A program made the translations under genes and the position numbers. Positions 1-64,000 of a DNA stretch of 64,000 nt are shown here, in pieces. Below the pieces are notes generated by a model. The model ran no database searches, was not told the DNA's origin, and worked only from the letters and a program-made list of their open reading frames with translations. Source of the stretch: Corallococcus macrosporus DSM 14697 (GTDB lineage: Bacteria > Myxococcota > Myxococcia > Myxococcales > Myxococcaceae); the NCBI RefSeq assembly GCF_002305895.1, contig NZ_CP022203.1, forward strand, positions 7,598,001-7,662,000, in the 5' to 3' direction. Within the stretch, counting starts at the first letter, position 1. The number at the start of each line of letters is the position of its first letter.

Positions 1-554
1 GCACCGTCGTCACCATCGCCGGGGGCATCTCCGAGGAGACGCCGGTCCCCGCGGGCCTCCAGGACGTCATCGCGGTGTCCGCGGCGCCGTTCCACGGCAT
101 GGCGCTCAAGGCGGACGGCACCGTCGCCGTCTGGGGGCAGGACGTCTTCGACCTTCAGACGGTCCCAGCGGACTTGAATGACGTGGTGGCCATCGCCAAC
201 ACGAGCAGCAGCGCGCTGGCGCTGCGGGCCAATGGCACCGCCGCCGTCTGGGGATTCGGCGCGGCGTACTACGACCTCGCGCTCACCCCGGACCTCGGCG
301 ACGTCGTGGAGATCGCGGGGGGCGAGCACCACTACATGGCGCTCCGCTCCAACGGCACCCTCCGCGTCTGGGGGAACAGCGCCCATGGCCAGACGACGCC
401 CCCCGCGGGACTGACGAACGTCGCCGCCGTCGCGGGCCAGGCCTTCAACAAGAGCCTGGCGCTCCGGGGGGACGGCACCGTCGCGAGCTGGGGCGACGCG
501 ACGCCTTCACACCTGCCACCGCCAGGACTGGTCCTCCGCGTCCCTGCCCGGTAG
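1..554 (+). CDS. RCC1-repeat protein, C-terminal part (partial)
   Basis: The reading frame is open from the left edge (frame beginning at base 3), so the gene starts outside the window. A GTG at 75 is internal. The translation is a string of RCC1/BNR-type repeats of about 50 residues, each with an xMALKADGTVxVWG-like signature (MALKADGTVAVWG, LALRANGTAAVWG, MALRSNGTLRVWG, LALRGDGTVASWG). These fold as beta-propeller blades. Such proteins are common as secreted or surface proteins in myxobacteria; their ligands are generally unknown. No signal peptide can be judged because the N-terminus is missing. The last repeat is followed by a short tail and a TAG stop. Confidence 0.85.
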   Translation, partial: TVVTIAGGISEETPVPAGLQDVIAVSAAPFHGMALKADGTVAVWGQDVFDLQTVPADLNDVVAIANTSSSALALRANGTAAVWGFGAAYYDLALTPDLGDVVEIAGGEHHYMALRSNGTLRVWGNSAHGQTTPPAGLTNVAAVAGQAFNKSLALRGDGTVASWGDATPSHLPPPGLVLRVPAR

Positions 555-664
555 CTCGAAAGCGACCCACCCCACAAACAAGTCTTTCAAGAAATACAGG
601 TTGCGCCGGGTACCATGCGGAGGAACACTCCAGCATGCTCGCAGCCCAACGGAGAGACGAGGCG

Positions 665-1123
665 ATGACGGACCCGGTTCCGCTCGACGCGCCCGACATC
701 CAGGACGTGGTGCGGACCCGGACGCTGGGGGTGGCCTATGTGGGCACGGTGCTGGTGGTGGCGCACAACGCGCAGCACCCGGCCGCGGACGACTGGGCGC
801 GCTACTGCGAGCTCATCGCCCGTCACCAGGGCACGGCCACCGCGCAGTTCGTCCTCGCCGAAGGGCCCGGGCCCAGCGCCACCCAGCGGCAGCAGGCGCT
901 CAACCAGGTGCCCAAGGACTACGTCATTCCGCCCACCGCGGTGTTCACCGAGTCCTCGCTGGTGCGCGGCGTCGTGACGCTCTTCAACTGGTTCAGCCCG
1001 CGCTCCATGCGCGCCTTCGTCCCCGGCGACCTCCGGGGCGCGGCGCGGCACCTGGGCCTGGGCGAGGACCAGGTGCGGCGGCTGGTGGCAATCGGCGAGG
1101 CGGTGCGGCCGGCCGTGCCGTGA
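665..1123 (+). CDS. hypothetical protein, SpoIIAA/STAS-like size
   Basis: A protein of 152 residues that I do not recognise. ATG 665 has GGAGAG 8 bases upstream. An alternative ATG at 635, preceded by GGAGG, would add ten residues (MLAAQRRDEA). The middle reads as alternating beta strands and helices (VAYVGTVLVVAHNAQ, then a helix with DDWARYCELIARH, then TAQFVLAEGPGP). This pattern would suit a small alpha/beta domain of the STAS-like kind seen in many myxobacterial hypotheticals, but there is no diagnostic motif. There is no signal peptide or membrane segment, so a cytoplasmic protein is expected. It converges with the minus-strand gene that ends at 1136. Confidence 0.6.
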   Translation: MTDPVPLDAPDIQDVVRTRTLGVAYVGTVLVVAHNAQHPAADDWARYCELIARHQGTATAQFVLAEGPGPSATQRQQALNQVPKDYVIPPTAVFTESSLVRGVVTLFNWFSPRSMRAFVPGDLRGAARHLGLGEDQVRRLVAIGEAVRPAVP

Positions 1124-1135
1124 GGCGCCCCCTGG

Positions 1136-2227
1136 CTACGGCCGGGTGCCCTGCTGGATGCGCAGCTCCTGGATGCCCTTGAGCGTCCGGGGCGCCGTCA
1201 GCAGCACGTTCTGGTTGAGGAGCTTGCCGTCCACGGGGATGCATTGGCCCGACACGCAAGCGGTGTACGCGGGGCACGGCGACTGGCACTGGAAGGACTC
1301 GGGCGACACCTGACACGTCTCATCACAGTAGCCGGAGAGGCAGGCCTCATGCCGGATGCACGGCTGTCCGTCCGGGAGCTGGCACAGCTTCGTCGCGCCG
1401 CACTGCGAGGGCGGAGGACAGCCGGCGTTGCTGTCACAGCGCCCGTCATCGCGGCTGCACTTGCGCTCGGCGTTGCAGAAGAAGCTGGCGCAGTCGCGGT
1501 CGTTCTCACAGGCCTCCTCCGGCGCGAGGAGGCACGTGGGCGAGCCAAGCACGTCCACACACGTCAGCGCGCCCGGGCACTCCTGCGCGGCGGCGCAGTC
1601 CTTCCCCAGGGGCACCGTGCACCCCACGCCGGGCTCGCAGTGGCCGGTGATGCACTGGTCGCTCCGGGTGCAGGGCTGGCCTCGCGACGCCAGGCACACG
1701 CCGCCGTCCACCTGCGTCGCGCACGTCAGGCCCCGGCCACAATGGCCATCCGGACAGGGGGCGCCGGGCCCCGGATGCCGGGCCTTGTCCGCGGCGAGCA
1801 GGGAGGCCACCGTCCCGAGCAGGATGAACGTCCCCACCGCGATGACGGCCCGGTTCATGGAGCGCGCCTTCGCGGCGGCCGGCGCGGCCACCACCTCGGC
1901 GGTGACGACGGGCCCCAGCGCGAAGCGCGCGTCCGGCCGGTCACAGTCCTCCACGCGCAGGTGGAAGGCGAAGTGACCCGCCGGCGTCCCCGCGGGCACG
2001 CGGAGCCGCACGACGACCCGCTGCGCGCCGGCCGATGGAATGTCGCGCTCGGTGTCGCCGTCGATGAAGAACCACTCACGCCGGGCCCCGGCTTCGGGAA
2101 TCACCGCGAGACGCGCGCGCACGGGCGCGTCCGACGCGTTGATGACGTGGAAGACGGCCTCCCCCGTCCCTTTCCGGGACAGGCGAAGGGTGTCCGAGAC
2201 CGCGGAGACATCGAAGACGCGAGACAT
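1136..2227 (-). CDS. membrane-anchored Cys-rich (dickkopf-like) protein
   Basis: The ATG at 2227 follows an in-frame TTG at 2230. Residues 1-110 form an Ig-like beta domain resembling the CARDB/COG1470 class (VSDTLRLSRKGTGEAVFHV, then RVPAGTPAGHFAFHLRVED). A single membrane helix follows near residues 125-145 (RAVIAVGTFILLGTVASLL). After it come about 200 residues with repeated C-x(4-7)-C modules like those of dickkopf/TNFR-type Cys-rich proteins (CPDGHCGRGLTC, CTRSDQCITGHC, CIRHEACLSGYC). The topology would place the Ig-like domain in the cytoplasm and the disulfide-rich part outside. It lies downstream of the DUF4255 gene and an unknown gene on the same strand and may be the last gene of that unit. 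The function is unknown. Confidence 0.7.
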   Translation of the reverse strand: MSRVFDVSAVSDTLRLSRKGTGEAVFHVINASDAPVRARLAVIPEAGARREWFFIDGDTERDIPSAGAQRVVVRLRVPAGTPAGHFAFHLRVEDCDRPDARFALGPVVTAEVVAAPAAAKARSMNRAVIAVGTFILLGTVASLLAADKARHPGPGAPCPDGHCGRGLTCATQVDGGVCLASRGQPCTRSDQCITGHCEPGVGCTVPLGKDCAAAQECPGALTCVDVLGSPTCLLAPEEACENDRDCASFFCNAERKCSRDDGRCDSNAGCPPPSQCGATKLCQLPDGQPCIRHEACLSGYCDETCQVSPESFQCQSPCPAYTACVSGQCIPVDGKLLNQNVLLTAPRTLKGIQELRIQQGTRP

Positions 2228-2321
2228 CAACCTGCTCTCTTGGAGGACCGCGCGGCAATGAGCGCGGCAGGCCCGGTGGTTCCCCCATCACCAGGCCCGC
2301 CGCGAAAGGCTGTCCGTTCCT

Positions 2322-2804
2322 TCATCCGCCTCGGCGTCGCGTCTCCGCTCCCGCGGGCGAGCCGTCCCTGGCGCCAGCTCCCGCGACGTCGGCCACGGAC
2401 GCGGCCGCGAAGCGCCTCCGCGTCGCGGGAATCAGCGCGTAGGCCGTGACCAGGTCGGGCCCCAGGCCCCAGGCCTCGAGCGCGGCATCAAGGGTCGTCT
2501 CCTGCCCCGCGCCGCGCACCCCGATGATGGACGCCGCGGGCCCCACGCTCCAGGCCTCGGGGACACCGGAGATGGCCACCGCGGGCGCCTCGCCGCGCGC
2601 GGCGGCGCTGGAGACGGACGCCTTCAGCCTCGCGCTCCACGCCTCGGGGAAGGGCGCGTCGGGCCCCAGGCCCCACTCGTCAATCCAGGACGTCTCCAGC
2701 GTGTCGCGAGCCCGCGGCGGCGCGGCGGGCCTCGGGGACGCCGGGACGCTCGCGTCGCCGCGCGGCGCCTCGGAGGTGACAGACGACAGGTGGCGTTGCG
2801 GCAC
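2322..2804 (-). CDS. hypothetical protein with WGLGP motifs, coupled to DUF4255 gene
   Basis: A GTG start at 2804 lies one base after the stop of the upstream gene, and the Shine-Dalgarno AAGGAGGAG is inside that gene's last codons, so translation is probably coupled. The protein has 160 residues, is rich in Ala and Pro, and has no signal peptide. A short motif recurs three times: EWGLGPDAPFPEAW, EAWSVGPA and EAWGLGPD. I do not recognise a family. The tight link to a Pvc16-like gene hints at a role in the same (unknown) complex, perhaps as an adaptor or substrate. That is inference from position only. Confidence 0.6.
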   Translation of the reverse strand: MPQRHLSSVTSEAPRGDASVPASPRPAAPPRARDTLETSWIDEWGLGPDAPFPEAWSARLKASVSSAAARGEAPAVAISGVPEAWSVGPAASIIGVRGAGQETTLDAALEAWGLGPDLVTAYALIPATRRRFAAASVADVAGAGARDGSPAGAETRRRGG

Positions 2805-2805
2805 G

Positions 2806-3501
2806 TCACTCCTCCTTCAATGGCAGGCGGATGAGCAGCGGCTGGGGCTCGGCGGCGAGCACCTCCTGCCCCAGCTCGAGCAGCTCCCCCCTGGCGCGCA
2901 CTTCCAGCCGCCCCAGCGTGGCCACGGGGGGCACGCGGGGGAACCGGAAGCAGCCCTTGGCGTCCGTGCGCGTGGTGAGCTTCAACGTCGGCAGCTCCAC
3001 CAGCGCGCCGGGAATCGGCACGTCCCCCGGCCCGACGACACAGCCCAGCAGCGCTTCGGCGGGGGTGGGCGTTGGCTGGGGCGCGGCGGGAAAGAGCACC
3101 CGGTGGATGACCGGCATGGCGCGCTCCCGCCGCACCGGCACGCGCAGGCGGAAGCAGGGCCGCGGCGCGGTCCTCAGCCCGGCCCACACCGTGGTGGGCA
3201 CCGGCGTGAGCTCCACCTCGAAGTCCGCCTCCTCCATGGCCGCGAAGACGAGCTCCCCCAGGAGCCGGTGCGCCCGCTCCGGAGACTCCGCCCCCGCGGT
3301 GATGAGGTAGCAGACCGAAATCTGCAGCGGCGCGCGCCCCGCCCCACCGCTCCGGAGCGGGGGCGCGGGCCCCAGCTCCAGCAGGTACAGACAGACGCCT
3401 CGCTCGAGCGATTCGCGGTCCGGCACGCCCAGGAACACCGGGACATCGCCAGCAATGCGGCCCACCCACGCCTTCAATCGTTGATCGACTTCGTCGATCA
3501 T
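2806..3501 (-). CDS. DUF4255 (Pvc16/Afp16-like N-terminal) protein with carboxypeptidase-regulatory-like domain
   Basis: The ATG at 3501 was chosen because the protein then begins MIDEVDQRLKAWV, the usual start of the DUF4255 family; the frame is open further upstream but the residues there are low-complexity. Residues 1-140 match DUF4255, found in contractile injection systems (Afp16/Pvc16, the tube/sheath terminator). Typical features here are the early acidic helix, LERGVCLYLLELGP, ISVCYLITA and the helix RAHRLLGELVFAAME. Residues 150-230 form a CarboxypepD_reg-like beta sandwich (LLGCVVGPGDVPIPGALVEL, then TDAKGCFRFPRVPP). No sheath, baseplate or tube gene is present nearby, so this is either an orphan or an unusual use of the fold. 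It heads a minus-strand group with the next two genes. Confidence 0.75.
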   Translation of the reverse strand: MIDEVDQRLKAWVGRIAGDVPVFLGVPDRESLERGVCLYLLELGPAPPLRSGGAGRAPLQISVCYLITAGAESPERAHRLLGELVFAAMEEADFEVELTPVPTTVWAGLRTAPRPCFRLRVPVRRERAMPVIHRVLFPAAPQPTPTPAEALLGCVVGPGDVPIPGALVELPTLKLTTRTDAKGCFRFPRVPPVATLGRLEVRARGELLELGQEVLAAEPQPLLIRLPLKEE

Positions 3502-3762
3502 CCGGACCCCCCGTCCTGGGCCGGTCGACCCGGGCCACCCGCAGCCCCGGTGCTTTCCGGGCTTGCAACGTGTCATCGGCCTCCGGGTGCAGGTATTGAC
3601 CGGCGGGGTGGCGGGACGTCCGGCCTTCAACACCGGTGCGCCGCGCGCCCACACACCGGGTCCGGAGCAGGGCCACACAGCGCGTCAACGGCCTCTCAAC
3701 CCCTGGAAACCTCAGGGGAAAAGAAGGTGCACAACTCGTGAACGACCGTGGCGGATAATTCC

Positions 3763-5175
3763 ATGACGCGCCACCCCCACGCGCACCGGGATTCCTCCAC
3801 CATGGCCACGAAAGTCAGCGACAGCCCGCGTCCCCTCCCCTCGATTCCCTCGCGCGCCGCCGTGGCGAAGGAGGCCCGGACCGCCGAGGCCCCGGCGAAG
3901 CCCACGGGCGCGCCCGCTGGCTGGAACGCGGACCGCTTCGAAGCAGCGGCCCAGGCGCCCCGGCCGCTCGTGTGCACCGTGCCCACGCCGCCGCCCTCCG
4001 CGCCGGTGGAGCCGGAGCCCGAGGTGGACACCGTGGCGGTGGACTCGGACCCGATGACGCACATCGCGTACCTGGCCTCGGATGAGCTGGAGGGCCGTGA
4101 CAGCCCGTCAGCGGGGCTGGATGCCGCGTCCCGGTACGTGCAGCAGCACGTGCAGAAGTACGGCCTCGTGGGCCCCAACACGAGCAACCCGGACAACCCC
4201 TTCGAGCAGCGCTTCGACGTGTACTCGTTCGCGGGCAGGCCGGGCGTGCGCGGCGAGCCGGAGGGCCACGTCCACACGCCGGACACCTACGGGCACGCGC
4301 CGTTCGAAAGCGGCTTCTACCTCGAGGACGCCATGCCCCGGGAGACGCTCGCGCTGCTCAACCAGAAGTACGAGCAGGCGATGAACGCGCGGGGCCTGCC
4401 CCTGGCGCCGCCGCGCGAGGGGGCGCAGCGGAGCGTGGAGGAGCTGCGCCAGCTCGCCTCCGCGTCCGGTCAGGCCGTCAACACCATGGCCCTGCTGGAG
4501 GGCTCGGGGCCGAACAAGGACGAGGTCATCGTGGTGATGGCCCACCTGGACCACGACGGCGTGGACCGGCGCGGCAACGTGCTCAACGGCGCGGACGACA
4601 ACGCCTCCGGCAGCGCGGTGCTGATGGCGGCGGTGCCGGAGCTGGCGGAGGCGGCGAAGCGCGGCGAACTGGACCGCTCCGTGCTCTTCCTGTGGACGGG
4701 CGCCGAGGAGAAGGGCCTGGTGGGCTCGCAGTACTTCGTGGACCACCCGATTCCGGGCCTGGGCACGGAGGAGATTGCCGGCGTCATCAACGTGGACATG
4801 GTGGGCCGCTGGGATGACCAGCGCCTGTCCGTGGTGGACACCAACTCCCGGGGGCAGCCCAACTACTTCCGGGAGGTGCTGGCGCAGGCGAACGCGCAGC
4901 TCGACGACCCGTTCGACCGCATCAACCAGGACATCAACGTGTTCCGCGACCGCCAGGACGGCGCCTCCTTCGGGCGCAAGGGCGAGGACGTCCTCTTCAT
5001 GTTCGAGGGCCTGTCCAACCCCAACGGCGGCGGCGACCTCATCCCCGAGTATCACCGGGCCGACGACGACATCGACCTCATCCTCCGCGACAACGGCGGC
5101 GAGAAGCCGCGCCGCATCAAGGATTTGATGGTCAACGTCATCGAGCTCGCCGCCAATCGGACGGCGGAGCCCTGA
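3763..5175 (+). CDS. M28 family zinc metallopeptidase
   Basis: The di-zinc aminopeptidase (M28) signature is complete: AHLDHDG (first His ligand), NGADDNASGSAV (bridging Asp), WTGAEEKGLVGSQ (catalytic Glu and Glu ligand), INVDMVGRWDD (Asp ligand) and EYHRADDDID (last His). The family hydrolyses N-terminal residues or dipeptides. The first 100 residues are Pro/Ala-rich with no classical signal peptide, followed by the usual M28 lead-in MTHIAYLASDELEGRDSPS. ATG 3763 has GGCGGA about 8 bases upstream; GTG 3748 and ATG 3802 are alternatives. The disordered N-terminus resembles that of other myxobacterial proteins thought to be exported by non-Sec routes, so export is possible but unproven. Two hairpins follow the stop. 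Confidence 0.9.
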   Translation: MTRHPHAHRDSSTMATKVSDSPRPLPSIPSRAAVAKEARTAEAPAKPTGAPAGWNADRFEAAAQAPRPLVCTVPTPPPSAPVEPEPEVDTVAVDSDPMTHIAYLASDELEGRDSPSAGLDAASRYVQQHVQKYGLVGPNTSNPDNPFEQRFDVYSFAGRPGVRGEPEGHVHTPDTYGHAPFESGFYLEDAMPRETLALLNQKYEQAMNARGLPLAPPREGAQRSVEELRQLASASGQAVNTMALLEGSGPNKDEVIVVMAHLDHDGVDRRGNVLNGADDNASGSAVLMAAVPELAEAAKRGELDRSVLFLWTGAEEKGLVGSQYFVDHPIPGLGTEEIAGVINVDMVGRWDDQRLSVVDTNSRGQPNYFREVLAQANAQLDDPFDRINQDINVFRDRQDGASFGRKGEDVLFMFEGLSNPNGGGDLIPEYHRADDDIDLILRDNGGEKPRRIKDLMVNVIELAANRTAEP

Positions 5176-5181
5176 ATTACC

Positions 5182-5243
5182 GGCGGCCCCTGGCCGCCAA
5201 TGTCGGATACCAGCGCGGAAGCGGCGGTTTCCCGCCGTCATTT
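5182..5243 (+). terminator. tandem hairpins after the M28 peptidase gene
   Basis: Two stem-loops follow the stop at 5175. The first has arms GGCGGCC and GGCCGCC (5182-5188 and 5192-5198) and a CCT loop. The second has arms CGGCGG and CCGCCG (5222-5227 and 5232-5237), loop TTTC, and is followed by TCATTTTCC. The second looks like an intrinsic terminator with a short T-rich tail. Confidence 0.5.
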
Positions 5244-5317
5244 TCCCCGACGCCGCTTCTTTTTCCGCCCGGTCGCGCGAATGATGGCCACCGGGCCGGA
5301 ACACGCTGGAACACGAC

Positions 5318-5944
5318 ATGACGATGGCGACATCCTCGACGAGACGACGAAGGACCCTCCGCCTGGGGCGGCACGGCGCGGCGCTCACGTGCGCCCTGGG
5401 GCTGGGGGCCGCGACGCCGGCCCTGGCCGACAGTTCGGACACCCCACACCGCTTCGGGCTGATGCTGGACGCGGGCGCGCCACACGGCGTGGGCCTCTCC
5501 GCGGTGCTGCGGCCGCTGCCGTGGCTGCGCCTGCAGGCGGGCCCCACCACCAACACGCTCAGCTTCGGCTTGCGCGGGGGCGTGAGCATCCTGCCGATGC
5601 AGTCCTTCATCGCGCCGTCCTTCAACGTGGAGGCGGGGCACTACTTCGGCTCGGACTACAACGAGGTGGTGGACTGGCTGGGCGCCAGCCCCAGCCGCGC
5701 CAGCGAGGCCATCCGTGACGTGACGTACAACTACGTCACCGGCACCGTGGGCCTGGAGGTGGGCTCGGCCAGCCGCTTCAACTTCTTCCTGCACCTGGGC
5801 CTCAGCTACGTGGACCTGGGCGTGGATGACGCGAGCGCCCTGCTCCAGGACGCCACGGACGACCCGGACGTCACGGCGAGGAACCTGTCCGTGCGCGCCA
5901 CCATGCCCTCCGTGAAGCTGGGCTTCATCCTCTACTTCTTCTGA
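5318..5944 (+). CDS. outer-membrane beta-barrel-type exported protein
   Basis: A protein of 208 residues with a twin-Arg-rich N-terminus, a hydrophobic stretch and a likely signal peptidase site (GAATPALADSS, residues about 30-40). The mature part alternates hydrophobic and polar residues and ends in LGFILYFF, a C-terminal aromatic typical of outer-membrane barrels recognised by BamA. Glycine/aromatic beta segments (FGLMLDAGAPHGVGLSAVL, TVGLEVGSASRFNFFLHLG) support a small barrel. No family-specific motif was seen. It is followed 18 bases later by a lipoprotein gene, so the two are probably co-transcribed and may work together in the outer membrane. Confidence 0.7.
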   Translation: MTMATSSTRRRRTLRLGRHGAALTCALGLGAATPALADSSDTPHRFGLMLDAGAPHGVGLSAVLRPLPWLRLQAGPTTNTLSFGLRGGVSILPMQSFIAPSFNVEAGHYFGSDYNEVVDWLGASPSRASEAIRDVTYNYVTGTVGLEVGSASRFNFFLHLGLSYVDLGVDDASALLQDATDDPDVTARNLSVRATMPSVKLGFILYFF

Positions 5945-5962
5945 GCCGGGAGCCTTCCAACC

Positions 5963-6508
5963 ATGCGAACGACTTCCTTCCGCACCCTGCTGCTCTCCGG
6001 CCTCGCGCTGCTCACCACCGGCTGCGAGTCCCTCTTCTTCATCGAGGCCGAGGCCGAGGAGATCTGCAAGACGGAGCGCGACCTGTCCTTCCCCGCCGCG
6101 CTGCCGCTCACCGTCAACGTGGAGCGCAGCTTCACCTTCCCGCTGGGCGACATCGCCGACCCGCTGCCCGAGGAGACGGACGTGGAGACGGAGCTGCGGC
6201 TGCGCCTCTTCGAGGTGACGGCCGACACGGACCTGAGCGTCATCGAGCGCGCCAGCGTCTCCGTGCGCCAGCCGGGCTCCAGCGGGACGCACGTCATCGG
6301 TGAGTACACGCGCACCAGCACCGCGCCCACGCAGACGATTCAGCTCACCAGCACCGGCGCGGTGGACCTGCTGGACCTGGCGCGGGAGCCGGAGCTCGAG
6401 TTCATCTTCGAGGCCCGGGGCGCGCTGCCCACCGAGGACTGGAGCGCCACGGTGCGCGCCTGCGCGGGCGTGAAGGCCCAGGCGAACTACTTCGACCTGG
6501 TGTTCTGA
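5963..6508 (+). CDS. lipoprotein of unknown function
   Basis: A protein of 181 residues with a Sec/lipoprotein signal: positively charged start MRTTSFR, hydrophobic core LLLSGLALL and lipobox TTGC near residue 21. The mature part is acidic and beta-rich (LPLTVNVERSFTFPLGD, then TDVETELRLRLFEVTADTD) without a recognised domain. It probably sits in the outer membrane facing the periplasm. It follows the barrel-type gene closely. The stop at 6508 overlaps the end of the convergent hydroxylase-like gene by 22 bases. Confidence 0.75.
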   Translation: MRTTSFRTLLLSGLALLTTGCESLFFIEAEAEEICKTERDLSFPAALPLTVNVERSFTFPLGDIADPLPEETDVETELRLRLFEVTADTDLSVIERASVSVRQPGSSGTHVIGEYTRTSTAPTQTIQLTSTGAVDLLDLAREPELEFIFEARGALPTEDWSATVRACAGVKAQANYFDLVF

Positions 6509-7062
6509 GGCCGGAGCCGCGGCGAGCGGTGCCCGGAAGCCGCCGCGGGCTTCCGGGCCTCCACGGGCACCGGCGCGGGCTTCCCGGACGCGGGGGGCTG
6601 CACGTTGAGGAACTCGCGCCGCGTGCCCATGACCAGGTCGAAGAAGGGGTGCGTCACGCACCAGTTCGCGTTCTGGTCCCTGCCCATGTGGTGGTCGTAG
6701 TGCCACGGCAGGTGCTCGCGCGCCCACTTCGGGTCCAGGTGCGCGCGCCGGTGGACGAAGTAGTAGTTCGCCGCGCAGGCCCACACCGTCCCCACGAAGA
6801 AGGGCGCCACCGGCAACAGCGGCGCATGGGCCAGCGCCAGCGCCGCCAGCCCCACCAGCTCCTTCGTCTGCGCCGACCAGGTCCACAGCGAGCGCATGTA
6901 CTGGTCATCCACCATCTCGTTGCGCCGCGACTTCTGGTGGTGCTCGTGCCAGTGGAAGCTCCAGAAGCTCTTCCGGTTCTTCCCCAGACCGTGCAGGACG
7001 GACCGGTGAAGGACCCACTCACCGAAATTGGAGTAAACCCAGCCCAGGGGGATGCCGATCAT
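6487..7062 (-). CDS. fatty acid hydroxylase/sterol desaturase superfamily membrane protein
   Basis: A short (191 residue) member of the membrane di-iron oxygenase superfamily. The His clusters are in the expected order: HRSVLH near residue 19, HWHEHH near 37, HRRAH in the middle, and HLPWHYDHHMG after it. These ligate two irons in C-4 methylsterol oxidase, fatty acid 2-hydroxylase and carotenoid hydroxylase relatives. Hydrophobic segments (TKELVGLAALALAHAPLLP and VAPFFVGTVWACAANYYFV) would span the membrane. The substrate cannot be assigned from sequence; hydroxylation of a lipid acyl chain is the likeliest. The start is supported by GGAGG 5 bases before ATG 7062. It is divergent from a TetR gene with a palindromic operator between them, so TetR control is likely. 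Confidence 0.85.
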   Translation of the reverse strand: MIGIPLGWVYSNFGEWVLHRSVLHGLGKNRKSFWSFHWHEHHQKSRRNEMVDDQYMRSLWTWSAQTKELVGLAALALAHAPLLPVAPFFVGTVWACAANYYFVHRRAHLDPKWAREHLPWHYDHHMGRDQNANWCVTHPFFDLVMGTRREFLNVQPPASGKPAPVPVEARKPAAASGHRSPRLRPQNTRSK

Positions 7063-7107
7063 GGTCGCCTCCGGCGAAGCGCCCGGCCGACGCTCCGCTG
7101 CCGATAA

Positions 7108-7121
7108 TGACTATCTGGTCA
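7108..7121. promoter_or_regulatory. palindromic operator, probable TetR site
   Basis: The inverted repeat TGAC-TATCTG-GTCA sits in the 97-bp gap between the divergent hydroxylase-like gene and the TetR gene. It is followed by an AT-rich patch (ACTCTTTTTCTA) unusual for this genome. Position and symmetry suit the autoregulatory operator of the adjacent TetR protein, which would then also control the oxygenase. The assignment to this regulator is inference. Confidence 0.55.
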
Positions 7122-7159
7122 CTCTTTTTCTACCGCGCAATGAACGGGAGTGCACGGCG

Positions 7160-7888
7160 ATGGCGAGCCGGAGTGGCACGCGGGCGGGGGACGCCCAGGA
7201 GACGGACAAGCCGCCTGCCCGGGCGGGTGGCCGCCGCGAGGCGCACCGCCGGGAGCGGGCGCAGTCCCTGGAGGACGCGGCGCTGAAGCTGTTCCTGGAG
7301 CGGGGCCTGGATGGCGTCACCATTGACGACATCACCCAGGCGGCCGGCGTGGCCAAGGGGACGTTCTACCGGTACTTCGACGACAAGGCCGCGCTGGTGG
7401 ACGCCCTGCTGGAGCCGGTGCGCCGCGAGCTGCTGGCCGGGCTGGAGACGTGCGGCCACGCCCTGGCGGACGCGCGCAACGTGGAGGCCATGTTCGACGC
7501 GTACCGGGCGGTGGCGGCGGTGATTGCCAGCGCGCTCCTCCAGTACCCGGGCGTGGTGCGCCTGTACCTCCAGGAGTGCCGGGGGCCGGCGGTGGGGGCG
7601 CGGACGAAGGTGGCGGAGCTGGCGCGGCTGGTGGCGCGTCACGCGGTGGACATCACCCAGAAGGCGCACACCAGCGGGCTGCTGCGGCCCATCCGCCCCG
7701 CGGTGAGCGGCCTGGCGGTGGTGGGCGCCGTGGAGCGGCTGCTGCTGGCGGTGCTGAGCGAGGAGGACATCGGCAATCCGCTGGAGCTGCCGGACGCGCT
7801 CACCACGCTGGTGCTGGACGGGCTGCGCCTGCCCCCGGAGGGCCGTCCGGGGCGCCGGAAGCTGGACGGCGGCCCCAAGCGCCCCTAA
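7160..7888 (+). CDS. TetR/AcrR family transcriptional regulator
   Basis: A protein of 242 residues. ATG 7160 is preceded by ACGGGAG and was preferred over the longer open frame from 7052, which would run through the intergenic operator. The TetR DNA-binding domain occupies residues about 35-85: helix EDAALKLFLERGLDGV, then the helix-turn-helix TIDDITQAAGVAKGTFYRYF, then DDKAALVDALL. The C-terminal part is the usual all-helical ligand pocket (VAAVIASALLQYPGVVRLYLQ). It probably represses the divergent lipid oxygenase gene and itself through the 7108-7121 palindrome. The inducer is unknown, but an acyl or lipid ligand would fit the target. The transglycosylase gene starts ten bases downstream. 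Confidence 0.9.
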   Translation: MASRSGTRAGDAQETDKPPARAGGRREAHRRERAQSLEDAALKLFLERGLDGVTIDDITQAAGVAKGTFYRYFDDKAALVDALLEPVRRELLAGLETCGHALADARNVEAMFDAYRAVAAVIASALLQYPGVVRLYLQECRGPAVGARTKVAELARLVARHAVDITQKAHTSGLLRPIRPAVSGLAVVGAVERLLLAVLSEEDIGNPLELPDALTTLVLDGLRLPPEGRPGRRKLDGGPKRP

Positions 7889-7898
7889 GGGTGGAGGG

Positions 7899-8678
7899 GT
7901 GGGACGCAAGCGGGCGGCACGGCGGCGTGCGGGGATGACGGTGCCCGGCTGGGCGTGGTGGCTGCCGTGCGTGCTGGCACCGGTGGTGCTGCTCAACGTC
8001 GCGGTGGCCTGGTTCGGTGGCAGCTTCGTGTCGCCGCTGTCGTTCTCCTTCCTGGAGGCCAAGGCGGGCGCGCTGCGCGCGTACCTGACGCACCGGCCGT
8101 CGTGCCTGGTGAACGGGCACGAACCGCTGGAGCCCATCATCGACGCGGCCGAGCGCCGGCATCGCCTTCCGGCGGGACTGCTTCGCGCGCTGGTGCAGGT
8201 GGAGTCGGAGACGCGCGTGCACCGCATCTCTCCGGCGGGGGCCATGGGGCCGGGGCAGTTGATGCCGGGCACCGCCGCCATGCTGGGCGTGGAGGACCCG
8301 TTCGACCCGGCGCCCGCGATTGACGGCAGCGCGCGCTACCTGGCCGGGCAGCTCCGGCGCTTCGGGGACGTGCGGCTCGCGGTGGCCGCGTACAACGCGG
8401 GCCCCGGCTCCGTGAATGGCCGCGTGCCGCGCAATGGGGAGACGGAGTTCTACGTGCCCAAGGTGATGGCGGCGTGGGAGCGGACGCGCCCGCCTCCGCC
8501 GCCCCGGAAGGCGCCGCGCGCCGCGAAGCCCACGGTGAAGGCCAGGCCCACCGCTCCGGTCCGTGCGAAGGCGCCGGCCTCCGCGAAGAAGGAGCCGGGT
8601 TCCGCGGCGAAGGCGCCGGCCTCCGCGACAAGGGCGCCGCGGAAGCCCGCGGGCCTCACGGCGAAGGGACAGAGCTGA
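7899..8678 (+). CDS. membrane-anchored lytic transglycosylase (SLT/Slt70-like domain)
   Basis: A protein of 259 residues with an N-terminal membrane anchor (WWLPCVLAPVVLLNVAVAWF, residues about 20-40) and a transglycosylase SLT domain. The domain is recognised by LLRALVQVESETRVHRISP (catalytic Glu in VESE), AMGPGQLMPGTAAMLGV and the GYxxNAGPG-like AVAAYNAGPGSVNG. It cleaves the MurNAc-GlcNAc bond of peptidoglycan to the 1,6-anhydro product in the periplasm. The last 70 residues are a basic Ala/Pro/Lys tail with repeated KAPASA-type blocks, possibly binding the negatively charged wall. The gene begins 10 bases after the TetR stop and is probably co-transcribed with it. Confidence 0.87.
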   Translation: MGRKRAARRRAGMTVPGWAWWLPCVLAPVVLLNVAVAWFGGSFVSPLSFSFLEAKAGALRAYLTHRPSCLVNGHEPLEPIIDAAERRHRLPAGLLRALVQVESETRVHRISPAGAMGPGQLMPGTAAMLGVEDPFDPAPAIDGSARYLAGQLRRFGDVRLAVAAYNAGPGSVNGRVPRNGETEFYVPKVMAAWERTRPPPPPRKAPRAAKPTVKARPTAPVRAKAPASAKKEPGSAAKAPASATRAPRKPAGLTAKGQS

Positions 8679-8919
8679 GCCGCGACGCGGTACGGCGCTG
8701 CGCCGGCGCGTCCGGCACGCAGGCCATGCGCAGGGGCAGGCGCAGCCGCTCCACGACGACGGTGCCGCCGCTCAGCGACACGTCCGCCTCGATGCGCGGC
8801 GTGTTCAGGTCACCGTCGTGGGCATACGGCGGCCCCACCGTGGACTGCGCCACGTTGATGACGCCATCCGCCGCCCCGCGCGGCAGGGTGCCCGTGACGA
8901 AGTCCGAGGCGTGAATCAT
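8656..8919 (-). CDS. small conserved-looking protein coupled to nagB
   Basis: A protein of 87 residues that I do not recognise. Its ATG (8919-8917) overlaps the TGA of nagB (8918-8916) in an ATGA junction, which argues for a real, translationally coupled gene; the frame is open upstream only inside nagB. The sequence starts [19 protein letters not shown] and has a beta-like middle (PRIEADVSLSGGTVVVERLRL) with no signal peptide or membrane helix. The 3' end overlaps the transglycosylase gene tail-to-tail by 23 bases. A role in amino-sugar metabolism is only suggested by position. Confidence 0.5.
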   Translation of the reverse strand: MIHASDFVTGTLPRGAADGVINVAQSTVGPPYAHDGDLNTPRIEADVSLSGGTVVVERLRLPLRMACVPDAPAQRRTASRLSSVPSP

Positions 8920-9659
8920 CTGTTGCCTCGGGACAGCGCGCGAGCCGCCGCCGGATCCAACCACACCTCGACGTCCGGGTGGAGTTGGAGGAAGGAGGCG
9001 GGACAGCGGGGAGACACGGGCCCCTCCACCATGCCGCGCACCGCCTCCGCCTTCGCCTCACCGAAGGCCAGCAGCAGCGCCTGCCGGGCCTGGAGGATGC
9101 TGGCCATGCCCAGCGTGAGCGCCTCCATGGGCACGCTCGAGGCGTCCTCCCCGAAGAGGATGAGGTTGGCCTCGCGCGTCTGGCGGCTCAGCCGCGTCCG
9201 GTGACAGCGCGCCCGAAGCCCCTCCGCCGGCTCGTTGAAGGCCAGGTGCCCGTTGGCGCCCAGCCCCAACAGCACCAGGTCCAGCCCCCCCGCTTCGGCG
9301 AGCCGGGCCTCGTAGCGCGCGCACTCCGCCTCCGGGTCCTCCGCCGTCCCATCCAGGAAGTGGATGTGGGTGGGCTCCAGGTTGACGTGCTGGAAGAGGT
9401 GCCGGTCCATGTAGGCGCGGAAGCTGCCAGCGTCATCCGCCGCCACCCCCAGGAACTCATCCAGGTTGAAGGTGCGGACCTGGGTCCAATCCAAACCGCC
9501 GCGTCTGAACAATTCCACCAGCGCCCGGTACACATTGAGCGGCGTGCGCCCGGTGGGGAGCCCCAGCACCAGGGAGGGACGGGCCTCCACCGCCCGCGCG
9601 ATTCGCCGGGCACACGCGGCGGCGGCCTCCCGTTCAGAATCGAAGACGCGAATGTTCAC
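8916..9659 (-). CDS. nagB: glucosamine-6-phosphate deaminase
   Basis: A protein of 247 residues, close to the usual NagB length. It converts glucosamine 6-phosphate to fructose 6-phosphate and ammonia, feeding amino sugars from peptidoglycan or chitin into glycolysis. Signatures: phosphate-binding [26 protein letters not shown] (catalytic Asp), HIHFLDG and the family hallmark [13 protein letters not shown] (catalytic His/Glu). The start is GTG 9659 with GGAGG 12 bases upstream; an out-of-frame ATG lies in between. No nagA or transporter is adjacent. A phosphofructokinase, which would use the product, lies 1.6 kb away in the opposite direction. Confidence 0.9.
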
Positions 9660-9749
9660 GGATGTCTCATTCCTCCCAGACCGGGCCCGAAACCTAGGCA
9701 TCCACCAGGGCCCCTTCCAGGGCGTGTGAAACATGCCAGAGTCAGGGGC

Positions 9750-11177
9750 ATGGACCCCTTTGTCAGTCTCGACGCGACCGCCCAGGCGGAACTCGTGCGC
9801 CGCCGGGAGGCCACGCCGCTCGAGCTCGTGGACGCGGCCATCGCTCGCATCGAACGCCACAATCCGACACTCAATGCGGTGGTCCAGACACATTTCGACC
9901 AGGCGCGCGAGCGCGCCCGGGGCCTGCTGCCCACGGGGCCGTTCACCGGCGTTCCCTTCCTGCTCAAGGACCTGCTCACGGCGCAGGAAGGCCATCCGCT
10001 CACCCACGGCTCGCGCTTCGGGAAGGACCACGTCCCGGACCAGGACAGCGAGCTGGTGAAGCGCCTCCGGCGCAGCGGCCTGGTGGTGCTGGGCAAGACG
10101 AACACCCCGGAGATGGGGCTGCTGCCCACGACGGAGAGCGAGTTCCTGGGCCCCTGCCGCAACCCCTGGGACACCACGCGCTCGCCGGGTGGCGCCAGCG
10201 GTGGCGCCGCGGCGGCGGTGGCCAGCGGCATGGTGCCCTTCGCGCACGCCACGGACAGCGGCGGCTCCATCCGCATCCCCGCCGCGGCGTGTGGCCTCTT
10301 CGGGCTCAAGCCCACCCGGGGCCGCAACCCGCTGGGCGGCGACATCGCGGACGCCTACCACTGGCTCATCACCGAGCACGCCCTCACCCGCTCCGTGCGG
10401 GACAGCGCGGCGCTGCTCGACGTCACCTGCGGCGCTGACGCGGGCACGCCGTACCAGGCGCCCGCCAAGGCCCGGCCCTACGTCCAGGAGGTCAACACGC
10501 CCCCGGGCCGCCTGCGCATCCGCATCGCCCTGCGCAACCCCATGGGCGCCACCGTCCACCCGGAGTGCCTGGCCGCTGTCCACGGCGCGGCCCGGCTCCT
10601 GGAGGACCTGGGCCACTTCGTGGACGAGGGCAGCCTGGAGGTGCCCGGCGATGACGCGGTGGGACAACACTTCATCACGGTGTGGACCGCGGGCGTCGTC
10701 TACGGCATCGACGCGTTGGCCGAGCGCATCGGGCGCAGCCCGGAGGCGTCGCACTTCGAGCCCTTCACCTGGGCCCTCTACCAATACGGCCTGGACCAGG
10801 GCCTGTCCGCCTACCTGCTGGCCAGCACGGAGTTGCAGCGCTACAGCCGCGCCGCCCTGCGCCACTTCGAGGACGTGGACGCCTGGCTGATGCCCACCCT
10901 CAACGAGCCCGCCCCGCGGCTGGGCACCTTCTCCGCGCCGCCCGGCGAGCCCATGGCGCCCCTGCTCCGGGCGGCGGCCTATGCCTCCTACTGCCCGCTG
11001 GCCAACACGGCGGGGCTGCCCGCCATGAGCGTGCCGCTCCACTGGAGCTCGGACGGCCTGCCCGTGGGTGTCCAGTTCATGGGGCGCCTCGGAGACGAGG
11101 CCACCTTGTTCCGGCTCGCCGCGCAGTTGGAGGCGGCCTGCCCCTGGGCCGGGCGCCGCCCGGCGGTGTTCGGCTAG
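9750..11177 (+). CDS. amidase signature family enzyme
   Basis: A protein of 475 residues with the Ser-cisSer-Lys amidase fold. The catalytic Lys is in [10 protein letters not shown], the glycine-serine core in [17 protein letters not shown], and the nucleophile in [19 protein letters not shown], followed by LKPTRGR. The family hydrolyses amides and includes GatA, 6-aminohexanoate hydrolase and indoleacetamide hydrolase. No gatB or gatC is adjacent and the length is typical of stand-alone amidases, so tRNA amidotransfer is unlikely. The start ATG 9750 begins [15 protein letters not shown], a normal amidase N-terminus; the open frame extending upstream overlaps nagB and is a shadow. No signal peptide is present, so it is probably cytoplasmic. 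Confidence 0.9.
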
Positions 11178-11257
11178 GCGGTTGGAAGGTCCCCGGCTGA
11201 GCGCTCGGGCAAACTTGGACATCGCGTCTGGCGCCGGGCGCGATAGAACGTTTCTCC

Positions 11258-12295
11258 ATGAAAGTCGCCGTGCTCACCGGCGGGGGCGACTGCCCCGGCC
11301 TGAACGCCGTCATCCGCGCCGTCGTCCGCCGCGCCAACGCCCACGGCTTCGAGATGATGGGCCTCCGAGATGGCTGGAAGGGGTTGCTGGAGGACAACCA
11401 CTTCCGCCTCACGCGTGAAACCACGTCAGGCATCCTCCACCGGGGCGGCACCATCCTCGGCACCTCGCGCGTCAACCCGTTCAAGGTCGAAAACGGGCTG
11501 GAGCGCGTCAAGCGCGCCATTGAACGCAACGGCATCCACGCCGTCATCGCCATTGGCGGCGAGGGCACGCTGTCGGCCGCCACGCGCATGTCGCAGGAAG
11601 GGCTGCGCATCGTCGGGGTGCCGAAGACCATCGACAACGACATCAACGCCACGGACTTCACCTTCGGCTTCGACACGGCCGTCGCCATCGCCACCGAGGC
11701 CATTGACCGGCTGCACTCCACCGCGGAGTCGCACAAGCGCGTCATCGTCTGCGAGGTGATGGGCCGGCACGTGGGCTGGATTGCCACCTACGCGGGCATC
11801 GCCGGCGGCGCGGACGTCATCCTCGTCCCGGAGATTCCCGCGGACCTGGAGAAGGTGGCCGAGCACATCCAGCGCCGCCACGCGGGCGGGCGCACCTTCT
11901 CCATCGTCGTGGTGGCGGAGGGCACGCGCATCAAGCTGTCCGCGGACCAGCAGGAGCAGCTCGTCACCAGCGGCGCGCTGGACGAGGCGGGCAGGCCGCG
12001 GCTCGGCGGCGTGGGCACCATCCTGGCGCACGAAATCGAGCGGCGCACCGGCTTCGAGACGCGCGTCTCCGTGCTGGGCCACATCCAGCGCGGCGGCGCG
12101 CCCACGCCCCATGACCGCGTGCTGGCCACCCGCTACGGCGTCCACGCCTGCGACATGGTGGCCCGCGGCGAGTTCGGGAAGATGGCCGCGCTGCGAGGCA
12201 ACGACATCATCAGCGTGGACCTGGCCGACGCCACCCGCGAGCTGAAGCGCGTCCCGCAGGAGTTCTTCGAGGTCGCCCAGGTCTTCTTCGGCTGA
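11258..12295 (+). CDS. pfkA: 6-phosphofructokinase
   Basis: A protein of 345 residues. It phosphorylates fructose 6-phosphate to the 1,6-bisphosphate. Motifs: TGGGDCPGLNAVIR (nucleotide/PPi loop), AIGGEGTLSAA, PKTIDNDINATD (catalytic TIDND), and CEVMGRHVGWIATYAG. At the two positions that separate ATP- from PPi-dependent enzymes it has Gly in GGEGT (ATP-like) and Lys in PKTIDND (PPi-like). This is the combination of the mixed group III enzymes known from actinomycetes, several of which use ATP. The phosphoryl donor therefore needs a test. M. xanthus is known to have a PFK regulated by the kinase Pkn4, but no kinase gene is adjacent here. Confidence 0.92.
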   Translation: MKVAVLTGGGDCPGLNAVIRAVVRRANAHGFEMMGLRDGWKGLLEDNHFRLTRETTSGILHRGGTILGTSRVNPFKVENGLERVKRAIERNGIHAVIAIGGEGTLSAATRMSQEGLRIVGVPKTIDNDINATDFTFGFDTAVAIATEAIDRLHSTAESHKRVIVCEVMGRHVGWIATYAGIAGGADVILVPEIPADLEKVAEHIQRRHAGGRTFSIVVVAEGTRIKLSADQQEQLVTSGALDEAGRPRLGGVGTILAHEIERRTGFETRVSVLGHIQRGGAPTPHDRVLATRYGVHACDMVARGEFGKMAALRGNDIISVDLADATRELKRVPQEFFEVAQVFFG

Positions 12296-12311
12296 CGCGT
12301 CGCGACATCAA

Positions 12312-12342
12312 GGAGCGCGGATGAAGCCCGGGTCCGCGCTCC
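12312..12342 (+). terminator. terminator-like hairpin after pfkA
   Basis: A perfect 10-bp stem, GGAGCGCGGA (12312-12321) with TCCGCGCTCC (12333-12342), and an 11-base loop, 16 bases after the pfkA stop. There is no T-run. It lies before the acyl-CoA synthetase gene on the same strand and probably separates the two transcripts. Confidence 0.55.
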
Positions 12343-12387
12343 GTTAGCATCGGTACCTCCACTCACCGTCCATAAGGAAGGGTGCCG

Positions 12388-14031
12388 ATGCTGCCAGGCC
12401 GCATGATGGATTTCCCGCTCACGCTGAGCCACCTCCTGGAGCGCGCGCGGACCTTCTTCCCGGGCTCGGAAATCGTCAGCCGAAACCCGGACAAGTCGCT
12501 GCACCGCTACACGTACGCGGACTTCCATGAGCGCACGTGCCGGCTGGCCAACGCGCTCACGCGCCTGGGCGTGAAGGCCGGGGACCGGGTGGCCACGCTG
12601 AGCTGGAACCACTACCGGCACCTGGAGGTGTACTACGGCGTGCCCTGCATGGGCGCGGTGGTGCACACGCTCAACCTGCGCCTGCACCCCAACGATTTGG
12701 GCTACATCGCGCGGCACGCGGAGGACTCCGTGGTGGTGGTGGACCGCTCGCTGCTGCCGCTGTTCGAGAAGTTCAAGGACGCGGTGCCGAGCATCCGCCA
12801 CGTCATCGTGGTGCCGGACGCGGGCCCCGCGCCGGAGGGGACGCTGGACTACGAGGCGCTGCTGGCGGCCGAGTCCCCCCACTTCGACTTTCCCCAGCTC
12901 GATGAGAACTCCGCGTCGATGCTCTGCTACACGTCGGGCACCACGGGCAATCCGAAGGGCGTGCTCTACAGCCACCGCTCCACGGTGCTCCACGCCCTGG
13001 CGTGTTGCATGACGGATGTGACGGGCATGCGCGAGGTGGACGCGGTGATGCCGGTGGTGCCCATGTTCCACGCCGCGGCGTGGGGCCTGGCCTTCGACGC
13101 CGTCCTCACCGGCGCGAAGCTGGTGTTCCCCGGGCCGCACCTGGACCCCGCCTCGCTGCTGGACCTGATGGCGGCGGAGAAAGTCACGATGGCGGGCGGC
13201 GTGCCCACCATCTGGATTGGCATCCTGGCGCTGCTGGACCAGTCGCCGGGCAGGTGGGACCTGAGCAGCATGCGGTCCATGCTGATTGGTGGCTCGGCGG
13301 CGCCGCCGTCGCTGATTGAGGGCTTCCAGAAGCGGCACGGACTGGAGGTGGTCCACGCGTGGGGCATGACGGAGATGAGCCCCGTCGGCACGATGGCGAA
13401 GCTCAAGGGGCCCATGCGGCAGGCGGCGCCGGAGACGCAGTCCGCGGCGCGCGCGTCCCAGGGCTTCGCGCTGCCCTTCGTGGAGACGCGTGTCGCCAGC
13501 GACGACGGCACGCTGCTGCCCTGGGACGGGGAGACCATGGGCGAGCTGGAGGTCCGCGGCCCCTGGGTCGCGTCGTCCTACTTCAGCGACGAGGGCGCGG
13601 ACCGCTTCACGCAGGACGGCTGGTTCAAGACGGGCGACGTGGTGACCATCGACCCGCAGGGCTACGTGCGCATCTGCGACCGCAGCAAGGACGTCATCAA
13701 GTCAGGCGGTGAGTGGATCTCCTCCGTGGCGCTGGAGAACGCGCTGATGGCCCACCCCGCGGTGCTGGAGGCGGCCGTGTTCGCCGCGAAGCATCCGAAG
13801 TGGGACGAGCGCCCGCTGGCCGCGGTGGCCCTGAAGGAAGGCCAGCAGGTCACCAAGGACGAGCTGACCGCGCACCTGGCCGGCCAGTTCGCGAAGATGT
13901 GGCTGCCGGATGACTACGTCTTCGTGCCGCAGGTGCCGCGCACGTCCACCGGCAAGTTCCTCAAGACGAAGCTGCGTGAGGAGTACGGCGACCACCTGCT
14001 GAAGAACCTGAAGCCGGACGCGGCGACGTAG
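12388..14031 (+). CDS. long-chain acyl-CoA synthetase (AMP-forming)
   Basis: A protein of 547 residues of the ANL superfamily. It activates a fatty acid with ATP to the acyl-adenylate and transfers it to CoA. Motifs: P-loop SMLCYTSGTTGNPKGVLYSH (residues about 172-191), HAWGMTEMSP (A5), ELEVRGPWVASSYF, GWFKTGDVVTIDPQGYVRI (hinge), DRSKDVIKSGGEWIS (A8) and the C-terminal catalytic Lys in PRTSTGKFLKTKL. The overall pattern matches the fatty-acyl type close to FadD/AlkK. ATG 12388 is 6 bases after AAGGAAGG; the in-frame GTG 12382 is too near it. Lipid is a major carbon source in myxobacteria, so use in beta-oxidation is likely. Confidence 0.92.
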   Translation: MLPGRMMDFPLTLSHLLERARTFFPGSEIVSRNPDKSLHRYTYADFHERTCRLANALTRLGVKAGDRVATLSWNHYRHLEVYYGVPCMGAVVHTLNLRLHPNDLGYIARHAEDSVVVVDRSLLPLFEKFKDAVPSIRHVIVVPDAGPAPEGTLDYEALLAAESPHFDFPQLDENSASMLCYTSGTTGNPKGVLYSHRSTVLHALACCMTDVTGMREVDAVMPVVPMFHAAAWGLAFDAVLTGAKLVFPGPHLDPASLLDLMAAEKVTMAGGVPTIWIGILALLDQSPGRWDLSSMRSMLIGGSAAPPSLIEGFQKRHGLEVVHAWGMTEMSPVGTMAKLKGPMRQAAPETQSAARASQGFALPFVETRVASDDGTLLPWDGETMGELEVRGPWVASSYFSDEGADRFTQDGWFKTGDVVTIDPQGYVRICDRSKDVIKSGGEWISSVALENALMAHPAVLEAAVFAAKHPKWDERPLAAVALKEGQQVTKDELTAHLAGQFAKMWLPDDYVFVPQVPRTSTGKFLKTKLREEYGDHLLKNLKPDAAT

Positions 14032-14181
14032 AACGTCGTTACGCACGACGGCGGCTCACCGTCCCGTGCGCGGTCCCCTGGAGCCATGCGCCGCTTCAGG
14101 GGCTTCGAAGGCGGCGGTCCGGTGTCCGACGGAGAGGCGGGCCCAGCCGCCCCCTGCGCATGGGCCTCCGGGAGCGGCCGT

Positions 14182-14212
14182 CCTCCGCGCATCCGGCGAG
14201 GACGCGCGGAGG
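14182..14212. terminator. bidirectional terminator hairpin between convergent genes
   Basis: A stem of CCTCCGCGC (14182-14190) with GCGCGGAGG (14204-14212) and a 13-base loop. It lies in the 200-bp gap between the acyl-CoA synthetase gene and the convergent hydrolase lipoprotein gene. No other feature was seen in this gap. Confidence 0.5.
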
Positions 14213-14232
14213 AAGCTGCTCCTCGGTGCCGG

Positions 14233-16230
14233 CTAGTTGCCGCCGAAGCAGATGCCGTCGCAGGTGGGCTCCACCTGCCCGTCGGGCCGCAGGAAGCGGT
14301 CCACCTGCTCACGGCCGTTGGCATCCCGGCGCACGCCCTCGTGCACGGCGTTGTCCTCGGCGGGCAGGTCCGCGAACGTTCCGGGCAGCGGCGCCGGCAG
14401 GCCGTAGTCGAACTGCACCAGCGCCGAGCCCGCCACTGTCCCCTCCTCCGCGGGCAACATGGGCACCCGCCAGGTAGAGGGCAGTTGCTGCGTCAGGCCC
14501 ATGGCGCGGGCGTGCAGCGCGGTGGCCACGTTGGGCACCTGCGCGTCCCCCAGCCCGTACTGCACCAGCACCCGGCGCGACGCGGGCGCCCCGGGATAGA
14601 GGTCCCCGAGCACATGCGGCGCATACGTGAGCGGGTCGATGCGGTCGAAGGACGTCTGCGTCAGCGCCGCGAACTTCTGCTGCTCCAACGCGTCCGGCAC
14701 CGTCTGGGCAATGGCCTCCAGGAACATGCCGAAGGGCCGGGCGCGGAACATCATCAGGGAGAAGTCCGCCCCGCCCACGCTGAACACCGCGCGTGAGACG
14801 TGCGGCGACAGCGCGACGTAGGTCCCGCCCAGGATGTGGCCCTGGCTGATTCCGTAGAAGTACGTCTGCTCAGGGTCGTACACGCGCACGCCGCCGTCCT
14901 GGAGCTCCGGCAGCTCCGCCAGGGTCGTCCGCGCCGCGTACGTCACGGCGAGCTGATTCACCATGCCCTGGTGGACGCGGTCGGTGAAGCGCAGCGTCTG
15001 GCCGGGATTCCCCGCCATCGCCTGAAGCACGCCCGGCGCGTCCGTCTGCGACATGCCCCACCAGTCCACCGTCAACACCACCATCCGCGTGGCCTGGATG
15101 AAGGGCCGGACGAAGGAGCCATCCGCCTCCGCCTGCCGCCCGAAGAAGCCGTGGCCGTACTGGAGGAAGCGCACCGGCGCCACGGCCTGGCCCCAGACGC
15201 TGCGGGGAATCTGGAGCGTGAAGGGCACCTCCGCGTCGCCATTGCGGCGCACGCGGCCTTCCTCGTCACGCGTGAGCAGCGCACCAGGCTGGTCGCTCTC
15301 CAGGAAGAGCGGAACCCGCAGGGTGCCACGGATGCGCCGGGCGACGTTGGCGTCCACGTCATCCTGGACCTCCGTCACCGTGACGACGGGAGGCGTGGCC
15401 TCCATCGCCTCCATCGCGAGCCGCCGCACCTGCAGCATGTCCCGCGTGACGACCTCCTCCGACTCGGTGGTGAAGTCCCACGCGAGCTGCAGCTCCGCGC
15501 GCGGTACGCCGGCCGCCTCCAGCGCCGGGAAGATGTCCGCTTCGTACCGGGCGGCCAGCGGCGCCAGCAGCGGGTCTCCGGCCGCCTGGCCATCCCGGAT
15601 GCGCCGGAAGCCCTCGGGCACCGGCACGAGCGTGCCGTCCTTCGCCGTCAACTCGCGCAGGGCGATGATGTAGCGGGACGCGTTGCGCAGCCGAATCGCG
15701 GGCCGCAGCAGCAGCGCCCGGCGCGCGTCATCGGGTGCCCGCGGATCCAACTCCGCGAAGTGCAGCACGCCCTCACCTCGCTCCACGTCGAGGAACACGG
15801 TGTTCCCGTTCGTCGCGGCGGTGGGGCTCGTCACGGAGGGCAGGCGCGCGTCGTCCACACCGCCCGGGAAGAGCGCGAGCACCTGCGTGCCGTGCGAATA
15901 GCCATCCGCCGGGTGGAGGTCCGTGAAGTCGAACGCGGTGCCATCCCGCGCCTTCAGCTTCGCCGCGTCGGTGAGCCGCACCCGGTGGCCGGACGGCAGC
16001 GCCGCGTCCTCCTGGAGGAAGTAGTCGGAGGGGTACGGCAGGAGGCAGTCATGCTCGGAGGCCAGCGGGTTGCAGCCCGCGGGCACCACCAGGGGTGGCA
16101 ACTCCTCGCCCGCGTCGGGCAACCCCGCGTCCGGTGGCGCGCCTTCGTCCGAATCGCCGCAGGCGGGGGCCACCGCCAGCAGCCATGCCGTCAACAGCCC
16201 AGCGCCATACCGCTTCATCCGCAACATCAT
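14233..16230 (-). CDS. alpha/beta-hydrolase-like lipoprotein
   Basis: A protein of about 660 residues with a lipoprotein signal (MKRYGAGLLTAWLLAVAPAC, lipobox APAC; the effective start is probably the later Met of MMLRMKR). After a Pro/Asp/Ala linker comes a large domain starting CNPLASEHDCLLPYPSDYFL. It contains an alpha/beta-hydrolase core: oxyanion region FLQYGHGFFG, strand VLTVDWWG, and nucleophile elbow FYGISQGHILGGTY (G-x-S-x-G). The substrate is unknown; esterase or lipase activity at the outer membrane is plausible. Similar long Cys-anchored hydrolases are frequent in Myxococcaceae. It converges with the acyl-CoA synthetase gene and is divergent from the FHA gene. Confidence 0.8.
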   Translation of the reverse strand: MMLRMKRYGAGLLTAWLLAVAPACGDSDEGAPPDAGLPDAGEELPPLVVPAGCNPLASEHDCLLPYPSDYFLQEDAALPSGHRVRLTDAAKLKARDGTAFDFTDLHPADGYSHGTQVLALFPGGVDDARLPSVTSPTAATNGNTVFLDVERGEGVLHFAELDPRAPDDARRALLLRPAIRLRNASRYIIALRELTAKDGTLVPVPEGFRRIRDGQAAGDPLLAPLAARYEADIFPALEAAGVPRAELQLAWDFTTESEEVVTRDMLQVRRLAMEAMEATPPVVTVTEVQDDVDANVARRIRGTLRVPLFLESDQPGALLTRDEEGRVRRNGDAEVPFTLQIPRSVWGQAVAPVRFLQYGHGFFGRQAEADGSFVRPFIQATRMVVLTVDWWGMSQTDAPGVLQAMAGNPGQTLRFTDRVHQGMVNQLAVTYAARTTLAELPELQDGGVRVYDPEQTYFYGISQGHILGGTYVALSPHVSRAVFSVGGADFSLMMFRARPFGMFLEAIAQTVPDALEQQKFAALTQTSFDRIDPLTYAPHVLGDLYPGAPASRRVLVQYGLGDAQVPNVATALHARAMGLTQQLPSTWRVPMLPAEEGTVAGSALVQFDYGLPAPLPGTFADLPAEDNAVHEGVRRDANGREQVDRFLRPDGQVEPTCDGICFGGN

Positions 16231-16428
16231 GTCGTCGCTCCTGGTGAACTTCGCGGAAGGAGTTCAGCTACCCGGGGCGATGAAAGCGGACGGCATCCCT
16301 CCGAGAAAGGTCGCGCGCGTCATGGGCGGATGGAGGCGGCGCGGCGCTCGACCGGCGGTGGACACTCCGCGCGGGAGGGTCTCGGTCAGGCGCCAACTTC
16401 TCGCAACGCGGTTTAAGGTGCGGGCACC

Positions 16429-16962
16429 ATGCCGTCCGTCAAGCAACTGCGCCCGTTCGCCCTGGCAACCCTGGAGGCCTTCATTGAAGCCTCGGGCCGT
16501 GTCGTGCTGGTCCAGCAGCCTCCCGAGCCCGTGTTCCAACAAGTCGCCCTGCGGCTCGGCGCGGCACGCACCGTGGGCATGGCGCACCGGACACGGCTCG
16601 TGGACCGGCTGTTCGTCATGCTGCGCGGGTTCGATGCCCTGGAGGTCCACTTCCTGAGACCGGAGGCGGAGAGCCAGGAGTTCTCCGTGGGCCGCGTTGA
16701 AGGCTGCTCCCTGGTGGTGCCGGACCCGTCCGTGTCCAAGCACCACGCCACGCTGCGGTGGCACGCCCAGGCCGGTGACTGCTCGGTGCGGGACGTGGGC
16801 TCCATGAATGGCACCTGGGTCAACGCCTCGGCGCTGGGGCCGGAACAGGAGCAGATGCTCAACGACGGCGATGCCCTGGCTTTTGGCGACGCCCAGTTCC
16901 TCTACCTGCGCACGGAAACGCTCCACGCCCATCTGCGCATGGCCAGTCCCGGCCGGGACTGA
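16429..16962 (+). CDS. FHA domain protein
   Basis: A protein of 177 residues. The C-terminal half (about residues 75-165) is a forkhead-associated domain that binds phosphothreonine peptides. Signature residues are present: SVGRVEGCSLVVPDPSVSKH (G-R and S-x-x-H), then DVGSMNGTWVN (the N-G pair) and GDALAFGDAQFLYL. The N-terminal half is helical with no recognised motif (LRPFALATLEAFIEASGRV). Such small FHA proteins are readers of Ser/Thr kinase signalling, abundant in myxobacteria. No kinase is adjacent. The non-coding palindromic repeat array begins 14 bases after its stop. Confidence 0.85.
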   Translation: MPSVKQLRPFALATLEAFIEASGRVVLVQQPPEPVFQQVALRLGAARTVGMAHRTRLVDRLFVMLRGFDALEVHFLRPEAESQEFSVGRVEGCSLVVPDPSVSKHHATLRWHAQAGDCSVRDVGSMNGTWVNASALGPEQEQMLNDGDALAFGDAQFLYLRTETLHAHLRMASPGRD

Positions 16963-16975
16963 GGCGCGCCGGAAC

Positions 16976-17211
16976 GGAACGTCCATTCCGCCAGGAGGGA
17001 GCCTGCCCCGTGAGCGCCAAGGCCACCCGGGCCGGAACGTCCATTCCGGGCGGAGGGGCGCGCCCCCAAGGCTCGGGTCTTTGGGACGGAACGTTCATTC
17101 CAGCCCTGGACGCCCAACCCCTTCGAAGTCGGAAGCCCGGAAATCGAGCGCGCATCCCACGAGGGAGTGGCGCTCCCGGGACACAGCCCCGCTGGAAGGA
17201 ACGTTCATTCC
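16976..17211. repeat. four inverted-orientation copies of the GGAACGTYCATTCC element
   Basis: Copies lie at 16976-16989 and 17034-17047 (GGAACGTCCATTCC) and at 17088-17101 and 17198-17211 (GGAACGTTCATTCC). Spacings are 58, 54 and 110 bp, irregular compared with the second half of the array. They face the opposite way to the copies from 17307 on, so the whole array has a head-to-head arrangement with its centre near 17260. Confidence 0.85.
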
Positions 17212-17306
17212 AAGGAGGGAGACCGCACCACCAGGTGGGAGCACCCTCGCGGGACGGCGGATCCATTTCGAGCAAGGAGGCAGAGCGCTCTCCTCCGGGC
17301 CCCCGC

Positions 17307-17686
17307 GGAATGAACGTTCCCTCCACCCGGAAGGAAGCCGGCCGCGGCCCCCACCGGCCATGCCGAGGAGGAAGACCGTGCCCCATGTCGGTCCCCGCGG
17401 AATGAACGTTCCCTCCACCCAGGAGGAAGCAAGCAGCGGGTCCCGCCGGTCACGCCAAGGTGGAGGGCCGCTCCCCATGGAGGCCCGGTGGAATGAACGT
17501 TCCCTCCACCCAGGTGGAAGCCGGCAGCGGCCCCCGCCGGTCAGGCCAAGGCGGAGGGTCTCTCCCCATGGAGGCCCGGTGGAATGAACGTTCCCTCCAC
17601 CCAGGAGGCCGGTCGGCAGCGGGTCCCGCCGGTTACGCCAAGGTGGAGGGCCGCTCCCCATGGAGACCCGGTGGAATGAACGTTCC
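17307..17686. repeat. tandem ~91-bp repeat, five units with core GGAATGAACGTTCC
   Basis: Cores lie at 17307, 17399, 17490, 17581 and 17673 (starts), with periods of 92, 91, 91 and 92 bp. Each core contains the perfect 8-bp palindrome GAACGTTC, and in the last three units it is flanked by GGTGGA on the left and TCCACC on the right, giving a 24-bp imperfect palindrome. The spacer also repeats (CAGCGGGTCCCGCCGG, CTCCCCATGGAGGCCCGG). A decayed sixth copy begins at 17729 (GGAATGAGACACC). Confidence 0.9.
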
Positions 17687-17921
17687 CTCCACCTAGAAGG
17701 CCGGTCGGCGGCGAGCTCCGGACTGGCGTGGAATGAGACACCTCCTTCCCGCGTAGAGGGGCCATCCCCGGAAAGCAGCCCGGCAGCGGGCCTCTCCTCC
17801 GCCTGATTCCCCACGCGCCCGCCAGATGATGCCCCTGCCCCTGTCCTCCAGCCACTTCCTGCGGCGCATGTCGCCCGCCCCGGCTATGACTGCTCCCTTT
17901 CACGCCAAGGGAGCACCGTAA

Positions 17922-19145
17922 ATGGGCAGGCTGCTGTTCCTCCTCCTCTTCAACGTGGGCGCGTGGGCGGTGCTCCGCTCGCTGTGGCCTGGCCTGCTCC
18001 GCAAGTGGCGCCTCGGTGTCTTCGCGCTGGGAACCTTTCTGTCCCTGGTCGCGTGGCTCTACTCGGCCATCGCCGGACGACACGCACAACTCCCCGTAGG
18101 AGACGCGGCCCTGCGCGTCTTCTCCGTGGGCTGGTCCGTCGCCATCATCATGGTGGTGCTCATCGGCGGGCCCCTCCTCCTGCTGCGCAGGTGGCTGGAA
18201 CATCCCGCTCGCCGGGAGCCCCCGCTGACCACGACTCCGACCCAATCCGCTCCGGTGAACCTGGCGCGCCGCAACCTGCTGACGAACGCGGGGCGCGCGG
18301 TGCCGCTGCTCGCGGCCGGAACCAGCTCGGTGGGGCTCGCCAATGGGTACTCACAGTTCTCGGTCCGCGAGGTCGAAATCAGGCTGCCCCGGCTGCCTCC
18401 GGCGCTGGACGGCTTCCGCATCGGCCAGATTACGGACGTCCACGTCGGCACCTTCATCGACACGCAGTACCTGCAAGCCGCCGTGCGGGCGATGAACGAC
18501 GCCAAGGTGGACCTCCAGGTGATGACGGGGGACCTCATCGACGACCTGGACCAGCTCGACGGCACCATGGCGGCGCTGTCGGAGTGCCAGGCGCGTCACG
18601 GCATGCTCGCCATCCTCGGCAACCATGAGCACTGGCGGGGCCTGGGAGCCATCCGCCGGGCCTATGCCGACGTGGAGGCGAACGGCGGGCCCGTGCGCCT
18701 GCTGGTGGACGCGTCCCACGCCTTCGAGCACGCCGGGCAGCGCGTGCGCGTGGTGGGCGTGGACTACCCCATGTCCGGCCGGAGCCACCGCGTGAAGGCG
18801 GAGCGCATGCACCAGTCCGCGGAGGCGGGATTCCGCGACGTCGCGCCCGAAGAGGTGGTGCTCTGCCTGACGCACCACCCGGACTTCTTCCCCCTCGCGG
18901 CCGAGCGCGGCGCCCGGCTGACGCTGGCCGGCCACACCCACGGCGGACAGGTGGCGTTCCTGGGCGTGCCGGCCTTCTGGTTCGCCTTCAAGTACATGCT
19001 CGGCCGCTACCGCCAGGGTGACCATCAGCTCTACGTGTCGGGCGGAACGGGGCACTGGCTGCCCTTCCGCATCGGCGTGCCCACCGAGGTGACGGTCCTC
19101 ACCCTTCGCGCGGAGGGAGCGCCGGCTGCTGGCCGTACGTCTTGA
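17922..19145 (+). CDS. membrane metallophosphoesterase (YkuE/YaeI-like)
   Basis: A protein of 407 residues. Three or four hydrophobic segments occupy residues 1-95 (RLLFLLLFNVGAWAVL, VFALGTFLSLVAWLYSAIAG, GWSVAIIMVVLIGGPLLLL). A short RRNLLTNAGRAVPLLAAG segment follows, and then a calcineurin-like phosphoesterase domain from residue 150. Metal ligands are in order: ITDVHVG, MTGDLIDD, ILGNHEHW, LTHHPDFF and LAGHTHGGQ. Relatives act on phosphodiesters such as UDP-diacylglucosamine or cell-envelope lipids; the substrate here is unknown. The active site probably faces the periplasm. The 3' end overlaps the convergent aldolase gene by 47 bases. Confidence 0.88.
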   Translation: MGRLLFLLLFNVGAWAVLRSLWPGLLRKWRLGVFALGTFLSLVAWLYSAIAGRHAQLPVGDAALRVFSVGWSVAIIMVVLIGGPLLLLRRWLEHPARREPPLTTTPTQSAPVNLARRNLLTNAGRAVPLLAAGTSSVGLANGYSQFSVREVEIRLPRLPPALDGFRIGQITDVHVGTFIDTQYLQAAVRAMNDAKVDLQVMTGDLIDDLDQLDGTMAALSECQARHGMLAILGNHEHWRGLGAIRRAYADVEANGGPVRLLVDASHAFEHAGQRVRVVGVDYPMSGRSHRVKAERMHQSAEAGFRDVAPEEVVLCLTHHPDFFPLAAERGARLTLAGHTHGGQVAFLGVPAFWFAFKYMLGRYRQGDHQLYVSGGTGHWLPFRIGVPTEVTVLTLRAEGAPAAGRTS

Positions 19146-19770
19146 ACTTCTCCAGGACGCGCGCCATCTCCGCGCCGTCCAGCAGCACCGGCTCGCCGAC
19201 CTGGAGCGCTCGCCAGTACATGGCGGCCAGCGTCTCCACCTCGACGGCCAGCTTGAAGGCCGAGGCCAGGTCCTTGCCCAGCGCCACCATGCCGTGGTTC
19301 GCCATCAGGCACGCCTTGCGCCCGTCCAACGCGGCCAGCACGTTGGCGGCGAGCTCCGCCGTGCCGAACGTGGCATAGGGCGCGCAGCGCACGTCCGTGC
19401 CACCCGCCGCGGACACCATGTAGTGGAAGGCGGGGATGTCCCGGTGCAGGCACGCCAGCGTGGTGCAGAACATGGAGTGCGCGTGCAGCACCGCGCCCAC
19501 CTCTGGCCGCGCGGCCAGGAGGTCCCGGTGGAGCTGCCACTCCGAGGACGGGCTCCGGCGCCCCTCGTGGCGGCCGTCGAAGCGCATGAGCACCAGGTCC
19601 TCCGGCACCAACGCGTCGTAGTCCATGCCGGTGGGTGTCAGCAGGAAGCCGCCCTCCACGCGCACGCTCAGGTTGCCAGAGGTGCCCTGGTTGAGCGCGG
19701 ACGCGTTCATCCGCCGCGCGGTGGCAATCATCGACTCGCGCAGGGCGAGGTGCTCCCCCGCGCGGCTCAT
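19099..19770 (-). CDS. class II (FucA-like) aldolase, probable 5-deoxyribulose/MTRu-1-phosphate aldolase
   Basis: A protein of 223 residues of the zinc class II aldolase/adducin family. The catalytic Glu is in [11 protein letters not shown], the zinc ligands are in [12 protein letters not shown] (HxH) and MANHGMV. The C-terminal [13 protein letters not shown] and [10 protein letters not shown] match L-fuculose-1-phosphate aldolase closely and differ from the MtnB dehydratase. Its ATG overlaps the mtnA stop (ATGA), forming an mtnP-mtnA-aldolase operon. In the known DHAP shunt the same three enzymes turn 5'-deoxyadenosine or methylthioadenosine into adenine, DHAP and acetaldehyde or methylthioacetaldehyde. 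The substrate assignment is therefore by context, supported by family. Confidence 0.85.
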
Positions 19771-20873
19771 TCCGCCTGCCCCCGCCGCTCCGGGAAGAGC
19801 GACAGCAGGCCTTCGCGCGAGGCCGCGCAGACACCGCGCTCGGTGATGAGCGCCGTCACCAGCCGCGCGGGCGTCACGTCGAAGGCGTAGTTCGCGGCGG
19901 GGCTCCCCTCGGGCGTAATCCGCACCGTGGCCACCTCGCCGGAGGCCAGCCGCCCGGTGACGTCACTCAGCTCCGCGCCGTCGCGCTGCTCGATGGGGAT
20001 TTCGCGCACGCCGTCCCGCAGCGTCCAGTCGATGGTGGGCGACGGCAACGCCACGTAGAAGGGCACGCCGTTGTCCTTCGCCGCCAGCGCCTTCAGGTAG
20101 GTGCCAATCTTGTTCGCCACGTCGCCCTGGGCCGTGGTGCGGTCCGTGCCGACGATGCACAGGTCCACCTGCCCGTGCTGCATCAGGTGGCCGCCCACGT
20201 TGTCCGCGATGACGGTGTGCGGGACGCCATGCTGGCCCAGCTCCCACGCCGTGAGCTGCGCGCCCTGGTTGCGGGGACGCGTCTCATCCACCCAGACATG
20301 CACGGGGATGCCTGCGTCGTGCGCCTGGTAGATGGGCGACAGCGCCGTGCCGAAGTCCACCGTGGCCAGCCAGCCGGCGTTGCAGTGCGTGAGCACGTCG
20401 AGCCGGCCCTGGCGGCCCTTGCGCGCCCAGGCCTCCTCCAGGAGCTTCAGCCCATGCGCGCCGATGGCGCGGTTGATGGCCACGTCCTCGTCGCTGATGG
20501 CCTCGGCGCGGCGGAGGGCCGCGGCCACGCGCTCGGACGGGGGCAGCGGCGCCAGCACCTGGCGCATATCCTCCAGGGCCCAGTGCAGATTCACCGCGGT
20601 GGGACGGGTGCCTCGCAGCACCGTGAGGGCCTGCTCCAGCGCGCCGTCGGAGGCGTCCGCGCGCAGGGCCAGCCAGACGCCATACGCCGCGGTGGCGCCG
20701 ATGAGCGGCGCGCCCCGCACCTGCATGCTCCGGATGGCATGGGCAGCATCCTCCAGCGTCGCCAGCCGCACGGTGACGAGCGCGTGCGGCAGCCGCGTCT
20801 GGTCAATGACCTCCGCGGCCCGCGCATCCGCCGCCAGCCAGATGGAGCGCATCGGCTTGCCGTGGACCTTCAT
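19767..20873 (-). CDS. mtnA: S-methyl-5-thioribose-1-phosphate isomerase
   Basis: A protein of 368 residues. It isomerises 5-methylthioribose 1-phosphate (and 5-deoxyribose 1-phosphate in related organisms) to the ribulose 1-phosphate. The family is the eIF2B-alpha-like isomerase fold. Motifs: [16 protein letters not shown] near the N-terminus, [18 protein letters not shown] (catalytic Cys), [20 protein letters not shown], and [20 protein letters not shown] (catalytic Asp). The start overlaps the mtnP stop by 4 bases and the end overlaps the aldolase start by 4 bases, so the three proteins are made from one message. Confidence 0.94.
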
Positions 20874-21754
20874 CGGCGCAGCACCCGGCCCGCCACCGCG
20901 GACAGCTTCTCCACCATCGCCGGGTCCCAGGCCGAGGGCGCGGTGATGATGGCGTGGTCCAGCGCCTTCTGGCAGCCCTGCCCGCAGGGACCGGCGTGCC
21001 CGCCGAGCAGCGGCACCACGTTCTTCACCAGCCCCTTCGCCTTGCCCGCGTTGCCCAGCAGCACGGACACCACCTGGTCCACGGTGACGGCGTCATGGTC
21101 CGGATGCCAGCAGTCGAAGTCGGTGACCATGGCCACCGTCGCGTAGCAGAGCTCCGCCTCCCTCGCGAGCTTGGCCTCCGGCATGTTCGTCATGCCGATG
21201 ACGTCACAGCCCCAGCTCCGGTACAGGTGGCTCTCCGCGATGGAGGAGAACTGCGGCCCCTCCATGGCCAGGTACGTGCCGCCCCGGCGGGCGACGACGC
21301 CCAGGCCCTCGCACGCGGAAATCACCGCGTCTCCCAGCCGCGAACATACCGGCTTCGCCATGGAGACATGGGCCACCAGGCCCGTGCCGAAGAAGCTCTT
21401 CTCCCGGGCGAAGGTCCGGTCGATGAACTGGTCCACGACGACGAAGGTGCCCGGCGGGTACTCCTCGCGCAGGCCGCCCACCGCGGACAGAGACAGCAGG
21501 TCCGTCACCCCGCTGCGCTTGAGCGCGTCGATGTTCGCGCGGAAGTTGATGTCCGTTGGCGCCAGCCGGTGTCCCCGGCCGTGACGCGGGAGGAAGACGA
21601 CCCGGTGGCCCGCGAGCGTGCCGAAGCACAGCTCGTCCGAAGGCTCGCCGAACGGAGACGGCACCCGCCTCCATTCGACGTCCGTCAGGCCATCCATCTG
21701 GTACAGGCCACTGCCACCAATGATGCCGATGACGGGCGCGGTGGGGTTGGACAT
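20870..21754 (-). CDS. mtnP: S-methyl-5'-thioadenosine phosphorylase
   Basis: A protein of 294 residues; ATG 21754 gives the normal start [17 protein letters not shown]. It splits methylthioadenosine with phosphate into adenine and methylthioribose 1-phosphate, and in several bacteria also uses 5'-deoxyadenosine. Motifs of the PNP/MTAP family: [27 protein letters not shown]-like [34 protein letters not shown], and [18 protein letters not shown]. The first gene of the coupled mtnP-mtnA-aldolase operon. An aldo/keto reductase gene ends 98 bases upstream on the same strand and may share the promoter. The longer open frame reaching 21994 overlaps that gene and is not used. Confidence 0.94.
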
Positions 21755-21852
21755 GCGGCGGGCTCCCGGTGGACGCCGACGCGAGGACCGCGCCAGCGCC
21801 CGGGAGCGTAGGAGCCGCGATGGTCCGCGGCAAGCCGGAGCGCCGCGGGGGC

Positions 21853-22770
21853 CTACGGCGCCGTGATGGCGGACAGCTTGCCGAGCTCGTCCGGCGACAG
21901 GGTGAGCGTGGCGGATTCGAACAGCGCCCCCAGTTGCACCTCGGTCCGCGCGCTGGCGATGGGCGCCCCGACGACGCGCTGGGCGCGCAGCCACGTCAGC
22001 GAGACGGCGGTGACGGAGACACGGTGCGCGCGCGCGACCTCATCCAGGGCGCCGAGCAGGGCCACGTTCCGGGGCTCCGCCAGGTATCGCTCCGCCGAGC
22101 CCGCGCGCGACGACTCCACCTTCTCGCCCGGCCGGTACTTGCCGGTGAGGAAGCCCGATGCCAGCGACCAGTACGGCAGCTCCTTCAGCCCCTCCTTCTC
22201 CAGCAGCGGCACGAGCGTGCGCTCCAGGCCGCGCGCCACCAGGTTCCAGTGGTCCTGCGACACCTCGAAGGCGCGGAGTCCGTTGCCACGGGAGAACGCC
22301 AGCGCCGACGCGAGCCGCTCCGGCGTGAAGTTGGAGGCCCCCAGGGCGCGCACCTTGCCTTCCTTCACCAGGGCGTCGAAGGCGGTGAGGTACTCGGACT
22401 GCTCCACCTTCGCGTCGTCCTCGTGCGCGTAGTAGAGGTCCACGTAGTCCGTCTGGAGGCGCTTCAGCGAGCCTTCGATGGCGGCGCGGATGTTCGCGGC
22501 GGACAGGCCCGGCTGCGCCTTCCACTTCGCGACCTTCGTCGCGACCACCACCTTGCTCCGGTTGCCCCGGGAGGCCAGCCACTCGCCGATGATTTTCTCG
22601 GAGTCTCCGCCCGTCGCGCCAGGCGCCCAGTCCGAGTACACGTCCGCCGTGTCCAGCGCGGTGCCGCCACGGTCGACGAACGCATCGAGGATGCGGAACG
22701 CGTCATCGCGCCCCACGGTCCAGCCAAAGACATTCCCACCCAGGATGAAGGGACCGAATGACAGGGACAT
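21853..22770 (-). CDS. aldo/keto reductase
   Basis: A protein of 305 residues with the NADPH-dependent AKR barrel. The catalytic tetrad is visible: Asp and Tyr in ALDTADVYSDW, Lys in VVATKVAKW, and His in DLYYAHEDD. The cofactor site lies in the C-terminal segment IASARTEVQLGALFE. ATG 22770 gives the usual start MSLSFGPFILGGNVFGWTVG; the long frame above it belongs to the degenerate region upstream. The substrate is unknown. Because the downstream operon releases an aldehyde, a role in aldehyde reduction is possible but is inferred only from position. Confidence 0.9.
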   Translation of the reverse strand: MSLSFGPFILGGNVFGWTVGRDDAFRILDAFVDRGGTALDTADVYSDWAPGATGGDSEKIIGEWLASRGNRSKVVVATKVAKWKAQPGLSAANIRAAIEGSLKRLQTDYVDLYYAHEDDAKVEQSEYLTAFDALVKEGKVRALGASNFTPERLASALAFSRGNGLRAFEVSQDHWNLVARGLERTLVPLLEKEGLKELPYWSLASGFLTGKYRPGEKVESSRAGSAERYLAEPRNVALLGALDEVARAHRVSVTAVSLTWLRAQRVVGAPIASARTEVQLGALFESATLTLSPDELGKLSAITAP

Positions 22771-22781
22771 CGCTGCTTCCT

Positions 22782-23179
22782 TTACGGTTGAGTCCCCTTC
22801 GACGCCGGGCCCGAGCGGCGCCACGCGTCGATGGAGAGATGGTCGAGGTATACGGTGGCGATAAGCACGGCGTAGAAGGCCAGGTAGCGCCTCTGGATGC
22901 TCGCCGCGTTCCAGTGCTGCGCGCTGCAGGCACCTCCCATCAGCAGGAGCATCAGGAGCGTGCCAGCCACCAACAGGTCGCGGCCCCGGACGCCCCCCCG
23001 GAGCAACGCGCCTCCGCCACGGGAATCGCGAGGCTCGTCGCATGGACGAGCGAGGGTGGCAGCGGGCCCTGCCCGAACGAGTCACGCATGCCCGCCGCGA
23101 AGCCCGGCAGGTCGGGCAGCCGGACCAGCCCAGCCAGGGGCGCTCGATGTTCCACCGGCCCTCCCCTGAAGCCAGACAC
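22782..23179 (-). pseudogene. DoxX/MauE-like membrane protein gene, frameshifted remnant
   Basis: Two minus-strand frames together read as one small four-helix membrane protein of the DoxX/MauE type. The first half (23179-23010) gives LVRLPDLPGFAAGMRDSFGQ and HATSLAIPVAEA. The second half (23006-22782), in another frame, gives RGRDLLVAGTLLMLLLMGG and YLAFYAVLIATVYLDHLSI. The frame changes near a run of seven G (about 22991-22997 on the plus strand as C). The expected first helix upstream of 23179 is not recognisable, so the gene is probably decayed rather than mis-sequenced. It sits directly upstream of the aldo/keto reductase gene. Confidence 0.5.
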
Positions 23180-23242
23180 CCCCGAGCCGCTGTCTCGCCG
23201 GAGACAATGACAGACATCGCCAACTCCATCAGGCGCGACGGC

Positions 23243-24049
23243 TCAGGGGTTGCCGAGCGCGAAGGACGCCATCCGGTGTCTGTAAATCCTGCCAGGGTCC
23301 TCCAGGACATCGTTGTGCCCCGCTCCCGCCACCGTCTCCACCACCGCCTGGGGAAAGAGCGAGCCCAACCGGCGGCCCATGGCGACGGGGATGAGGTCGT
23401 CCTCCTCGCCGTGGATGATGAGCACGGGGAGCTTCACGGCGGCGGCCTTGGACGCGGTGTCGAACCGGTCCCTCGCCAGCCAGCGGACGGGGAGGAAGGG
23501 AAAGGCCGTGGCGCCAAGGTCCGGGATGGACGTGTACGGACTCACGAGCATGACCCGGGAGCCGTGCCCGCGCCGGGCCATCTCCACCGCCACGCCCGTC
23601 CCCAGGCTCCGGCCGCTCAGCACCGTCTGGTGGGGCGTCACCCCCTTCGCGCGCAGCCAGGCGAGCGCCGCCTCCGCCGCGGCATAGATGCCCTGCTCCG
23701 TGGGGCTCCCCGGTGATGCGCCATAGCCCGGGTACTCGACGGTGAGGAAGCCCAGCCCCCTGGCCTGCATCAGGCTGCCCAGGCCGACCTGCGTCAGCAG
23801 CTCCTCCCCGTTGCCATGGAAGTGCACCACCGTGGGCGCCCCCGGCGGCGCCGGGAGGTGGAACAGGTCCACGTAGAGGCCGCCCTCCAGCGGGAGGCGG
23901 CTGAAGCCGTCCGCCTCCGCGAGCGGCGTGCTCCTGGGCGCCGGATAGAGAATGGAGCGCTGCAGGGCGAAGACCGCGACGCACAGCAGGAGGTACATCG
24001 AACCGAAGGTGGCCAGGATGAGGATGAGCATGCGACGCAGCCGAGGCAT
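23243..24049 (-). CDS. membrane-anchored alpha/beta hydrolase (BEM46/S33-like)
   Basis: A protein of 268 residues from ATG 24049, chosen because it starts MPRLRRMLILILATFGSMYL, a membrane anchor; the open frame extends 22 residues further with no anchor-like sequence. The hydrolase core shows strand TVVHFHGNGEEL (oxyanion His-Gly), EYPGYGASPG, nucleophile elbow VLSGRSLGTGVAVE (G-x-S-x-G), Asp in IIHGEEDDLIP, and His in VAGAGHNDVL. This layout matches the BEM46/YfhR group. Substrate unknown. It is divergent from lanM with about 208 bases between the starts; a link to lanthipeptide export or maturation has no support. Confidence 0.85.
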   Translation of the reverse strand: MPRLRRMLILILATFGSMYLLLCVAVFALQRSILYPAPRSTPLAEADGFSRLPLEGGLYVDLFHLPAPPGAPTVVHFHGNGEELLTQVGLGSLMQARGLGFLTVEYPGYGASPGSPTEQGIYAAAEAALAWLRAKGVTPHQTVLSGRSLGTGVAVEMARRGHGSRVMLVSPYTSIPDLGATAFPFLPVRWLARDRFDTASKAAAVKLPVLIIHGEEDDLIPVAMGRRLGSLFPQAVVETVAGAGHNDVLEDPGRIYRHRMASFALGNP

Positions 24050-24257
24050 CTCCACAGTCTGCCTCACTTCGCAACGCGGCGCGACGACGGGCGGCGTCAT
24101 GCCTGGAGTGGGCAATACCTGTCATCCGCCCGCCGCACAGGCAGAAGCGCTGGCCCTTTTCCCAGGAGCGATGCAACGATAGGCATATCAAGGGCTATCA
24201 CAGACACGCCGCTGAACGACTCGAACACCTCGGGCCCAGGCCTGGATTGGAGAAGGC

Positions 24258-27200
24258 GTGACGTCTCAATGGGCGCTGGGCCATGCCCTGGAGGAGCGGC
24301 TGTCTTCGCTCCGGCTGCAGGGTGTCCCGACCGAGGTCGATGAGGCGCGCGCGCGGCGCCGGCTGGAGCGCTGGCGCAAGCAAGAACCCCTCACGCGGGA
24401 CGTCCTCTGGGACCAGCGACTCCGCGCTGCCGGGCTGACGGAAGCGGAGTTGCACGCACTGCTGGGGGAATCCTCCCAGGCGCTGCATGCGCGGATGGGC
24501 GCGCCGCCGTCGTGGCAACGCGTCATCGAGCGGGCCTACGCGCAGGCGACGGCGCCGCGCTTCTCCTGGCCAGAGCCCACGCCACCGGGCTCCGCCCTGC
24601 TCGGGCTGGTCGAGCCCCTCGTCCACGAGGCCCATGCGCGGCTCATCGTCGCCCTGGACACCTGCCTGCGTGAAGCGCCCGAGGCACCGTTTGAACCGGA
24701 GCGCACGGCCCGCATGCTGCTCGGGCCGCTTCCACGGCAGTTGATGCCCTTGCTGGGGCGGACGCTCGCGGTGGAGCTGCGCATCGCCCAGCTCGAAGGG
24801 CGGCTCCAGGGAGACACCTCCGAGGCGCGCTTCCAGGACTTCGCCCACCAGCTCCGGCGGCGGGACGTGGCGCTCGACGTCCTCTCTCGCTACCCGGTGA
24901 TGGCGCGTCAGGCGGTCGAGCTGATTGCGGGGTGGGAAGCCGCGGGCGTGGAGCTGATGCAGCGGCTGGCGCGGGACGCCGCCGCGCTATGGCGCCGCTT
25001 CCACAGCGGCGTCTCTCCTGGCCTCCTGGTGGAGGCCCAGGGTGGCCTCTCGGACCCGCACCGAGGCGGACGCACCGTCTTCCTGCTCCGCTTCGCCTCG
25101 GGCCTGCGGCTCGTGTACAAGCCGCGCCCGCTCGCGGCGGAGGCCGCCTTCCAGCAGCTCGTCTCCTGGTTGAATGCGCGGGGCCTCACGCCGCCGCTGC
25201 GCACGGTGGAGTTCCTCTCCTCGGAGGGCTACGGGTGGATGGAGTTCGTGGAGGCCGCGCCCTGCCAGTCGGCGGACGAGGTGCGGCGCTTCCACCTGCG
25301 GCAGGGCGCGCTGGTCGCCCTGCTCTACGCGCTGGACGTCACCGACATCCACTATGAGAACCTCATCGCGGCGGGCGAGCACCCCGTCCTCGTGGACCTG
25401 GAGACGCTCTTCCATCCCCACACGCTCGCCGCTTCCCTCCAGAACCTGGAGACGCAGCCCGGCGCGGTGCTGAACGGCACGGTGCTCAAGAGCGGGCTGC
25501 TGCCCCAGCCCGCCTGGCGCTCGAAAGATGGCACGGAGGTGGACTTCAGCGCCCTGGGCGCCGGCGAGGGCCAGCTCACGCCACTGGGGTACCTGGTGGC
25601 GACGGCGCATGGCACGGACGAGCTCCGCTTCGAACGGCGGCGGATGGAGATTCCAGGCGCGGCGAACCGCCCTCGATTGGAAGGGCAGGACCTCTCCGTC
25701 ACCGTCCAGGCGGACGCGCTCGCGCAGGGGTTCTCCACCCTGTACCGGCTGCTCATCGAACACCGTGACGCGCTGCTCGCCCCAGAGGGGCCGCTCGCGG
25801 CGTTCGAAGACGCGCCCGTGCGGGTGCTGTTCCGCGGCACGGCCAGCTATGACGCCCTGCTGCACGAAAGCATGCACCCGCACGCGATGGGCGATGCGCT
25901 GGACCGGCAGCGCTTCTTCGACCACCTCTGGCTCGCAGTGAAGGAGCGCCCCTACCTGGCGGCCCTCATCCCCCTGGAGCAGGAGGAGCTGCAGCGCGGC
26001 GACATCCCCCGCTTCACCACGCTGCCCGGCTCGAAGGACCTGTGGTCGGGCGCGGGCCGTCACCTCCCCGGCTTCTTCGACATGTCCGGCCTCGAGCGCG
26101 CGCGACAGCGCCTGGTCGGCCTGTCACCGGATGACCATGCGCGGCAGCTCGCGTTGCTGCGCAGCGCGCTGGACCGGGTCCGGCTGGCGGCTCGCCCGGG
26201 CGCGCGTCCCCGGTATCCGTTCCACGAACCGCCCGAGCCCGCGCAGCCGGACGCGCTGCTGGCGGCCGCGCGGCGCGTGGGAGAGCGACTGGTGGCGCTG
26301 TCCTTCACCGGCGCAGGACAGGCGCACTGGCTGTCGCTCGAACAGTCCGCCACGAAGGAGTGGCGGCTCGCCCAGGCGGGGACGGACCTCTACCAGGGGC
26401 TTTCAGGCATCGCGCTGGTGCTGGCGCAGCTCGGCGCCCTGACAGGGGAAGCACGCTTCACCCAGGCGGCCCGGGGCGCGCTGCGCCACTTGACGTGGCG
26501 CCTGGAGAAGGCGCCCGCCCACGTGAGCGGCGTGGGCCTCCTGAACGGCTGGGGCGGCATCCTCTACGCCCTGACGCACCTGGGAGCCCTCTGGGGCGAG
26601 CGCGCGCTGTTCGAGACGGCCGAGTCCTTCGTGGACGCCGTGGCGCCGCGCGTGGAGCAGGACGTGCACCTGGACCTGGGCGGGGGATGCGCGGGCGCCC
26701 TGCTCGGGCTGCTGACGCTCACGGGACGGCACCCTTCCGAGCGAGCGTCACGGCTCGCGCGAGCCTGTGGAGAGAAGCTGCTCCTGACGGCCACGCCCCA
26801 GCCCCAGGGCCTGGGCTGGCCTTCCCCCGCGACAGGAGGAAGGGCCCTGTGCGGGTTGGCGCACGGAGGGGCGGGCATCGCGCTGGCGTTGCTGCGGCTG
26901 GCCTCCGCCACGGGCGAGGCCCGCTTCCACGCCGCGGCCCTGGAGACCCTGGCCTACGAGCGTGGCCAGTTCTCGCCCGAGGCCGGTGACTGGCCCGACC
27001 TGCGCGCCGACGCGGGCATGCACGGCGGGGATGGGCCGGCCTTCATGTGCGGCTGGTGCAATGGCGCGCCCGGTATCGGGCTGGGGCGCATCTCCAGCCT
27101 GCCGCTGCTCGATGACGCGCGGGTGCGTGGGGAAATCACGGCGGCGGTCAACGCCACGCTCGCGGGAGGCCTGGGCTACAACCATGGCCTGTGTCATGGC

Positions 27201-27455
27201 GACCTGGGCAACGTGCTCTTCCTGCTGGAGGCCGCACGCGCGCTGCACGATGACACGCTGCTGCGGCGCACCTATCAGCTCGCGGGAGGCATCCTCCAAA
27301 GCATCGAGTCGCATGGCCATCTGCATGGCCTGCCCGACAGCATCGAGACGCCCGGGCTGATGGTGGGGCTCGCGGGCATCGCCCACGGCCTGGCGCGGCT
27401 CGCGGCACCGGAGCGGGTGCCGGACGTGCTCTCCGTCGCCCCGCCCATCCCGTGA
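24258..27455 (+). CDS. lanM: type 2 lanthipeptide synthetase LanM
   Basis: A protein of 1065 residues, the usual LanM size. It dehydrates Ser/Thr of the precursor peptide and then closes (methyl)lanthionine rings. Residues about 130-600 form the DUF4135 dehydratase (kinase-like) domain, with LRLVYKPRPLAAEAAF near 283 and DIHYENLIAAGEHPVLVDLE near 363. The C-terminal LanC cyclase domain begins near 710 (TDLYQGLSGIALVLAQLG). Its zinc ligands are the Cys of CGWCNGAPGIGL (about 930) and the Cys-His of LCHGDLGN (about 977). The start is GTG 24258 after GGAGAAGG. The precursor gene follows 88 bases later. No LanT transporter or LanP protease is in the window. Confidence 0.95.
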   Translation: MTSQWALGHALEERLSSLRLQGVPTEVDEARARRRLERWRKQEPLTRDVLWDQRLRAAGLTEAELHALLGESSQALHARMGAPPSWQRVIERAYAQATAPRFSWPEPTPPGSALLGLVEPLVHEAHARLIVALDTCLREAPEAPFEPERTARMLLGPLPRQLMPLLGRTLAVELRIAQLEGRLQGDTSEARFQDFAHQLRRRDVALDVLSRYPVMARQAVELIAGWEAAGVELMQRLARDAAALWRRFHSGVSPGLLVEAQGGLSDPHRGGRTVFLLRFASGLRLVYKPRPLAAEAAFQQLVSWLNARGLTPPLRTVEFLSSEGYGWMEFVEAAPCQSADEVRRFHLRQGALVALLYALDVTDIHYENLIAAGEHPVLVDLETLFHPHTLAASLQNLETQPGAVLNGTVLKSGLLPQPAWRSKDGTEVDFSALGAGEGQLTPLGYLVATAHGTDELRFERRRMEIPGAANRPRLEGQDLSVTVQADALAQGFSTLYRLLIEHRDALLAPEGPLAAFEDAPVRVLFRGTASYDALLHESMHPHAMGDALDRQRFFDHLWLAVKERPYLAALIPLEQEELQRGDIPRFTTLPGSKDLWSGAGRHLPGFFDMSGLERARQRLVGLSPDDHARQLALLRSALDRVRLAARPGARPRYPFHEPPEPAQPDALLAAARRVGERLVALSFTGAGQAHWLSLEQSATKEWRLAQAGTDLYQGLSGIALVLAQLGALTGEARFTQAARGALRHLTWRLEKAPAHVSGVGLLNGWGGILYALTHLGALWGERALFETAESFVDAVAPRVEQDVHLDLGGGCAGALLGLLTLTGRHPSERASRLARACGEKLLLTATPQPQGLGWPSPATGGRALCGLAHGGAGIALALLRLASATGEARFHAAALETLAYERGQFSPEAGDWPDLRADAGMHGGDGPAFMCGWCNGAPGIGLGRISSLPLLDDARVRGEITAAVNATLAGGLGYNHGLCHGDLGNVLFLLEAARALHDDTLLRRTYQLAGGILQSIESHGHLHGLPDSIETPGLMVGLAGIAHGLARLAAPERVPDVLSVAPPIP

Positions 27456-27542
27456 AGCGGCTTCGTTTCTCGACGAACTCCGGCACCGCGAGGGTTGGCG
27501 GTCCGTTGGCAGTCCCCCCTTCAACCCAAGAGGAGCAGCACC

Positions 27543-27785
27543 ATGAGCCACAGCGACAAGAACCACATCCTCCGCGCCTGGCGTGACGCTGACTACTACG
27601 ACAGCCTGTCCGACGCGGAGCGCGCCGCGCTTCCGGCCAGCCCCGCGTCCGTCATGGAGCTGGAGGACGCCACGCTGGCCTTCATCACCGGCGGCGACAC
27701 CGAGAGCACCTGCCCCGCCACGCCCACGCCCAACGAGCTCACCTGCCTCTATACGAACTGCGGCCGCATCGCCTGCTGCCGCTGA
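27543..27785 (+). CDS. lanA: lanthipeptide precursor, mersacidin-like
   Basis: An 80-residue peptide directly downstream of lanM; ATG 27543 has AAGAGGAG upstream. Leader (residues 1-51): the mersacidin/lichenicidin-type sequence ILRAWRDADYYDSLSDAERA, then ALPASPAS and an acidic MELEDATLAF, ending in the double-glycine site ITGG. Core (52-80): DTESTCPATPTPNELTC followed by LYTNCGRIACCR. It holds five Cys and seven Ser/Thr, so up to five rings could form. The C-terminal TCLYTNC segment recalls the lipid II-binding ring of mersacidin (TxTxEC), but Asn replaces the conserved Glu. Product activity cannot be predicted; LanM-catalysed modification is very likely. Confidence 0.93.
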   Translation: MSHSDKNHILRAWRDADYYDSLSDAERAALPASPASVMELEDATLAFITGGDTESTCPATPTPNELTCLYTNCGRIACCR

Positions 27786-27853
27786 ACGACGGGCCGTGAG
27801 CTGACGCCGACACAGCGTGGCGGCTCGGCCTGGAGCCTTGGACGCGCAGCCAT

Positions 27854-27881
27854 GGGGAGCGGCGGCGGAAGGCCGCTCCCC
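27854..27881. terminator. terminator hairpin after lanA
   Basis: A perfect 10-bp stem, GGGGAGCGGC (27854-27863) with GCCGCTCCCC (27872-27881), and an 8-base loop. It lies between lanA and the convergent DUF1501 gene, so it can serve both directions. No clear T-run. Confidence 0.6.
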
Positions 27882-27918
27882 TGTCCGGCCAGCGCACCGC
27901 GAGGGGTGTGCGACGCCG

Positions 27919-29154
27919 CTATCCGAACAGGCCCAGCTCCGGAGGCGGCGTGAAGCCAGGGAACACCTTGTCCAGCGCCACACCGGGCCGACGGACGCGC
28001 AGGACCTCCGCCAGCGGGGCGCGCACGTCCGTCCAGGCGGGCACGTCGCGGCCGTCCTGCAAGCGGTCCGTCTCCAGCGGCTCGAAGCGCCCGTACACCT
28101 TGCCGCCCTTCACACCTCCGCCCAGCACGAACATCGCGCTGCCCACGCCGTGGTCGGTGCCACGGCTGCCATTCTCCCGAACCGTGCGGCCGAACTCCGT
28201 GAGCACCACCACCGTCACCTGCTCCAACCGGGGCCCCAGGTCCTTCGCGAAGGCCGCGAGCGCACCTCCCAACTCCCGACAGCGGTTGGCGAACGCCCCT
28301 GTCGCGGCGCCCTGGGCGGCGTGGGTGTCCCAGCCCCCCAACTCCGTCGCCGCCACCTCCAGGCCCACCTCGCCGTGGATGAGCCGCGCGAGGTCTCGCA
28401 GCCGCGGCCCGAGCTGCCCCTTCGGATAGTCCACCTGCGCGCGGGAGGACAGCTTCGCCAGCCGGTCCTCGTCCAACAGGGACATCGCCTCGAACGCGCC
28501 CTGCCCCGTGGTCCGCAGCGCCTGGTCCACCGCGCCCGCGTAGAGCGCGCTGAAGCCGCGAGTGGCGCCCTCGCCCCGTCGGCCACCTCGCAGCCGGAAC
28601 TCCTCCAGCCGCCCCATGGCCACCGCTCCAGCGTCTCCGAACAGCGCCCGGGGCAGCGTGGGTTGCAACGCCACGGCGCGCAGCGCGGCGCCCTCCTCCT
28701 CGTCCAGCGAGCGGTTGAGCCAGCCATCCGGCGTCGCCTTGCGCCCCGGCGTTCCGGACTCCACGAAGTCCTGCGCGTCGAAGTGAGAGCGGACCGGCTC
28801 CGGCAACCCCACGCCGTGCAGCACGGCCAACTGGCCCTCACGCCACAGCGGCATCAGCGCAGCCAACCCCGGATGCAGGCCAAAGGGCCCCGCCAGCTTC
28901 AGCGCGGCCTCCGGTCCCTGCCCCTTCAACGCCAGCGAGGGACGCGCCCGGTGGTACGCGGCATCCTCCACGGGAGGCACCAGCGAGAGCCCATCCGCGC
29001 CGCCGCGCAGGAAGACTGTCACCAGCGTGCCCCGCGCGGCCCTCCGCGGGCTGGACGCGAGCACCCTGCCCAGAAAGCCTGGCGCCAGCGAGAGCCCCGC
29101 CGCCGTCGCCCCCAAGGCACGCAGAAGCTGTCGACGAGTGAGCGGTGGGTTCAT
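27919..29154 (-). CDS. DUF1501 family exported protein
   Basis: A protein of 411 residues. ATG 29154 was chosen because it gives a twin-arginine signal (LTRRQLLRALGATAAGLSLA). The mature part has the family features TLVTVFLRGGADGLSLVPP, AVLHGVGLPEPVRSHFDAQ, GGWDTHAAQG and VVVLTEFGRTVRENGSRGTD. DUF1501 is distantly related to the sulfatase/alkaline phosphatase fold; no enzyme activity is established. It is almost always encoded beside a DUF1800 gene, as here, and both are thought to be secreted. Folded export by Tat is likely. It converges with the lanthipeptide genes. Confidence 0.9.
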   Translation of the reverse strand: MNPPLTRRQLLRALGATAAGLSLAPGFLGRVLASSPRRAARGTLVTVFLRGGADGLSLVPPVEDAAYHRARPSLALKGQGPEAALKLAGPFGLHPGLAALMPLWREGQLAVLHGVGLPEPVRSHFDAQDFVESGTPGRKATPDGWLNRSLDEEEGAALRAVALQPTLPRALFGDAGAVAMGRLEEFRLRGGRRGEGATRGFSALYAGAVDQALRTTGQGAFEAMSLLDEDRLAKLSSRAQVDYPKGQLGPRLRDLARLIHGEVGLEVAATELGGWDTHAAQGAATGAFANRCRELGGALAAFAKDLGPRLEQVTVVVLTEFGRTVRENGSRGTDHGVGSAMFVLGGGVKGGKVYGRFEPLETDRLQDGRDVPAWTDVRAPLAEVLRVRRPGVALDKVFPGFTPPPELGLFG

Positions 29155-29314
29155 CGCGGCTCCCCGGAGGTGTGGAGGCACGGGTCCAGCCATGTGCCGG
29201 CCCGCTCATTCAACACCGCGTCGCGAAATGAGCACGGCAATAAGTGCAATCCTGACACCAGACAATGGCGCCCAGGAGCGCGCCACTCCAACACGCTGCG
29301 CCAGCCCGCGCTGT

Positions 29315-30931
29315 TCATTGCTTCTGGAACTCCGGCGAGCCCAACAACAACCCGGCGATGAGCGTGACGTCCACGGGGCGCGCCTCGCCCACGGCGCTGG
29401 CGGCATCGGCGCGCTTCGACAATGCGTCGAGGATGGTGGCCCGCGTCTCCTCCGACGGCGGCGCACCCAGCAGCGCCTGCCCCAGCGCGTCCACCCAGGC
29501 GCGCGCGGTGGGCTCGGCTGGCGTGGCCAGCGCCTTCAACGCCACCTGCGTCCCCGGCATCCGTCCGGACACCAGCTCCAGGCTGAAGTTGAGCCGGGCC
29601 ACCAGGGAGCCGCTGTTCACCCACGGCGCCGCGTGCTCTGGAAAGCCGGTGGGCGCCGGGGCCCGGAAGAGCGGCTCGCCCATCTTCGCCAGGGATTGCA
29701 CCAGTCGCGGACGCACCGTCACCTCGGCGCCGGTGGCCCGCAGCGCGGACACCACGAACTCGAAGGGCGTCTTCACCTTCGCGGCCCGCGCCTCGGGCGC
29801 CCAGAACTCCGGCGAGTCGAAGAGCGCGCGGTACACCGTGGGCAGGTCTCCCTCCGAGTCGAGGAACACCTTCGCAACCCGCTCCACCAGCGCGGGCGGC
29901 GGCGAGTCCGACACGAAGCGCCGCGCCAGCTTGCTGGCGACGTGGCGCGCGGTGGCGGGGTGCCGCGCCAGCAGGTCCAGCACCTGCTCCCCATCCGCCG
30001 TGCTCCGCCGCCCGCGGACGCGCTGTCCCAGCACCTGCTTGTCGTCCGCGTCATGCGCCCGGCGGCGGAAGAAGAACCCGGGCGCCTTGCGCGGCTGACG
30101 GATGCTCCAGCCCGTGAAGCAGCGGGCCACCTCGCGCACGTCCTGCTGCGTGTAGCCGCCCTCCACGCCCAGCGTGTGCAGCTCCAATAGCTCCCGCGCG
30201 TAGTTCTCGTTGAGGCCGGGCTTCGGCTCGGCGGGCTCCGGCGCTTCGTCCTCCTCGGCCAGCGCCTCGCGCGACAGGCGCTCCGGCATGCCGTCACGGA
30301 CGCTGCGCCAGTTGTCCAGGTAGAAGAGCATCGCCGGGTGGCGCGCCGTGGCGCCGAGCAGCTCCCGGAAGCTGCCGAAGACATTCGGCCGGATGGCGTC
30401 GCGCTCGTACGCAGTCACCATCCACCGCGCCGCGCCTTTGTCCGCGGACACGTTGAAGTGGTTGAACCAGAAGTCCACCAGCACCTCTTCGAGCTGGTTG
30501 GGACTCTCCACCGCGCGCAGCAGCTTCGCCGCGGACTGCTCCAGGCCGATGCGGGCGGGGCGCCGCGGCTCACGCCCGTCCAGCAGGGCCTGCTCCCGCT
30601 GGCGCTTCGGCGGGTACTCCCGCACCAGCTCCGCCATGGACATCGTCAGCGAGGGCAGCGCCTGGAGCTTCGCCTCCAGCTCGGGCGGCAGCGGCGCGCC
30701 TGGGCGGGAGAGCTGCGAGGCCACCCACCCCTCCACGCCCTGGCGCCGCAGGTCCTCCAGGGAGCGCGCCGAGGGCCCGAAGGCCAGCCGCCGCAGGACG
30801 TGGACCGCGCGGGCCTCGTCGAAGGCGGCCCTGGCCGCGACAGGCGCGGGAGGCACCACGGCCGGGGCGTGTGGCTTGCTCGCACATGAGAGCACGAGCA
30901 CCGCCAGGAATCCGACAGGCAGAAGTCGCAT
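29315..30931 (-). CDS. DUF1800 family lipoprotein
   Basis: A protein of 538 residues. ATG 30931 starts a lipoprotein signal (MRLLPVGFLAVLVLSC, lipobox VLSC). The DUF1800 domain begins with AVHVLRRLAFGPSARSLEDL and shows the family blocks VDFWFNHFNVSADKG, MLFYLDNWRSV, LNENYARELLELHTLGVEGG and VARCFTGWSI. The His and Glu residues in these blocks are strongly conserved in the family, whose biochemical role is unknown. It is the usual partner of DUF1501, 160 bases downstream, and the two probably form one unit. Location: periplasmic side of the outer membrane. Confidence 0.9.
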   Translation of the reverse strand: MRLLPVGFLAVLVLSCASKPHAPAVVPPAPVAARAAFDEARAVHVLRRLAFGPSARSLEDLRRQGVEGWVASQLSRPGAPLPPELEAKLQALPSLTMSMAELVREYPPKRQREQALLDGREPRRPARIGLEQSAAKLLRAVESPNQLEEVLVDFWFNHFNVSADKGAARWMVTAYERDAIRPNVFGSFRELLGATARHPAMLFYLDNWRSVRDGMPERLSREALAEEDEAPEPAEPKPGLNENYARELLELHTLGVEGGYTQQDVREVARCFTGWSIRQPRKAPGFFFRRRAHDADDKQVLGQRVRGRRSTADGEQVLDLLARHPATARHVASKLARRFVSDSPPPALVERVAKVFLDSEGDLPTVYRALFDSPEFWAPEARAAKVKTPFEFVVSALRATGAEVTVRPRLVQSLAKMGEPLFRAPAPTGFPEHAAPWVNSGSLVARLNFSLELVSGRMPGTQVALKALATPAEPTARAWVDALGQALLGAPPSEETRATILDALSKRADAASAVGEARPVDVTLIAGLLLGSPEFQKQ

Positions 30932-30979
30932 CACGAAGGAGAAACCCCACACGCCTCCCAAGGTTACGCCGCGCCGAGG

Positions 30980-31681
30980 TCAGGCCGCTTCGATTTCCAT
31001 GCGGTACCCCACCCCGCGCACCGTCTGGATGGCGAAGCGGGAGGTGCTGTTCCAACCCAGCTTCTTCTTCAGGCTGGAGACGAAGTTGTCCACGGTGTGC
31101 GGGTCCACCACGACGTCGCGGCCCCACACCGCGTCCAGGATTTCGTCGCGGCGCAGCACCCGCTCGCGCTCACGCACCAGGAACGCGAGCAGGTCGAACT
31201 CCGTCCGTGTCAGCTCCACCGGCGCGCCCGCGGGCGTCTCCACCTTGCGGCGGTCCAGGTCCATCCGGTAGCCCGCGAAGCGCAGGCCCTTCACCGGCGC
31301 CGCGCCGGAGCGCCGCACCAGGGCCCCCACCCGCGCCAGCAGCTCGCGCAGCCGGTAGGGCTTGCCCAGGTAGTCCTGCGCGCCGGACTCGAAGCCCCGC
31401 ACCACGTCATCCTCCAGGGTGCGCGCGGTGAGCATCAACACGGGCGTCGTCACGCCCTCCTCGCGCAGCGCGCGGCACAGCGTGTAGCCGTCACCGTCCG
31501 GCAGCATGACGTCCAGCAGGATGAGCTGGAACTCGCGCCGGCCCAGGTGCTCGCGCGCCTCGCGCACGCAGGTGGCCTCCTCCACCGCGTAGCCGCCCTG
31601 GTTCTCCAGGTTGTCTCGCAGCGCGAGCCGCAGGTTGGCGTCGTCCTCCACCAGGAGGAGGGCCGGAACGGAGGAGGTCAT
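30980..31681 (-). CDS. OmpR-family response regulator
   Basis: A protein of 233 residues. The receiver domain (1-120) has the acidic pair in LLVEDDANLRLAL, the phospho-acceptor Asp in LILLDVMLPDGDG, Thr in VLMLTART and Lys in DYLGKPYRLRELL. A winged-helix DNA-binding domain (about 135-230) follows: VELTRTEFDLLAFLVRERER, then WGRDVVVDPHTVDNFVSSLK and QTVRGVGYRME. The ATG overlaps the kinase stop by 4 bases, so the pair is translated together. Targets are unknown; the adjacent YfbK-like gene in the same unit is one candidate. Confidence 0.94.
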   Translation of the reverse strand: MTSSVPALLLVEDDANLRLALRDNLENQGGYAVEEATCVREAREHLGRREFQLILLDVMLPDGDGYTLCRALREEGVTTPVLMLTARTLEDDVVRGFESGAQDYLGKPYRLRELLARVGALVRRSGAAPVKGLRFAGYRMDLDRRKVETPAGAPVELTRTEFDLLAFLVRERERVLRRDEILDAVWGRDVVVDPHTVDNFVSSLKKKLGWNSTSRFAIQTVRGVGYRMEIEAA

Positions 31682-33501
31682 GTCGTCACCGTGTGAGGAA
31701 AGCGAAGCTCGAAGGTGGTGCCTTCCGGGCTGGAGGCGGCCACGCGCAGGGTGCCGCCGTGCACGCGCATGATGCGGCGGCACAGGGCCAGCCCCAGGCC
31801 GCTGCCCGGCGCGTCGTGGCCCTGGCCGGGCAGGCGCACGAACTCCTCGAAGGCGCGCTCCCACTGCGCCTGGGGGATGCCCACGCCATTGTCGGAGAAG
31901 CGCACGCGGCCATCCGGCAGGGCCTCGATGCGCAGGCGCACCGGGCTGCGGGTGTTGTACGCGCAGGCGTTGCGCGCCAGGTTGGAGAGCAGCAGGCGCA
32001 AGAGCTGTCCATCCGCGCGCAGGGAGCAGTCCCCCACGTCCGCCGCCAACTCCACGGGCACCTTGGACCAGGACTCCAAATCCCGGCGCAGCAGGGCCAC
32101 CAGCTCGTCCAGGCGCACCGGCTCCAGCTTCGGCGCCCAGCGCCCCTTGTCGATGCGGTTGAAGGACAGCAGGTTCTCCACCAGGAAGCCCAGGCCGTCC
32201 GCCTCCCGGACGATGCGCGCCGGGTAGTCCCGCGCGTCCGTGCCCTCCGCCAGCCGCCACTCCAGCGTCTCCGCCAGCAGCCGGATGGAGGCCAGCGGCG
32301 TGCGCAGTTCGTGCGACACCGTGGCCACGAAGTCGCTCTTCAGCTCCAGGAAGCGCAGCTTGCGTTGCTGCGCCACGAAGGCCAGCGCGGCGATGCCCAG
32401 CGCCAGCACCGCGCACGCGGCCACCATGCCCGTCTTCAGCCGGTAGCGCGCCTCCAGCGCGCCCTGGGCCCGCGCCCACTCCGGCGTGTCCACCGAGAGC
32501 GGCAGGGCCTCCAGCGGCAGCACCTCCGCGTCCGCCAGCAAGCGCACCTGCCCGTCCGCTTCGAGCAGGCCGCGCTCGCGCATCTCCCGCGTGAGCGACT
32601 GGAGCAGCGCGCCCGCGTCCACCGCCACGCCCCGCACGTGGTTGCCGCCGCGCGGCTCCAGGTACCACCCCGCGCGCACCAGCGAGGGGCCCGGGAGCGC
32701 CCTGGGCAGCGGCAGCGGCTCGGGCGCCAGCTCGGCGGCGCGGGCCTCGAAGTCCGTCACCGGCACGCCCGCCTTCGAGGAGAGCGCCACGATTCGCTCG
32801 CGCAGGAAGTCGAAGTCCTCCTTCGTGAAGCGCGCGCGGCGCAGCAGGAGCAGCCGCTGGAGGCCGTCCAGCCGCCCGCTGCGGCCATCCGCCAGCCCGT
32901 CCCGCACCAGCGCGTGCATCAACTGGGGCACGGGGTCCCCCCGCTCCACCAGCGACTCCAGCACCACCAGGAAGCCCGGCACGTCGCGCGTGGAGGCCAG
33001 CACGTACTGCGAGCGGTGCTGGAGCAGCGCCATCAGCGCCACGGTGGACGCGCGGCGGTCGCCGCGGGACAGGGCCCGGTCCACCTCGCGAATCAGCGCG
33101 AGCCGCTCCGCCCAGGGGTCCTCCACCTCGTCCGCCCGCTCCGTGCCGGCGCGCAGGCCCGCGTAGCGCGCCTTCGCGGGCGTGTCCTCGCCCGTGTCGT
33201 GGAGGGCCAGCCGGGGCAGGAGTTGCGTGCCGCGCTCGCGCAGGTAGAGGCCCGTCGCCGGGGCGAGCGGGTCCAACGCGGCGGCCTCCAGGGCGGGGCG
33301 CGCCGCCTCCAGCCTGTCTCGCAGGGACTGCGCCAGGGAGGCGCGGGCGTACTGCTCCAGGGCCTCCCGGCGGGAGTCGAGCGAGGCCTGCGCGTCATCC
33401 CGCTCGGCGGCGAAGATGCGCTGGAGCGAGCCCAGGCCCCAGGCCAGCCCGATGAAGCCCAGGAGGAGCGCGATGAGGGTGGGCAGCAGCCGGCGGAGCA
33501 T
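31678..33501 (-). CDS. sensor histidine kinase
   Basis: A protein of 607 residues. The first membrane helix is at residues 5-25 (LLPTLIALLLGFIGLAWGL) and the second near 355-375 (GMVAACAVLALGIAALAF), enclosing a periplasmic sensor domain of about 325 residues with no family match that I can name. Its first part is helical and rich in Arg and Ala. The cytoplasmic part has the H-box DFVATVSHELRTPLASIRLL, the N-box NLARNACAYN, G1 FSDNGVGIP and G2 GSGLGLALCRRIM, so it should be active. It is cognate to the overlapping response regulator. The unusually large sensor region may detect an envelope signal; the gene starts 9 bases after the YfbK-like gene. Confidence 0.93.
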   Translation of the reverse strand: MLRRLLPTLIALLLGFIGLAWGLGSLQRIFAAERDDAQASLDSRREALEQYARASLAQSLRDRLEAARPALEAAALDPLAPATGLYLRERGTQLLPRLALHDTGEDTPAKARYAGLRAGTERADEVEDPWAERLALIREVDRALSRGDRRASTVALMALLQHRSQYVLASTRDVPGFLVVLESLVERGDPVPQLMHALVRDGLADGRSGRLDGLQRLLLLRRARFTKEDFDFLRERIVALSSKAGVPVTDFEARAAELAPEPLPLPRALPGPSLVRAGWYLEPRGGNHVRGVAVDAGALLQSLTREMRERGLLEADGQVRLLADAEVLPLEALPLSVDTPEWARAQGALEARYRLKTGMVAACAVLALGIAALAFVAQQRKLRFLELKSDFVATVSHELRTPLASIRLLAETLEWRLAEGTDARDYPARIVREADGLGFLVENLLSFNRIDKGRWAPKLEPVRLDELVALLRRDLESWSKVPVELAADVGDCSLRADGQLLRLLLSNLARNACAYNTRSPVRLRIEALPDGRVRFSDNGVGIPQAQWERAFEEFVRLPGQGHDAPGSGLGLALCRRIMRVHGGTLRVAASSPEGTTFELRFPHTVTT

Positions 33502-33510
33502 CGCAGCGGC

Positions 33511-34830
33511 TCAATTCCCCAGCGGGGGCACGTCGTCGAAGTCCGAGCTTCCCGTGGGCGCCAGCCGCTCGAAGCGGTCCTTGCGCGTGTCCAGCGCCTG
33601 CGCCTTGCGGATGAGCGCCCCCAGCTCCACCACGTCCTCGCGGCCTCGCAGCGGCTCGCCGATGCCCTCCCACAGCGTCAGCAGCCGGGGCCAGTCCAGC
33701 GCGCGCGTCCAGAAGGAGCCCCGCAGCTTCTCCGCGAAGGCGGCGGCCACGTAGGCCAGGCGCGTGGACGCGGCGGCCCGGGCGTAGTCGGAGCGCAACA
33801 TGCTGGAGGGCATCAGCATCTGCACCCGGCGCCAGAGGGTGGAGGTGCCCTGCTCGTAGCGCACCCGGAGCTTCCCGAAGGCGATGGAGGGCGCCTGCAG
33901 CTTCACCTCGTGGATGGTGGTGACGCTCTGTCCGGCGGCCAGCGGGAACCGCTCCGTCTCATCGCCCGGGTCCAGCGGCTCCGGGTTCGGCGTCAGGTAC
34001 TCGTAGCCCAGCAGCCGGTAGCGGGCGACGGCCCGCTGGTTGAACTCCACCTGGACCCCCACCTCGCGGACGGCCTCGCGCGCCTTCACGGTGATTCGCA
34101 CCACGTGGTAGCCCTTGCGGCCAGGTGAGGGGAAGCCTTCGACGTAGAGCTGGAAGGGGCCGTTCGACTCGCCCTCGTCCCCGGTGGTGAAGCTGTTGAT
34201 GAAGGCCTCCGTGCGCACCGCGCCCTCCGCGGGGAGGACGTCCCGGGACAGGTAGTCCCGCGCCACGGCGTAGGGGCGGGTGTCCACGGCCACGGGGAAC
34301 TCCGAGACGCGCGACTCCTCCGTGTCGATGGTGGGGTTCACCCCGAAGCCCCGCGTCTCGACGCCGGAGCCCGGCTTGCCCGATGACGCGCGGTAGACGG
34401 TCTGCCACGCCCCATCCGGCACGAGCACGGGAAGGTGCTGCAAGGTCCAGCCGGGTGCCCGCTCCCGGTCATTGTCCAGCGGCGTGGGCGCCAGCACGGC
34501 GGGGCGTGCCTGCGCCGCGGCGGAGAGCGCCACGTCCACGCGGGCCTCCTGCCCGGCCTTCACCGTGACGTCCGTCCGGCTGAGCGCCTGGAACGCCTCC
34601 TTCTCGAAGCGGAGCGCGTAGACGCCCTCGGCGAGCTGGGGAAAGCGGAAGCCCCCCTGCGCGTCCGTCACCGTGGAGCGGGGCTCCGTCAGCCCGGGCG
34701 ACGTCGCGGTGACGCGCACCTCGGCGAGGGGGCGCTTGTCGCTGGCGCGCACGACGGTGCCAGCGAGGCTCCCAGCCGCCAGCGCGGGCGCGGACAGCAG
34801 CAGGAGGAAGAGATAGAGGGTGGGCTTCAT
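33511..34830 (-). CDS. YfbK-like exported protein lacking the VWA domain, with CarboxypepD_reg domain
   Basis: A protein of 439 residues from ATG 34830 with a Sec signal (MKPTLYLFLLLLSAPALAAG). Residues 20-100 form a carboxypeptidase-regulatory-like beta sandwich (LAGTVVRASDKRPLAEVRVT, then TDAQGGFRFPQLAEG). Next comes the N-terminal block of YfbK-type proteins (FPVAVDTRPYAVARDYLSRD, VRTEAFINSF). Normally a von Willebrand factor A domain follows, but here VRITVKAREAVREVGVQVEF leads directly into the C-terminal YfbK block VARYRLLGYEYLTPN. The MIDAS motif DxSxS and about 180 residues are missing, yet the frame is intact. It is the first gene of a unit with the sensor kinase and response regulator. 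Confidence 0.8.
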   Translation of the reverse strand: MKPTLYLFLLLLSAPALAAGSLAGTVVRASDKRPLAEVRVTATSPGLTEPRSTVTDAQGGFRFPQLAEGVYALRFEKEAFQALSRTDVTVKAGQEARVDVALSAAAQARPAVLAPTPLDNDRERAPGWTLQHLPVLVPDGAWQTVYRASSGKPGSGVETRGFGVNPTIDTEESRVSEFPVAVDTRPYAVARDYLSRDVLPAEGAVRTEAFINSFTTGDEGESNGPFQLYVEGFPSPGRKGYHVVRITVKAREAVREVGVQVEFNQRAVARYRLLGYEYLTPNPEPLDPGDETERFPLAAGQSVTTIHEVKLQAPSIAFGKLRVRYEQGTSTLWRRVQMLMPSSMLRSDYARAAASTRLAYVAAAFAEKLRGSFWTRALDWPRLLTLWEGIGEPLRGREDVVELGALIRKAQALDTRKDRFERLAPTGSSDFDDVPPLGN

Positions 34831-34929
34831 CGTGGGTGCCATCCCGGGCCACGCACGCCGTGACCACCCTTGGGGAGGTGCCCGCAGCGTGCCGCAGGCG
34901 GGCCCTCCGTTCATCATGGTTTCATCATG

Positions 34930-35568
34930 TCATGGGGGAGAGAAGGGCACGTCCAGCACGGGGCGCTTCCTCGCGTCCGGCAAATCGTAGTGCCACCACT
35001 CCATCCGGTTGCGCTTGAAGCCCGCACCCTCCATGGCCTCGCGCAGGATTTCACGGTGCTTGCGCGACGCCTCGGTGCCGCCCGTGTACCCGTGGTGCGC
35101 GGCGCGGGTGAAGGTGTCGAAGGGGGTGGGCATCTCCACCGCCTTGCCATCCAGCGTCGTCAGCGTGAGGTCCACCGCCCCGCCCCGGTTGTGGTTGGAG
35201 CCGGTGCGCGGGTTGGCGACGTAGCCGGGCACCGGCATGATCTCCCACATCTGGTACTGCACCGCGCGCGGCCGGTAGCAGTCGTACACCTTCAGCCGGT
35301 AGCCCTGGGCGCGCAGCACGTCCGCGGCCTTCTTCAGGCGCTGGGCGGACTCCGGCAGCAGCAGGCAGCGCGCCGTGTCCGGGTACACCTTCTTCTTGAG
35401 GAAGTTGTCCGCCGTGGCGTAGCGCAGGTCCACGCCCAGGTCCTTCACCACCGTGGTGGCGTCCACCAGGGGTGAGGCGGCCTTCGGCGTCCCCGCGTCC
35501 TCGGCCCACGCGGCCCCGGACGACAGGCCCAGCGCCAGCACCACGCCCCAGCGCGCGCGCGGCGTCAC
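34930..35568 (-). CDS. ddpX: D-Ala-D-Ala dipeptidase (VanX/DdpX-like)
   Basis: A protein of 212 residues with a cleavable signal ([16 protein letters not shown]). It is a zinc peptidase of family M15D. Metal ligands and catalytic residues appear as [13 protein letters not shown] (the SxHxxGxAxD motif) and EWWHYD (ExxWH). Also typical are [15 protein letters not shown] and the start [15 protein letters not shown]. It hydrolyses the D-Ala-D-Ala dipeptide; because it is exported, recycling of wall-derived dipeptide is more likely than vancomycin resistance, and no vanH or ligase gene is nearby. Its ATG overlaps the queC stop by 4 bases. Confidence 0.92.
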
Positions 35569-36257
35569 GCGGACTCCGTGTAGCGCGTGGGGTCCGGGAC
35601 GCCTGCTTCCTCGAAGCCCTTCTTGCGCAGCACGCAGCTGTCACAGCGCCCGCACGCGCGGCCCTGGGCGTCCGGGTCGTAGCAGGAGTGCGTCAGCCCG
35701 TAGTCCACGCCCAGCTTCACGCCCTCGCGGATGATGTCCGCCTTCGTCAGGCCGGACAGCGGCGCGTGCACGGTGAAGCGCGCGCCCTCCACGCCCGCCT
35801 TGGTGGCCAGGTTGGCCATGGACTCGAAGGCGCGGATGAACTCCGGGCGGCAGTCCGGGTAGCCGCTGTAGTCCACCGCGTTGACGCCGATGTAGAGGTC
35901 CGTGCTGCCCACCACCTCCGCCAGTCCCAGCGCCAGCGAGAGGAACAGCGCGTTGCGCGCCGGCACGTACGTCACGGGGATGCCGTGGCTCAGCTCGTCC
36001 GCGGGCCGGTCCTTGGGCACCTCGATGTCCGCCGTCAGCGCGGAGCCGCCCACCTGCCGCAGGTCGATGGACACCACCCGGAAGTCCGTCACGCCCATGG
36101 CCGCGGCGACCTGCTTCGCCTGCTCCAGCTCCACCGCGTGCCGCTGCCCGTAGGCCACCGCCAGACAGACGGGCTCGAAGCCCTTCGCCTTGGCCATGGC
36201 CAGGCACGTCGTCGAATCCAGCCCGCCCGAAATCAACACCACCGCGCGCTTCACCAT
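35565..36257 (-). CDS. queC: 7-cyano-7-deazaguanine synthase
   Basis: A protein of 230 residues, typical of QueC. It converts 7-carboxy-7-deazaguanine with ammonia and ATP to preQ0, a step to queuosine in tRNA. The PP-loop is [19 protein letters not shown]. Further blocks are [52 protein letters not shown] and the zinc site [18 protein letters not shown] (four Cys with the following residues). The start shares one base with the stop of the upstream lipoprotein gene (TGATG) and the end overlaps ddpX by four bases. Other queuosine genes (queD, queE, folE) are not in the window. Confidence 0.95.
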
Positions 36258-36862
36258 CAATCCCTCCGCTCTCCCTGCACGGTGTACACCGTGGTGCAGG
36301 TGCTCGGCTGGCAATTGCAGTTGCGGGTGCCCGGCAGGAAGACGTCCGTGAGGGAGCCGCACGCCAGTGACACGTCGTAGCCGTTCTCCGTGGGGCCGGG
36401 CACCGAGCCGTCGGGGACGCCGCCGTCGAACTGGCGGCAGTCGCGGTTGAGGGTGCGCGCCTGGCTGTCGCTGAAGAGCGTCACCTTCAGCGTCTCCTCG
36501 ATGGCGGAGTCCTCGCAGCCGGTGCCACACGTCGCGCGCGGCGCGTTGGCCCTCAGCGTGGAGGTGGCCACCTGCCCGTCATAGCCCGCGTCCCGCGAGT
36601 AGCCCTGCACGGTGAAGAAGCCCGTGCCCGCGTCCGTGTCTCGCGAGAAGGTGCCCTCGAAGAGGAACACCCCGGCGTCGTTGAGCTGCGCGAAGTCCGG
36701 CACCGACGCGTCGCACGTGGTGCGCGCGGCGTCCAGCCGGGCCTCGAAGCGGAACGAGCCGAGCACCTGGTCGCCCGGGTACACGGGTTCGGAGTAGCAG
36801 GCCATCGCCACGGCGACGGCCGTGGCGGGCAGGGCGGCGAGAGCGAGTCGCTTCAGGTGCAT
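36257..36862 (-). CDS. lipoprotein of unknown function
   Basis: A protein of 201 residues with a lipoprotein signal ([20 protein letters not shown], lipobox AMAC). The mature part begins [20 protein letters not shown] and contains eight further Cys, including CGTGC and CNCQPSTC, suggesting disulfides in the periplasm. There is no recognised domain; a beta-rich fold is likely. It lies 20 bases after the giant TPR gene and its stop touches the queC start, so it is in the middle of a co-directional run. Asp/Gly/Ala-rich linkers of this kind are common in myxobacterial lipoproteins. Confidence 0.75.
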
Positions 36863-36882
36863 GGCGCCGCCACGCTACACGT

Positions 36883-39800
36883 TCAGACGTCGCCCAGCAC
36901 GCAAAGGGCCAGCGCCCGGAAGGTGTCGCCGCGAGCGAGCACGGCGCCTACATCCACCTGCGACGGGTCCCCTCCGCGCACCTCCGCGTCGAGCCGCGCC
37001 AGGACACGCCCCGCCGCCAGCGAGGCCGGCACGGCGCGGAAGGCCGCCACCGCCGCGGCTTCAAGCCCCGGCACGGCGCCGGGACGGGCCAGCTTGACGC
37101 CGTCCTCCCCCAGCGCCAGCGCCAGCGCGCACAGGTAGGCCAGCTCGGAGGCGCCGAAGCAGGACAGCGCGCCCGCGCCCAGCACCAGCACCTCGCCGTT
37201 GGCCAGGTACGCCTCCACGCCGCCCACCGGGTCCACCACGAGCTGCAGCGAGCCCGCGCCCAGCGAGGCGAGGACGGGACGCAGCGCGGCGGCGAGCCGG
37301 GGCAGGCGCTCGGCCGTCACCGGCACCGCGTCCGCGGGCACCGGGTGCTCGAAGCCCGACGGCAGCGGCAGCGGCAGCGCGGACACCGGGGCCTGAGGCG
37401 CCGCCGCGTCGCTGGAGGCCAGGGCCGCGCCCACGCCGTCCGCGCGCTGCGAGTCCTCCGTCCGGCCCAGGGCCAGCAGGGCCTCCGCGTAGAGCGTCCA
37501 TCCGTCCACGTCCAACGGCCGCTCGCGCAGCAGGTGCGGCCAGAGGCGGACCGCCAGGGCGACGCCTTCGGGCACCGCGGAGAGGTGCTCGGCGGCCAGG
37601 CGGGTGACTTCCGGGGACAGGTGGCCCGCGTCGAAGAGGCGCGCGGCGAGCCGGGCGCCGGGCGACACGAGCTGCGCGTCCAGGTAGCCGCGGAGGATGG
37701 CCTCCAGCACGGCGGGCTCGTCGGTGAGCCGCTCGCGCAGGCGCAGCGCCTCGCCCGTGAGGCCCCGCTCCTCCGCCAGCCGCGCGCGGCGGGCCAGCCG
37801 GTCGTCCGTCTCCGGGAGCTGTTCGAGCTGCGCGGCGGCGTCCGCCACCATGCCCAGGGCCTCGTAGGCGTCCGCCAGCCGCTCGCGGTAGATGATGGCC
37901 GCGTCGGCGCCGGCCGCCTGCTCCAGCCGCTCCACCAGCGAGACGAAGACGGCGGGCTCCTCGCCCAGGTCCACCAGCGACAGCAGGTGCCGCAGGGAGT
38001 GGAGCTGCGCGGGGTCATCCTTCAGGGCCTGCTCGAAGGCCTCGCGCGCCTCGGGGAGCTGCTCCAGCGGGCTGAGCAGCAGCTCGCCCCGCTCCAGGTG
38101 CAGGACGGCGCGCGCCTCCGCCTCCGTCTCCACCTCGGCGAGCTGCACCAGCGTGCGCACGCAGGCCTCGTAGCGGCCCAGCTCCAGCTCCAGCGCGTGG
38201 CGCTCGCGCAAGAGCGCCTTGCGCCGCGAGGGCCAGCCGTCCGCCGCCATGGCCAGGGCTTCCACCCGCGCCGGGCCCGGCTGCGCGTGCACCTGCGCCA
38301 GCACCGCCTCCGCCAGCGGCTCCGGGAGCTTCTCCAGCGAGGGCAGCAGCAGCGTCAGACGGGCCGCGAAGCCCGGCTCGGGCGCCAGCTCCTCCAGCGC
38401 GCGCAGGCGCGGCAGCACCGGGGCCGCCGCAGAGCGGAGCACCTCGTCCCGCAGCGCCACCGCGAACGCGGCGTCACGCGCGGCGGACAGGCCCGCCAGC
38501 TCCAGCAAGCCCTCCGCGTCGTCCTCCGCGCGCAGGCCATCCGCCAGGGCGGCGGCGTGCGCCGGGTCGGCGTCCGCGAGCGCGGCCAGGGCCCACAGCG
38601 CCTCGCGCGTGCGCGCCTGGTCGCCCGCCTGCGCGGCCATGGCCAGCGCGTCCGTCAGCTCCCCCGCGGCCATGGCGGGCGCGAAGCCCACCTCCAGCGC
38701 GCGGGCGAAGGCGCCCAGCCGGCCGAAGCGCTCGGCCAGCTCCGCGGGCGCGAGCATGTCCGGCGCCTCGGTGGCGATGCGCTCGAACACCTCCAGCGCC
38801 TCGCCGTGCTCGCCCGCCTTCTCCCAGAGGCCCGCGGCCTCCAGCAGCAGCGGGGGCCGCTCCTCCGGCGCCGCCAGCCGCGCGGCCTGGAGCAGCGCCC
38901 GCGCCGCGCGAGGCGCCTCGCCCGACGCGCGGTACAGGTGCGCCACGCGCAGCGCGGCGTCGACGTCCGGCTCCACCGCGGCGGCGTCCTTGGCCGCCTT
39001 CAGCGCCGCGGGCAGCTTCCCGGCGGCCTCGAAGCCCCGCGCGGCGGCCAGCAGCAGCACCTGACGCTCGCGGCCGGAGACCAGCTCCGCGCGCGCCACC
39101 TGCACCTCGGCGCGGCGCTCGGGGGCGTCCTTCAGCAGCGGCTCCAGGGCCTCCAGCGCGTCCGCGTAGCCCGCGCCCGAGGCGCCCCGCGCGGCCACTT
39201 CCTCCAGCGCCTCACGGGCCAGGTCCTCGCGGCCCGCGTCGCGCGCGAGCCCGGCCAGCTCCAGCCGCAGCACCGCGGCCTCGTCGGCGTCCTCCACGCG
39301 CGGCACCAGCCGCTCCAGCGCCTCCAGCAATCGCGTGGACTCGCCGCGCTGGCGCAGGCCGGCCACCAGGGCCTGGAGGGCCGTGAAGTCTTCCGGCGCG
39401 GCCTCCGCGGCGCGCTGGGTCAGCGTCCAGGCCGCGTCTTCATCCGCCAGCGAGCTGGAGGCCACCGACGCGGCGGCCAGCAGCAGCTCCGCGGCGCGAC
39501 GCCCACCAGCCGCCTCCGCGCCCGAGGCGTACACGTCCAGCAGGTCGCCATGGCGTCCCAGGGCGTGCAGGCCCACCACGGCCCGGTCGATGACGGACGC
39601 GTCCGCGGGCCGCAGGCGCGCCAGCGGCAGCAGCGCGTCGATGGCGTCCTTCGGGTCGTCGAAGAGGTCCGCCGCGCGGCGGTACAGCACCTCGGCGGTG
39701 GCGGAGTCCTCCGCCCGGCGCGCGAGCTGGAGCGACGCCCGGTAGAGGCCCGGCGCGTTGCCCGTGCGCGAGTGGACCTCGGCCAGCAGCGACAGCGCCT

Positions 39801-42800
39801 CCTGGCCGCGCTCACCCTCCGGCTCCAGGACCACCACGGACTCGAAGGCGTCCGCCGCGTCGTGGAACGCGCCCGCGCCCAGCGAGGCGTGCCCCAGCCG
39901 CAGCCAGGTCCGCGTGCGCACCGGCACCGGCAGCGCGTCCCCGCCCACGTCCAGCAGGCGGCGGTCATAGGGCCGCGCGGCGACGGGGCCTCCGCCCTTC
40001 GCGGCCAGCTCGGCGCGCGCGGCCAGGGCGTCCACGTCATCCCCCGCCAGGGAGAGGTATTCGTCGAAGGCCTCGGCGGCCAGCAGCGCCTCGCCCGCGT
40101 CCAGCAGGCGGGTGGCGCGCTCGCGCAGCAGCGGCAACGCGTCCGCCGTGGACAGCGCCGCGGCCCGCTGGGACAGCAGGTCCGCCAGCCGGCGCACGTC
40201 ACCGGCCGCGCGCTCGCGCACGCGCTCGAAGGCCTCCGCGCTCGCGGGGCTCAGCTCGAAGGCCTGGTCCTCGCACAGCAGCGCCCGCTCCCGGGCACCC
40301 GCGGCGCGGAAGGCCCTGGCGGCGGCCAGGTAGCTCTCCGCGGCGCCCGCGGCCTCCTGGCGCTGGGCCCGGCGCAGCATCAGCTCGGCCAGCGCCTGGT
40401 GGTCCTCGGCCTCCTCCAGGAAGGCCAGGTGCCGGGCGAAGACGGGCTCGCGGAACGGGTCCGCCTCCAGCAGCACCGCGTCGAACTCCGCGGCGTCGGC
40501 GTGGCGGTTCACCTCGTGCAGCAGCTCCGCCGCCTGCGCGGTGAGCTCCAGGTCGTCCGGGCGCGCGCCACGCGCCGCGATGAAGGCCGCGGCGGCGGCG
40601 TCGGGGCGCCCCGCCCTGTCGCGGTACAGCACGGCGGCGCGCAGGAACAGCTCCGCGCGGCGGCCCGCGTCGGGCTCGCCTTCGGCGCACTCCTCGTACC
40701 AGGCCGCCAGCTCCGCCAGCCGGCCGTCGCTCTCCAGGAGCTTCTCCAGCAGGCCCTCGGCCTCCGTCAGCGCCCGGTCCTTGCGCAGCGCCGAGCGCAG
40801 CAGCTCCTCGGCCTTCGCCGCGTCCGACAGCACGCCCAGGTTCAGCCGCGCCAGCCGCAGCAGCACCGCGGCGGCCTCGCCTGGGGCGTCCAGCAGCGGC
40901 AGCGCGCGCTCCAGCCAGCGCGCCTCGGCCACGGCGTCGTCGCGGCGCTCGGCCATCGCGGCGCCCAGCTTCGCGGTGCCCAGGTCCACGGCCAGGCCGA
41001 AGGCGCGCTCCAGCGCGGCCTCCGCGCCCGCCGAGTCCAGCTTCACGTCGCGCAGCAGCTTCGCCCGGTAGCGCTCGCACGCGGCGGCCTCGGACTGCTG
41101 CCCCCGGGCCTCCAGCAAGTCCCTCGCGTCCGCCAGGGCCCGCAGCGCGTCGTCCGCGCGGCCCAGGTCCACCGCGAGCCGGGCCTCTTCCTGATAGGCC
41201 TCCAGCGCCGCGTCCGGGTCCTCCGCCTGGAGGCTGAGGGTGGCCACCTGGCGCAGCTCGGCGAGCAACTCCAGCGTGCGGCCCGCCTCCCGGTGCAGCG
41301 CCGCCAGCCGGCGACGCAGCGGCAGCGGCTCGGACGCCATCGACGCCGCGCGAGACAGCAGCGAGGCCGCCACGCCCGCGTCCGCGAGCACCTCGCGGGC
41401 CCGCGCCGACAGCTCGACGAGCCGCTGCACGGTGTCCTCGGAGGGCGCCAGCGCGTGCGCGTGGGTGACGCGCACCTCGAAGGCGCCGCGCGGGTCGTCC
41501 TTCTCCAGCAGCGCGGCCAGGCGCAGCACGGCGGCCTCGCACAGGGGCCGCTCGGCGAGCAGCTTCCGGTATGCGGCCACCGCGCGCTTCGTCTCACCGG
41601 CCTGCTCGGCCAGCTCCGCCAGCCGCAGCCACGTGGACTCGGCGGCCTCGGGCGCGCTCCGGAAGTCCGCCGCGGCGGCGAGCGCGTCCTGGAGCGGCAG
41701 CGCCTCGATGACCGCGCCGCGCAGGTAGAGCAGCTCCGCCAGCGACGCCAGCTCGGCCCCCTGCGCGGGGACCAGCGCGTGGGCCTTGCGCGCCAGCTTC
41801 AGCGCCTTGTCCAGGTCGTGCGCGCCCTGCGCGTAGCCCGCGCCCTCGCGCAGCAGCCCGGCGGCGTCCTGGGGCGTGGCGCTCTCCGCCGCCGTCTCCA
41901 GCAGCGCGGCGGCCTCGCGCAGCTCACCGCGCTCCGCCACCAGCGACACGAGGCGGCGGCGAACGGCGGCGTCGGACGGAGACAGGCGCAGCGCCTGCCG
42001 CAGCGCGGCCTCGGCGGGCACCGGCTGCGACAGCCGGTCCAGGTGGAGGTTGGCCAGCTCGGCGTACATCGCGGCCGCCTCGGCGGGCGGCACGTGCGGC
42101 GCCTCGGCCGCGAGCAGCTCCGCCAGCGCGGCCCAGTCCTCGCGCGTCCGCAGCACGCGCTGGAGCGCGGCGGTGGCCTGCGCGTGCCGGGGCGCCAGCG
42201 CGAGCGCCGACTCCAGGCTCTGTCCCGCCTCCTCCAGGTGGCCGCTGGACTCCAGCAGCGCGGCGCGGGCCAGCAGCGCCTCCACGCGGCGCGGCGTGGG
42301 GCCCTGGAGGGACGCCTCGGCGAGCGCGGCGGCCTCCTCCTCCGGCTTGCCGTCCCGGTGGGCCAGCTCGGCCAGGGAGAAGAAGGCGTCACAGCGCTCC
42401 GCCGCGGACAGCTCCAGGCCAATGGCCGCGCCCAGGGCCTCGCGCGCGAGGACGCGCGCGTCCTTCTCCACCAGCGTGGCGGACAGGGACAGCAGGCGCT
42501 CGCGGGCGCGGGCCGCGAGGTTGGCGTCGGCGGACACGGCGCGGCGCCACACGTCCAGCTCCGCGGCCTCGTCCCCGGACTCGCGCGCCAGCTCGGTCAG
42601 CGCCAGCAGCAGCGGCGCGGGACGGCGAGTGCCCTTCGCCGCCTCCGAGAAGTCGTCGCGCGCGGCGGCCACCCGGCCCGCGGCGCGGTGGAGCACGGCG
42701 CGCCGGGCCAGCAGCTCCGCGCGCGCCTCGCCCGAGGCGGCGGCCACGAGCGTGCTCAGCAGCTCCAGCCGCTCCGTCTCCTCCTCGTGCGTGCCGGTGC

Positions 42801-45800
42801 CGGGCGGGGGCAGCAAATCCAGCAGCGCCTGGGCCGCCCAGGTGTCGTGCGGCTCCTCCAGGCGCAGGCTGCGCAGCGCGTCCACCGCGGCGGTGGCGCG
42901 TCCCAGGCCCAGCGACAGCTCCGCCAGCTCGCGGCGCGCGGCGCGGCGCGGCTCGCCCGACAAGCGCGGCCACAGCTCCACCAGCAGGTCCGCCAGGGCC
43001 TCACGGGCGCCGGCCTTGCGGTGCAGCGCGGCCAGCTCCACCCGCGCGTCCAAGTCCTCCGGCGCGCGGGCGCTGTACTCGGCCAACAGACGGCGGGCCG
43101 CGTCCGTGCGGCTCGCGCGCACCGCGGCGGTGGCGGCCTTGCGCGTCAGGGTGACGCGCTCGCTCTCGCGCGGGGCATCGCCGTCCGCGGGGGGCAGCGC
43201 CAGCACCGCCTCGAAGTCCTCCAGCGCGGCGCGGGCATCCGTGGGCAGCCGCAGCTCGCCCCGGCGCTGGCGCGCGGGCGCGTAGCTCGCGTCACGCTCC
43301 AGCGCGTCGGCGAGGAAGGCCTCCTCGCGGCTGGTGCCCGCCGCGAGCAGCGAGGCGCGGAACAGCAGCTTCGCGCCAGCCCGGGCGTCGGGCACCAGCG
43401 CGGCGCGGCGCGCGTACAGGCGCGCGGCCTCCAGCTTCTCACCGCGCTCCAGCTCCAGCTCGGCCAGCGACTCCAGCACCTCGACGGCCAGCGGGCCCTC
43501 GGGGCTCGCCTCCAGCGCGGCCGTCAGGCGCATCAGCGCGGCGGCGTTCTCCCCCCGCGCCAGCAGCGCGCGGGCGCTCTGGAGGAACAGCGGCGCGGCC
43601 TCCTCGGCGCGGTCGGCGCCCATCAGCGCCTGGGCGCGGCTGGCCCACAGCTCGGCCAGGGCCTGCGCCTCGCCGGCCTCCGTGTAGAGCGCCTCCAGGC
43701 GCGCGGCCAGCGCATCATCCAGCCGGCGCAGCGGGAAGGCCTGCGCATACGCGGCGATGGCGCCCTCGCGGTCGCCCAGCATCTCGCACGCGCGGCCCAG
43801 CCGGGAGCGCACGTCCGCAAGCTTCTCCGGCGCCGCCGTGCGCGGCAGCGTGGACAGCAAGGTCTCCAGCGCGCGCCGGGCATGCTCCGGGCGCTCGCAG
43901 CGCAGTGACAGGTCCGCCAGGTCCAGCAGCACCGCGGCGTCCGGCGCCAGCCGCGCGGCCTTCTCCAGCGCCACCAGCGCGTCACCCACGCGGCCCAGCC
44001 GGGCCTCCAGCACCCCGGCCAGCTCGCGCAGCGCCGCCGCGGCCAGCCGTTTGTCACCCTGCGCCTCGGCCACCCGCGCGCGCACCTCCAGCGCGTCGGC
44101 CAGGCCCGCCATGTCGGCGCGCTTGCGCTGCAGGCCGCACAGCTCGCCCAGCGCGGGCAGGTCATCCGGCTCGGCGCGCAGCACCTCCTGGAGCGCGTGG
44201 ACGGCCAGGTCCAAATCGAAGGCCAGGTCGCGCGCGGCCACCGCGAGCCGGCGGTACTTCTGCGCGCGCTCCTTCAGGTCCGTGGACAGCCGCGCCAGCG
44301 AGGACAGGCACCGCGTCAGCAGCGCGCCGTCGCGCCGGGCCTCGGCCAGCGCCAGCAGCGACTCCAGCGCGGGCCGGTGGTCGCCGTCCGCCTCCAGCGC
44401 CAGCAGCAGCAACCGCTCCGCCTTCTCCGGCTGCTGCAGCTTGCCCCGGTACAGCTCGCCCGCCTCGGCCCAGGCCGCCGCGCGCTTGCCCGGCGCGTCC
44501 TGGAGCGCCGCGGCCTTCTCCAGCGCCTCCGCCAGCTCCTGCGAGCGGCCGGTGGCGCGGAAGTACGGAATCAGCTCCTCCAGCGCCACCGCGTCGCGCG
44601 GGTCCAGCGCCAGCGCGGACTCCAGGTGCTCCCGCGCGCGCGCCGGGTCCCCCAGCCGCGTGCGGTACAGCCGCGCCAGGGCGTGGTGGCTGGCGTGCGC
44701 GGCGTCGCGCACCCCCTCCGAGCGCGGCGCCGGCCCCGCCAGCTCCAGCGCCTGCTGGTAGCCCGCGAGCGCCTCCTGCAACCGGCCCAGGCCCTCCGCC
44801 ACGCGCGCGGCGGCGAACAGCGGCTCCGGCTCGCCGGGCAGGAGCGACACGGCCTCGCGGAAGCGCAAGAGCGCGTTCTCCGGCTGCTTCAGGCCCTCGT
44901 CCCACACGCGGCCGGCCATCAGGTCGGCGTGGCCCACCCGGTCCAGCTCGTGGCGGCCCATGGCCACCTCGCGCAGGCGGTCCAGGGCCTTCAGCGCGCG
45001 CAGGTGCTCCCCGCCGCGGTGGCACAGCTCGCCCAGGAGCAGCAGCGCGTCCGGGTGGTCCGGCGCCAGCCGCAGCGCGGCCTCGCAGTGCAGGCGCGCG
45101 CCGGCGATGTCGTCCTCCGTCTGCGCGCACAGCCGGGCCAGGTGCACGTGCGCATCGGCGGCCTCGGCCGGGTCGCGAGCGAGCGCCGCCAACCGGCGGT
45201 AGGCCCGCACCGCGCCGGCCCTGTCCCGCGCCTGGTCGGACGCGCGCGCCAGCGCCTTGAGGGACGGCAGGTGGTCGGGCTTGAGGCCCAGCAGCTCGTG
45301 CAGCGCCTTCACCGCCACCTGCGGCGCGGTGTCGCGCGAGCAGCGGGCGGCGGCCTCGGCGGCGAAGAAGGCCGCGGCCTCCTCCGAGGTCCGGCGCGCC
45401 AGCGCGCACAGCGCCAGGTAGCGCTCGGCGGCGCGGGCCCCCTCGCCCCGGCGCTCGCGCACCACGGCCTCGCCCCAGAGCGCCGCGGGGCTGCGGTCCC
45501 TGCGGCGTTGCAGCGTCGCCGCCACGTCCAGGGCCAGGTCGTGCGCCTGCGGGTCCGCCACCATCAGCGACAGCAGCCGCTCGGCGGCGAAGGGGTGCGC
45601 GTCCTGCGCGTCCCCCGCCTGGAGGTACGCCTGGCGCGCGTCGGCCAGCCGGCCCTGCGCGATGAGCCCCTCCGCGTCCGCGAAGGCGCGCGCGCCCTCC
45701 AGCGCCAGCAGCAGCTCCTCGTCCGGCGGCGACGGCGGCGGCAGGCCGCCCGCGGAGAAGCGCAGGCGCAGGCCCGTGCTGGAGACCTCCGCCGCCGACA

Positions 45801-46437
45801 GGCGCGCGGTGTCCAGCGTCGGCATCTTGTAGCCGCGGCTCACCGCCGCGAGCTGGCACAGCGCGGGCAGCACGCGCGTGGAGAACCCCGTGGCCCCGCG
45901 CACCTCCACGTCCGGCACCAGCGCCAGCGCGCCCACGGCCGCGGACAACAGCCCCGGCACCTGCACCGACGGCGTGGAGGAGAAGCCGTAGAGGCGCACG
46001 TCATAGAGGTAGACGGCGAGCCGCTCCCCGTCCGCGTCGAAGGCCACCTTGAAGGTGAAGGGCGTGTGCTCGGGCGCCGGCAGCCGGCCCTGGCCTTCCA
46101 GGTAGCCGGGCCGGAAGTGCAGGCGCAGCTCCTCGATGCCGGCCAGCCGCCCCGCCAGCTCCGCCACCCGGCGCGTCACCAGGTCCGCGTCGATGGACAG
46201 CTCGAGGAAGCCGAAGTGCAGCTTCTTGCGCTGGTACCGCGTGGCCCCGGCGCTGACGTTGAAGGGGAAGCTGACGTCTGGAATCTGGAGCGCGAAGTCG
46301 GAGATGCGCAGGCCCGGCAGGACCTCCAGCGCCGGGAAGCCCACGAACGCCCTGCGGTCCAGCAGGCGCAGTTCGGGGGCGGCGGCGCGTGCATCGAGCG
46401 CCGTGGCGGGCTTGGGAGAGTCGCTTTCGGTGGCCAT
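36883..46437 (-). CDS. giant TPR-repeat protein (3184 residues)
   Basis: ATG 46437 begins MATESDSPKPATALDAR; the open frame reaches 25 residues further without a better start. Residues 1-230 form a beta-rich N-terminal domain (LRISDFALQIPDVSFPFNVS, then LRLHFRPGYLEGQGRL and VAVYLYD-like LAVYLYDVRLYGF). From about 240 to 3000 the protein is an almost continuous array of TPR-like helix pairs (for example ALWGEAVVRERRGEGARAAE and HLARLCAQTEDDIAGARLHC). The last 200 residues are a different domain (VVDPVGGVEAYLANGEVLVL, then GASELAYLCALALALGEDG). No signal peptide is visible, so a cytoplasmic scaffold is likely. The gene is divergent from a Ser/Thr kinase-cyclase gene with 103 bases between them, suggesting a shared signalling role. 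Confidence 0.87.
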   Translation of the reverse strand: MATESDSPKPATALDARAAAPELRLLDRRAFVGFPALEVLPGLRISDFALQIPDVSFPFNVSAGATRYQRKKLHFGFLELSIDADLVTRRVAELAGRLAGIEELRLHFRPGYLEGQGRLPAPEHTPFTFKVAFDADGERLAVYLYDVRLYGFSSTPSVQVPGLLSAAVGALALVPDVEVRGATGFSTRVLPALCQLAAVSRGYKMPTLDTARLSAAEVSSTGLRLRFSAGGLPPPSPPDEELLLALEGARAFADAEGLIAQGRLADARQAYLQAGDAQDAHPFAAERLLSLMVADPQAHDLALDVAATLQRRRDRSPAALWGEAVVRERRGEGARAAERYLALCALARRTSEEAAAFFAAEAAARCSRDTAPQVAVKALHELLGLKPDHLPSLKALARASDQARDRAGAVRAYRRLAALARDPAEAADAHVHLARLCAQTEDDIAGARLHCEAALRLAPDHPDALLLLGELCHRGGEHLRALKALDRLREVAMGRHELDRVGHADLMAGRVWDEGLKQPENALLRFREAVSLLPGEPEPLFAAARVAEGLGRLQEALAGYQQALELAGPAPRSEGVRDAAHASHHALARLYRTRLGDPARAREHLESALALDPRDAVALEELIPYFRATGRSQELAEALEKAAALQDAPGKRAAAWAEAGELYRGKLQQPEKAERLLLLALEADGDHRPALESLLALAEARRDGALLTRCLSSLARLSTDLKERAQKYRRLAVAARDLAFDLDLAVHALQEVLRAEPDDLPALGELCGLQRKRADMAGLADALEVRARVAEAQGDKRLAAAALRELAGVLEARLGRVGDALVALEKAARLAPDAAVLLDLADLSLRCERPEHARRALETLLSTLPRTAAPEKLADVRSRLGRACEMLGDREGAIAAYAQAFPLRRLDDALAARLEALYTEAGEAQALAELWASRAQALMGADRAEEAAPLFLQSARALLARGENAAALMRLTAALEASPEGPLAVEVLESLAELELERGEKLEAARLYARRAALVPDARAGAKLLFRASLLAAGTSREEAFLADALERDASYAPARQRRGELRLPTDARAALEDFEAVLALPPADGDAPRESERVTLTRKAATAAVRASRTDAARRLLAEYSARAPEDLDARVELAALHRKAGAREALADLLVELWPRLSGEPRRAARRELAELSLGLGRATAAVDALRSLRLEEPHDTWAAQALLDLLPPPGTGTHEEETERLELLSTLVAAASGEARAELLARRAVLHRAAGRVAAARDDFSEAAKGTRRPAPLLLALTELARESGDEAAELDVWRRAVSADANLAARARERLLSLSATLVEKDARVLAREALGAAIGLELSAAERCDAFFSLAELAHRDGKPEEEAAALAEASLQGPTPRRVEALLARAALLESSGHLEEAGQSLESALALAPRHAQATAALQRVLRTREDWAALAELLAAEAPHVPPAEAAAMYAELANLHLDRLSQPVPAEAALRQALRLSPSDAAVRRRLVSLVAERGELREAAALLETAAESATPQDAAGLLREGAGYAQGAHDLDKALKLARKAHALVPAQGAELASLAELLYLRGAVIEALPLQDALAAAADFRSAPEAAESTWLRLAELAEQAGETKRAVAAYRKLLAERPLCEAAVLRLAALLEKDDPRGAFEVRVTHAHALAPSEDTVQRLVELSARAREVLADAGVAASLLSRAASMASEPLPLRRRLAALHREAGRTLELLAELRQVATLSLQAEDPDAALEAYQEEARLAVDLGRADDALRALADARDLLEARGQQSEAAACERYRAKLLRDVKLDSAGAEAALERAFGLAVDLGTAKLGAAMAERRDDAVAEARWLERALPLLDAPGEAAAVLLRLARLNLGVLSDAAKAEELLRSALRKDRALTEAEGLLEKLLESDGRLAELAAWYEECAEGEPDAGRRAELFLRAAVLYRDRAGRPDAAAAAFIAARGARPDDLELTAQAAELLHEVNRHADAAEFDAVLLEADPFREPVFARHLAFLEEAEDHQALAELMLRRAQRQEAAGAAESYLAAARAFRAAGARERALLCEDQAFELSPASAEAFERVRERAAGDVRRLADLLSQRAAALSTADALPLLRERATRLLDAGEALLAAEAFDEYLSLAGDDVDALAARAELAAKGGGPVAARPYDRRLLDVGGDALPVPVRTRTWLRLGHASLGAGAFHDAADAFESVVVLEPEGERGQEALSLLAEVHSRTGNAPGLYRASLQLARRAEDSATAEVLYRRAADLFDDPKDAIDALLPLARLRPADASVIDRAVVGLHALGRHGDLLDVYASGAEAAGGRRAAELLLAAASVASSSLADEDAAWTLTQRAAEAAPEDFTALQALVAGLRQRGESTRLLEALERLVPRVEDADEAAVLRLELAGLARDAGREDLAREALEEVAARGASGAGYADALEALEPLLKDAPERRAEVQVARAELVSGRERQVLLLAAARGFEAAGKLPAALKAAKDAAAVEPDVDAALRVAHLYRASGEAPRAARALLQAARLAAPEERPPLLLEAAGLWEKAGEHGEALEVFERIATEAPDMLAPAELAERFGRLGAFARALEVGFAPAMAAGELTDALAMAAQAGDQARTREALWALAALADADPAHAAALADGLRAEDDAEGLLELAGLSAARDAAFAVALRDEVLRSAAAPVLPRLRALEELAPEPGFAARLTLLLPSLEKLPEPLAEAVLAQVHAQPGPARVEALAMAADGWPSRRKALLRERHALELELGRYEACVRTLVQLAEVETEAEARAVLHLERGELLLSPLEQLPEAREAFEQALKDDPAQLHSLRHLLSLVDLGEEPAVFVSLVERLEQAAGADAAIIYRERLADAYEALGMVADAAAQLEQLPETDDRLARRARLAEERGLTGEALRLRERLTDEPAVLEAILRGYLDAQLVSPGARLAARLFDAGHLSPEVTRLAAEHLSAVPEGVALAVRLWPHLLRERPLDVDGWTLYAEALLALGRTEDSQRADGVGAALASSDAAAPQAPVSALPLPLPSGFEHPVPADAVPVTAERLPRLAAALRPVLASLGAGSLQLVVDPVGGVEAYLANGEVLVLGAGALSCFGASELAYLCALALALGEDGVKLARPGAVPGLEAAAVAAFRAVPASLAAGRVLARLDAEVRGGDPSQVDVGAVLARGDTFRALALCVLGDV

Positions 46438-46540
46438 CGCGGGAGCTGGGACGTTAGCACGGGGTCCAAGCCCTCGAAATTTCTGGCAAACCCCCGCTTG
46501 TAGGGCAAGCAACGAGACGTGATGGCTCCCCGGCTCCCGC

Positions 46541-49084
46541 GTGAAGGAACGGGCTGCACCCTGGCGCGAAGTCGGACAAGATGCGCCCCGCGTGTTGGCC
46601 CCCGACTCCCTCGTCCTCGACGGTCGCTTCCGGGTTCTCCGTCCGCTGGGCTCAGGCGGGATGGGAGAGGTCTACCTTGGCGAACAGGTCTCCTTGGGCC
46701 GCAAGGTGGCCATCAAGGTCCTCCACCATGACCTCCACGCCCAGGCGGGCATGGCGGAGCGCTTCAAGCGCGAGGCGCGCCTGCTCTCCGCCGTGGAGCA
46801 CCCGGCCGTGGTGCGCATCGTCGACTTCGGCGAGTCTGGCGACCACGCCTGCCTCGTCATGGAGTTCGTCGAGGGTGAGAGTCTGTATGACGTGCTCACC
46901 CCGGGCCCCATGCCGCCGGGCCGCGCGCTGCCGCTGCTCCAGCAGCTGGCGGAGGGCCTGGCCGCCATCCATGACAAGAGCATCATCCACCGCGACCTGA
47001 AGCCGGAGAACGTCTTCATCTCCAAGAGCGCCCGGGGCGAGCAGGCCCGGCTGCTGGACTTCGGCATCGCCCGGCTGGTGGAGCCGGACGCCGCCAGCAG
47101 CGTCAGCCAGATTGGCGTGGTGCTGGGCACGCCGGAGTACCTGTCCCCCGAGCAGGCCGTGGGCGCGAAGGTGGACACGCGCAGCGACCTGTACTCGTTC
47201 GGCGTGCTGACCTACCGCGTGCTGTCCGGGCGGCTCCCGTTCGACGGGCCCCTGCCGCGCAACTTCCTGTCGCAGCACGCGTCCGCCGCGCCGCTCCCGC
47301 TGGACCGGGCGGCCCCCACGCTGTCGCGCTACGTGGGTCTGCTGTCGCTGGTGATGCGCCTTTTGGAGAAGGACCCGGGCAAGCGCCCCCAGAATGCGCA
47401 CGAGCTGGCGGACGCGCTGGCCGCGGCGCACTCCGCCCTCTCCGCCTTCACGCCCGGCCTGGGCACCCCCGCCTACGTCCCGCCGCCGGGCAACGGCGCC
47501 ACGCCCTCCTCCGGCACCGCCGTGTTCGGCGCCGGCGGCCCCACGGGGAGCAGCGCCGGCCCCACGGGCACCGCGGCCTTCGCGGGAGGCGCCCCGGCGC
47601 CGCAGCCGGGCAGCGGCACCGCGGCGTTCGGCGCGGCCTCCAGCGGCGGCTCGGCCTCGGGCGCCGTGCCGGTGGCCTCCCCGCGCACGGGGACGGCGGC
47701 CTTCGGGATGAAGCCCTCCGGCAGCATGGCCGCGGTGACGGGCGGCGGCGCGTCGGTGGTGAAGCCGCAGAACCTCACGGTGATGCTCACCGACATCCAG
47801 GGCTTCACCGAGCGCACCAGCCGGCAGACGCACGAAGAGAACGCGCGGATGCTGGAGACGCACGACAAGCTGCTGATGCCCCTGGTGAAGGAGCACGACG
47901 GGCGGCTGGTCCAGAAGCGCGGAGACGCGCTGCTGGTGGTGTTCCGCTCCCCCACCTCGGCGGTGCTGTGCGGCATGGCCATGCAGGACCGGCTGTGGCG
48001 CCACAACCAGACGGTGCCGGAGCTGGACCGCCTCAACGTGCGCGTCTGCCTGCACGCCGGTGAGGTGCTCGCCACGACCGACACCGTGCTGGGCGAGCCC
48101 ATGGAGGTCGTCGAGGCCGTGGAGCACGTCGCCAGCGCGGGCGAGGTCACCTTCACCGAAGCGGTGAACCTGGCGCGCAACCGCGCGGAGGTCACCGCCG
48201 AGCCCTGCGGCACCATCGCCCTGCCCGGCCGCGACGAGCAACTCCAGCTCTACCGCTGCGAGCGCGCCGCGGAGGGCCCGCCCTTTGGTGACCGGTTCGC
48301 CTCGCAAGGCGGCCGGGCCAGCGCGCTCGCGCCCCTGCTGGCGAAGCTCCAGACGGTGAAGCTGCCCACGGGATGGGGGGAGCTGCTGCGGCACCGGCGG
48401 CGAGAGGCGGCGCTGGTCGCCGGCGCGGTGGTGCTCCTGGCCGCTGGCGCCGCGTGGCTGGGCCAGCGCAACGACGCCGGCGCGCGGGCCTTCGCGCTGC
48501 TGGAGGATGGGAAGCTGGACGAGGCCCTGGCGCTGATGGACGGCGCCACCGACGAGGAGAAGGAGCTGCCCTCGCTGCGGCGCGCGCGCGTGGCGGCGCA
48601 CCATTCCAAGGGGCACCACATCAGCGAGCGGACCGCGCTCAACCACCTGAAGGAGGAGGAGCTCGAGGACCTGGAGCCGCTCATCCTCGACGGGCTGGCG
48701 GAGGACTACGGCAAGGAGCAGCTCACCGTCCTTGAGAGGTCCCTGGCCCGCATCCCGAAGGACCGCGTGCGCGCCCACTACGAGGACCTGGCCGAGGAGG
48801 CGTACTCCCTGCGCCAGTGGGGCGCGCTGCGCTACCTGGAGTTCGCCAAGGCCGCGGACGGGGTGGACCTGGTCCGGGCGTACAGCGAGGCGCTGAATGC
48901 GTCGGACTGCGACATCCGCACCCAGGCCGCCAACCGGCTGGCGGGACTGGGGGACGCGGATGCCATCCCCGCCCTGGAGCGCGTCACCGGGCTGCCCAGG
49001 GAGAAGGGCGTGTTCGGGAGCAAGGACTGCGGCCACGAGGCAGCCGCGGCGGCCATCAAGTCGCTCAAGAAGAAGCACGACTGA
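46541..49084 (+). CDS. Ser/Thr protein kinase fused to a degenerate nucleotide cyclase domain
   Basis: A protein of 847 residues (GTG 46541; GTG 46592 is an alternative). Kinase domain at residues about 30-290: LGSGGMGEVYLGEQ, VAIKVLHHD, HRDLKPENVF, LLDFGIARL and GTPEYLSPEQAVG, all intact. A Gly/Ala/Pro linker with four GTAxFG-type repeats follows. A class III adenylate/guanylate cyclase homology domain (about 405-560) has both metal Asp (VMLTDIQGFTERT, KRGDALLVVF) and NVRVCLHAGEV, but the usual transition-state Asn/Arg pair (GxxVNxAAR) is replaced by MEVVEAVEH. A membrane helix (ALVAGAVVLLAAGAAWL, about 625-642) precedes a helical HEAT/TPR-like C-terminus outside. It is divergent from the giant TPR gene. 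Confidence 0.93.
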   Translation: MKERAAPWREVGQDAPRVLAPDSLVLDGRFRVLRPLGSGGMGEVYLGEQVSLGRKVAIKVLHHDLHAQAGMAERFKREARLLSAVEHPAVVRIVDFGESGDHACLVMEFVEGESLYDVLTPGPMPPGRALPLLQQLAEGLAAIHDKSIIHRDLKPENVFISKSARGEQARLLDFGIARLVEPDAASSVSQIGVVLGTPEYLSPEQAVGAKVDTRSDLYSFGVLTYRVLSGRLPFDGPLPRNFLSQHASAAPLPLDRAAPTLSRYVGLLSLVMRLLEKDPGKRPQNAHELADALAAAHSALSAFTPGLGTPAYVPPPGNGATPSSGTAVFGAGGPTGSSAGPTGTAAFAGGAPAPQPGSGTAAFGAASSGGSASGAVPVASPRTGTAAFGMKPSGSMAAVTGGGASVVKPQNLTVMLTDIQGFTERTSRQTHEENARMLETHDKLLMPLVKEHDGRLVQKRGDALLVVFRSPTSAVLCGMAMQDRLWRHNQTVPELDRLNVRVCLHAGEVLATTDTVLGEPMEVVEAVEHVASAGEVTFTEAVNLARNRAEVTAEPCGTIALPGRDEQLQLYRCERAAEGPPFGDRFASQGGRASALAPLLAKLQTVKLPTGWGELLRHRRREAALVAGAVVLLAAGAAWLGQRNDAGARAFALLEDGKLDEALALMDGATDEEKELPSLRRARVAAHHSKGHHISERTALNHLKEEELEDLEPLILDGLAEDYGKEQLTVLERSLARIPKDRVRAHYEDLAEEAYSLRQWGALRYLEFAKAADGVDLVRAYSEALNASDCDIRTQAANRLAGLGDADAIPALERVTGLPREKGVFGSKDCGHEAAAAAIKSLKKKHD

Positions 49085-49101
49085 CGCCCGCGCCCGCCGG
49101 C

Positions 49102-49500
49102 TCAGTCATCCCGCCGCGCGTGCCCCTTCTTCTTGCCGTGCCCGCGCCCGCGCCGGTCGTCGTCATCGTCCCAGTCATGACGGCGGGCCTTCACCTTCTC
49201 GTCCGCCCGCAAGAGCCTGCGCGAGTACGCATCGAAGTCCAGGTGCAGGTGGCCCCTCGCCCCGCGAGCGAAGGCGTGGAACTTCACCCGCCACACGTCC
49301 CGCCCCTTGCGGTCCGCGTCCTTCAGGCGGCACTCGTAGCCACGCGAGCGGCACTGGCTGAAGCCCAGGTTCACCGCTTCCTTGTACGTCATCGCCACCG
49401 GACGCTGCGGCGGTGGCGGTGGACGCCGCGGAGGCGAGCGGGTGTGCATGACACAACCCGAAGCGAGCATCAGGCAGCCAAGAACAAGGGCGAGTCGCAT
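49102..49500 (-). CDS. small lipoprotein with basic/acidic tail
   Basis: A protein of about 132 residues with a lipoprotein signal (MRLALVLGCLMLASGC). A Pro-rich linker follows, then a small domain starting MTYKEAVNLGFSQCRSRGY with a conserved-looking Cys pair (QCRSRGYEC). The end is a run of Asp then Arg/Lys/Gly residues (DDDDDRRGRGHGKKKGHARR). ATG 49509 is three codons upstream and could also be used. No known family. It is the last gene of a minus-strand group with the NlpC/P60 lipoprotein and the giant membrane protein; its stop is 17 bases from that of the convergent kinase gene. Confidence 0.65.
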   Translation of the reverse strand: MRLALVLGCLMLASGCVMHTRSPPRRPPPPPQRPVAMTYKEAVNLGFSQCRSRGYECRLKDADRKGRDVWRVKFHAFARGARGHLHLDFDAYSRRLLRADEKVKARRHDWDDDDDRRGRGHGKKKGHARRDD

Positions 49501-49568
49501 GCCACCCATGACGCATCAGCGCGCCGCATCTTCAAAGCCACGCGGGGTGTGGGCCAATTACTGGAAAG

Positions 49569-50405
49569 TTACAGCCCCTCCGGCGAAGCGAAGGCCGCGA
49601 ACAGCTCTCCCGTGAGATAGGCCCGCGAGCCCTTCGCGGCGGGGCGGAGGTAGTCATTGACCACCGGCCCGCCCTGCTCCAGTTGGTGCCTCGACGGGAA
49701 GGACAGGTTCAACCTGCCACGCGCCACGCCCTTGCCGCCACGGTGGATGAAGGTGACGGTGCCATGCGCATCCACCCCCTCCACCACGCCGATGTGGGTC
49801 ATCCCGTCATTGCGGCGGCCGTCGCGGTTGCGGTCATACGTCTCCCGGAAGAAGACGAGGTCGCCAGGGCGCGGCGACTGGTGGTGGACGGAGCCGACCT
49901 CCACCGCGCGACGGAAGATGGCGGAGACGGCGTTCTCTCCCGCGCGGAAGCCGTGCGCCACCAGGTCGATACCGGCGGAGTGGTACGCCAGGCGCACGAA
50001 GCCGGAGCAATCATCCGGAACGCCGCGGCTGACTCGGCGCAGGCTCCGCATGCCCACGAGCTGGAGGGAGCGCTGGACGATGGAGCGCGACATCCGAGTG
50101 GGCGTGAGCACCACGTCCCAGAACCGGCCCGTGGTGCTGGCGGGCCCCGTCACCTGCTCGGCCGCTCGCAGCGTCGCCTCCAGCACGCCCGCGCTCACCC
50201 AGTGCGTGGGTGACGCCGGGTCGGCCCCCCGCTCCACCGTCGTCACCGGCACCGACGCCGCGAGTCCTCCTGGCGCGGACACCGTCACCTCCTCCGAGGC
50301 GGCGACGGGCTCCGGAGGGCGCGGCTTCACGGTGGCACACCCCACGAGCACGCAGAAGGGGAAGACGGCCAGGAATGGAAGGCGGAGCGACATGAGGGGC
50401 CGCAT
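49569..50405 (-). CDS. NlpC/P60-type cell-wall hydrolase lipoprotein
   Basis: A protein of 278 residues; ATG 50405 has GGGAGGTGG upstream. A lipoprotein signal (LPFLAVFPFCVLVGC, lipobox LVGC) is followed by a linker and a papain-like domain. The catalytic Cys is in DDCSGFVRLAYHSAGIDL, and the His in MTHIGVVEGVDAHG, with PRPGDLVFFRETYDRN between them, as in NlpC/P60 or CHAP endopeptidases. It probably cuts peptide bonds in peptidoglycan stems. The gene lies 47 bases after the giant membrane protein gene on the same strand. Confidence 0.82.
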   Translation of the reverse strand: MRPLMSLRLPFLAVFPFCVLVGCATVKPRPPEPVAASEEVTVSAPGGLAASVPVTTVERGADPASPTHWVSAGVLEATLRAAEQVTGPASTTGRFWDVVLTPTRMSRSIVQRSLQLVGMRSLRRVSRGVPDDCSGFVRLAYHSAGIDLVAHGFRAGENAVSAIFRRAVEVGSVHHQSPRPGDLVFFRETYDRNRDGRRNDGMTHIGVVEGVDAHGTVTFIHRGGKGVARGRLNLSFPSRHQLEQGGPVVNDYLRPAAKGSRAYLTGELFAAFASPEGL

Positions 50406-50452
50406 TCAAGACCACCTCCCAGGCCCTCCGCCAAGAACTCCCGGTGTCAGCC

Positions 50453-53400
50453 TCAGCCCTCCCAGGTCGCGAGCAACGCGCGCACCCGTGCATACCTCTG
50501 CATCAACGTGGCGCGGTGAGCACTGAGCAGCACCATGGTGCCGATGACGAGCAGGCCCAGCATGAACAACGACGCGGCGGCGACGCGGTGGTCCCGCATG
50601 CCGAAGCGCACCAGGTTGGCCGCGATGCACGTCACCAGGAAGCCGGTGCCCAGGTACACGTAGGAGCGGATGCGCAGGGCGATGCCGCAGACCACCCCCA
50701 CCACGCAGAGCAGCACGCAGAGCAGCATGGAGCGCCCATCGCTGAACATGAGCGGCCTCCACGCGGCGGCGATGTAGATGCCCGTGACGGCCAGCGCGCG
50801 CAACTGCGTGTAGATTTCCGGAGCGAGCGCCTCGCGGAACACGCGCAGCAGCGCGAGCAGGGACAGCCCCGCGGGGATGATGAAGTACACCAACTCCCCC
50901 TCTCCGCTCGCCCGCCAGCCCATGAACAGGGCGGCGTTGAAGGCGACCGCGGAGACCAGCGACGGCAGGCCCCGGCGGTCAGGCTGCGCGCCAAGCGCGG
51001 CGAAGTGCGCGGCGTGCCCCACCAGCAGCGCCGCCATGTGGGCCGGCTCGCCCCAGGGCGCGGAGAGCAGGCCCGTCAGTGGGAAGAGGTAGGCCCCCGA
51101 CAACATCGGCCCGCGGAGACTCGCCAGGCCCGCGCCTTCTCGCTGCGCGAAGAAGTAGAGGCCAGTGAACAGCGCGCCACCCACCAGGGCCGCCAGGCTG
51201 TCGCCAGGCCCCGGGAGCGCGCCCATGCCCAGCACCCGCACGCCGAGGTAGCCCAGCGCGAGCACCCCCTGCGCCAGGTAGCCGGACGCGGACTCCCGGG
51301 ACTTCACGGCACGACGCACCAGCGCGAAGAACAGCACGCCCAGCGCCACGCTCGACACCACGCCCTCGCGGAGCGCGTCGGCGGAGGCCCCGATGAGCGG
51401 CAAGCCCAGCAGGACCTCGGTGAGCGCGACGAGCGCGAAGCTGTGCCCCACCTCCCGGCGCAGCGACTCGCGGGCCACGAAGAGCACCAGCGTGGCGAGC
51501 AGCGCGCTGGCCGCGCCGAAGTACGGCAGGATGAACTCCGCGCCCCGGCCACTGGAGTACACGGCCCCCAGGTGCATCAGCCAGCCGTGCACGGCGGCCA
51601 GCGTGGCCAGCCACCCCACCAGCTCGCGGGAGCGGCGCCGCAGCACCACGCCCCAGGCGGCGCCCAGCGCGAAGAGGATGCTCAGCGGCGTCCCCACATG
51701 CTCCAGGTCCCGGATGCCCGCGAGCGCCAGCAGCGCCAACACCCAACCCCCATGGTGCAGCGCCGCGCCCACGTGGAGGCCCCGGGCATCCAGCCACAGG
51801 CCGCCGCAACACAGCACGAGCCCCACCCCACTCACGACGGCGGGCGCCCACGGCAGCGGAACCGCGGCGCCCAGCGACACGCCCAGCAGCGCGGTGGCGA
51901 CCCAGGCGAATCCGCGCTCGCGCGTCACCATGAGCACGCAAGCCGTCAGTCCCATCCCCAGCGCCATCGGAAGCGGCAAGGTGCCCGGTCCCGACAGGAG
52001 CAGCCACTCCAACTGCAGCAGCCCCAGGGCGCTGGCGCTCCCCAGCCACAGCGGCTCGCTCCACGGTCCGTCCAGCTCAGGCAACACCTTCGCGAGGCGC
52101 TGACGGAGCGCGGTTTGAATCCGCTCGGGCTGGCACACCGCCGCCAGCGACGCGGCGCCGAGCAGCACCAGGACGCACCACAGCCGGGCCTCCTCGTTCG
52201 GAGGCAGGATGCCTGCGACGCCGTCCAGGCCCAGCGCCGCGAGCGCCAGCGCCCACACGGCGGGGATGAGCCACATCCGCTGCGACAGCAGGAACGCGGC
52301 CAGCACCAGCACGCCGCTCATCATCGCCAGACGGACCGGCGTGAAGTCCTCCACCAGGGCGAACGCGGAGAGGAGCATCGCCAGGCTGACAGCCGTGGGC
52401 CGCAGCGCCGGGTCCTCCGGGCTCAGGAAGAAGCGCCACACCTGGGCCGGCCGCCAGTGCTCCACGATGGCCAGGGCGAGCACCAGCAGGATGACGACAG
52501 GGCGAACGGCCGGGAAGGCCATGAGCAGCAGCGCGGATGCACCCACTCGCAAGAAGGGACGAGGCCCGGGCATCAGCGCCAGCGAGCCCGCCACGCAGCA
52601 CGGTCCCAGCGGCGAGGACTCCGCGCGCAGCACGAAGGCCACCACCGGAAATGCCACCAGGGCCAGCCAGCCCTGCATCCACGTGGACACGGCGCGCCGA
52701 GGCGCCTCCTCTCGCGAGCCCAGCAGCCCTTCCGCCACCCCGGGAAGATGCGCCACCGCACGGGCGAGCCCCAGCGCCAGCAACGGCAGGGCCACCGCCC
52801 ACCCCGGCGGCGCATCGAACCCGACCAGCCCGAACGGCACCGCTCCCCCCATCAGCCGCAGGCCACCCAGCGCGAGGGCGCCGAAGGTATAGGGAATCGC
52901 CAGGGGCGCGAAGAAGGGCCGGTGGGTGGCCCGCGTCCACAGCAGCGGCAGCGCGACGGTGCCCACGACCACTGGCGGCAGCGCCCGGTGCTTCCATTCC
53001 AGGATGGCCAGCATCAGCACCGCCATGGACGCCAGCGTCGACACCCACGCGAAGCGGCGCTCGACCGCGCACACCCGCCGCACCGCGGGAGCGGCCTCGA
53101 GCACCGCCAGGATGGCGAGCACCACGGCAAGTCCCAGGAGCGCCTCGGGGCCCACGCGCAGGAAGGCCATGGCGGCATGGACCGCGGCCACCGCGACGCT
53201 CACCCACGAGGGCAACGCGCGCACGGTGAGCAGCGCCGCGAGCGCCGCGCCCAGCATCAAGAAGGTGTGTCCTCCCGAGTCGTACGCCGCCAGGGTGTAC
53301 AGCGGGAACACCAGCGCCACGGCGCCCGCGACGCCGGTGTTGGCACTGCGGCCCCACCGCGCGGCGGCGAGCGACGCCCCCAGGGCCCAACAGACGAACA

Positions 53401-56400
53401 TCGTCATGGACAGGCCGGGCGTCATCCACCCACCCCAGGGCGCGAAGAAGCCCGGGTCGTCCCGCACCAGCACGAGCGCGGCCAGGACGATGCCGAGCGG
53501 GCGGACTCGCGGCAGGGCCCTGGATGCCACCGCGACCGCGCTGGCCGCGATGAGAATCACCCCGGCCAGGCCGGGCACCTCGCCGAGCGCGCCTCGAAGC
53601 ACCGCGAGCACCGCGTAGCCAACGGCGGGACCTCCCAGCCACCGCCACAGCCCGCCTCGCGTGCCCAGGGACGCGAGCGCGAACGCGGCCGCGGACATCG
53701 CCAGCGCGACCGAGGCGGTGGAGAACTCTCCGACCAGCCGAGGGAGGACCGACACGGCGAGCACGGAGGCCACCGCCATGAGCGACGCGCGCTGAAGCGC
53801 CCAGGCCACCCCCATCGCGGCGGCGCCACACAAGGCCACCCCCACCACGGACACGGCGCCGCCACGGCTGACCATGCCCAGGAGGAACCCCGTCACCGAC
53901 AGCACGCCCGCGACCACGCCCAGCAGCCAGCGTGTGCGCTCGGTGGACAACGTCCCCACCAGGGCGAGCCCCAGCGCCACCGCCCCCGCGACGATGGACG
54001 CCGCGGGCGCCCCCAGCAGCGACCAGGCGTGGAACGGCAGGAGCACCATCAGGGCCGCGCCCATGACCGACAGGAAGAAGCGCTCCACCAGCAGGCCCAC
54101 CACCAGGCAGAGCAGGGCCAGCGCCAGCACGCTCCAGAAGGCGGGCCGCGCGTCCGGCCCCGTCATCCCCACGAAGACGAAGAGGGGGCTCGCCACCGCG
54201 GTGGCACGGAACAGCACCTCCGCCAGGGCTCGCTCGCGGGCCCCGCCCGTGCGCTCTCCACGCCACAGACACGCGACGCCCAGCACCGCGCCCGCGAAGA
54301 GGTACGGGAGCGCGGAGAGCGCGCCGAACTGCACTGGAAGCGCGTCCGAGACCTCGTACCCCAGCCGCGCCTTGAGCGCGTCGATGACGCGCTTCACCGG
54401 TCCCGGAATGAGCTGGGAGAAGGACGCGTAGGCGAAGTACGTGCTCGCGTACGCCGCGTAGACCCACGGCATGCGCGCGATACCGCCCCGCGCCAACGAC
54501 AGCAGCGCTCCGGAGGCGACCGCGGCGGTGAGGAAGAACGCGGGCGGCGGAGCCAGGGCGGCCGCCGCCAGACAGAGCGCCTGGAGTGACACCACGACAA
54601 TGGAGAGCGCGTCCGCGCCACGCTCGGGCGGCAGGACGCGGAAGCGCAGCGACGTGGTGAGCAGGAAAGCGGCGAAGGGCGCGTACGTGCCCACGGAGAG
54701 GTCCACACCGGCCCCTTCCAGGGCGACATGGAGGCGCACGAAGTCGAGCGCCAGCAGGTAGAGCGGAGCCCCCAGCGCGAAGACGAGCGTGGTTCCCTGT
54801 CGCGCCCGCGGTGCGGGCCGCGAGGACAGGAGGAAGAAGAGCGCACACGGCAGGACGTGGAGCCCCAGCGCGAAGACACCCGCATTCGCTGCGAGCGGCG
54901 CCAGCCCCATCACCAGGGTGCTGGCCACGAGCGAAGCCTGGACGATGGGGCGGGAGGTCGCGTCGAAGTGCTCCGTGGGCTTCCGGGCGAGGAAGGCCGA
55001 CACACCTGCCCAGGCCAGCAGCAAGGGAATGAGCAGCAAGGTGCCGACGCCGCCCAGTTGAAGCGCCTCGCCCAGGCCCATGGGCCCCAGGGCGATGCCC
55101 GCCAGCGGAGCCACCGCCGAGCCGATGAGCCCCAGGATGTTCCCGGCGCTGCGCAGGGACTCACGCCGCGCGAGATACGCGCCCCAGATGGAGAAGCCCG
55201 CCGAGTAGCCCGCCGTCAGGCCGAACACGGTGAGTGAGCGGACGTTGGAGGACATCCCCGCCCAGCTCTCGAACACGAAGTAGAGGGTGCCCGACAGGAT
55301 GAGGAAGGCCCCTACGAACCACATGATGCTCTCGTAGAGGAAGGGCCTCCACACGCGGTTCCAGGTGGAGGTCGCCTCGGCGAAGCGGGCGAACGCGCCT
55401 TCCGAGGGCGGCGGCTCCGCGTACGGCTCCGCGGGGTTCGGGGGCAACTCCGCATGAGCCTCGGCGCGCCAGTCCCCCTTGGCTCCCGGGCTGACCGCGT
55501 GGAACGGAACGTCCATTCCGCCAGCAGGCATGCCGGTGCCAGCAGCCCCCTCGGGCGTCGGGCTGGCCGCGTGGAACGGAACGTCCATTCCGTCGGCAGG
55601 CACGCCCGAGCCGCTCCCCCCAGACGTCGGGCTGGTCGCCTGGAACGGAACGTCCATTCCGCCAGCGGGTGCACCGGAGCCGACACCCTCGGACGCCGGG
55701 GCAGCCGCGTGGAACGGAACGTCCATTCCACCAGCGGGTGCACCGGAACCGACACCCTCGGACGCCGGGGCAGCCGCGTGGAACGGAACGTCCATTCCAC
55801 CAGCGGGTGCGCCGGAGCCGACACCCTCGGACGCCGGGGCAGCCGCGTGGAACGGAACGTCCATTCCACCAGCGGGTGCACCGGAACCGACACCCTCGGA
55901 CGCCGGGGCAGCCGCGTGGAACGGAACGTCCATTCCACCAGCGGGTGCACCGGAGCCGACACCCTCGGACGCCGGGGCAGCCGCGTGGAACGGAACGTCC
56001 ATTCCACCAGCGGGTGCGCCGGAGCCGGCCGTCCTCCTGAACCTCGGGCTGGCCGCGCGGAATGGAACGTCCGTTCCACCGCAGGACACGCCGGAACTGG
56101 TGCCCCCCTCGGACGCTCGGGAGGCCGAATGGAACGGAACGCCCGTTCCACCAACGGGCATGTCGGTGCTGGTCTCCCCCTCGGACGCTCGGGAGGCCGA
56201 ATGGAACGGAACGTCCATTCCACCGCCGGGCATGCCGGAACTGGTGCCCCCCTCGGGCGCTCGGGAGGCCGAATGGAACGGAACGCCCGTTCCACCAACG
56301 GGCATGTCGGTGCTGGTCTCCCCCTCGGACGCACGGGAGGCCGAATGGAACGGAACGTCCATTCCGCCAGCGGGTGCGCCGGAGCTGGTGCCCCCCTCGG

Positions 56401-56992
56401 ACGCACGGGCGGCCGCGTGGAATGGAACGTCCATTCCGCCAGCGGGCGCGCCGAAACCCGCGGTCTCCTGGCTTGGCGCTGCGATGTCAGACTGCTCCTG
56501 CGTCGCTTGTGCTTGTGCCACCACCTCCAGGGGCTTCGGCGCCCTCCGCGCGACCAGCGACAGGTCCTCCGTCGCCCCATCCGGTTGAACAACAATTACC
56601 TCACGCACCGACACACGGGGCGCGACGTCCTCCTTCCGCTCCGTGTCGAACACCCGTGAAGGCACCGCCGCTGCTTCGGCCCGAGCCGACGCGCCAGCGC
56701 GCTCGTCCCCCATCCGCGGCGTCACCACCGCGTGCACCGGCCCACCGGCTGGCAACTCCGTGAGGACCGCCAGCAGGATGCGCGTCTGCCGTTCGTACCG
56801 CTCCGAGATGAAGCGCCGGACGTTGGGAGGAACCTCGGAAGGCTCCCACCGTGTCAGCTCATCGAGCAGGAATTGAACATGCGTGAGTTCCGCTTCGATG
56901 GCCTCGCGCGGACGCTCCGTCATCCGTGCGCCGCACAGCGCACACCAGAAGTCCTTGCCACGCCGCTCTTCACGGCAGTCCGGGCAGTACAT
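50453..56992 (-). CDS. giant polytopic membrane protein with zinc ribbon and 23/24-residue repeats
   Basis: A protein of 2179 residues from ATG 56992, chosen because it starts with a zinc ribbon (MYCPDCREERR, then WCALCGARM). The open frame upstream overlaps a divergent gene. Residues 25-170 are soluble (RREAIEAELTHVQFLLDELT-like helix). Residues about 174-497 are 14 repeats of 23 or 24 residues with the motif GGMDVPFH (variants GGTGVPFH, GGTDVPFR). From about 545 to the end there are several dozen hydrophobic helices (for example FVGAFLILSGTLYFVFESW and GLTAGYSAGFSIWGAYLA), a layout like the DUF2339/SCO7613-type giant membrane proteins. Function unknown; the transmembrane part suggests an envelope role. 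Confidence 0.85.
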   Translation of the reverse strand: MYCPDCREERRGKDFWCALCGARMTERPREAIEAELTHVQFLLDELTRWEPSEVPPNVRRFISERYERQTRILLAVLTELPAGGPVHAVVTPRMGDERAGASARAEAAAVPSRVFDTERKEDVAPRVSVREVIVVQPDGATEDLSLVARRAPKPLEVVAQAQATQEQSDIAAPSQETAGFGAPAGGMDVPFHAAARASEGGTSSGAPAGGMDVPFHSASRASEGETSTDMPVGGTGVPFHSASRAPEGGTSSGMPGGGMDVPFHSASRASEGETSTDMPVGGTGVPFHSASRASEGGTSSGVSCGGTDVPFRAASPRFRRTAGSGAPAGGMDVPFHAAAPASEGVGSGAPAGGMDVPFHAAAPASEGVGSGAPAGGMDVPFHAAAPASEGVGSGAPAGGMDVPFHAAAPASEGVGSGAPAGGMDVPFHAAAPASEGVGSGAPAGGMDVPFQATSPTSGGSGSGVPADGMDVPFHAASPTPEGAAGTGMPAGGMDVPFHAVSPGAKGDWRAEAHAELPPNPAEPYAEPPPSEGAFARFAEATSTWNRVWRPFLYESIMWFVGAFLILSGTLYFVFESWAGMSSNVRSLTVFGLTAGYSAGFSIWGAYLARRESLRSAGNILGLIGSAVAPLAGIALGPMGLGEALQLGGVGTLLLIPLLLAWAGVSAFLARKPTEHFDATSRPIVQASLVASTLVMGLAPLAANAGVFALGLHVLPCALFFLLSSRPAPRARQGTTLVFALGAPLYLLALDFVRLHVALEGAGVDLSVGTYAPFAAFLLTTSLRFRVLPPERGADALSIVVVSLQALCLAAAALAPPPAFFLTAAVASGALLSLARGGIARMPWVYAAYASTYFAYASFSQLIPGPVKRVIDALKARLGYEVSDALPVQFGALSALPYLFAGAVLGVACLWRGERTGGARERALAEVLFRATAVASPLFVFVGMTGPDARPAFWSVLALALLCLVVGLLVERFFLSVMGAALMVLLPFHAWSLLGAPAASIVAGAVALGLALVGTLSTERTRWLLGVVAGVLSVTGFLLGMVSRGGAVSVVGVALCGAAAMGVAWALQRASLMAVASVLAVSVLPRLVGEFSTASVALAMSAAAFALASLGTRGGLWRWLGGPAVGYAVLAVLRGALGEVPGLAGVILIAASAVAVASRALPRVRPLGIVLAALVLVRDDPGFFAPWGGWMTPGLSMTMFVCWALGASLAAARWGRSANTGVAGAVALVFPLYTLAAYDSGGHTFLMLGAALAALLTVRALPSWVSVAVAAVHAAMAFLRVGPEALLGLAVVLAILAVLEAAPAVRRVCAVERRFAWVSTLASMAVLMLAILEWKHRALPPVVVGTVALPLLWTRATHRPFFAPLAIPYTFGALALGGLRLMGGAVPFGLVGFDAPPGWAVALPLLALGLARAVAHLPGVAEGLLGSREEAPRRAVSTWMQGWLALVAFPVVAFVLRAESSPLGPCCVAGSLALMPGPRPFLRVGASALLLMAFPAVRPVVILLVLALAIVEHWRPAQVWRFFLSPEDPALRPTAVSLAMLLSAFALVEDFTPVRLAMMSGVLVLAAFLLSQRMWLIPAVWALALAALGLDGVAGILPPNEEARLWCVLVLLGAASLAAVCQPERIQTALRQRLAKVLPELDGPWSEPLWLGSASALGLLQLEWLLLSGPGTLPLPMALGMGLTACVLMVTRERGFAWVATALLGVSLGAAVPLPWAPAVVSGVGLVLCCGGLWLDARGLHVGAALHHGGWVLALLALAGIRDLEHVGTPLSILFALGAAWGVVLRRRSRELVGWLATLAAVHGWLMHLGAVYSSGRGAEFILPYFGAASALLATLVLFVARESLRREVGHSFALVALTEVLLGLPLIGASADALREGVVSSVALGVLFFALVRRAVKSRESASGYLAQGVLALGYLGVRVLGMGALPGPGDSLAALVGGALFTGLYFFAQREGAGLASLRGPMLSGAYLFPLTGLLSAPWGEPAHMAALLVGHAAHFAALGAQPDRRGLPSLVSAVAFNAALFMGWRASGEGELVYFIIPAGLSLLALLRVFREALAPEIYTQLRALAVTGIYIAAAWRPLMFSDGRSMLLCVLLCVVGVVCGIALRIRSYVYLGTGFLVTCIAANLVRFGMRDHRVAAASLFMLGLLVIGTMVLLSAHRATLMQRYARVRALLATWEG
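55506..56437 (-). repeat. in-frame tandem repeats of 69/72 bp with core GGAATGGACGTTCC
   Basis: Fourteen copies. Plus-strand cores start at 55506, 55578, 55647, 55716, 55785, 55854, 55923, 55992, 56064, 56136, 56208, 56280, 56352 and 56424. Spacings are 69 or 72 bp throughout, always multiples of three. The five spacings between 55647 and 55992 are exactly 69 bp and nearly identical, so recent duplication is likely. Eleven cores are the exact palindrome-like GGAACGTCCATTCC; 56064 has CCGTTCC and 56136 and 56280 have GCCCGTTCC. They encode the GGMDVPFH-type peptide repeat of the giant membrane protein. Confidence 0.95.
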
Positions 56993-57203
56993 GTCCCCCC
57001 TCGTTACAACGAGCATGCCACCTCGCCCGCCCCTCGGAACAGGCACAGCACGGAAGCACGGCGGCGAGCACAGGTGCGCCGAGCTGCCTCCCACCCGTGA
57101 CACCTGTGCATCCGGCTGCACAAGCCGTGCGTGCGCGGGGACGCACCCGACGTCCGCCATCCCGCCGCTGGTCCTCCTGGCCCGGCTGTGAAACGTTGCG
57201 CGC

Positions 57204-57698
57204 ATGAGCACGGAAGAACTGACGCTGCGGCGCATTGAATCGCGGGACGACGCGGCGGTGGCCGGCATCATCCAAACGGTGATGCCGGAGTTCGGCGCGG
57301 ACGGCCCCGGCTTCGCCATCCACGACCCCGAGGTGTCGGCGATGACCGCCGCCTACAGCCGCCCCCGGCATGCGTACTTCGTCGTGGAGCGGGCGGGACG
57401 CGTCATCGGCGGCGGTGGAATCGCCCCGTTGGAAGGTGGAGACGCGGGCGTCTGCGAATTGCGGAAGATGTACTTCCTCCCGGAGGCCCGGGGCCTCGGC
57501 CTGGGCGAGCGCCTGCTGCGCCGCTGCCTGGAGTTCGCGCGCGAAGCGGGCTTCCAGCGCTGCTACCTGGAGACGCTGGCCGGAATGCAGCAGGCCCAGA
57601 AGCTCTACCGCCGCATGGGCTTCGAGCCGCTGTGCGCGCCCATGGGGAACACGGGCCACTTCGGCTGCGACCACTGGTACGCCCGGGATTTATCATAG
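57204..57698 (+). CDS. GNAT family N-acetyltransferase
   Basis: A protein of 164 residues with a complete GNAT fold. The beta-bulge and acetyl-CoA loop are in LRKMYFLPEARGLGLGERLL (R-G-x-G-x-G form RGLGLG). Other blocks are LRRIESRDDAAVAGIIQTVM at the start, YFVVERAGRVIGGGGIAP, and a C-terminal AQKLYRRMGFEPL typical of the family. No signal peptide. The substrate is unknown. The start ATG 57204 lies 212 bases from the divergent membrane-protein start. The stop at 57698 abuts a remnant of an endonuclease III-like gene, marking the edge of a degenerate patch. Confidence 0.88.
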   Translation: MSTEELTLRRIESRDDAAVAGIIQTVMPEFGADGPGFAIHDPEVSAMTAAYSRPRHAYFVVERAGRVIGGGGIAPLEGGDAGVCELRKMYFLPEARGLGLGERLLRRCLEFAREAGFQRCYLETLAGMQQAQKLYRRMGFEPLCAPMGNTGHFGCDHWYARDLS

Positions 57699-57761
57699 AC
57701 GTGGATGTCCACGCGGATGGCTTCGCGTCCGCAGGCGATGCCCAGCGTCAGGTGCGCCCAC
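57699..57761 (-). pseudogene. 63-bp fragment of an endonuclease III-like (HhH) gene
   Basis: Read on the minus strand this encodes WAHLTLGIACGREAIRVDIH, which matches CAHLALGIACGHEAISVDIH of the intact gene at 61168-61938. The DNA differs at 6 of 63 positions from 61659-61721. The fragment has the catalytic Asp of the family (VDIHV) but no helix-hairpin-helix upstream or Fe-S loop. It starts exactly at the GNAT stop region, so a recombination joint is likely. Confidence 0.75.
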
Positions 57762-57941
57762 GTGGTGGCCATGCTCCAAGGCATCCGGGGCCAATCCTTG
57801 CCCAACCTGCGAGACAGACTGACGAGAAGCGCTGTCGAAAGCCTCCTGGGCGCTCGGCTGCCAAGCCCCCGGGAGAGGAGTCCCGCTGGAGTTCTCCAGG
57901 CGGACGGGGGGCGCTGCTGCACCTGGCCCCTCCACCCGAAT

Positions 57942-58095
57942 CGAACGCACCATCCTCCCTGGGAATGGAGGGCGAAAGCCCCGCCATCGGTGCCCTGCGC
58001 CGGCACATCGAGCGCATCGCCGACCTGGATGTGCCCGACCTCATCCGGGGCGAAACCGGACCTGGCAAGGAACTGGTCGCCCAGGAAACGCTCCA
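57942..58095 (+). pseudogene. fragment of a sigma-54 activator (AAA+) gene
   Basis: The plus strand reads ESPAIGALRRHIERIADLDV followed by PDLIRGETGPGKELVAQE. This is the start of the AAA+ domain of NtrC-type enhancer-binding proteins, with the Walker A loop as GETGPGKE (normally GETGTGKE, so one residue has changed). About 45 residues are recognisable and nothing before or after them belongs to the family. The 3' edge coincides with the C-terminal end of the kinase remnant on the other strand. Confidence 0.7.
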
Positions 58096-58851
58096 GGTCC
58101 TCCGCCAATGCACGCGCCGAGTCGTAACGGGTGTCGAGTTCCTTCTCCAGACACGTGAGGGCAATGGCCTCCAGGTCCGCCGGGCGTCCCGGAGAAAGCA
58201 GGCGCGGCGCGCGCGGCTCCTCGGTGGTGGTGCTGTTGAGCACTTCCAGGCCATTGGCCTCAGGGCGGGCGGCCTCCCCGGTGAGGAGGAAGCAGGGGGT
58301 GGCCCCCAGGCTGTAGACATCCGCGCGGCGGTCGAGCCCGCTCACCTCTCCGCGAGCCTGTTCCGGGGCATGTCGTGCGGCGTCCCCAAGACTGCGCCGC
58401 TGGCCGTGACGGACTCGTCCCATTCACGCGCAAGCCCGAAGTCCATCACAGAAGGCCTGGGAGTCCCGTCGTCGGAGGACTCCACCATGATGTTGGGAGG
58501 CTTGATGTCCCGGTGGATGAGCCTGACGCGGTGGGCCGCACGAACACCCTGAGCAGCCTCGCGCATGAGCGACTGGCCTTCGCAGTACTGCATGGCAATG
58601 AAGACCTTCCCCCCGGCGTGCCCCACCCCATATACCTTGCAGACGCGCTCGTGCTTCACCTTGGCCTGGGCACGGGCCTCGGGAACGGAGCGGCGGTCAT
58701 GCGATTCCGAAATCCGGCCCCGTTCCTGACGCAACTTCAGCGGGCTTCGTCTCAGGCGTCGCGCATCCTGAAGCAGGTCCGCCGCCTCCTCCCGGGACAG
58801 GAACCCCTCGTCAATCGCGAGCCAGAGTTCCATCTCATCGTCACGATTCAT
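58076..58851 (-). pseudogene. Ser/Thr protein kinase, inactivated by deletion and frameshift
   Basis: The 5' part (ATG 58851, frame ending 58342) reads WLAIDEGFLSREEAADLLQD and then ARAQAKVKHERVCKVYGVGH, MQYCEGQSL, IHRDIKPPNIMVE and VMDFGLAREW. The glycine-rich loop and the catalytic Lys that should precede ARAQAKVKHERV are missing, so a segment has been deleted. In GTPHDMP the frame is lost; restoring one G near 58367 gives the normal MAPEQARGEVSGLDRRADVY, which continues in a second frame to LAEDLERFLGD near 58076. The kinase cannot be functional as encoded. Confidence 0.85.
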
Positions 58852-58943
58852 CGATAAGCTTATCAAGGAGAGTGGCGCACAAAGCCAGCGGCTGTCTCAG
58901 TTGAAGGGCCCCGCGCTCCCCGGTCGTTCCTATATCACGAGGC

Positions 58944-58958
58944 CTCTTCTCAGAAGAG
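58944..58958. promoter_or_regulatory. inverted repeat CTCTTCT-C-AGAAGAG
   Basis: A perfect 7-bp inverted repeat with a one-base centre, about 35 bp before the iterons and just after an AT-rich patch. Such symmetry suits a dimeric regulator. The regulator is unknown. Confidence 0.4.
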
Positions 58959-58991
58959 ACACGGGGTCCGCTTCCGTCCAAGGCGTGCTCG

Positions 58992-59029
58992 CGACATGTC
59001 GTCGGCATGTCGCCGACATGTCGAGACAT
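58992..59029. promoter_or_regulatory. iteron array: CGACATGTCG every 11 bp
   Basis: CGACATGTCG (58992-59001), CGGCATGTCG (59003-59012), CGACATGTCG (59014-59023) and a half-site GACAT (59025-59029). Copies 1 and 3 are perfect 10-bp palindromes. The 11-bp step places them on one face of the helix, as expected for cooperative binding of a dimeric protein. It lies 186 bp before the LamG lipoprotein start and 141 bp before the kinase remnant start. The binding protein is unknown. Confidence 0.65.
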
Positions 59030-59214
59030 CCCCTGGGGCACAATCACCCTACCAACGCGTGCGATGGCGGAAAGGCGCTACGCCCCGTGAGAGCAGGGTG
59101 AGCAGTCCAATTCGGAAGCAAAGCTCGAATGGGCACGAGAGGTGCAAACACAGACTCGCGCTGGATGATTCCACCCAGCATTGTCGCTCCCTCGCCCCTC
59201 TTCAGGTGAAAGCC

Positions 59215-60783
59215 ATGAGAACCCTGTCCGAATCCAGCTCGCGAAACTCCAAACCACGCGGAGGGTGGAACGCACTCCACCAGTCCACGAAGGTCTCCGC
59301 CCTGTTGGCGGGAGTCCTCGGGCTGGTGGGGTGCGCGCCCGAGCAGCAAGTCCCGCTCGAGGAAGACGCATCGAGCAGTTCAAGTGCGAGCCTGAGGCTG
59401 GGCGGCTCGAGCCTCCTCCACCGCTACAGCTTCACCGCCGGAGGGACTGACTCGGTGAGCGCGGCGCACGCCACGCTCGAGGGAGGTGCCACGACCGCCA
59501 ATGGCTCGGTGCTCCTGAGCGGAGCGGGGGCCTATGTGAACCTGCCCATCACCGGAACCCTCGCCAGCCTCCACGATGCGACCTTCGAGGCGTGGGTGAC
59601 GTGGGATTCCGCCTCGGGGCAGATGTGGGCGCGCATCTTCGACTTCAACGATGGCGATTTGGTCAAGTCCCTGTTTCTCACTCCGAGCAATGGCCGCTTC
59701 GACTCGGGGCCGAAGACGCATACGCCACGCTTCGGCATCACCACCCAGGCCATCAGTGGAGAGGAGCAGGCCACCAGTGCGGCCATGTTCCCAACGGGCG
59801 CGCTCACGCACGTCGCCGTGACCATGGACAGCATCGCGCGGGTCAACCGCCTGTACATCAACGGCATGCAGGTGGCGCAGACCGCCACCCCGACCGCGCT
59901 CACTCCGGCGAGCCTGGGCACGCTCGCGAATGCGTGGTTGGGTCGTTCCGCCTATTTCGCGGATCCATTCTTCAAGGGCTCCATCTCCGAGTTCCGCGTT
60001 CACGGCGCCGCGCTGTCACCGAATGACGTCACCGGCAGCTACCAGGCCGGCCCCGATGCGGTGTTCACTCCGAGCGTGGAGTACGCGGTCATCGACGGGC
60101 GAACGGACGTCGCGGGCATGGCGGCGGACACCACGAGCGTCTACTGGGTCGAGAAGCGAGCCAGCGGCCAGGTGATGAAGGCGTCGCTCACCACGGGGAG
60201 AGCACAGGTCCTCGCCTCCAACCGCGACAACCCCGGCGCAGTGACGACGGATGCCACGTCTGTCTACTGGGTCGAGAACGGCACGGCCCTCTTCAAGATG
60301 CCCGTCAATGGCGGGAGCATCACCCTCCTGGCCTCGGGGCTCTCGGGGATTGGCCAGCTCGTCACGGATGGCGCGGAACTCTTCTGGACCCAGGGAGGCT
60401 CCATCGTCCACATGCCGGTCCAGGGCGGCACGCCCGCCATTCTCTATACGACGGCCCTGGCGGGCCCCCTCGCAGTGGATGGCCATCATCTCTACTGGAT
60501 GGAGCCGGACGGCACCGTCGTGAAGGCAGCCAGGCCCGGCGGCCCTGCTGCATACCTCTGGGGTGCGTCGAACGCCACCACGGGCATCGCCAGCGACGGA
60601 ACGGACCTCTTCATCGCGGAGAACAGTAGTCCCTACGACATCCTCCGGGTCCCGGTAGGAGGAGCCCAGTCGGTGCCAACGTTTTCCGTCAGGTACGGCA
60701 GCATCACGAGCCTTGCCGTGGGGCCCAACCGCGTCGCCTGGTTCGACCCCAGCCTCGGTGTGATTCTCGCCAAGGACAAGTAG
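59215..60783 (+). CDS. LamG-domain lipoprotein with beta-propeller-like C-terminus
   Basis: A protein of 522 residues. ATG 59215 follows CAGGTGAAAGCC and starts a long n-region ending in a lipoprotein signal (VSALLAGVLGLVGC, lipobox LVGC). The first domain (about 60-285) is a LamG/concanavalin A-like sandwich: LLHRYSFTAGGTDSVSAAHA, TFEAWVTWDSASGQMWARIF, HVAVTMDSIARVNRLYING and FKGSISEFRVHGAAL. The second half has repeats of the type ADTTSVYWVEKRASGQVMKA and TDATSVYWVENGTALFKMPV, likely blades of a propeller (DUF5050-like). Carbohydrate or protein binding at the cell surface is plausible. A strong hairpin follows. Confidence 0.83.
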   Translation: MRTLSESSSRNSKPRGGWNALHQSTKVSALLAGVLGLVGCAPEQQVPLEEDASSSSSASLRLGGSSLLHRYSFTAGGTDSVSAAHATLEGGATTANGSVLLSGAGAYVNLPITGTLASLHDATFEAWVTWDSASGQMWARIFDFNDGDLVKSLFLTPSNGRFDSGPKTHTPRFGITTQAISGEEQATSAAMFPTGALTHVAVTMDSIARVNRLYINGMQVAQTATPTALTPASLGTLANAWLGRSAYFADPFFKGSISEFRVHGAALSPNDVTGSYQAGPDAVFTPSVEYAVIDGRTDVAGMAADTTSVYWVEKRASGQVMKASLTTGRAQVLASNRDNPGAVTTDATSVYWVENGTALFKMPVNGGSITLLASGLSGIGQLVTDGAELFWTQGGSIVHMPVQGGTPAILYTTALAGPLAVDGHHLYWMEPDGTVVKAARPGGPAAYLWGASNATTGIASDGTDLFIAENSSPYDILRVPVGGAQSVPTFSVRYGSITSLAVGPNRVAWFDPSLGVILAKDK

Positions 60784-60872
60784 GGCACGCCGCCCCAGGG
60801 CCGCCGGGGGGAGGGCAGGTGAAGCCCGCGGCCTTGGACAGGACGTGAACACGGGCATGCCCGGAAGTTGCC

Positions 60873-60905
60873 GGGGCCGTTCGGCAGACATAGCCGGACG
60901 GCCCC
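60873..60905 (+). terminator. terminator-like hairpin after the LamG lipoprotein gene
   Basis: A 13-bp stem with one mismatch: GGGGCCGTTCGGC (60873-60885) pairs with GCCGGACGGCCCC (60893-60905) around the loop AGACATA. It lies 90 bases after the stop. The rest of the 200-bp gap up to 60984 shows only the ribosome binding site of the next gene. Confidence 0.6.
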
Positions 60906-60983
60906 CTGCCCTGTCAGCGGCCCCTGGAGCGGCTCAGGGCCGCGCCGCGCCCGCGTCACCACCTTGGAAGCAGGAGGCGAACC

Positions 60984-61190
60984 ATGACGCGGAAGCAGGA
61001 CGAGGACAGGCGGAAGAGGGACGCCCGGGATGAGCCGGAGCGCCAGCCCCGGAAGGCGGACTCCGGCGACGTGTCGGAGCAGGGCCGCGAGCGACGGGAC
61101 GACACGGACGTCTACCCCGCGGGCCGGGGGGCGGGCGACTTCGGCACCCACGGTGGCCCCAACAAACATGGCGCGAAGAACGGCGCCTAG
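60984..61190 (+). CDS. small, highly charged protein
   Basis: A protein of 68 residues with a strong ribosome binding site (AGGAGG 7 bases before ATG 60984). The sequence is almost entirely Arg, Lys, Asp, Glu and Gly (MTRKQDEDRRKRDARDEPER, then DVYPAGRGAGDFGTHGGPNK), with no hydrophobic core, so it is probably disordered. No family is recognised. It overlaps the start of the endonuclease III-like gene by 23 bases, suggesting coupled translation. The small size and composition resemble stress-related or DNA-associated small proteins, but no function is claimed. Confidence 0.65.
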   Translation: MTRKQDEDRRKRDARDEPERQPRKADSGDVSEQGRERRDDTDVYPAGRGAGDFGTHGGPNKHGAKNGA

Positions 61191-61938
61191 CCGGCGAGCG
61201 CCGCGGGCGGAGAGTCCGCGGACGGCGCGCGCACCCAAGGGGCCGGGCCGCGTCGTCGAACCACCGGCCCAGCCGGGCAAGGCCCCTTTCGACATCGACC
61301 CGGTGCTCGGCCGCATCCGCGAGGCGGTGCGCCACTTCGCGGACGCCGCGATGTTCGCGCTCGCGGCCCGGGGGCATGACAGCCTCTTCGAGCAGCTCGT
61401 CGCCTGCATCCTCTCCATCCGCACGCGGGACGAAGTCAGCCTGCCCGCCTCGCTCGCCCTGCTCCAGCGCGCCGCCACGCCGGAGGCCCTGGCGCGCCTG
61501 TCGCCAGAGGACATCGACACCATCATCCAGCCCGTCACCTTCCATGAAGCGAAGGCGTGGCAGCTCCACGCCATCGCCACGCGGACGCGGGACGAATTCG
61601 GCGGCGAGCTGCCCTGTGACGCCCAGGTGCTCCAGTCCTTCAAGGGCGTGGGCCCCAAGTGCGCGCACCTGGCGCTGGGCATCGCCTGCGGGCATGAAGC
61701 CATCAGCGTGGACATCCACGTCCACCGGGTGACGAACCGCTGGGGCTACGTGCGGGCGCGCACGCCGGAGGCCACCCTGGAGGCGCTGGAGGCCGTGCTC
61801 CCGCGCGCGTACTGGGTGGAGCTCAACCGCCTGCTGGTGCCCTTCGGCAAGCACGTCTGCACGGGCACGCGGCCCAGGTGCTCCACGTGCCCGGTGCTCC
61901 GCTTCTGCCGTCAGGTCGGCGTGACGGACGCGCGCTGA
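61168..61938 (+). CDS. nth: endonuclease III-like base-excision DNA glycosylase
   Basis: A protein of 256 residues from ATG 61168. The helix-hairpin-helix is SFKGVGPKCAHLALG, with the catalytic Lys in GPKC; the catalytic Asp is in SVDIHVHRVTNRWGY. The [4Fe-4S] loop CTGTRPRCSTCPVLRFC has the C-x6-C-x2-C-x5-C spacing. It should remove oxidised pyrimidines and cut the AP site. The first 40 residues are basic and disordered (ARRTAPSRRAPRAESP), an extension not found in E. coli Nth. A genome may have several Nth-like genes; a 63-bp copy of part of it lies at 57699-57761. Its stop is 2 bases from that of the convergent PLD gene. Confidence 0.88.
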   Translation: MARRTAPSRRAPRAESPRTARAPKGPGRVVEPPAQPGKAPFDIDPVLGRIREAVRHFADAAMFALAARGHDSLFEQLVACILSIRTRDEVSLPASLALLQRAATPEALARLSPEDIDTIIQPVTFHEAKAWQLHAIATRTRDEFGGELPCDAQVLQSFKGVGPKCAHLALGIACGHEAISVDIHVHRVTNRWGYVRARTPEATLEALEAVLPRAYWVELNRLLVPFGKHVCTGTRPRCSTCPVLRFCRQVGVTDAR

Positions 61939-61940
61939 CG

Positions 61941-63218
61941 CTACCGGTCCTGCCCCATGAGCTGCGTCGCCCGCCGGGCCAGCCGCCGCCAGGGGTTGGT
62001 GCGGCCTCCATTCTCCAGCGTGATTTCCTTCGAGTGCCGCAGGTCCCTGGCCCAGCACCGCGCCAGCTTGCGGACGAAGGACGCGTCGTGGATGACCAGC
62101 GAGCCCTCCTTCAGCTTGTTGAGCGACAGCGAGTCCATGTTGGTGGAGCCCACCACCGCGAGCCAGTCGTCCACGAGCAGCGTCTTGGAATGCATCATCG
62201 ACGGCTGGTACTCCCAGATGCGCGCGCCCGCGGCGAGCAGCCGCTCATACGTGGAGCGCTGGGACGCCCGCATGATGGGCACGTCATGGTTGGGCCCGGG
62301 CCCCAGGATGCGAATCTCCACGCCCTGACGGCACTTCTCCTCCAGTTGCTCCAGAATCGAATTGGGCGGAGAGAAGTACGCGTTGGCAATCCAGATGCGC
62401 TCGCGCGCCGCGGCAATCACGATGCGAATCATGCGCTCCGCGTCGGTGAGGCCCAGCTTGCCCGCGCTGTCGATGAAGCCCGCGGCGCAGGGGCCGGAGT
62501 CCTCCAGGTCCTCGGGGAACGCGCTCGGCGGAATCAACCCGCCCCCCGCCTCCTGCCAGTGCCGGGAGAACGACAACTGCATGCGGCGCACCTCGGGGCC
62601 CTCGACGCGGATGTGCGTGTCGCGCCACTCGTCGGGCTTCAGGCCGTCCCCTTCCCATACCCGCCAGATGCCGAAGCCGCCCGTGTACCCGATGCGCCCG
62701 TCGACAATCACGAGCTTCTGGTGGCTGCGCCCCAGCAGACGGCCCAGCACCTTGCCCGCCAGGAGCCGGTAGTAGTGGACCTCCACCCCGGCCTCGGTGA
62801 GCACCTGCTCCACCTTCTGGTCGAAGTCCCGGTCGCCGCGAATCTCCTCGCTGCCCACCGGGTCCACCACCACGCGGCAGGCCACGCCGGCCCGCGCGCG
62901 CTCCACCAGCGCCTCCACCACGCGGTCCGACAGCTCACAGGGCCGCCAGATGTACACGAGGATGTGGACGCTGCTGCGCGCGGCGCGGATGTCCTCCAGC
63001 ATGCGCTCGAAGACGGCGCTGTTCTCCAGCAACTCCAGCGAGTGTCCGGGAATCAGCCCCACGCCGGTGGACTGGTACAGCGCGAACGAGAAGGCGTCCG
63101 GCCCGGGCGGCAACGCGAAGGGCCCTTGCATCTCATGGCGCGCGCGCTCCGCGCTGCCCGAGTAGCCCAGCGCCCCGGGCTTGGGAATCAGCTCCTCCAG
63201 CTCCTGCATTTCATCCAT
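61941..63218 (-). CDS. phospholipase D family protein, cardiolipin synthase-like
   Basis: A protein of 425 residues with two HKD motifs: HQKLVIVDGRIGYTGG (about residue 172) and HSKTLLVDDWLAVVGSTNMD (about 350), each with a downstream Gly/Asn as in active enzymes. The layout with FERMLEDIRAARSSVHILVY before the first motif, and RIWIANAYFSPPNSILEQL between them, matches bacterial cardiolipin synthases of the Cls/ClsB type. These condense two phosphatidylglycerol molecules or transfer phosphatidyl groups. No N-terminal membrane helices are present, as in ClsB, so a peripheral membrane enzyme is expected. Confidence 0.88.
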   Translation of the reverse strand: MDEMQELEELIPKPGALGYSGSAERARHEMQGPFALPPGPDAFSFALYQSTGVGLIPGHSLELLENSAVFERMLEDIRAARSSVHILVYIWRPCELSDRVVEALVERARAGVACRVVVDPVGSEEIRGDRDFDQKVEQVLTEAGVEVHYYRLLAGKVLGRLLGRSHQKLVIVDGRIGYTGGFGIWRVWEGDGLKPDEWRDTHIRVEGPEVRRMQLSFSRHWQEAGGGLIPPSAFPEDLEDSGPCAAGFIDSAGKLGLTDAERMIRIVIAAARERIWIANAYFSPPNSILEQLEEKCRQGVEIRILGPGPNHDVPIMRASQRSTYERLLAAGARIWEYQPSMMHSKTLLVDDWLAVVGSTNMDSLSLNKLKEGSLVIHDASFVRKLARCWARDLRHSKEITLENGGRTNPWRRLARRATQLMGQDR

Positions 63219-63360
63219 ACGGGCAAGCTAGGGATGCCCCCCTCCGCCTGGAATGGCGCGCCTGCCCGCCTGCCTCGAGCGAGCCCGCACGCTTCCCGTT
63301 GCCGCGGAGCGCCATGCTGGCCACACTGCGCCCGTCCTTTCGCATCCAGGAGCGCCGACC

Positions 63361-64000
63361 ATGGTGGATGACACCCGACCGACAGCCCACGAGCTGCTGT
63401 CCCTTCCTCGACTCGCTCCGCTCGTGCCCATGCTGTACGTGGCCTGGACGGACGGAGAGCTCACGTCGGACGAGCTCCGCGCCATGGGCTCCGCCGCCCG
63501 CGCGCAGCCCTGGTTGGATTTGCGCTCCAACACCGTGCTCGCGCGCTGGTTGGACCCGCTGATGCCGCCCAGCCCCGGCGAGCTGGCCCAGGTGCGCGAG
63601 CACATCCGCCGCACCGCGGAGCGCCTGTCACACAGCGGACACAAGAACCTGGCCGAGCTGGGCGCGCAGCTCGCCCAGGTGGGCAACGGCGACGAGGGAC
63701 TCCCCGCGCCCATGCCGGAGCTGACGCGCGCCCTGTCGCAACTGGAGGCGGCCCTGGGCGTGTCCGGCAGCGAGGCGGTGCGCTCGCTCGTCCCGGCCGC
63801 GTCCCCCACCCGCTTCGAGCAGCGCGAGCCCACGTCCTTCGACCCCGTGGCGCTGCGCGCCGTGCTGGACCGGACCTACCCGGAGACGCGCGCCCAGGTG
63901 CGCCAGTGGCTGGCGGACCCGGCCTACCGCTACACGGACACCCGCGACACCGCGAAGTACCGGGACCAGGTGCTCGCCTGGCTCAAGGCCCTGGCCGACC
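63361..64000 (+). CDS. TerB-like domain fused to acyl-CoA dehydrogenase/oxidase (partial)
   Basis: ATG 63361 follows CAGGAG and the gene runs off the right edge. The first 120 residues look like a TerB/DjlA-type helical domain: APLVPMLYVAWTDGELTSDE, then a second helical part ending in ELGAQLAQVGNG. Residues 150-213 match the start of acyl-CoA oxidases/dehydrogenases of the myxobacterial type: DPVALRAVLDRTYPETRAQV, RQWLADPAYRYTDTRDTAKY and RDQVLAWLKALAD. If so, the whole gene encodes a lipid-degrading flavoenzyme with a sensor-like N-terminus. The assignment of the second part is by pattern only because the flavin site lies outside the window. Confidence 0.65.
   Translation, partial: MVDDTRPTAHELLSLPRLAPLVPMLYVAWTDGELTSDELRAMGSAARAQPWLDLRSNTVLARWLDPLMPPSPGELAQVREHIRRTAERLSHSGHKNLAELGAQLAQVGNGDEGLPAPMPELTRALSQLEAALGVSGSEAVRSLVPAASPTRFEQREPTSFDPVALRAVLDRTYPETRAQVRQWLADPAYRYTDTRDTAKYRDQVLAWLKALAD

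Follow-up and report, generated by a model that had tools for sequence, protein, structure and literature searches.

TetR-family autoregulatory operators are palindromes of 15-20 bp with a fixed position in TetR-family gene promoters. The short DNA word described here shares these features, with binding by the TetR protein presumed; unlike those operators, it also occurs in multi-copy arrays and within unrelated coding sequences. SlmA and RefZ are TetR-family proteins. The sites of SlmA, Noc, and RefZ are, like the word, several chromosomal copies of one palindrome, in their case bound by one DNA-binding protein, and RefZ has five nearly palindromic sites (PMC6657595). The word differs from all of these in forming tandem arrays, including in-frame arrays in genes, and in its strong copy-number differences between close species. 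Rickettsia palindromic elements (RPEs) are longer inserted segments. They resemble the word in that one palindromic DNA sequence is read in frame in unrelated proteins, but the word is only 18-19 bp and appears to be made in place and then duplicated locally, and the host gene was not lengthened in SufD or the histidine kinase. Gradual accumulation of a short word by mutation in tolerated places has been discussed for DNA uptake sequences (DUS/USS; PMC1939737), and the word might accumulate likewise. However, DUS/USS reach hundreds to thousands of copies, compared with 0-120 per genome of the genus here, and the word is palindromic, found in arrays, and linked to a TetR promoter. PARCELs (PMC2996958) are, as in our case, tandem repeats read in frame in membrane proteins and encoded by dyad-symmetric DNA; they are a 25-residue amphipathic protein motif, whereas here, by inspection, the DNA is constant and the frames differ.

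We analysed 64,000 nucleotides of Corallococcus macrosporus DSM 14697 (NZ_CP022203.1, positions 7,598,001 to 7,662,000; the window). A gene in the window encodes a 2179-aa membrane protein, which had no Pfam or NCBIfam match. It starts with an N-terminal CxxC...CxxC pair (by eye), followed by a hypervariable linker and then the membrane part. The word is present in the linker of this protein and in an intergenic array near 17 kb. The features are given below, with the strand where one was assigned.

16960..17937: intergenic array in the window, 9 word copies in both orientations and both forms; 88% copy elsewhere
50453..56992, minus strand: membrane-protein gene, 2179 aa (translation)
55487..56453, minus strand: in-frame array in the linker, 14 units of 69/72 bp (TRF and spacing)
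55501..55519: operator-like word, unit 14 of the protein, GGAACGGAACGTCCATTCC
55573..55591: operator-like word, unit 13
55642..55660: operator-like word, unit 12
55711..55729: operator-like word, unit 11
55780..55798: operator-like word, unit 10
55849..55867: operator-like word, unit 9
55918..55936: operator-like word, unit 8
55987..56005: operator-like word, unit 7
56059..56077: operator-like word, unit 6, variant GGAATGGAACGTCCGTTCC
56131..56149: operator-like word, unit 5, variant with GGAACGCCCGTTCC
56203..56221: operator-like word, unit 4
56275..56293: operator-like word, unit 3, variant with GGAACGCCCGTTCC
56347..56365: operator-like word, unit 2
56419..56437: operator-like word, unit 1, perfect dyad GGAATGGAACGTCCATTCC (8-3-8)

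TRF gave a period of 69 and 13.7 copies for 55487-56453. The 14 words are on the template strand of the gene, at 55506-56437. Their spacings are 72, 69, 69, 69, 69, 69, 69, 72, 72, 72, 72, 72, and 72 bp, always 69 or 72 as the first-pass annotation had described, and all are multiples of three. That annotation also assigned one 14-bp core to all 14 repeats and equated it with the element of the 17-kb array, and both statements hold for a part of the copies. The exact 14-mer is found in 11 of the 14 units, with variants in the other three (GGAACGTCCGTTCC at 56064; GGAACGCCCGTTCC at 56136 and 56280), and in two of the nine cores of the 17-kb array, where the other seven are GGAACGTTCATTCC. Conservation extends past the 14 bp, and the word in the membrane-protein gene is the 19-bp GGAAYGGAACGTCCATTCC. 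Window-wide, there were 23 matches with at most two mismatches against 0.31 expected, and none of 100 shuffles reached 23. By inspection, the array units are 23-24 aa long and rich in Gly, Ala, Ser, and Pro. An Rfam search of the window returned no RNA family.

Among the 14 units, 16 of the 19 positions of GGAAYGGAACGTCCATTCC are invariant, although units within one array are related by duplication, so that identical units do not count as separate pieces of evidence. The third positions of GGA, GAC, and GTT have a diversity of 0, compared with 0.31 at third positions of the flanks, and GTT is rare in the rest of the gene, at 7 of 189 Val codons. The changes in the core, ATG>ACG (M>T) and GAC>GGC (D>G), alter the amino acid and fall at degenerate positions of the genome-wide word. 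Since synonymous sites are constant and amino-acid changes occur only where the word is degenerate, the word in the membrane-protein gene is conserved as DNA, not as peptide. The synonymous-site comparison proposed in the first-pass annotation thus points to the DNA. Between the 17-kb array and its second copy, 2 of 126 core positions differ, compared with 103 of 838 other positions (p=4.6e-5).

In a subfamily of TetR-family genes, a perfect 18-bp palindrome, GGAAGGAACGTTCCTTCC, precedes the start codon by about 50-60 bp. The palindrome or a close form was present in 16 of the 18 promoters of this subfamily, and it was 33-34 bp from a conserved block, TGTCAGnCCC, in all 13 promoters that could be measured; the background expectation for the operator centre is 0.0009 per 130 bp. 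When 20 loci with perfect sites were sampled, 12 were just upstream of a TetR-subfamily gene. Most TetR loci were reached through their palindrome content, but L134, L341, L350, and L364 were not, and all four carry the site (L350 the perfect form, the others a close variant). The TetR genes at L057 and L204 have the same promoter block without the palindrome. The adjoining proteins matched Pfam TetR_N (E 9e-13 to 4e-8), a structure model of the subfamily has a nine-helix TetR fold and matches TetR structures, and the recognition helix S-[VI]-G-[ST]-x-Y-R-x-Y-G-[SD]-K is common to all members. Because the palindrome is at a fixed promoter place, including the four of four loci not chosen for it, the word is most likely the putative operator of this TetR subfamily, and we infer that the TetR protein binds it, also inside the membrane-protein gene. 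The link to the TetR promoter is new relative to the first-pass annotation, which was made from the sequence only. A literature search on TetR operators and palindromes in Myxococcus xanthus gave, among the titles listed, none on this subfamily.

C. macrosporus has two near-identical copies of the TetR gene. The copy near 87.8 kb (L387) has a perfect operator-like site, and the copy near 6.37 Mb (L057) has a degenerate one plus the 18-bp word 170 bp upstream. Most word copies are not at TetR promoters. Two further observations were made at the TetR loci. A conserved promoter block near CATGTCAGnCCC...GTAGACAGG is found upstream of the operator-like site at L387, L389-L393, L396-L398, L402, L350, and L364. 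Moreover, the TetR reading frame is open well past 200 aa in nearly every copy (L391, L057, L350, and others; L134 is cut by the locus end); no second domain was found in this long frame, which might overlap or be fused with the next gene.

The word has two main forms, the 18-bp GGAAGGAACGTTC[AC]TTCC and the 19-bp GGAAYGGAACGTCCATTCC, and both are near-palindromic. At the same codons of a kinase-like gene, G000, G018, and G024 have the 19-bp form and G016 has the 18-bp form, and we tie the two forms together because they interchange there. In C. macrosporus, no TetR promoter was found with the exact 19-bp form, and similar 19-mers (two of GGAATGGAGCGTCCATTCC) were seen further upstream at L134 only. 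The 19-bp form would therefore be tied to the putative 18-bp operator only indirectly, via the interchange at one orthologous codon site and via mixed arrays. Matches to the kinase-like family holding the ancestral in-gene word (L123-L152) number about 24-39 per genome where the Pyxidicoccus-clade genome is word-rich, compared with 4-14 in other genomes; at L134 a TetR gene adjoins the kinase gene.

There are 61 copies of GGAACGNNCATTCC in the C. macrosporus genome and 120 in P. caerfyrddinensis (G022), with about 0 in the control; other Myxococcus/Pyxidicoccus genomes have 0-120 each, and other genera are near background. The perfect palindrome GGAAGGAANNTTCCTTCC occurs 40, 38, and 29 times in G010, G021, and G022 (control 0). 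It was found in 12 genomes of the genus with 1-40 copies each, and outside the genus in only one genome, at three sites. A scan of named genomes with GGAAGGAACGTTCATTCC gave 66 stretches, nearly all from Myxococcus/Pyxidicoccus with a few scattered single matches elsewhere, where our own estimate for chance matches of an 18-mer in 257 Gb is about 7. In another Myxococcaceae genus (g20; L103-L109), most members have one GGAACGTCCATTCC per genome, inside an intergenic inverted repeat CACGGCGGGC...GCCCGCCGTG. Literature searches found no paper containing any of the five 14-mers searched, and none on myxobacterial minisatellites or REPs.

The first-pass annotation had proposed searching other proteins for the repeat peptide and its frame variants, and the word was found in unrelated proteins in several frames. 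It is read as EGTFIP in SufD, a lipoprotein-like propeller, and an nSTAND protein, as GMNVPS in several linkers and a histidine kinase, and as WNERS/WNGRS in a kinase-like protein. With sites assigned as intergenic or coding by a home-made simple codon score, all 31 in-gene spacings are multiples of three, compared with 52 of 110 intergenic spacings (Fisher 8e-9); counted by array, this is 9 of 9 in genes and 11 of 35 in intergenic DNA (p=2e-4).

We consider it probable that a TetR-subfamily operator-like word has been dispersed and locally amplified, and that it is held as DNA in the linker, where it reached 14 units. The canonical place of this 18-19 bp near-palindromic word would be the TetR-subfamily promoter, and it would have spread to tens of other sites in Myxococcus/Pyxidicoccus. 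At comparable coding sites the word would be made by substitution in place and not by insertion, and once it is present, the local DNA including the word would often be tandemly duplicated. In C. macrosporus, a copy in a tolerant hypervariable linker would have been amplified to 14 units; selection against frameshifts would have left only multiples of three, with the word held as DNA and GG-MDVPF-H as a by-product. Selection might retain the copies as binding sites, and for copies elsewhere the two readings we find most natural are repressor titration and a DNA-bound platform.

The coding sites that can be compared are in SufD and the histidine kinase. Species without the word have GAGGGCGCCTTCGCGCCC-like DNA at the SufD codons and species with the word have GAAGGAACGTTCATTCCA. 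The peptide changes from EGAFAP to EGTFIP with no length change across the word, and change inside the word is modestly elevated (5-6 of 18 against 15-21 of 102). In G022 and G012 a local 48-60 bp of SufD was duplicated in frame, and these tandem units were gained after the word. In the histidine kinase, six Pyxidicoccus-clade genomes share one and the same 18-bp word at a place where the peptides of relatives are LTLDVPA-like. The change to LGMNVPS involves 8 of 18 bases relative to G007, compared with 5-7 of 36 on the left flank, and the segment is 37 residues long in five of the six word genomes, as in most relatives. These comparisons indicate that both words arose in place, by substitution and without insertion. 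The making of the word anew at other loci might reflect selection for sites or a drive acting on similar sequence. A possible but doubtful reading is that the operator is itself a self-propagating short sequence, which overwrites similar host sequence in place, even in conserved enzyme genes, and seeds tandem duplications with no transposase. Overwriting by a reverse transcriptase or retron was rejected as a candidate, as RVT_1 is present in all genomes at 2-8 copies, and its number does not evidently follow the word count.

The array could also be a neutral minisatellite, produced by slippage in a repeat-tolerant linker, with the word hitchhiking and no protein bound. An orthologue of the membrane-protein gene is present in 27 of 27 genus genomes, and the linkers of all 26 other orthologues, searched for the word, are free of it. 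The comparison with repeat-free versions proposed in the first-pass annotation could thus be made, and the in-register expansion that it had suggested is seen in one species only. The distance from the N-terminus to the membrane part is 216-440 residues in the 26 orthologues and 540 in C. macrosporus. Contrary to that annotation's other suggestion, that the repeat had created the linker, the linker predates the word, and in some relatives it is rich in other, unrelated repeats without the word. Examples of such tandem repeats are at L093 (G017), L087 (G002), and L089 (G094), one being GAAGAGDTAHGRFEQ. The array arose in an already hypervariable linker. The relatives' unrelated repeats are consistent with neutral slippage, and so is a 1.594-Mb sample of P. 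caerfyrddinensis chosen without regard to the word, in which 5 of 52 TRF arrays contain the word or a variant; the 47 arrays without it count against the word as a general cause of tandem duplication. In the same sample GGAAGGAANNTTCNTTCC has 20 copies at 10 loci (0 in one Markov-simulated sequence of that length), and four of the 10 loci are arrays, though only a percent or two of the DNA lies in TRF arrays. However, hitchhiking leaves unexplained why synonymous sites of the word are unchanged while the flanks diverge, and why the same word recurs in unrelated arrays by the dozen and at orthologous sites in different species, and thus we regard the neutral explanation as unlikely.

Intergenic DNA is where a mobile palindromic element, similar to Rickettsia RPEs, REPs, or MITEs, finds support; such an element would insert into genes and intergenic DNA and then multiply. 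Dozens of intergenic word arrays occur in Myxococcus/Pyxidicoccus, with periods of about 40-130 bp that differ by array and with little shared but the word. The spacers are array-specific and repeated within each array; a CRISPR array was rejected since its spacers would be unique. The arrays are lineage-specific: orthologous loci in G010, G002, and G095 have arrays differing in copy number or in the variants of the word, or else nearly empty gaps only a few bases long. The 17-kb array is absent from P. caerfyrddinensis at the same gene pair, and that genome has an array one gene further on, where C. macrosporus has about 11 bp between the aligned parts. At the end of L069 (G012:C146) the contig runs into Nextera-adaptor-like CTGTCTCTTATAC..., and array ends at contig ends are unreliable there. 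The whole block of the 17-kb array, about 980 bp, has an 88% identical copy elsewhere in the genome, in L055 (1479-2445; G000:C1:7234500-7239000), with sharp ends and unrelated neighbours. Transposase genes are near some arrays, and L015 and L022 (1403-2984) have identical copies of an IS, with a transposase that is IS1182-like by eye, followed immediately by GGAATGTTCGTTCC, a form of the word. As the word source, this single IS was rejected, as its identical copies at L015 and L022 are too few for the remaining sites. Repeated segments of about 900-990 bp lie beside the word at L055-L057 in C. macrosporus, one of them IS630-type-transposase-like by eye.

Against entry of a mobile piece into genes, which the first-pass annotation had favoured, SufD and the histidine kinase gained the word without length change. 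Furthermore, the palindrome does not extend past 18-19 bp: the flank dyad is not above mismatched pairs and was reached by 41 of 302 permutations, and a longer hairpin or MITE was rejected. A search for RAYT/IS200 proteins (PF01797) found none in the 27 genus genomes while the control was positive, and a RAYT/REP system was rejected as well. A mobile element is therefore rather improbable as the origin of the word copies. Quite improbable, too, is a SlmA- or RefZ-like role, in which the word would be the site of a TetR protein that organises the chromosome or times division, with the copies serving nucleoid positioning. A TetR family combined with dispersed palindromes would agree with it, as for the RefZ motifs (PMC6657595), but the 14-mer form is present in close relatives at only 0-11 copies, which is not what a conserved, essential map would show, and some genomes have several paralogous TetR genes. 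Finally, protein-level selection for the GGMDVPFH repeat, a peptide occurring 14 times in a soluble linker, is hardly credible, since amino acids vary where the DNA is free to vary while synonymous sites are fixed, the repeat is absent from 26 orthologues, and the word is read in other frames in other genes.

The probable spread of an operator-like word has several implications. Here the operator of a transcription factor appears to spread through a genome into coding sequence and to be held there at the DNA level, and dozens of sequenced species provide natural filled and unfilled word sites. This opens to testing the multiplication of binding sites, the titration of a repressor by operator arrays, and the possibility that the evolution of a protein repeat is driven by a DNA word. 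It is also a warning that constraint on the DNA can leave a conserved peptide repeat as a by-product. If the operator does propagate itself, a genome would fill with operator copies without any transposase.
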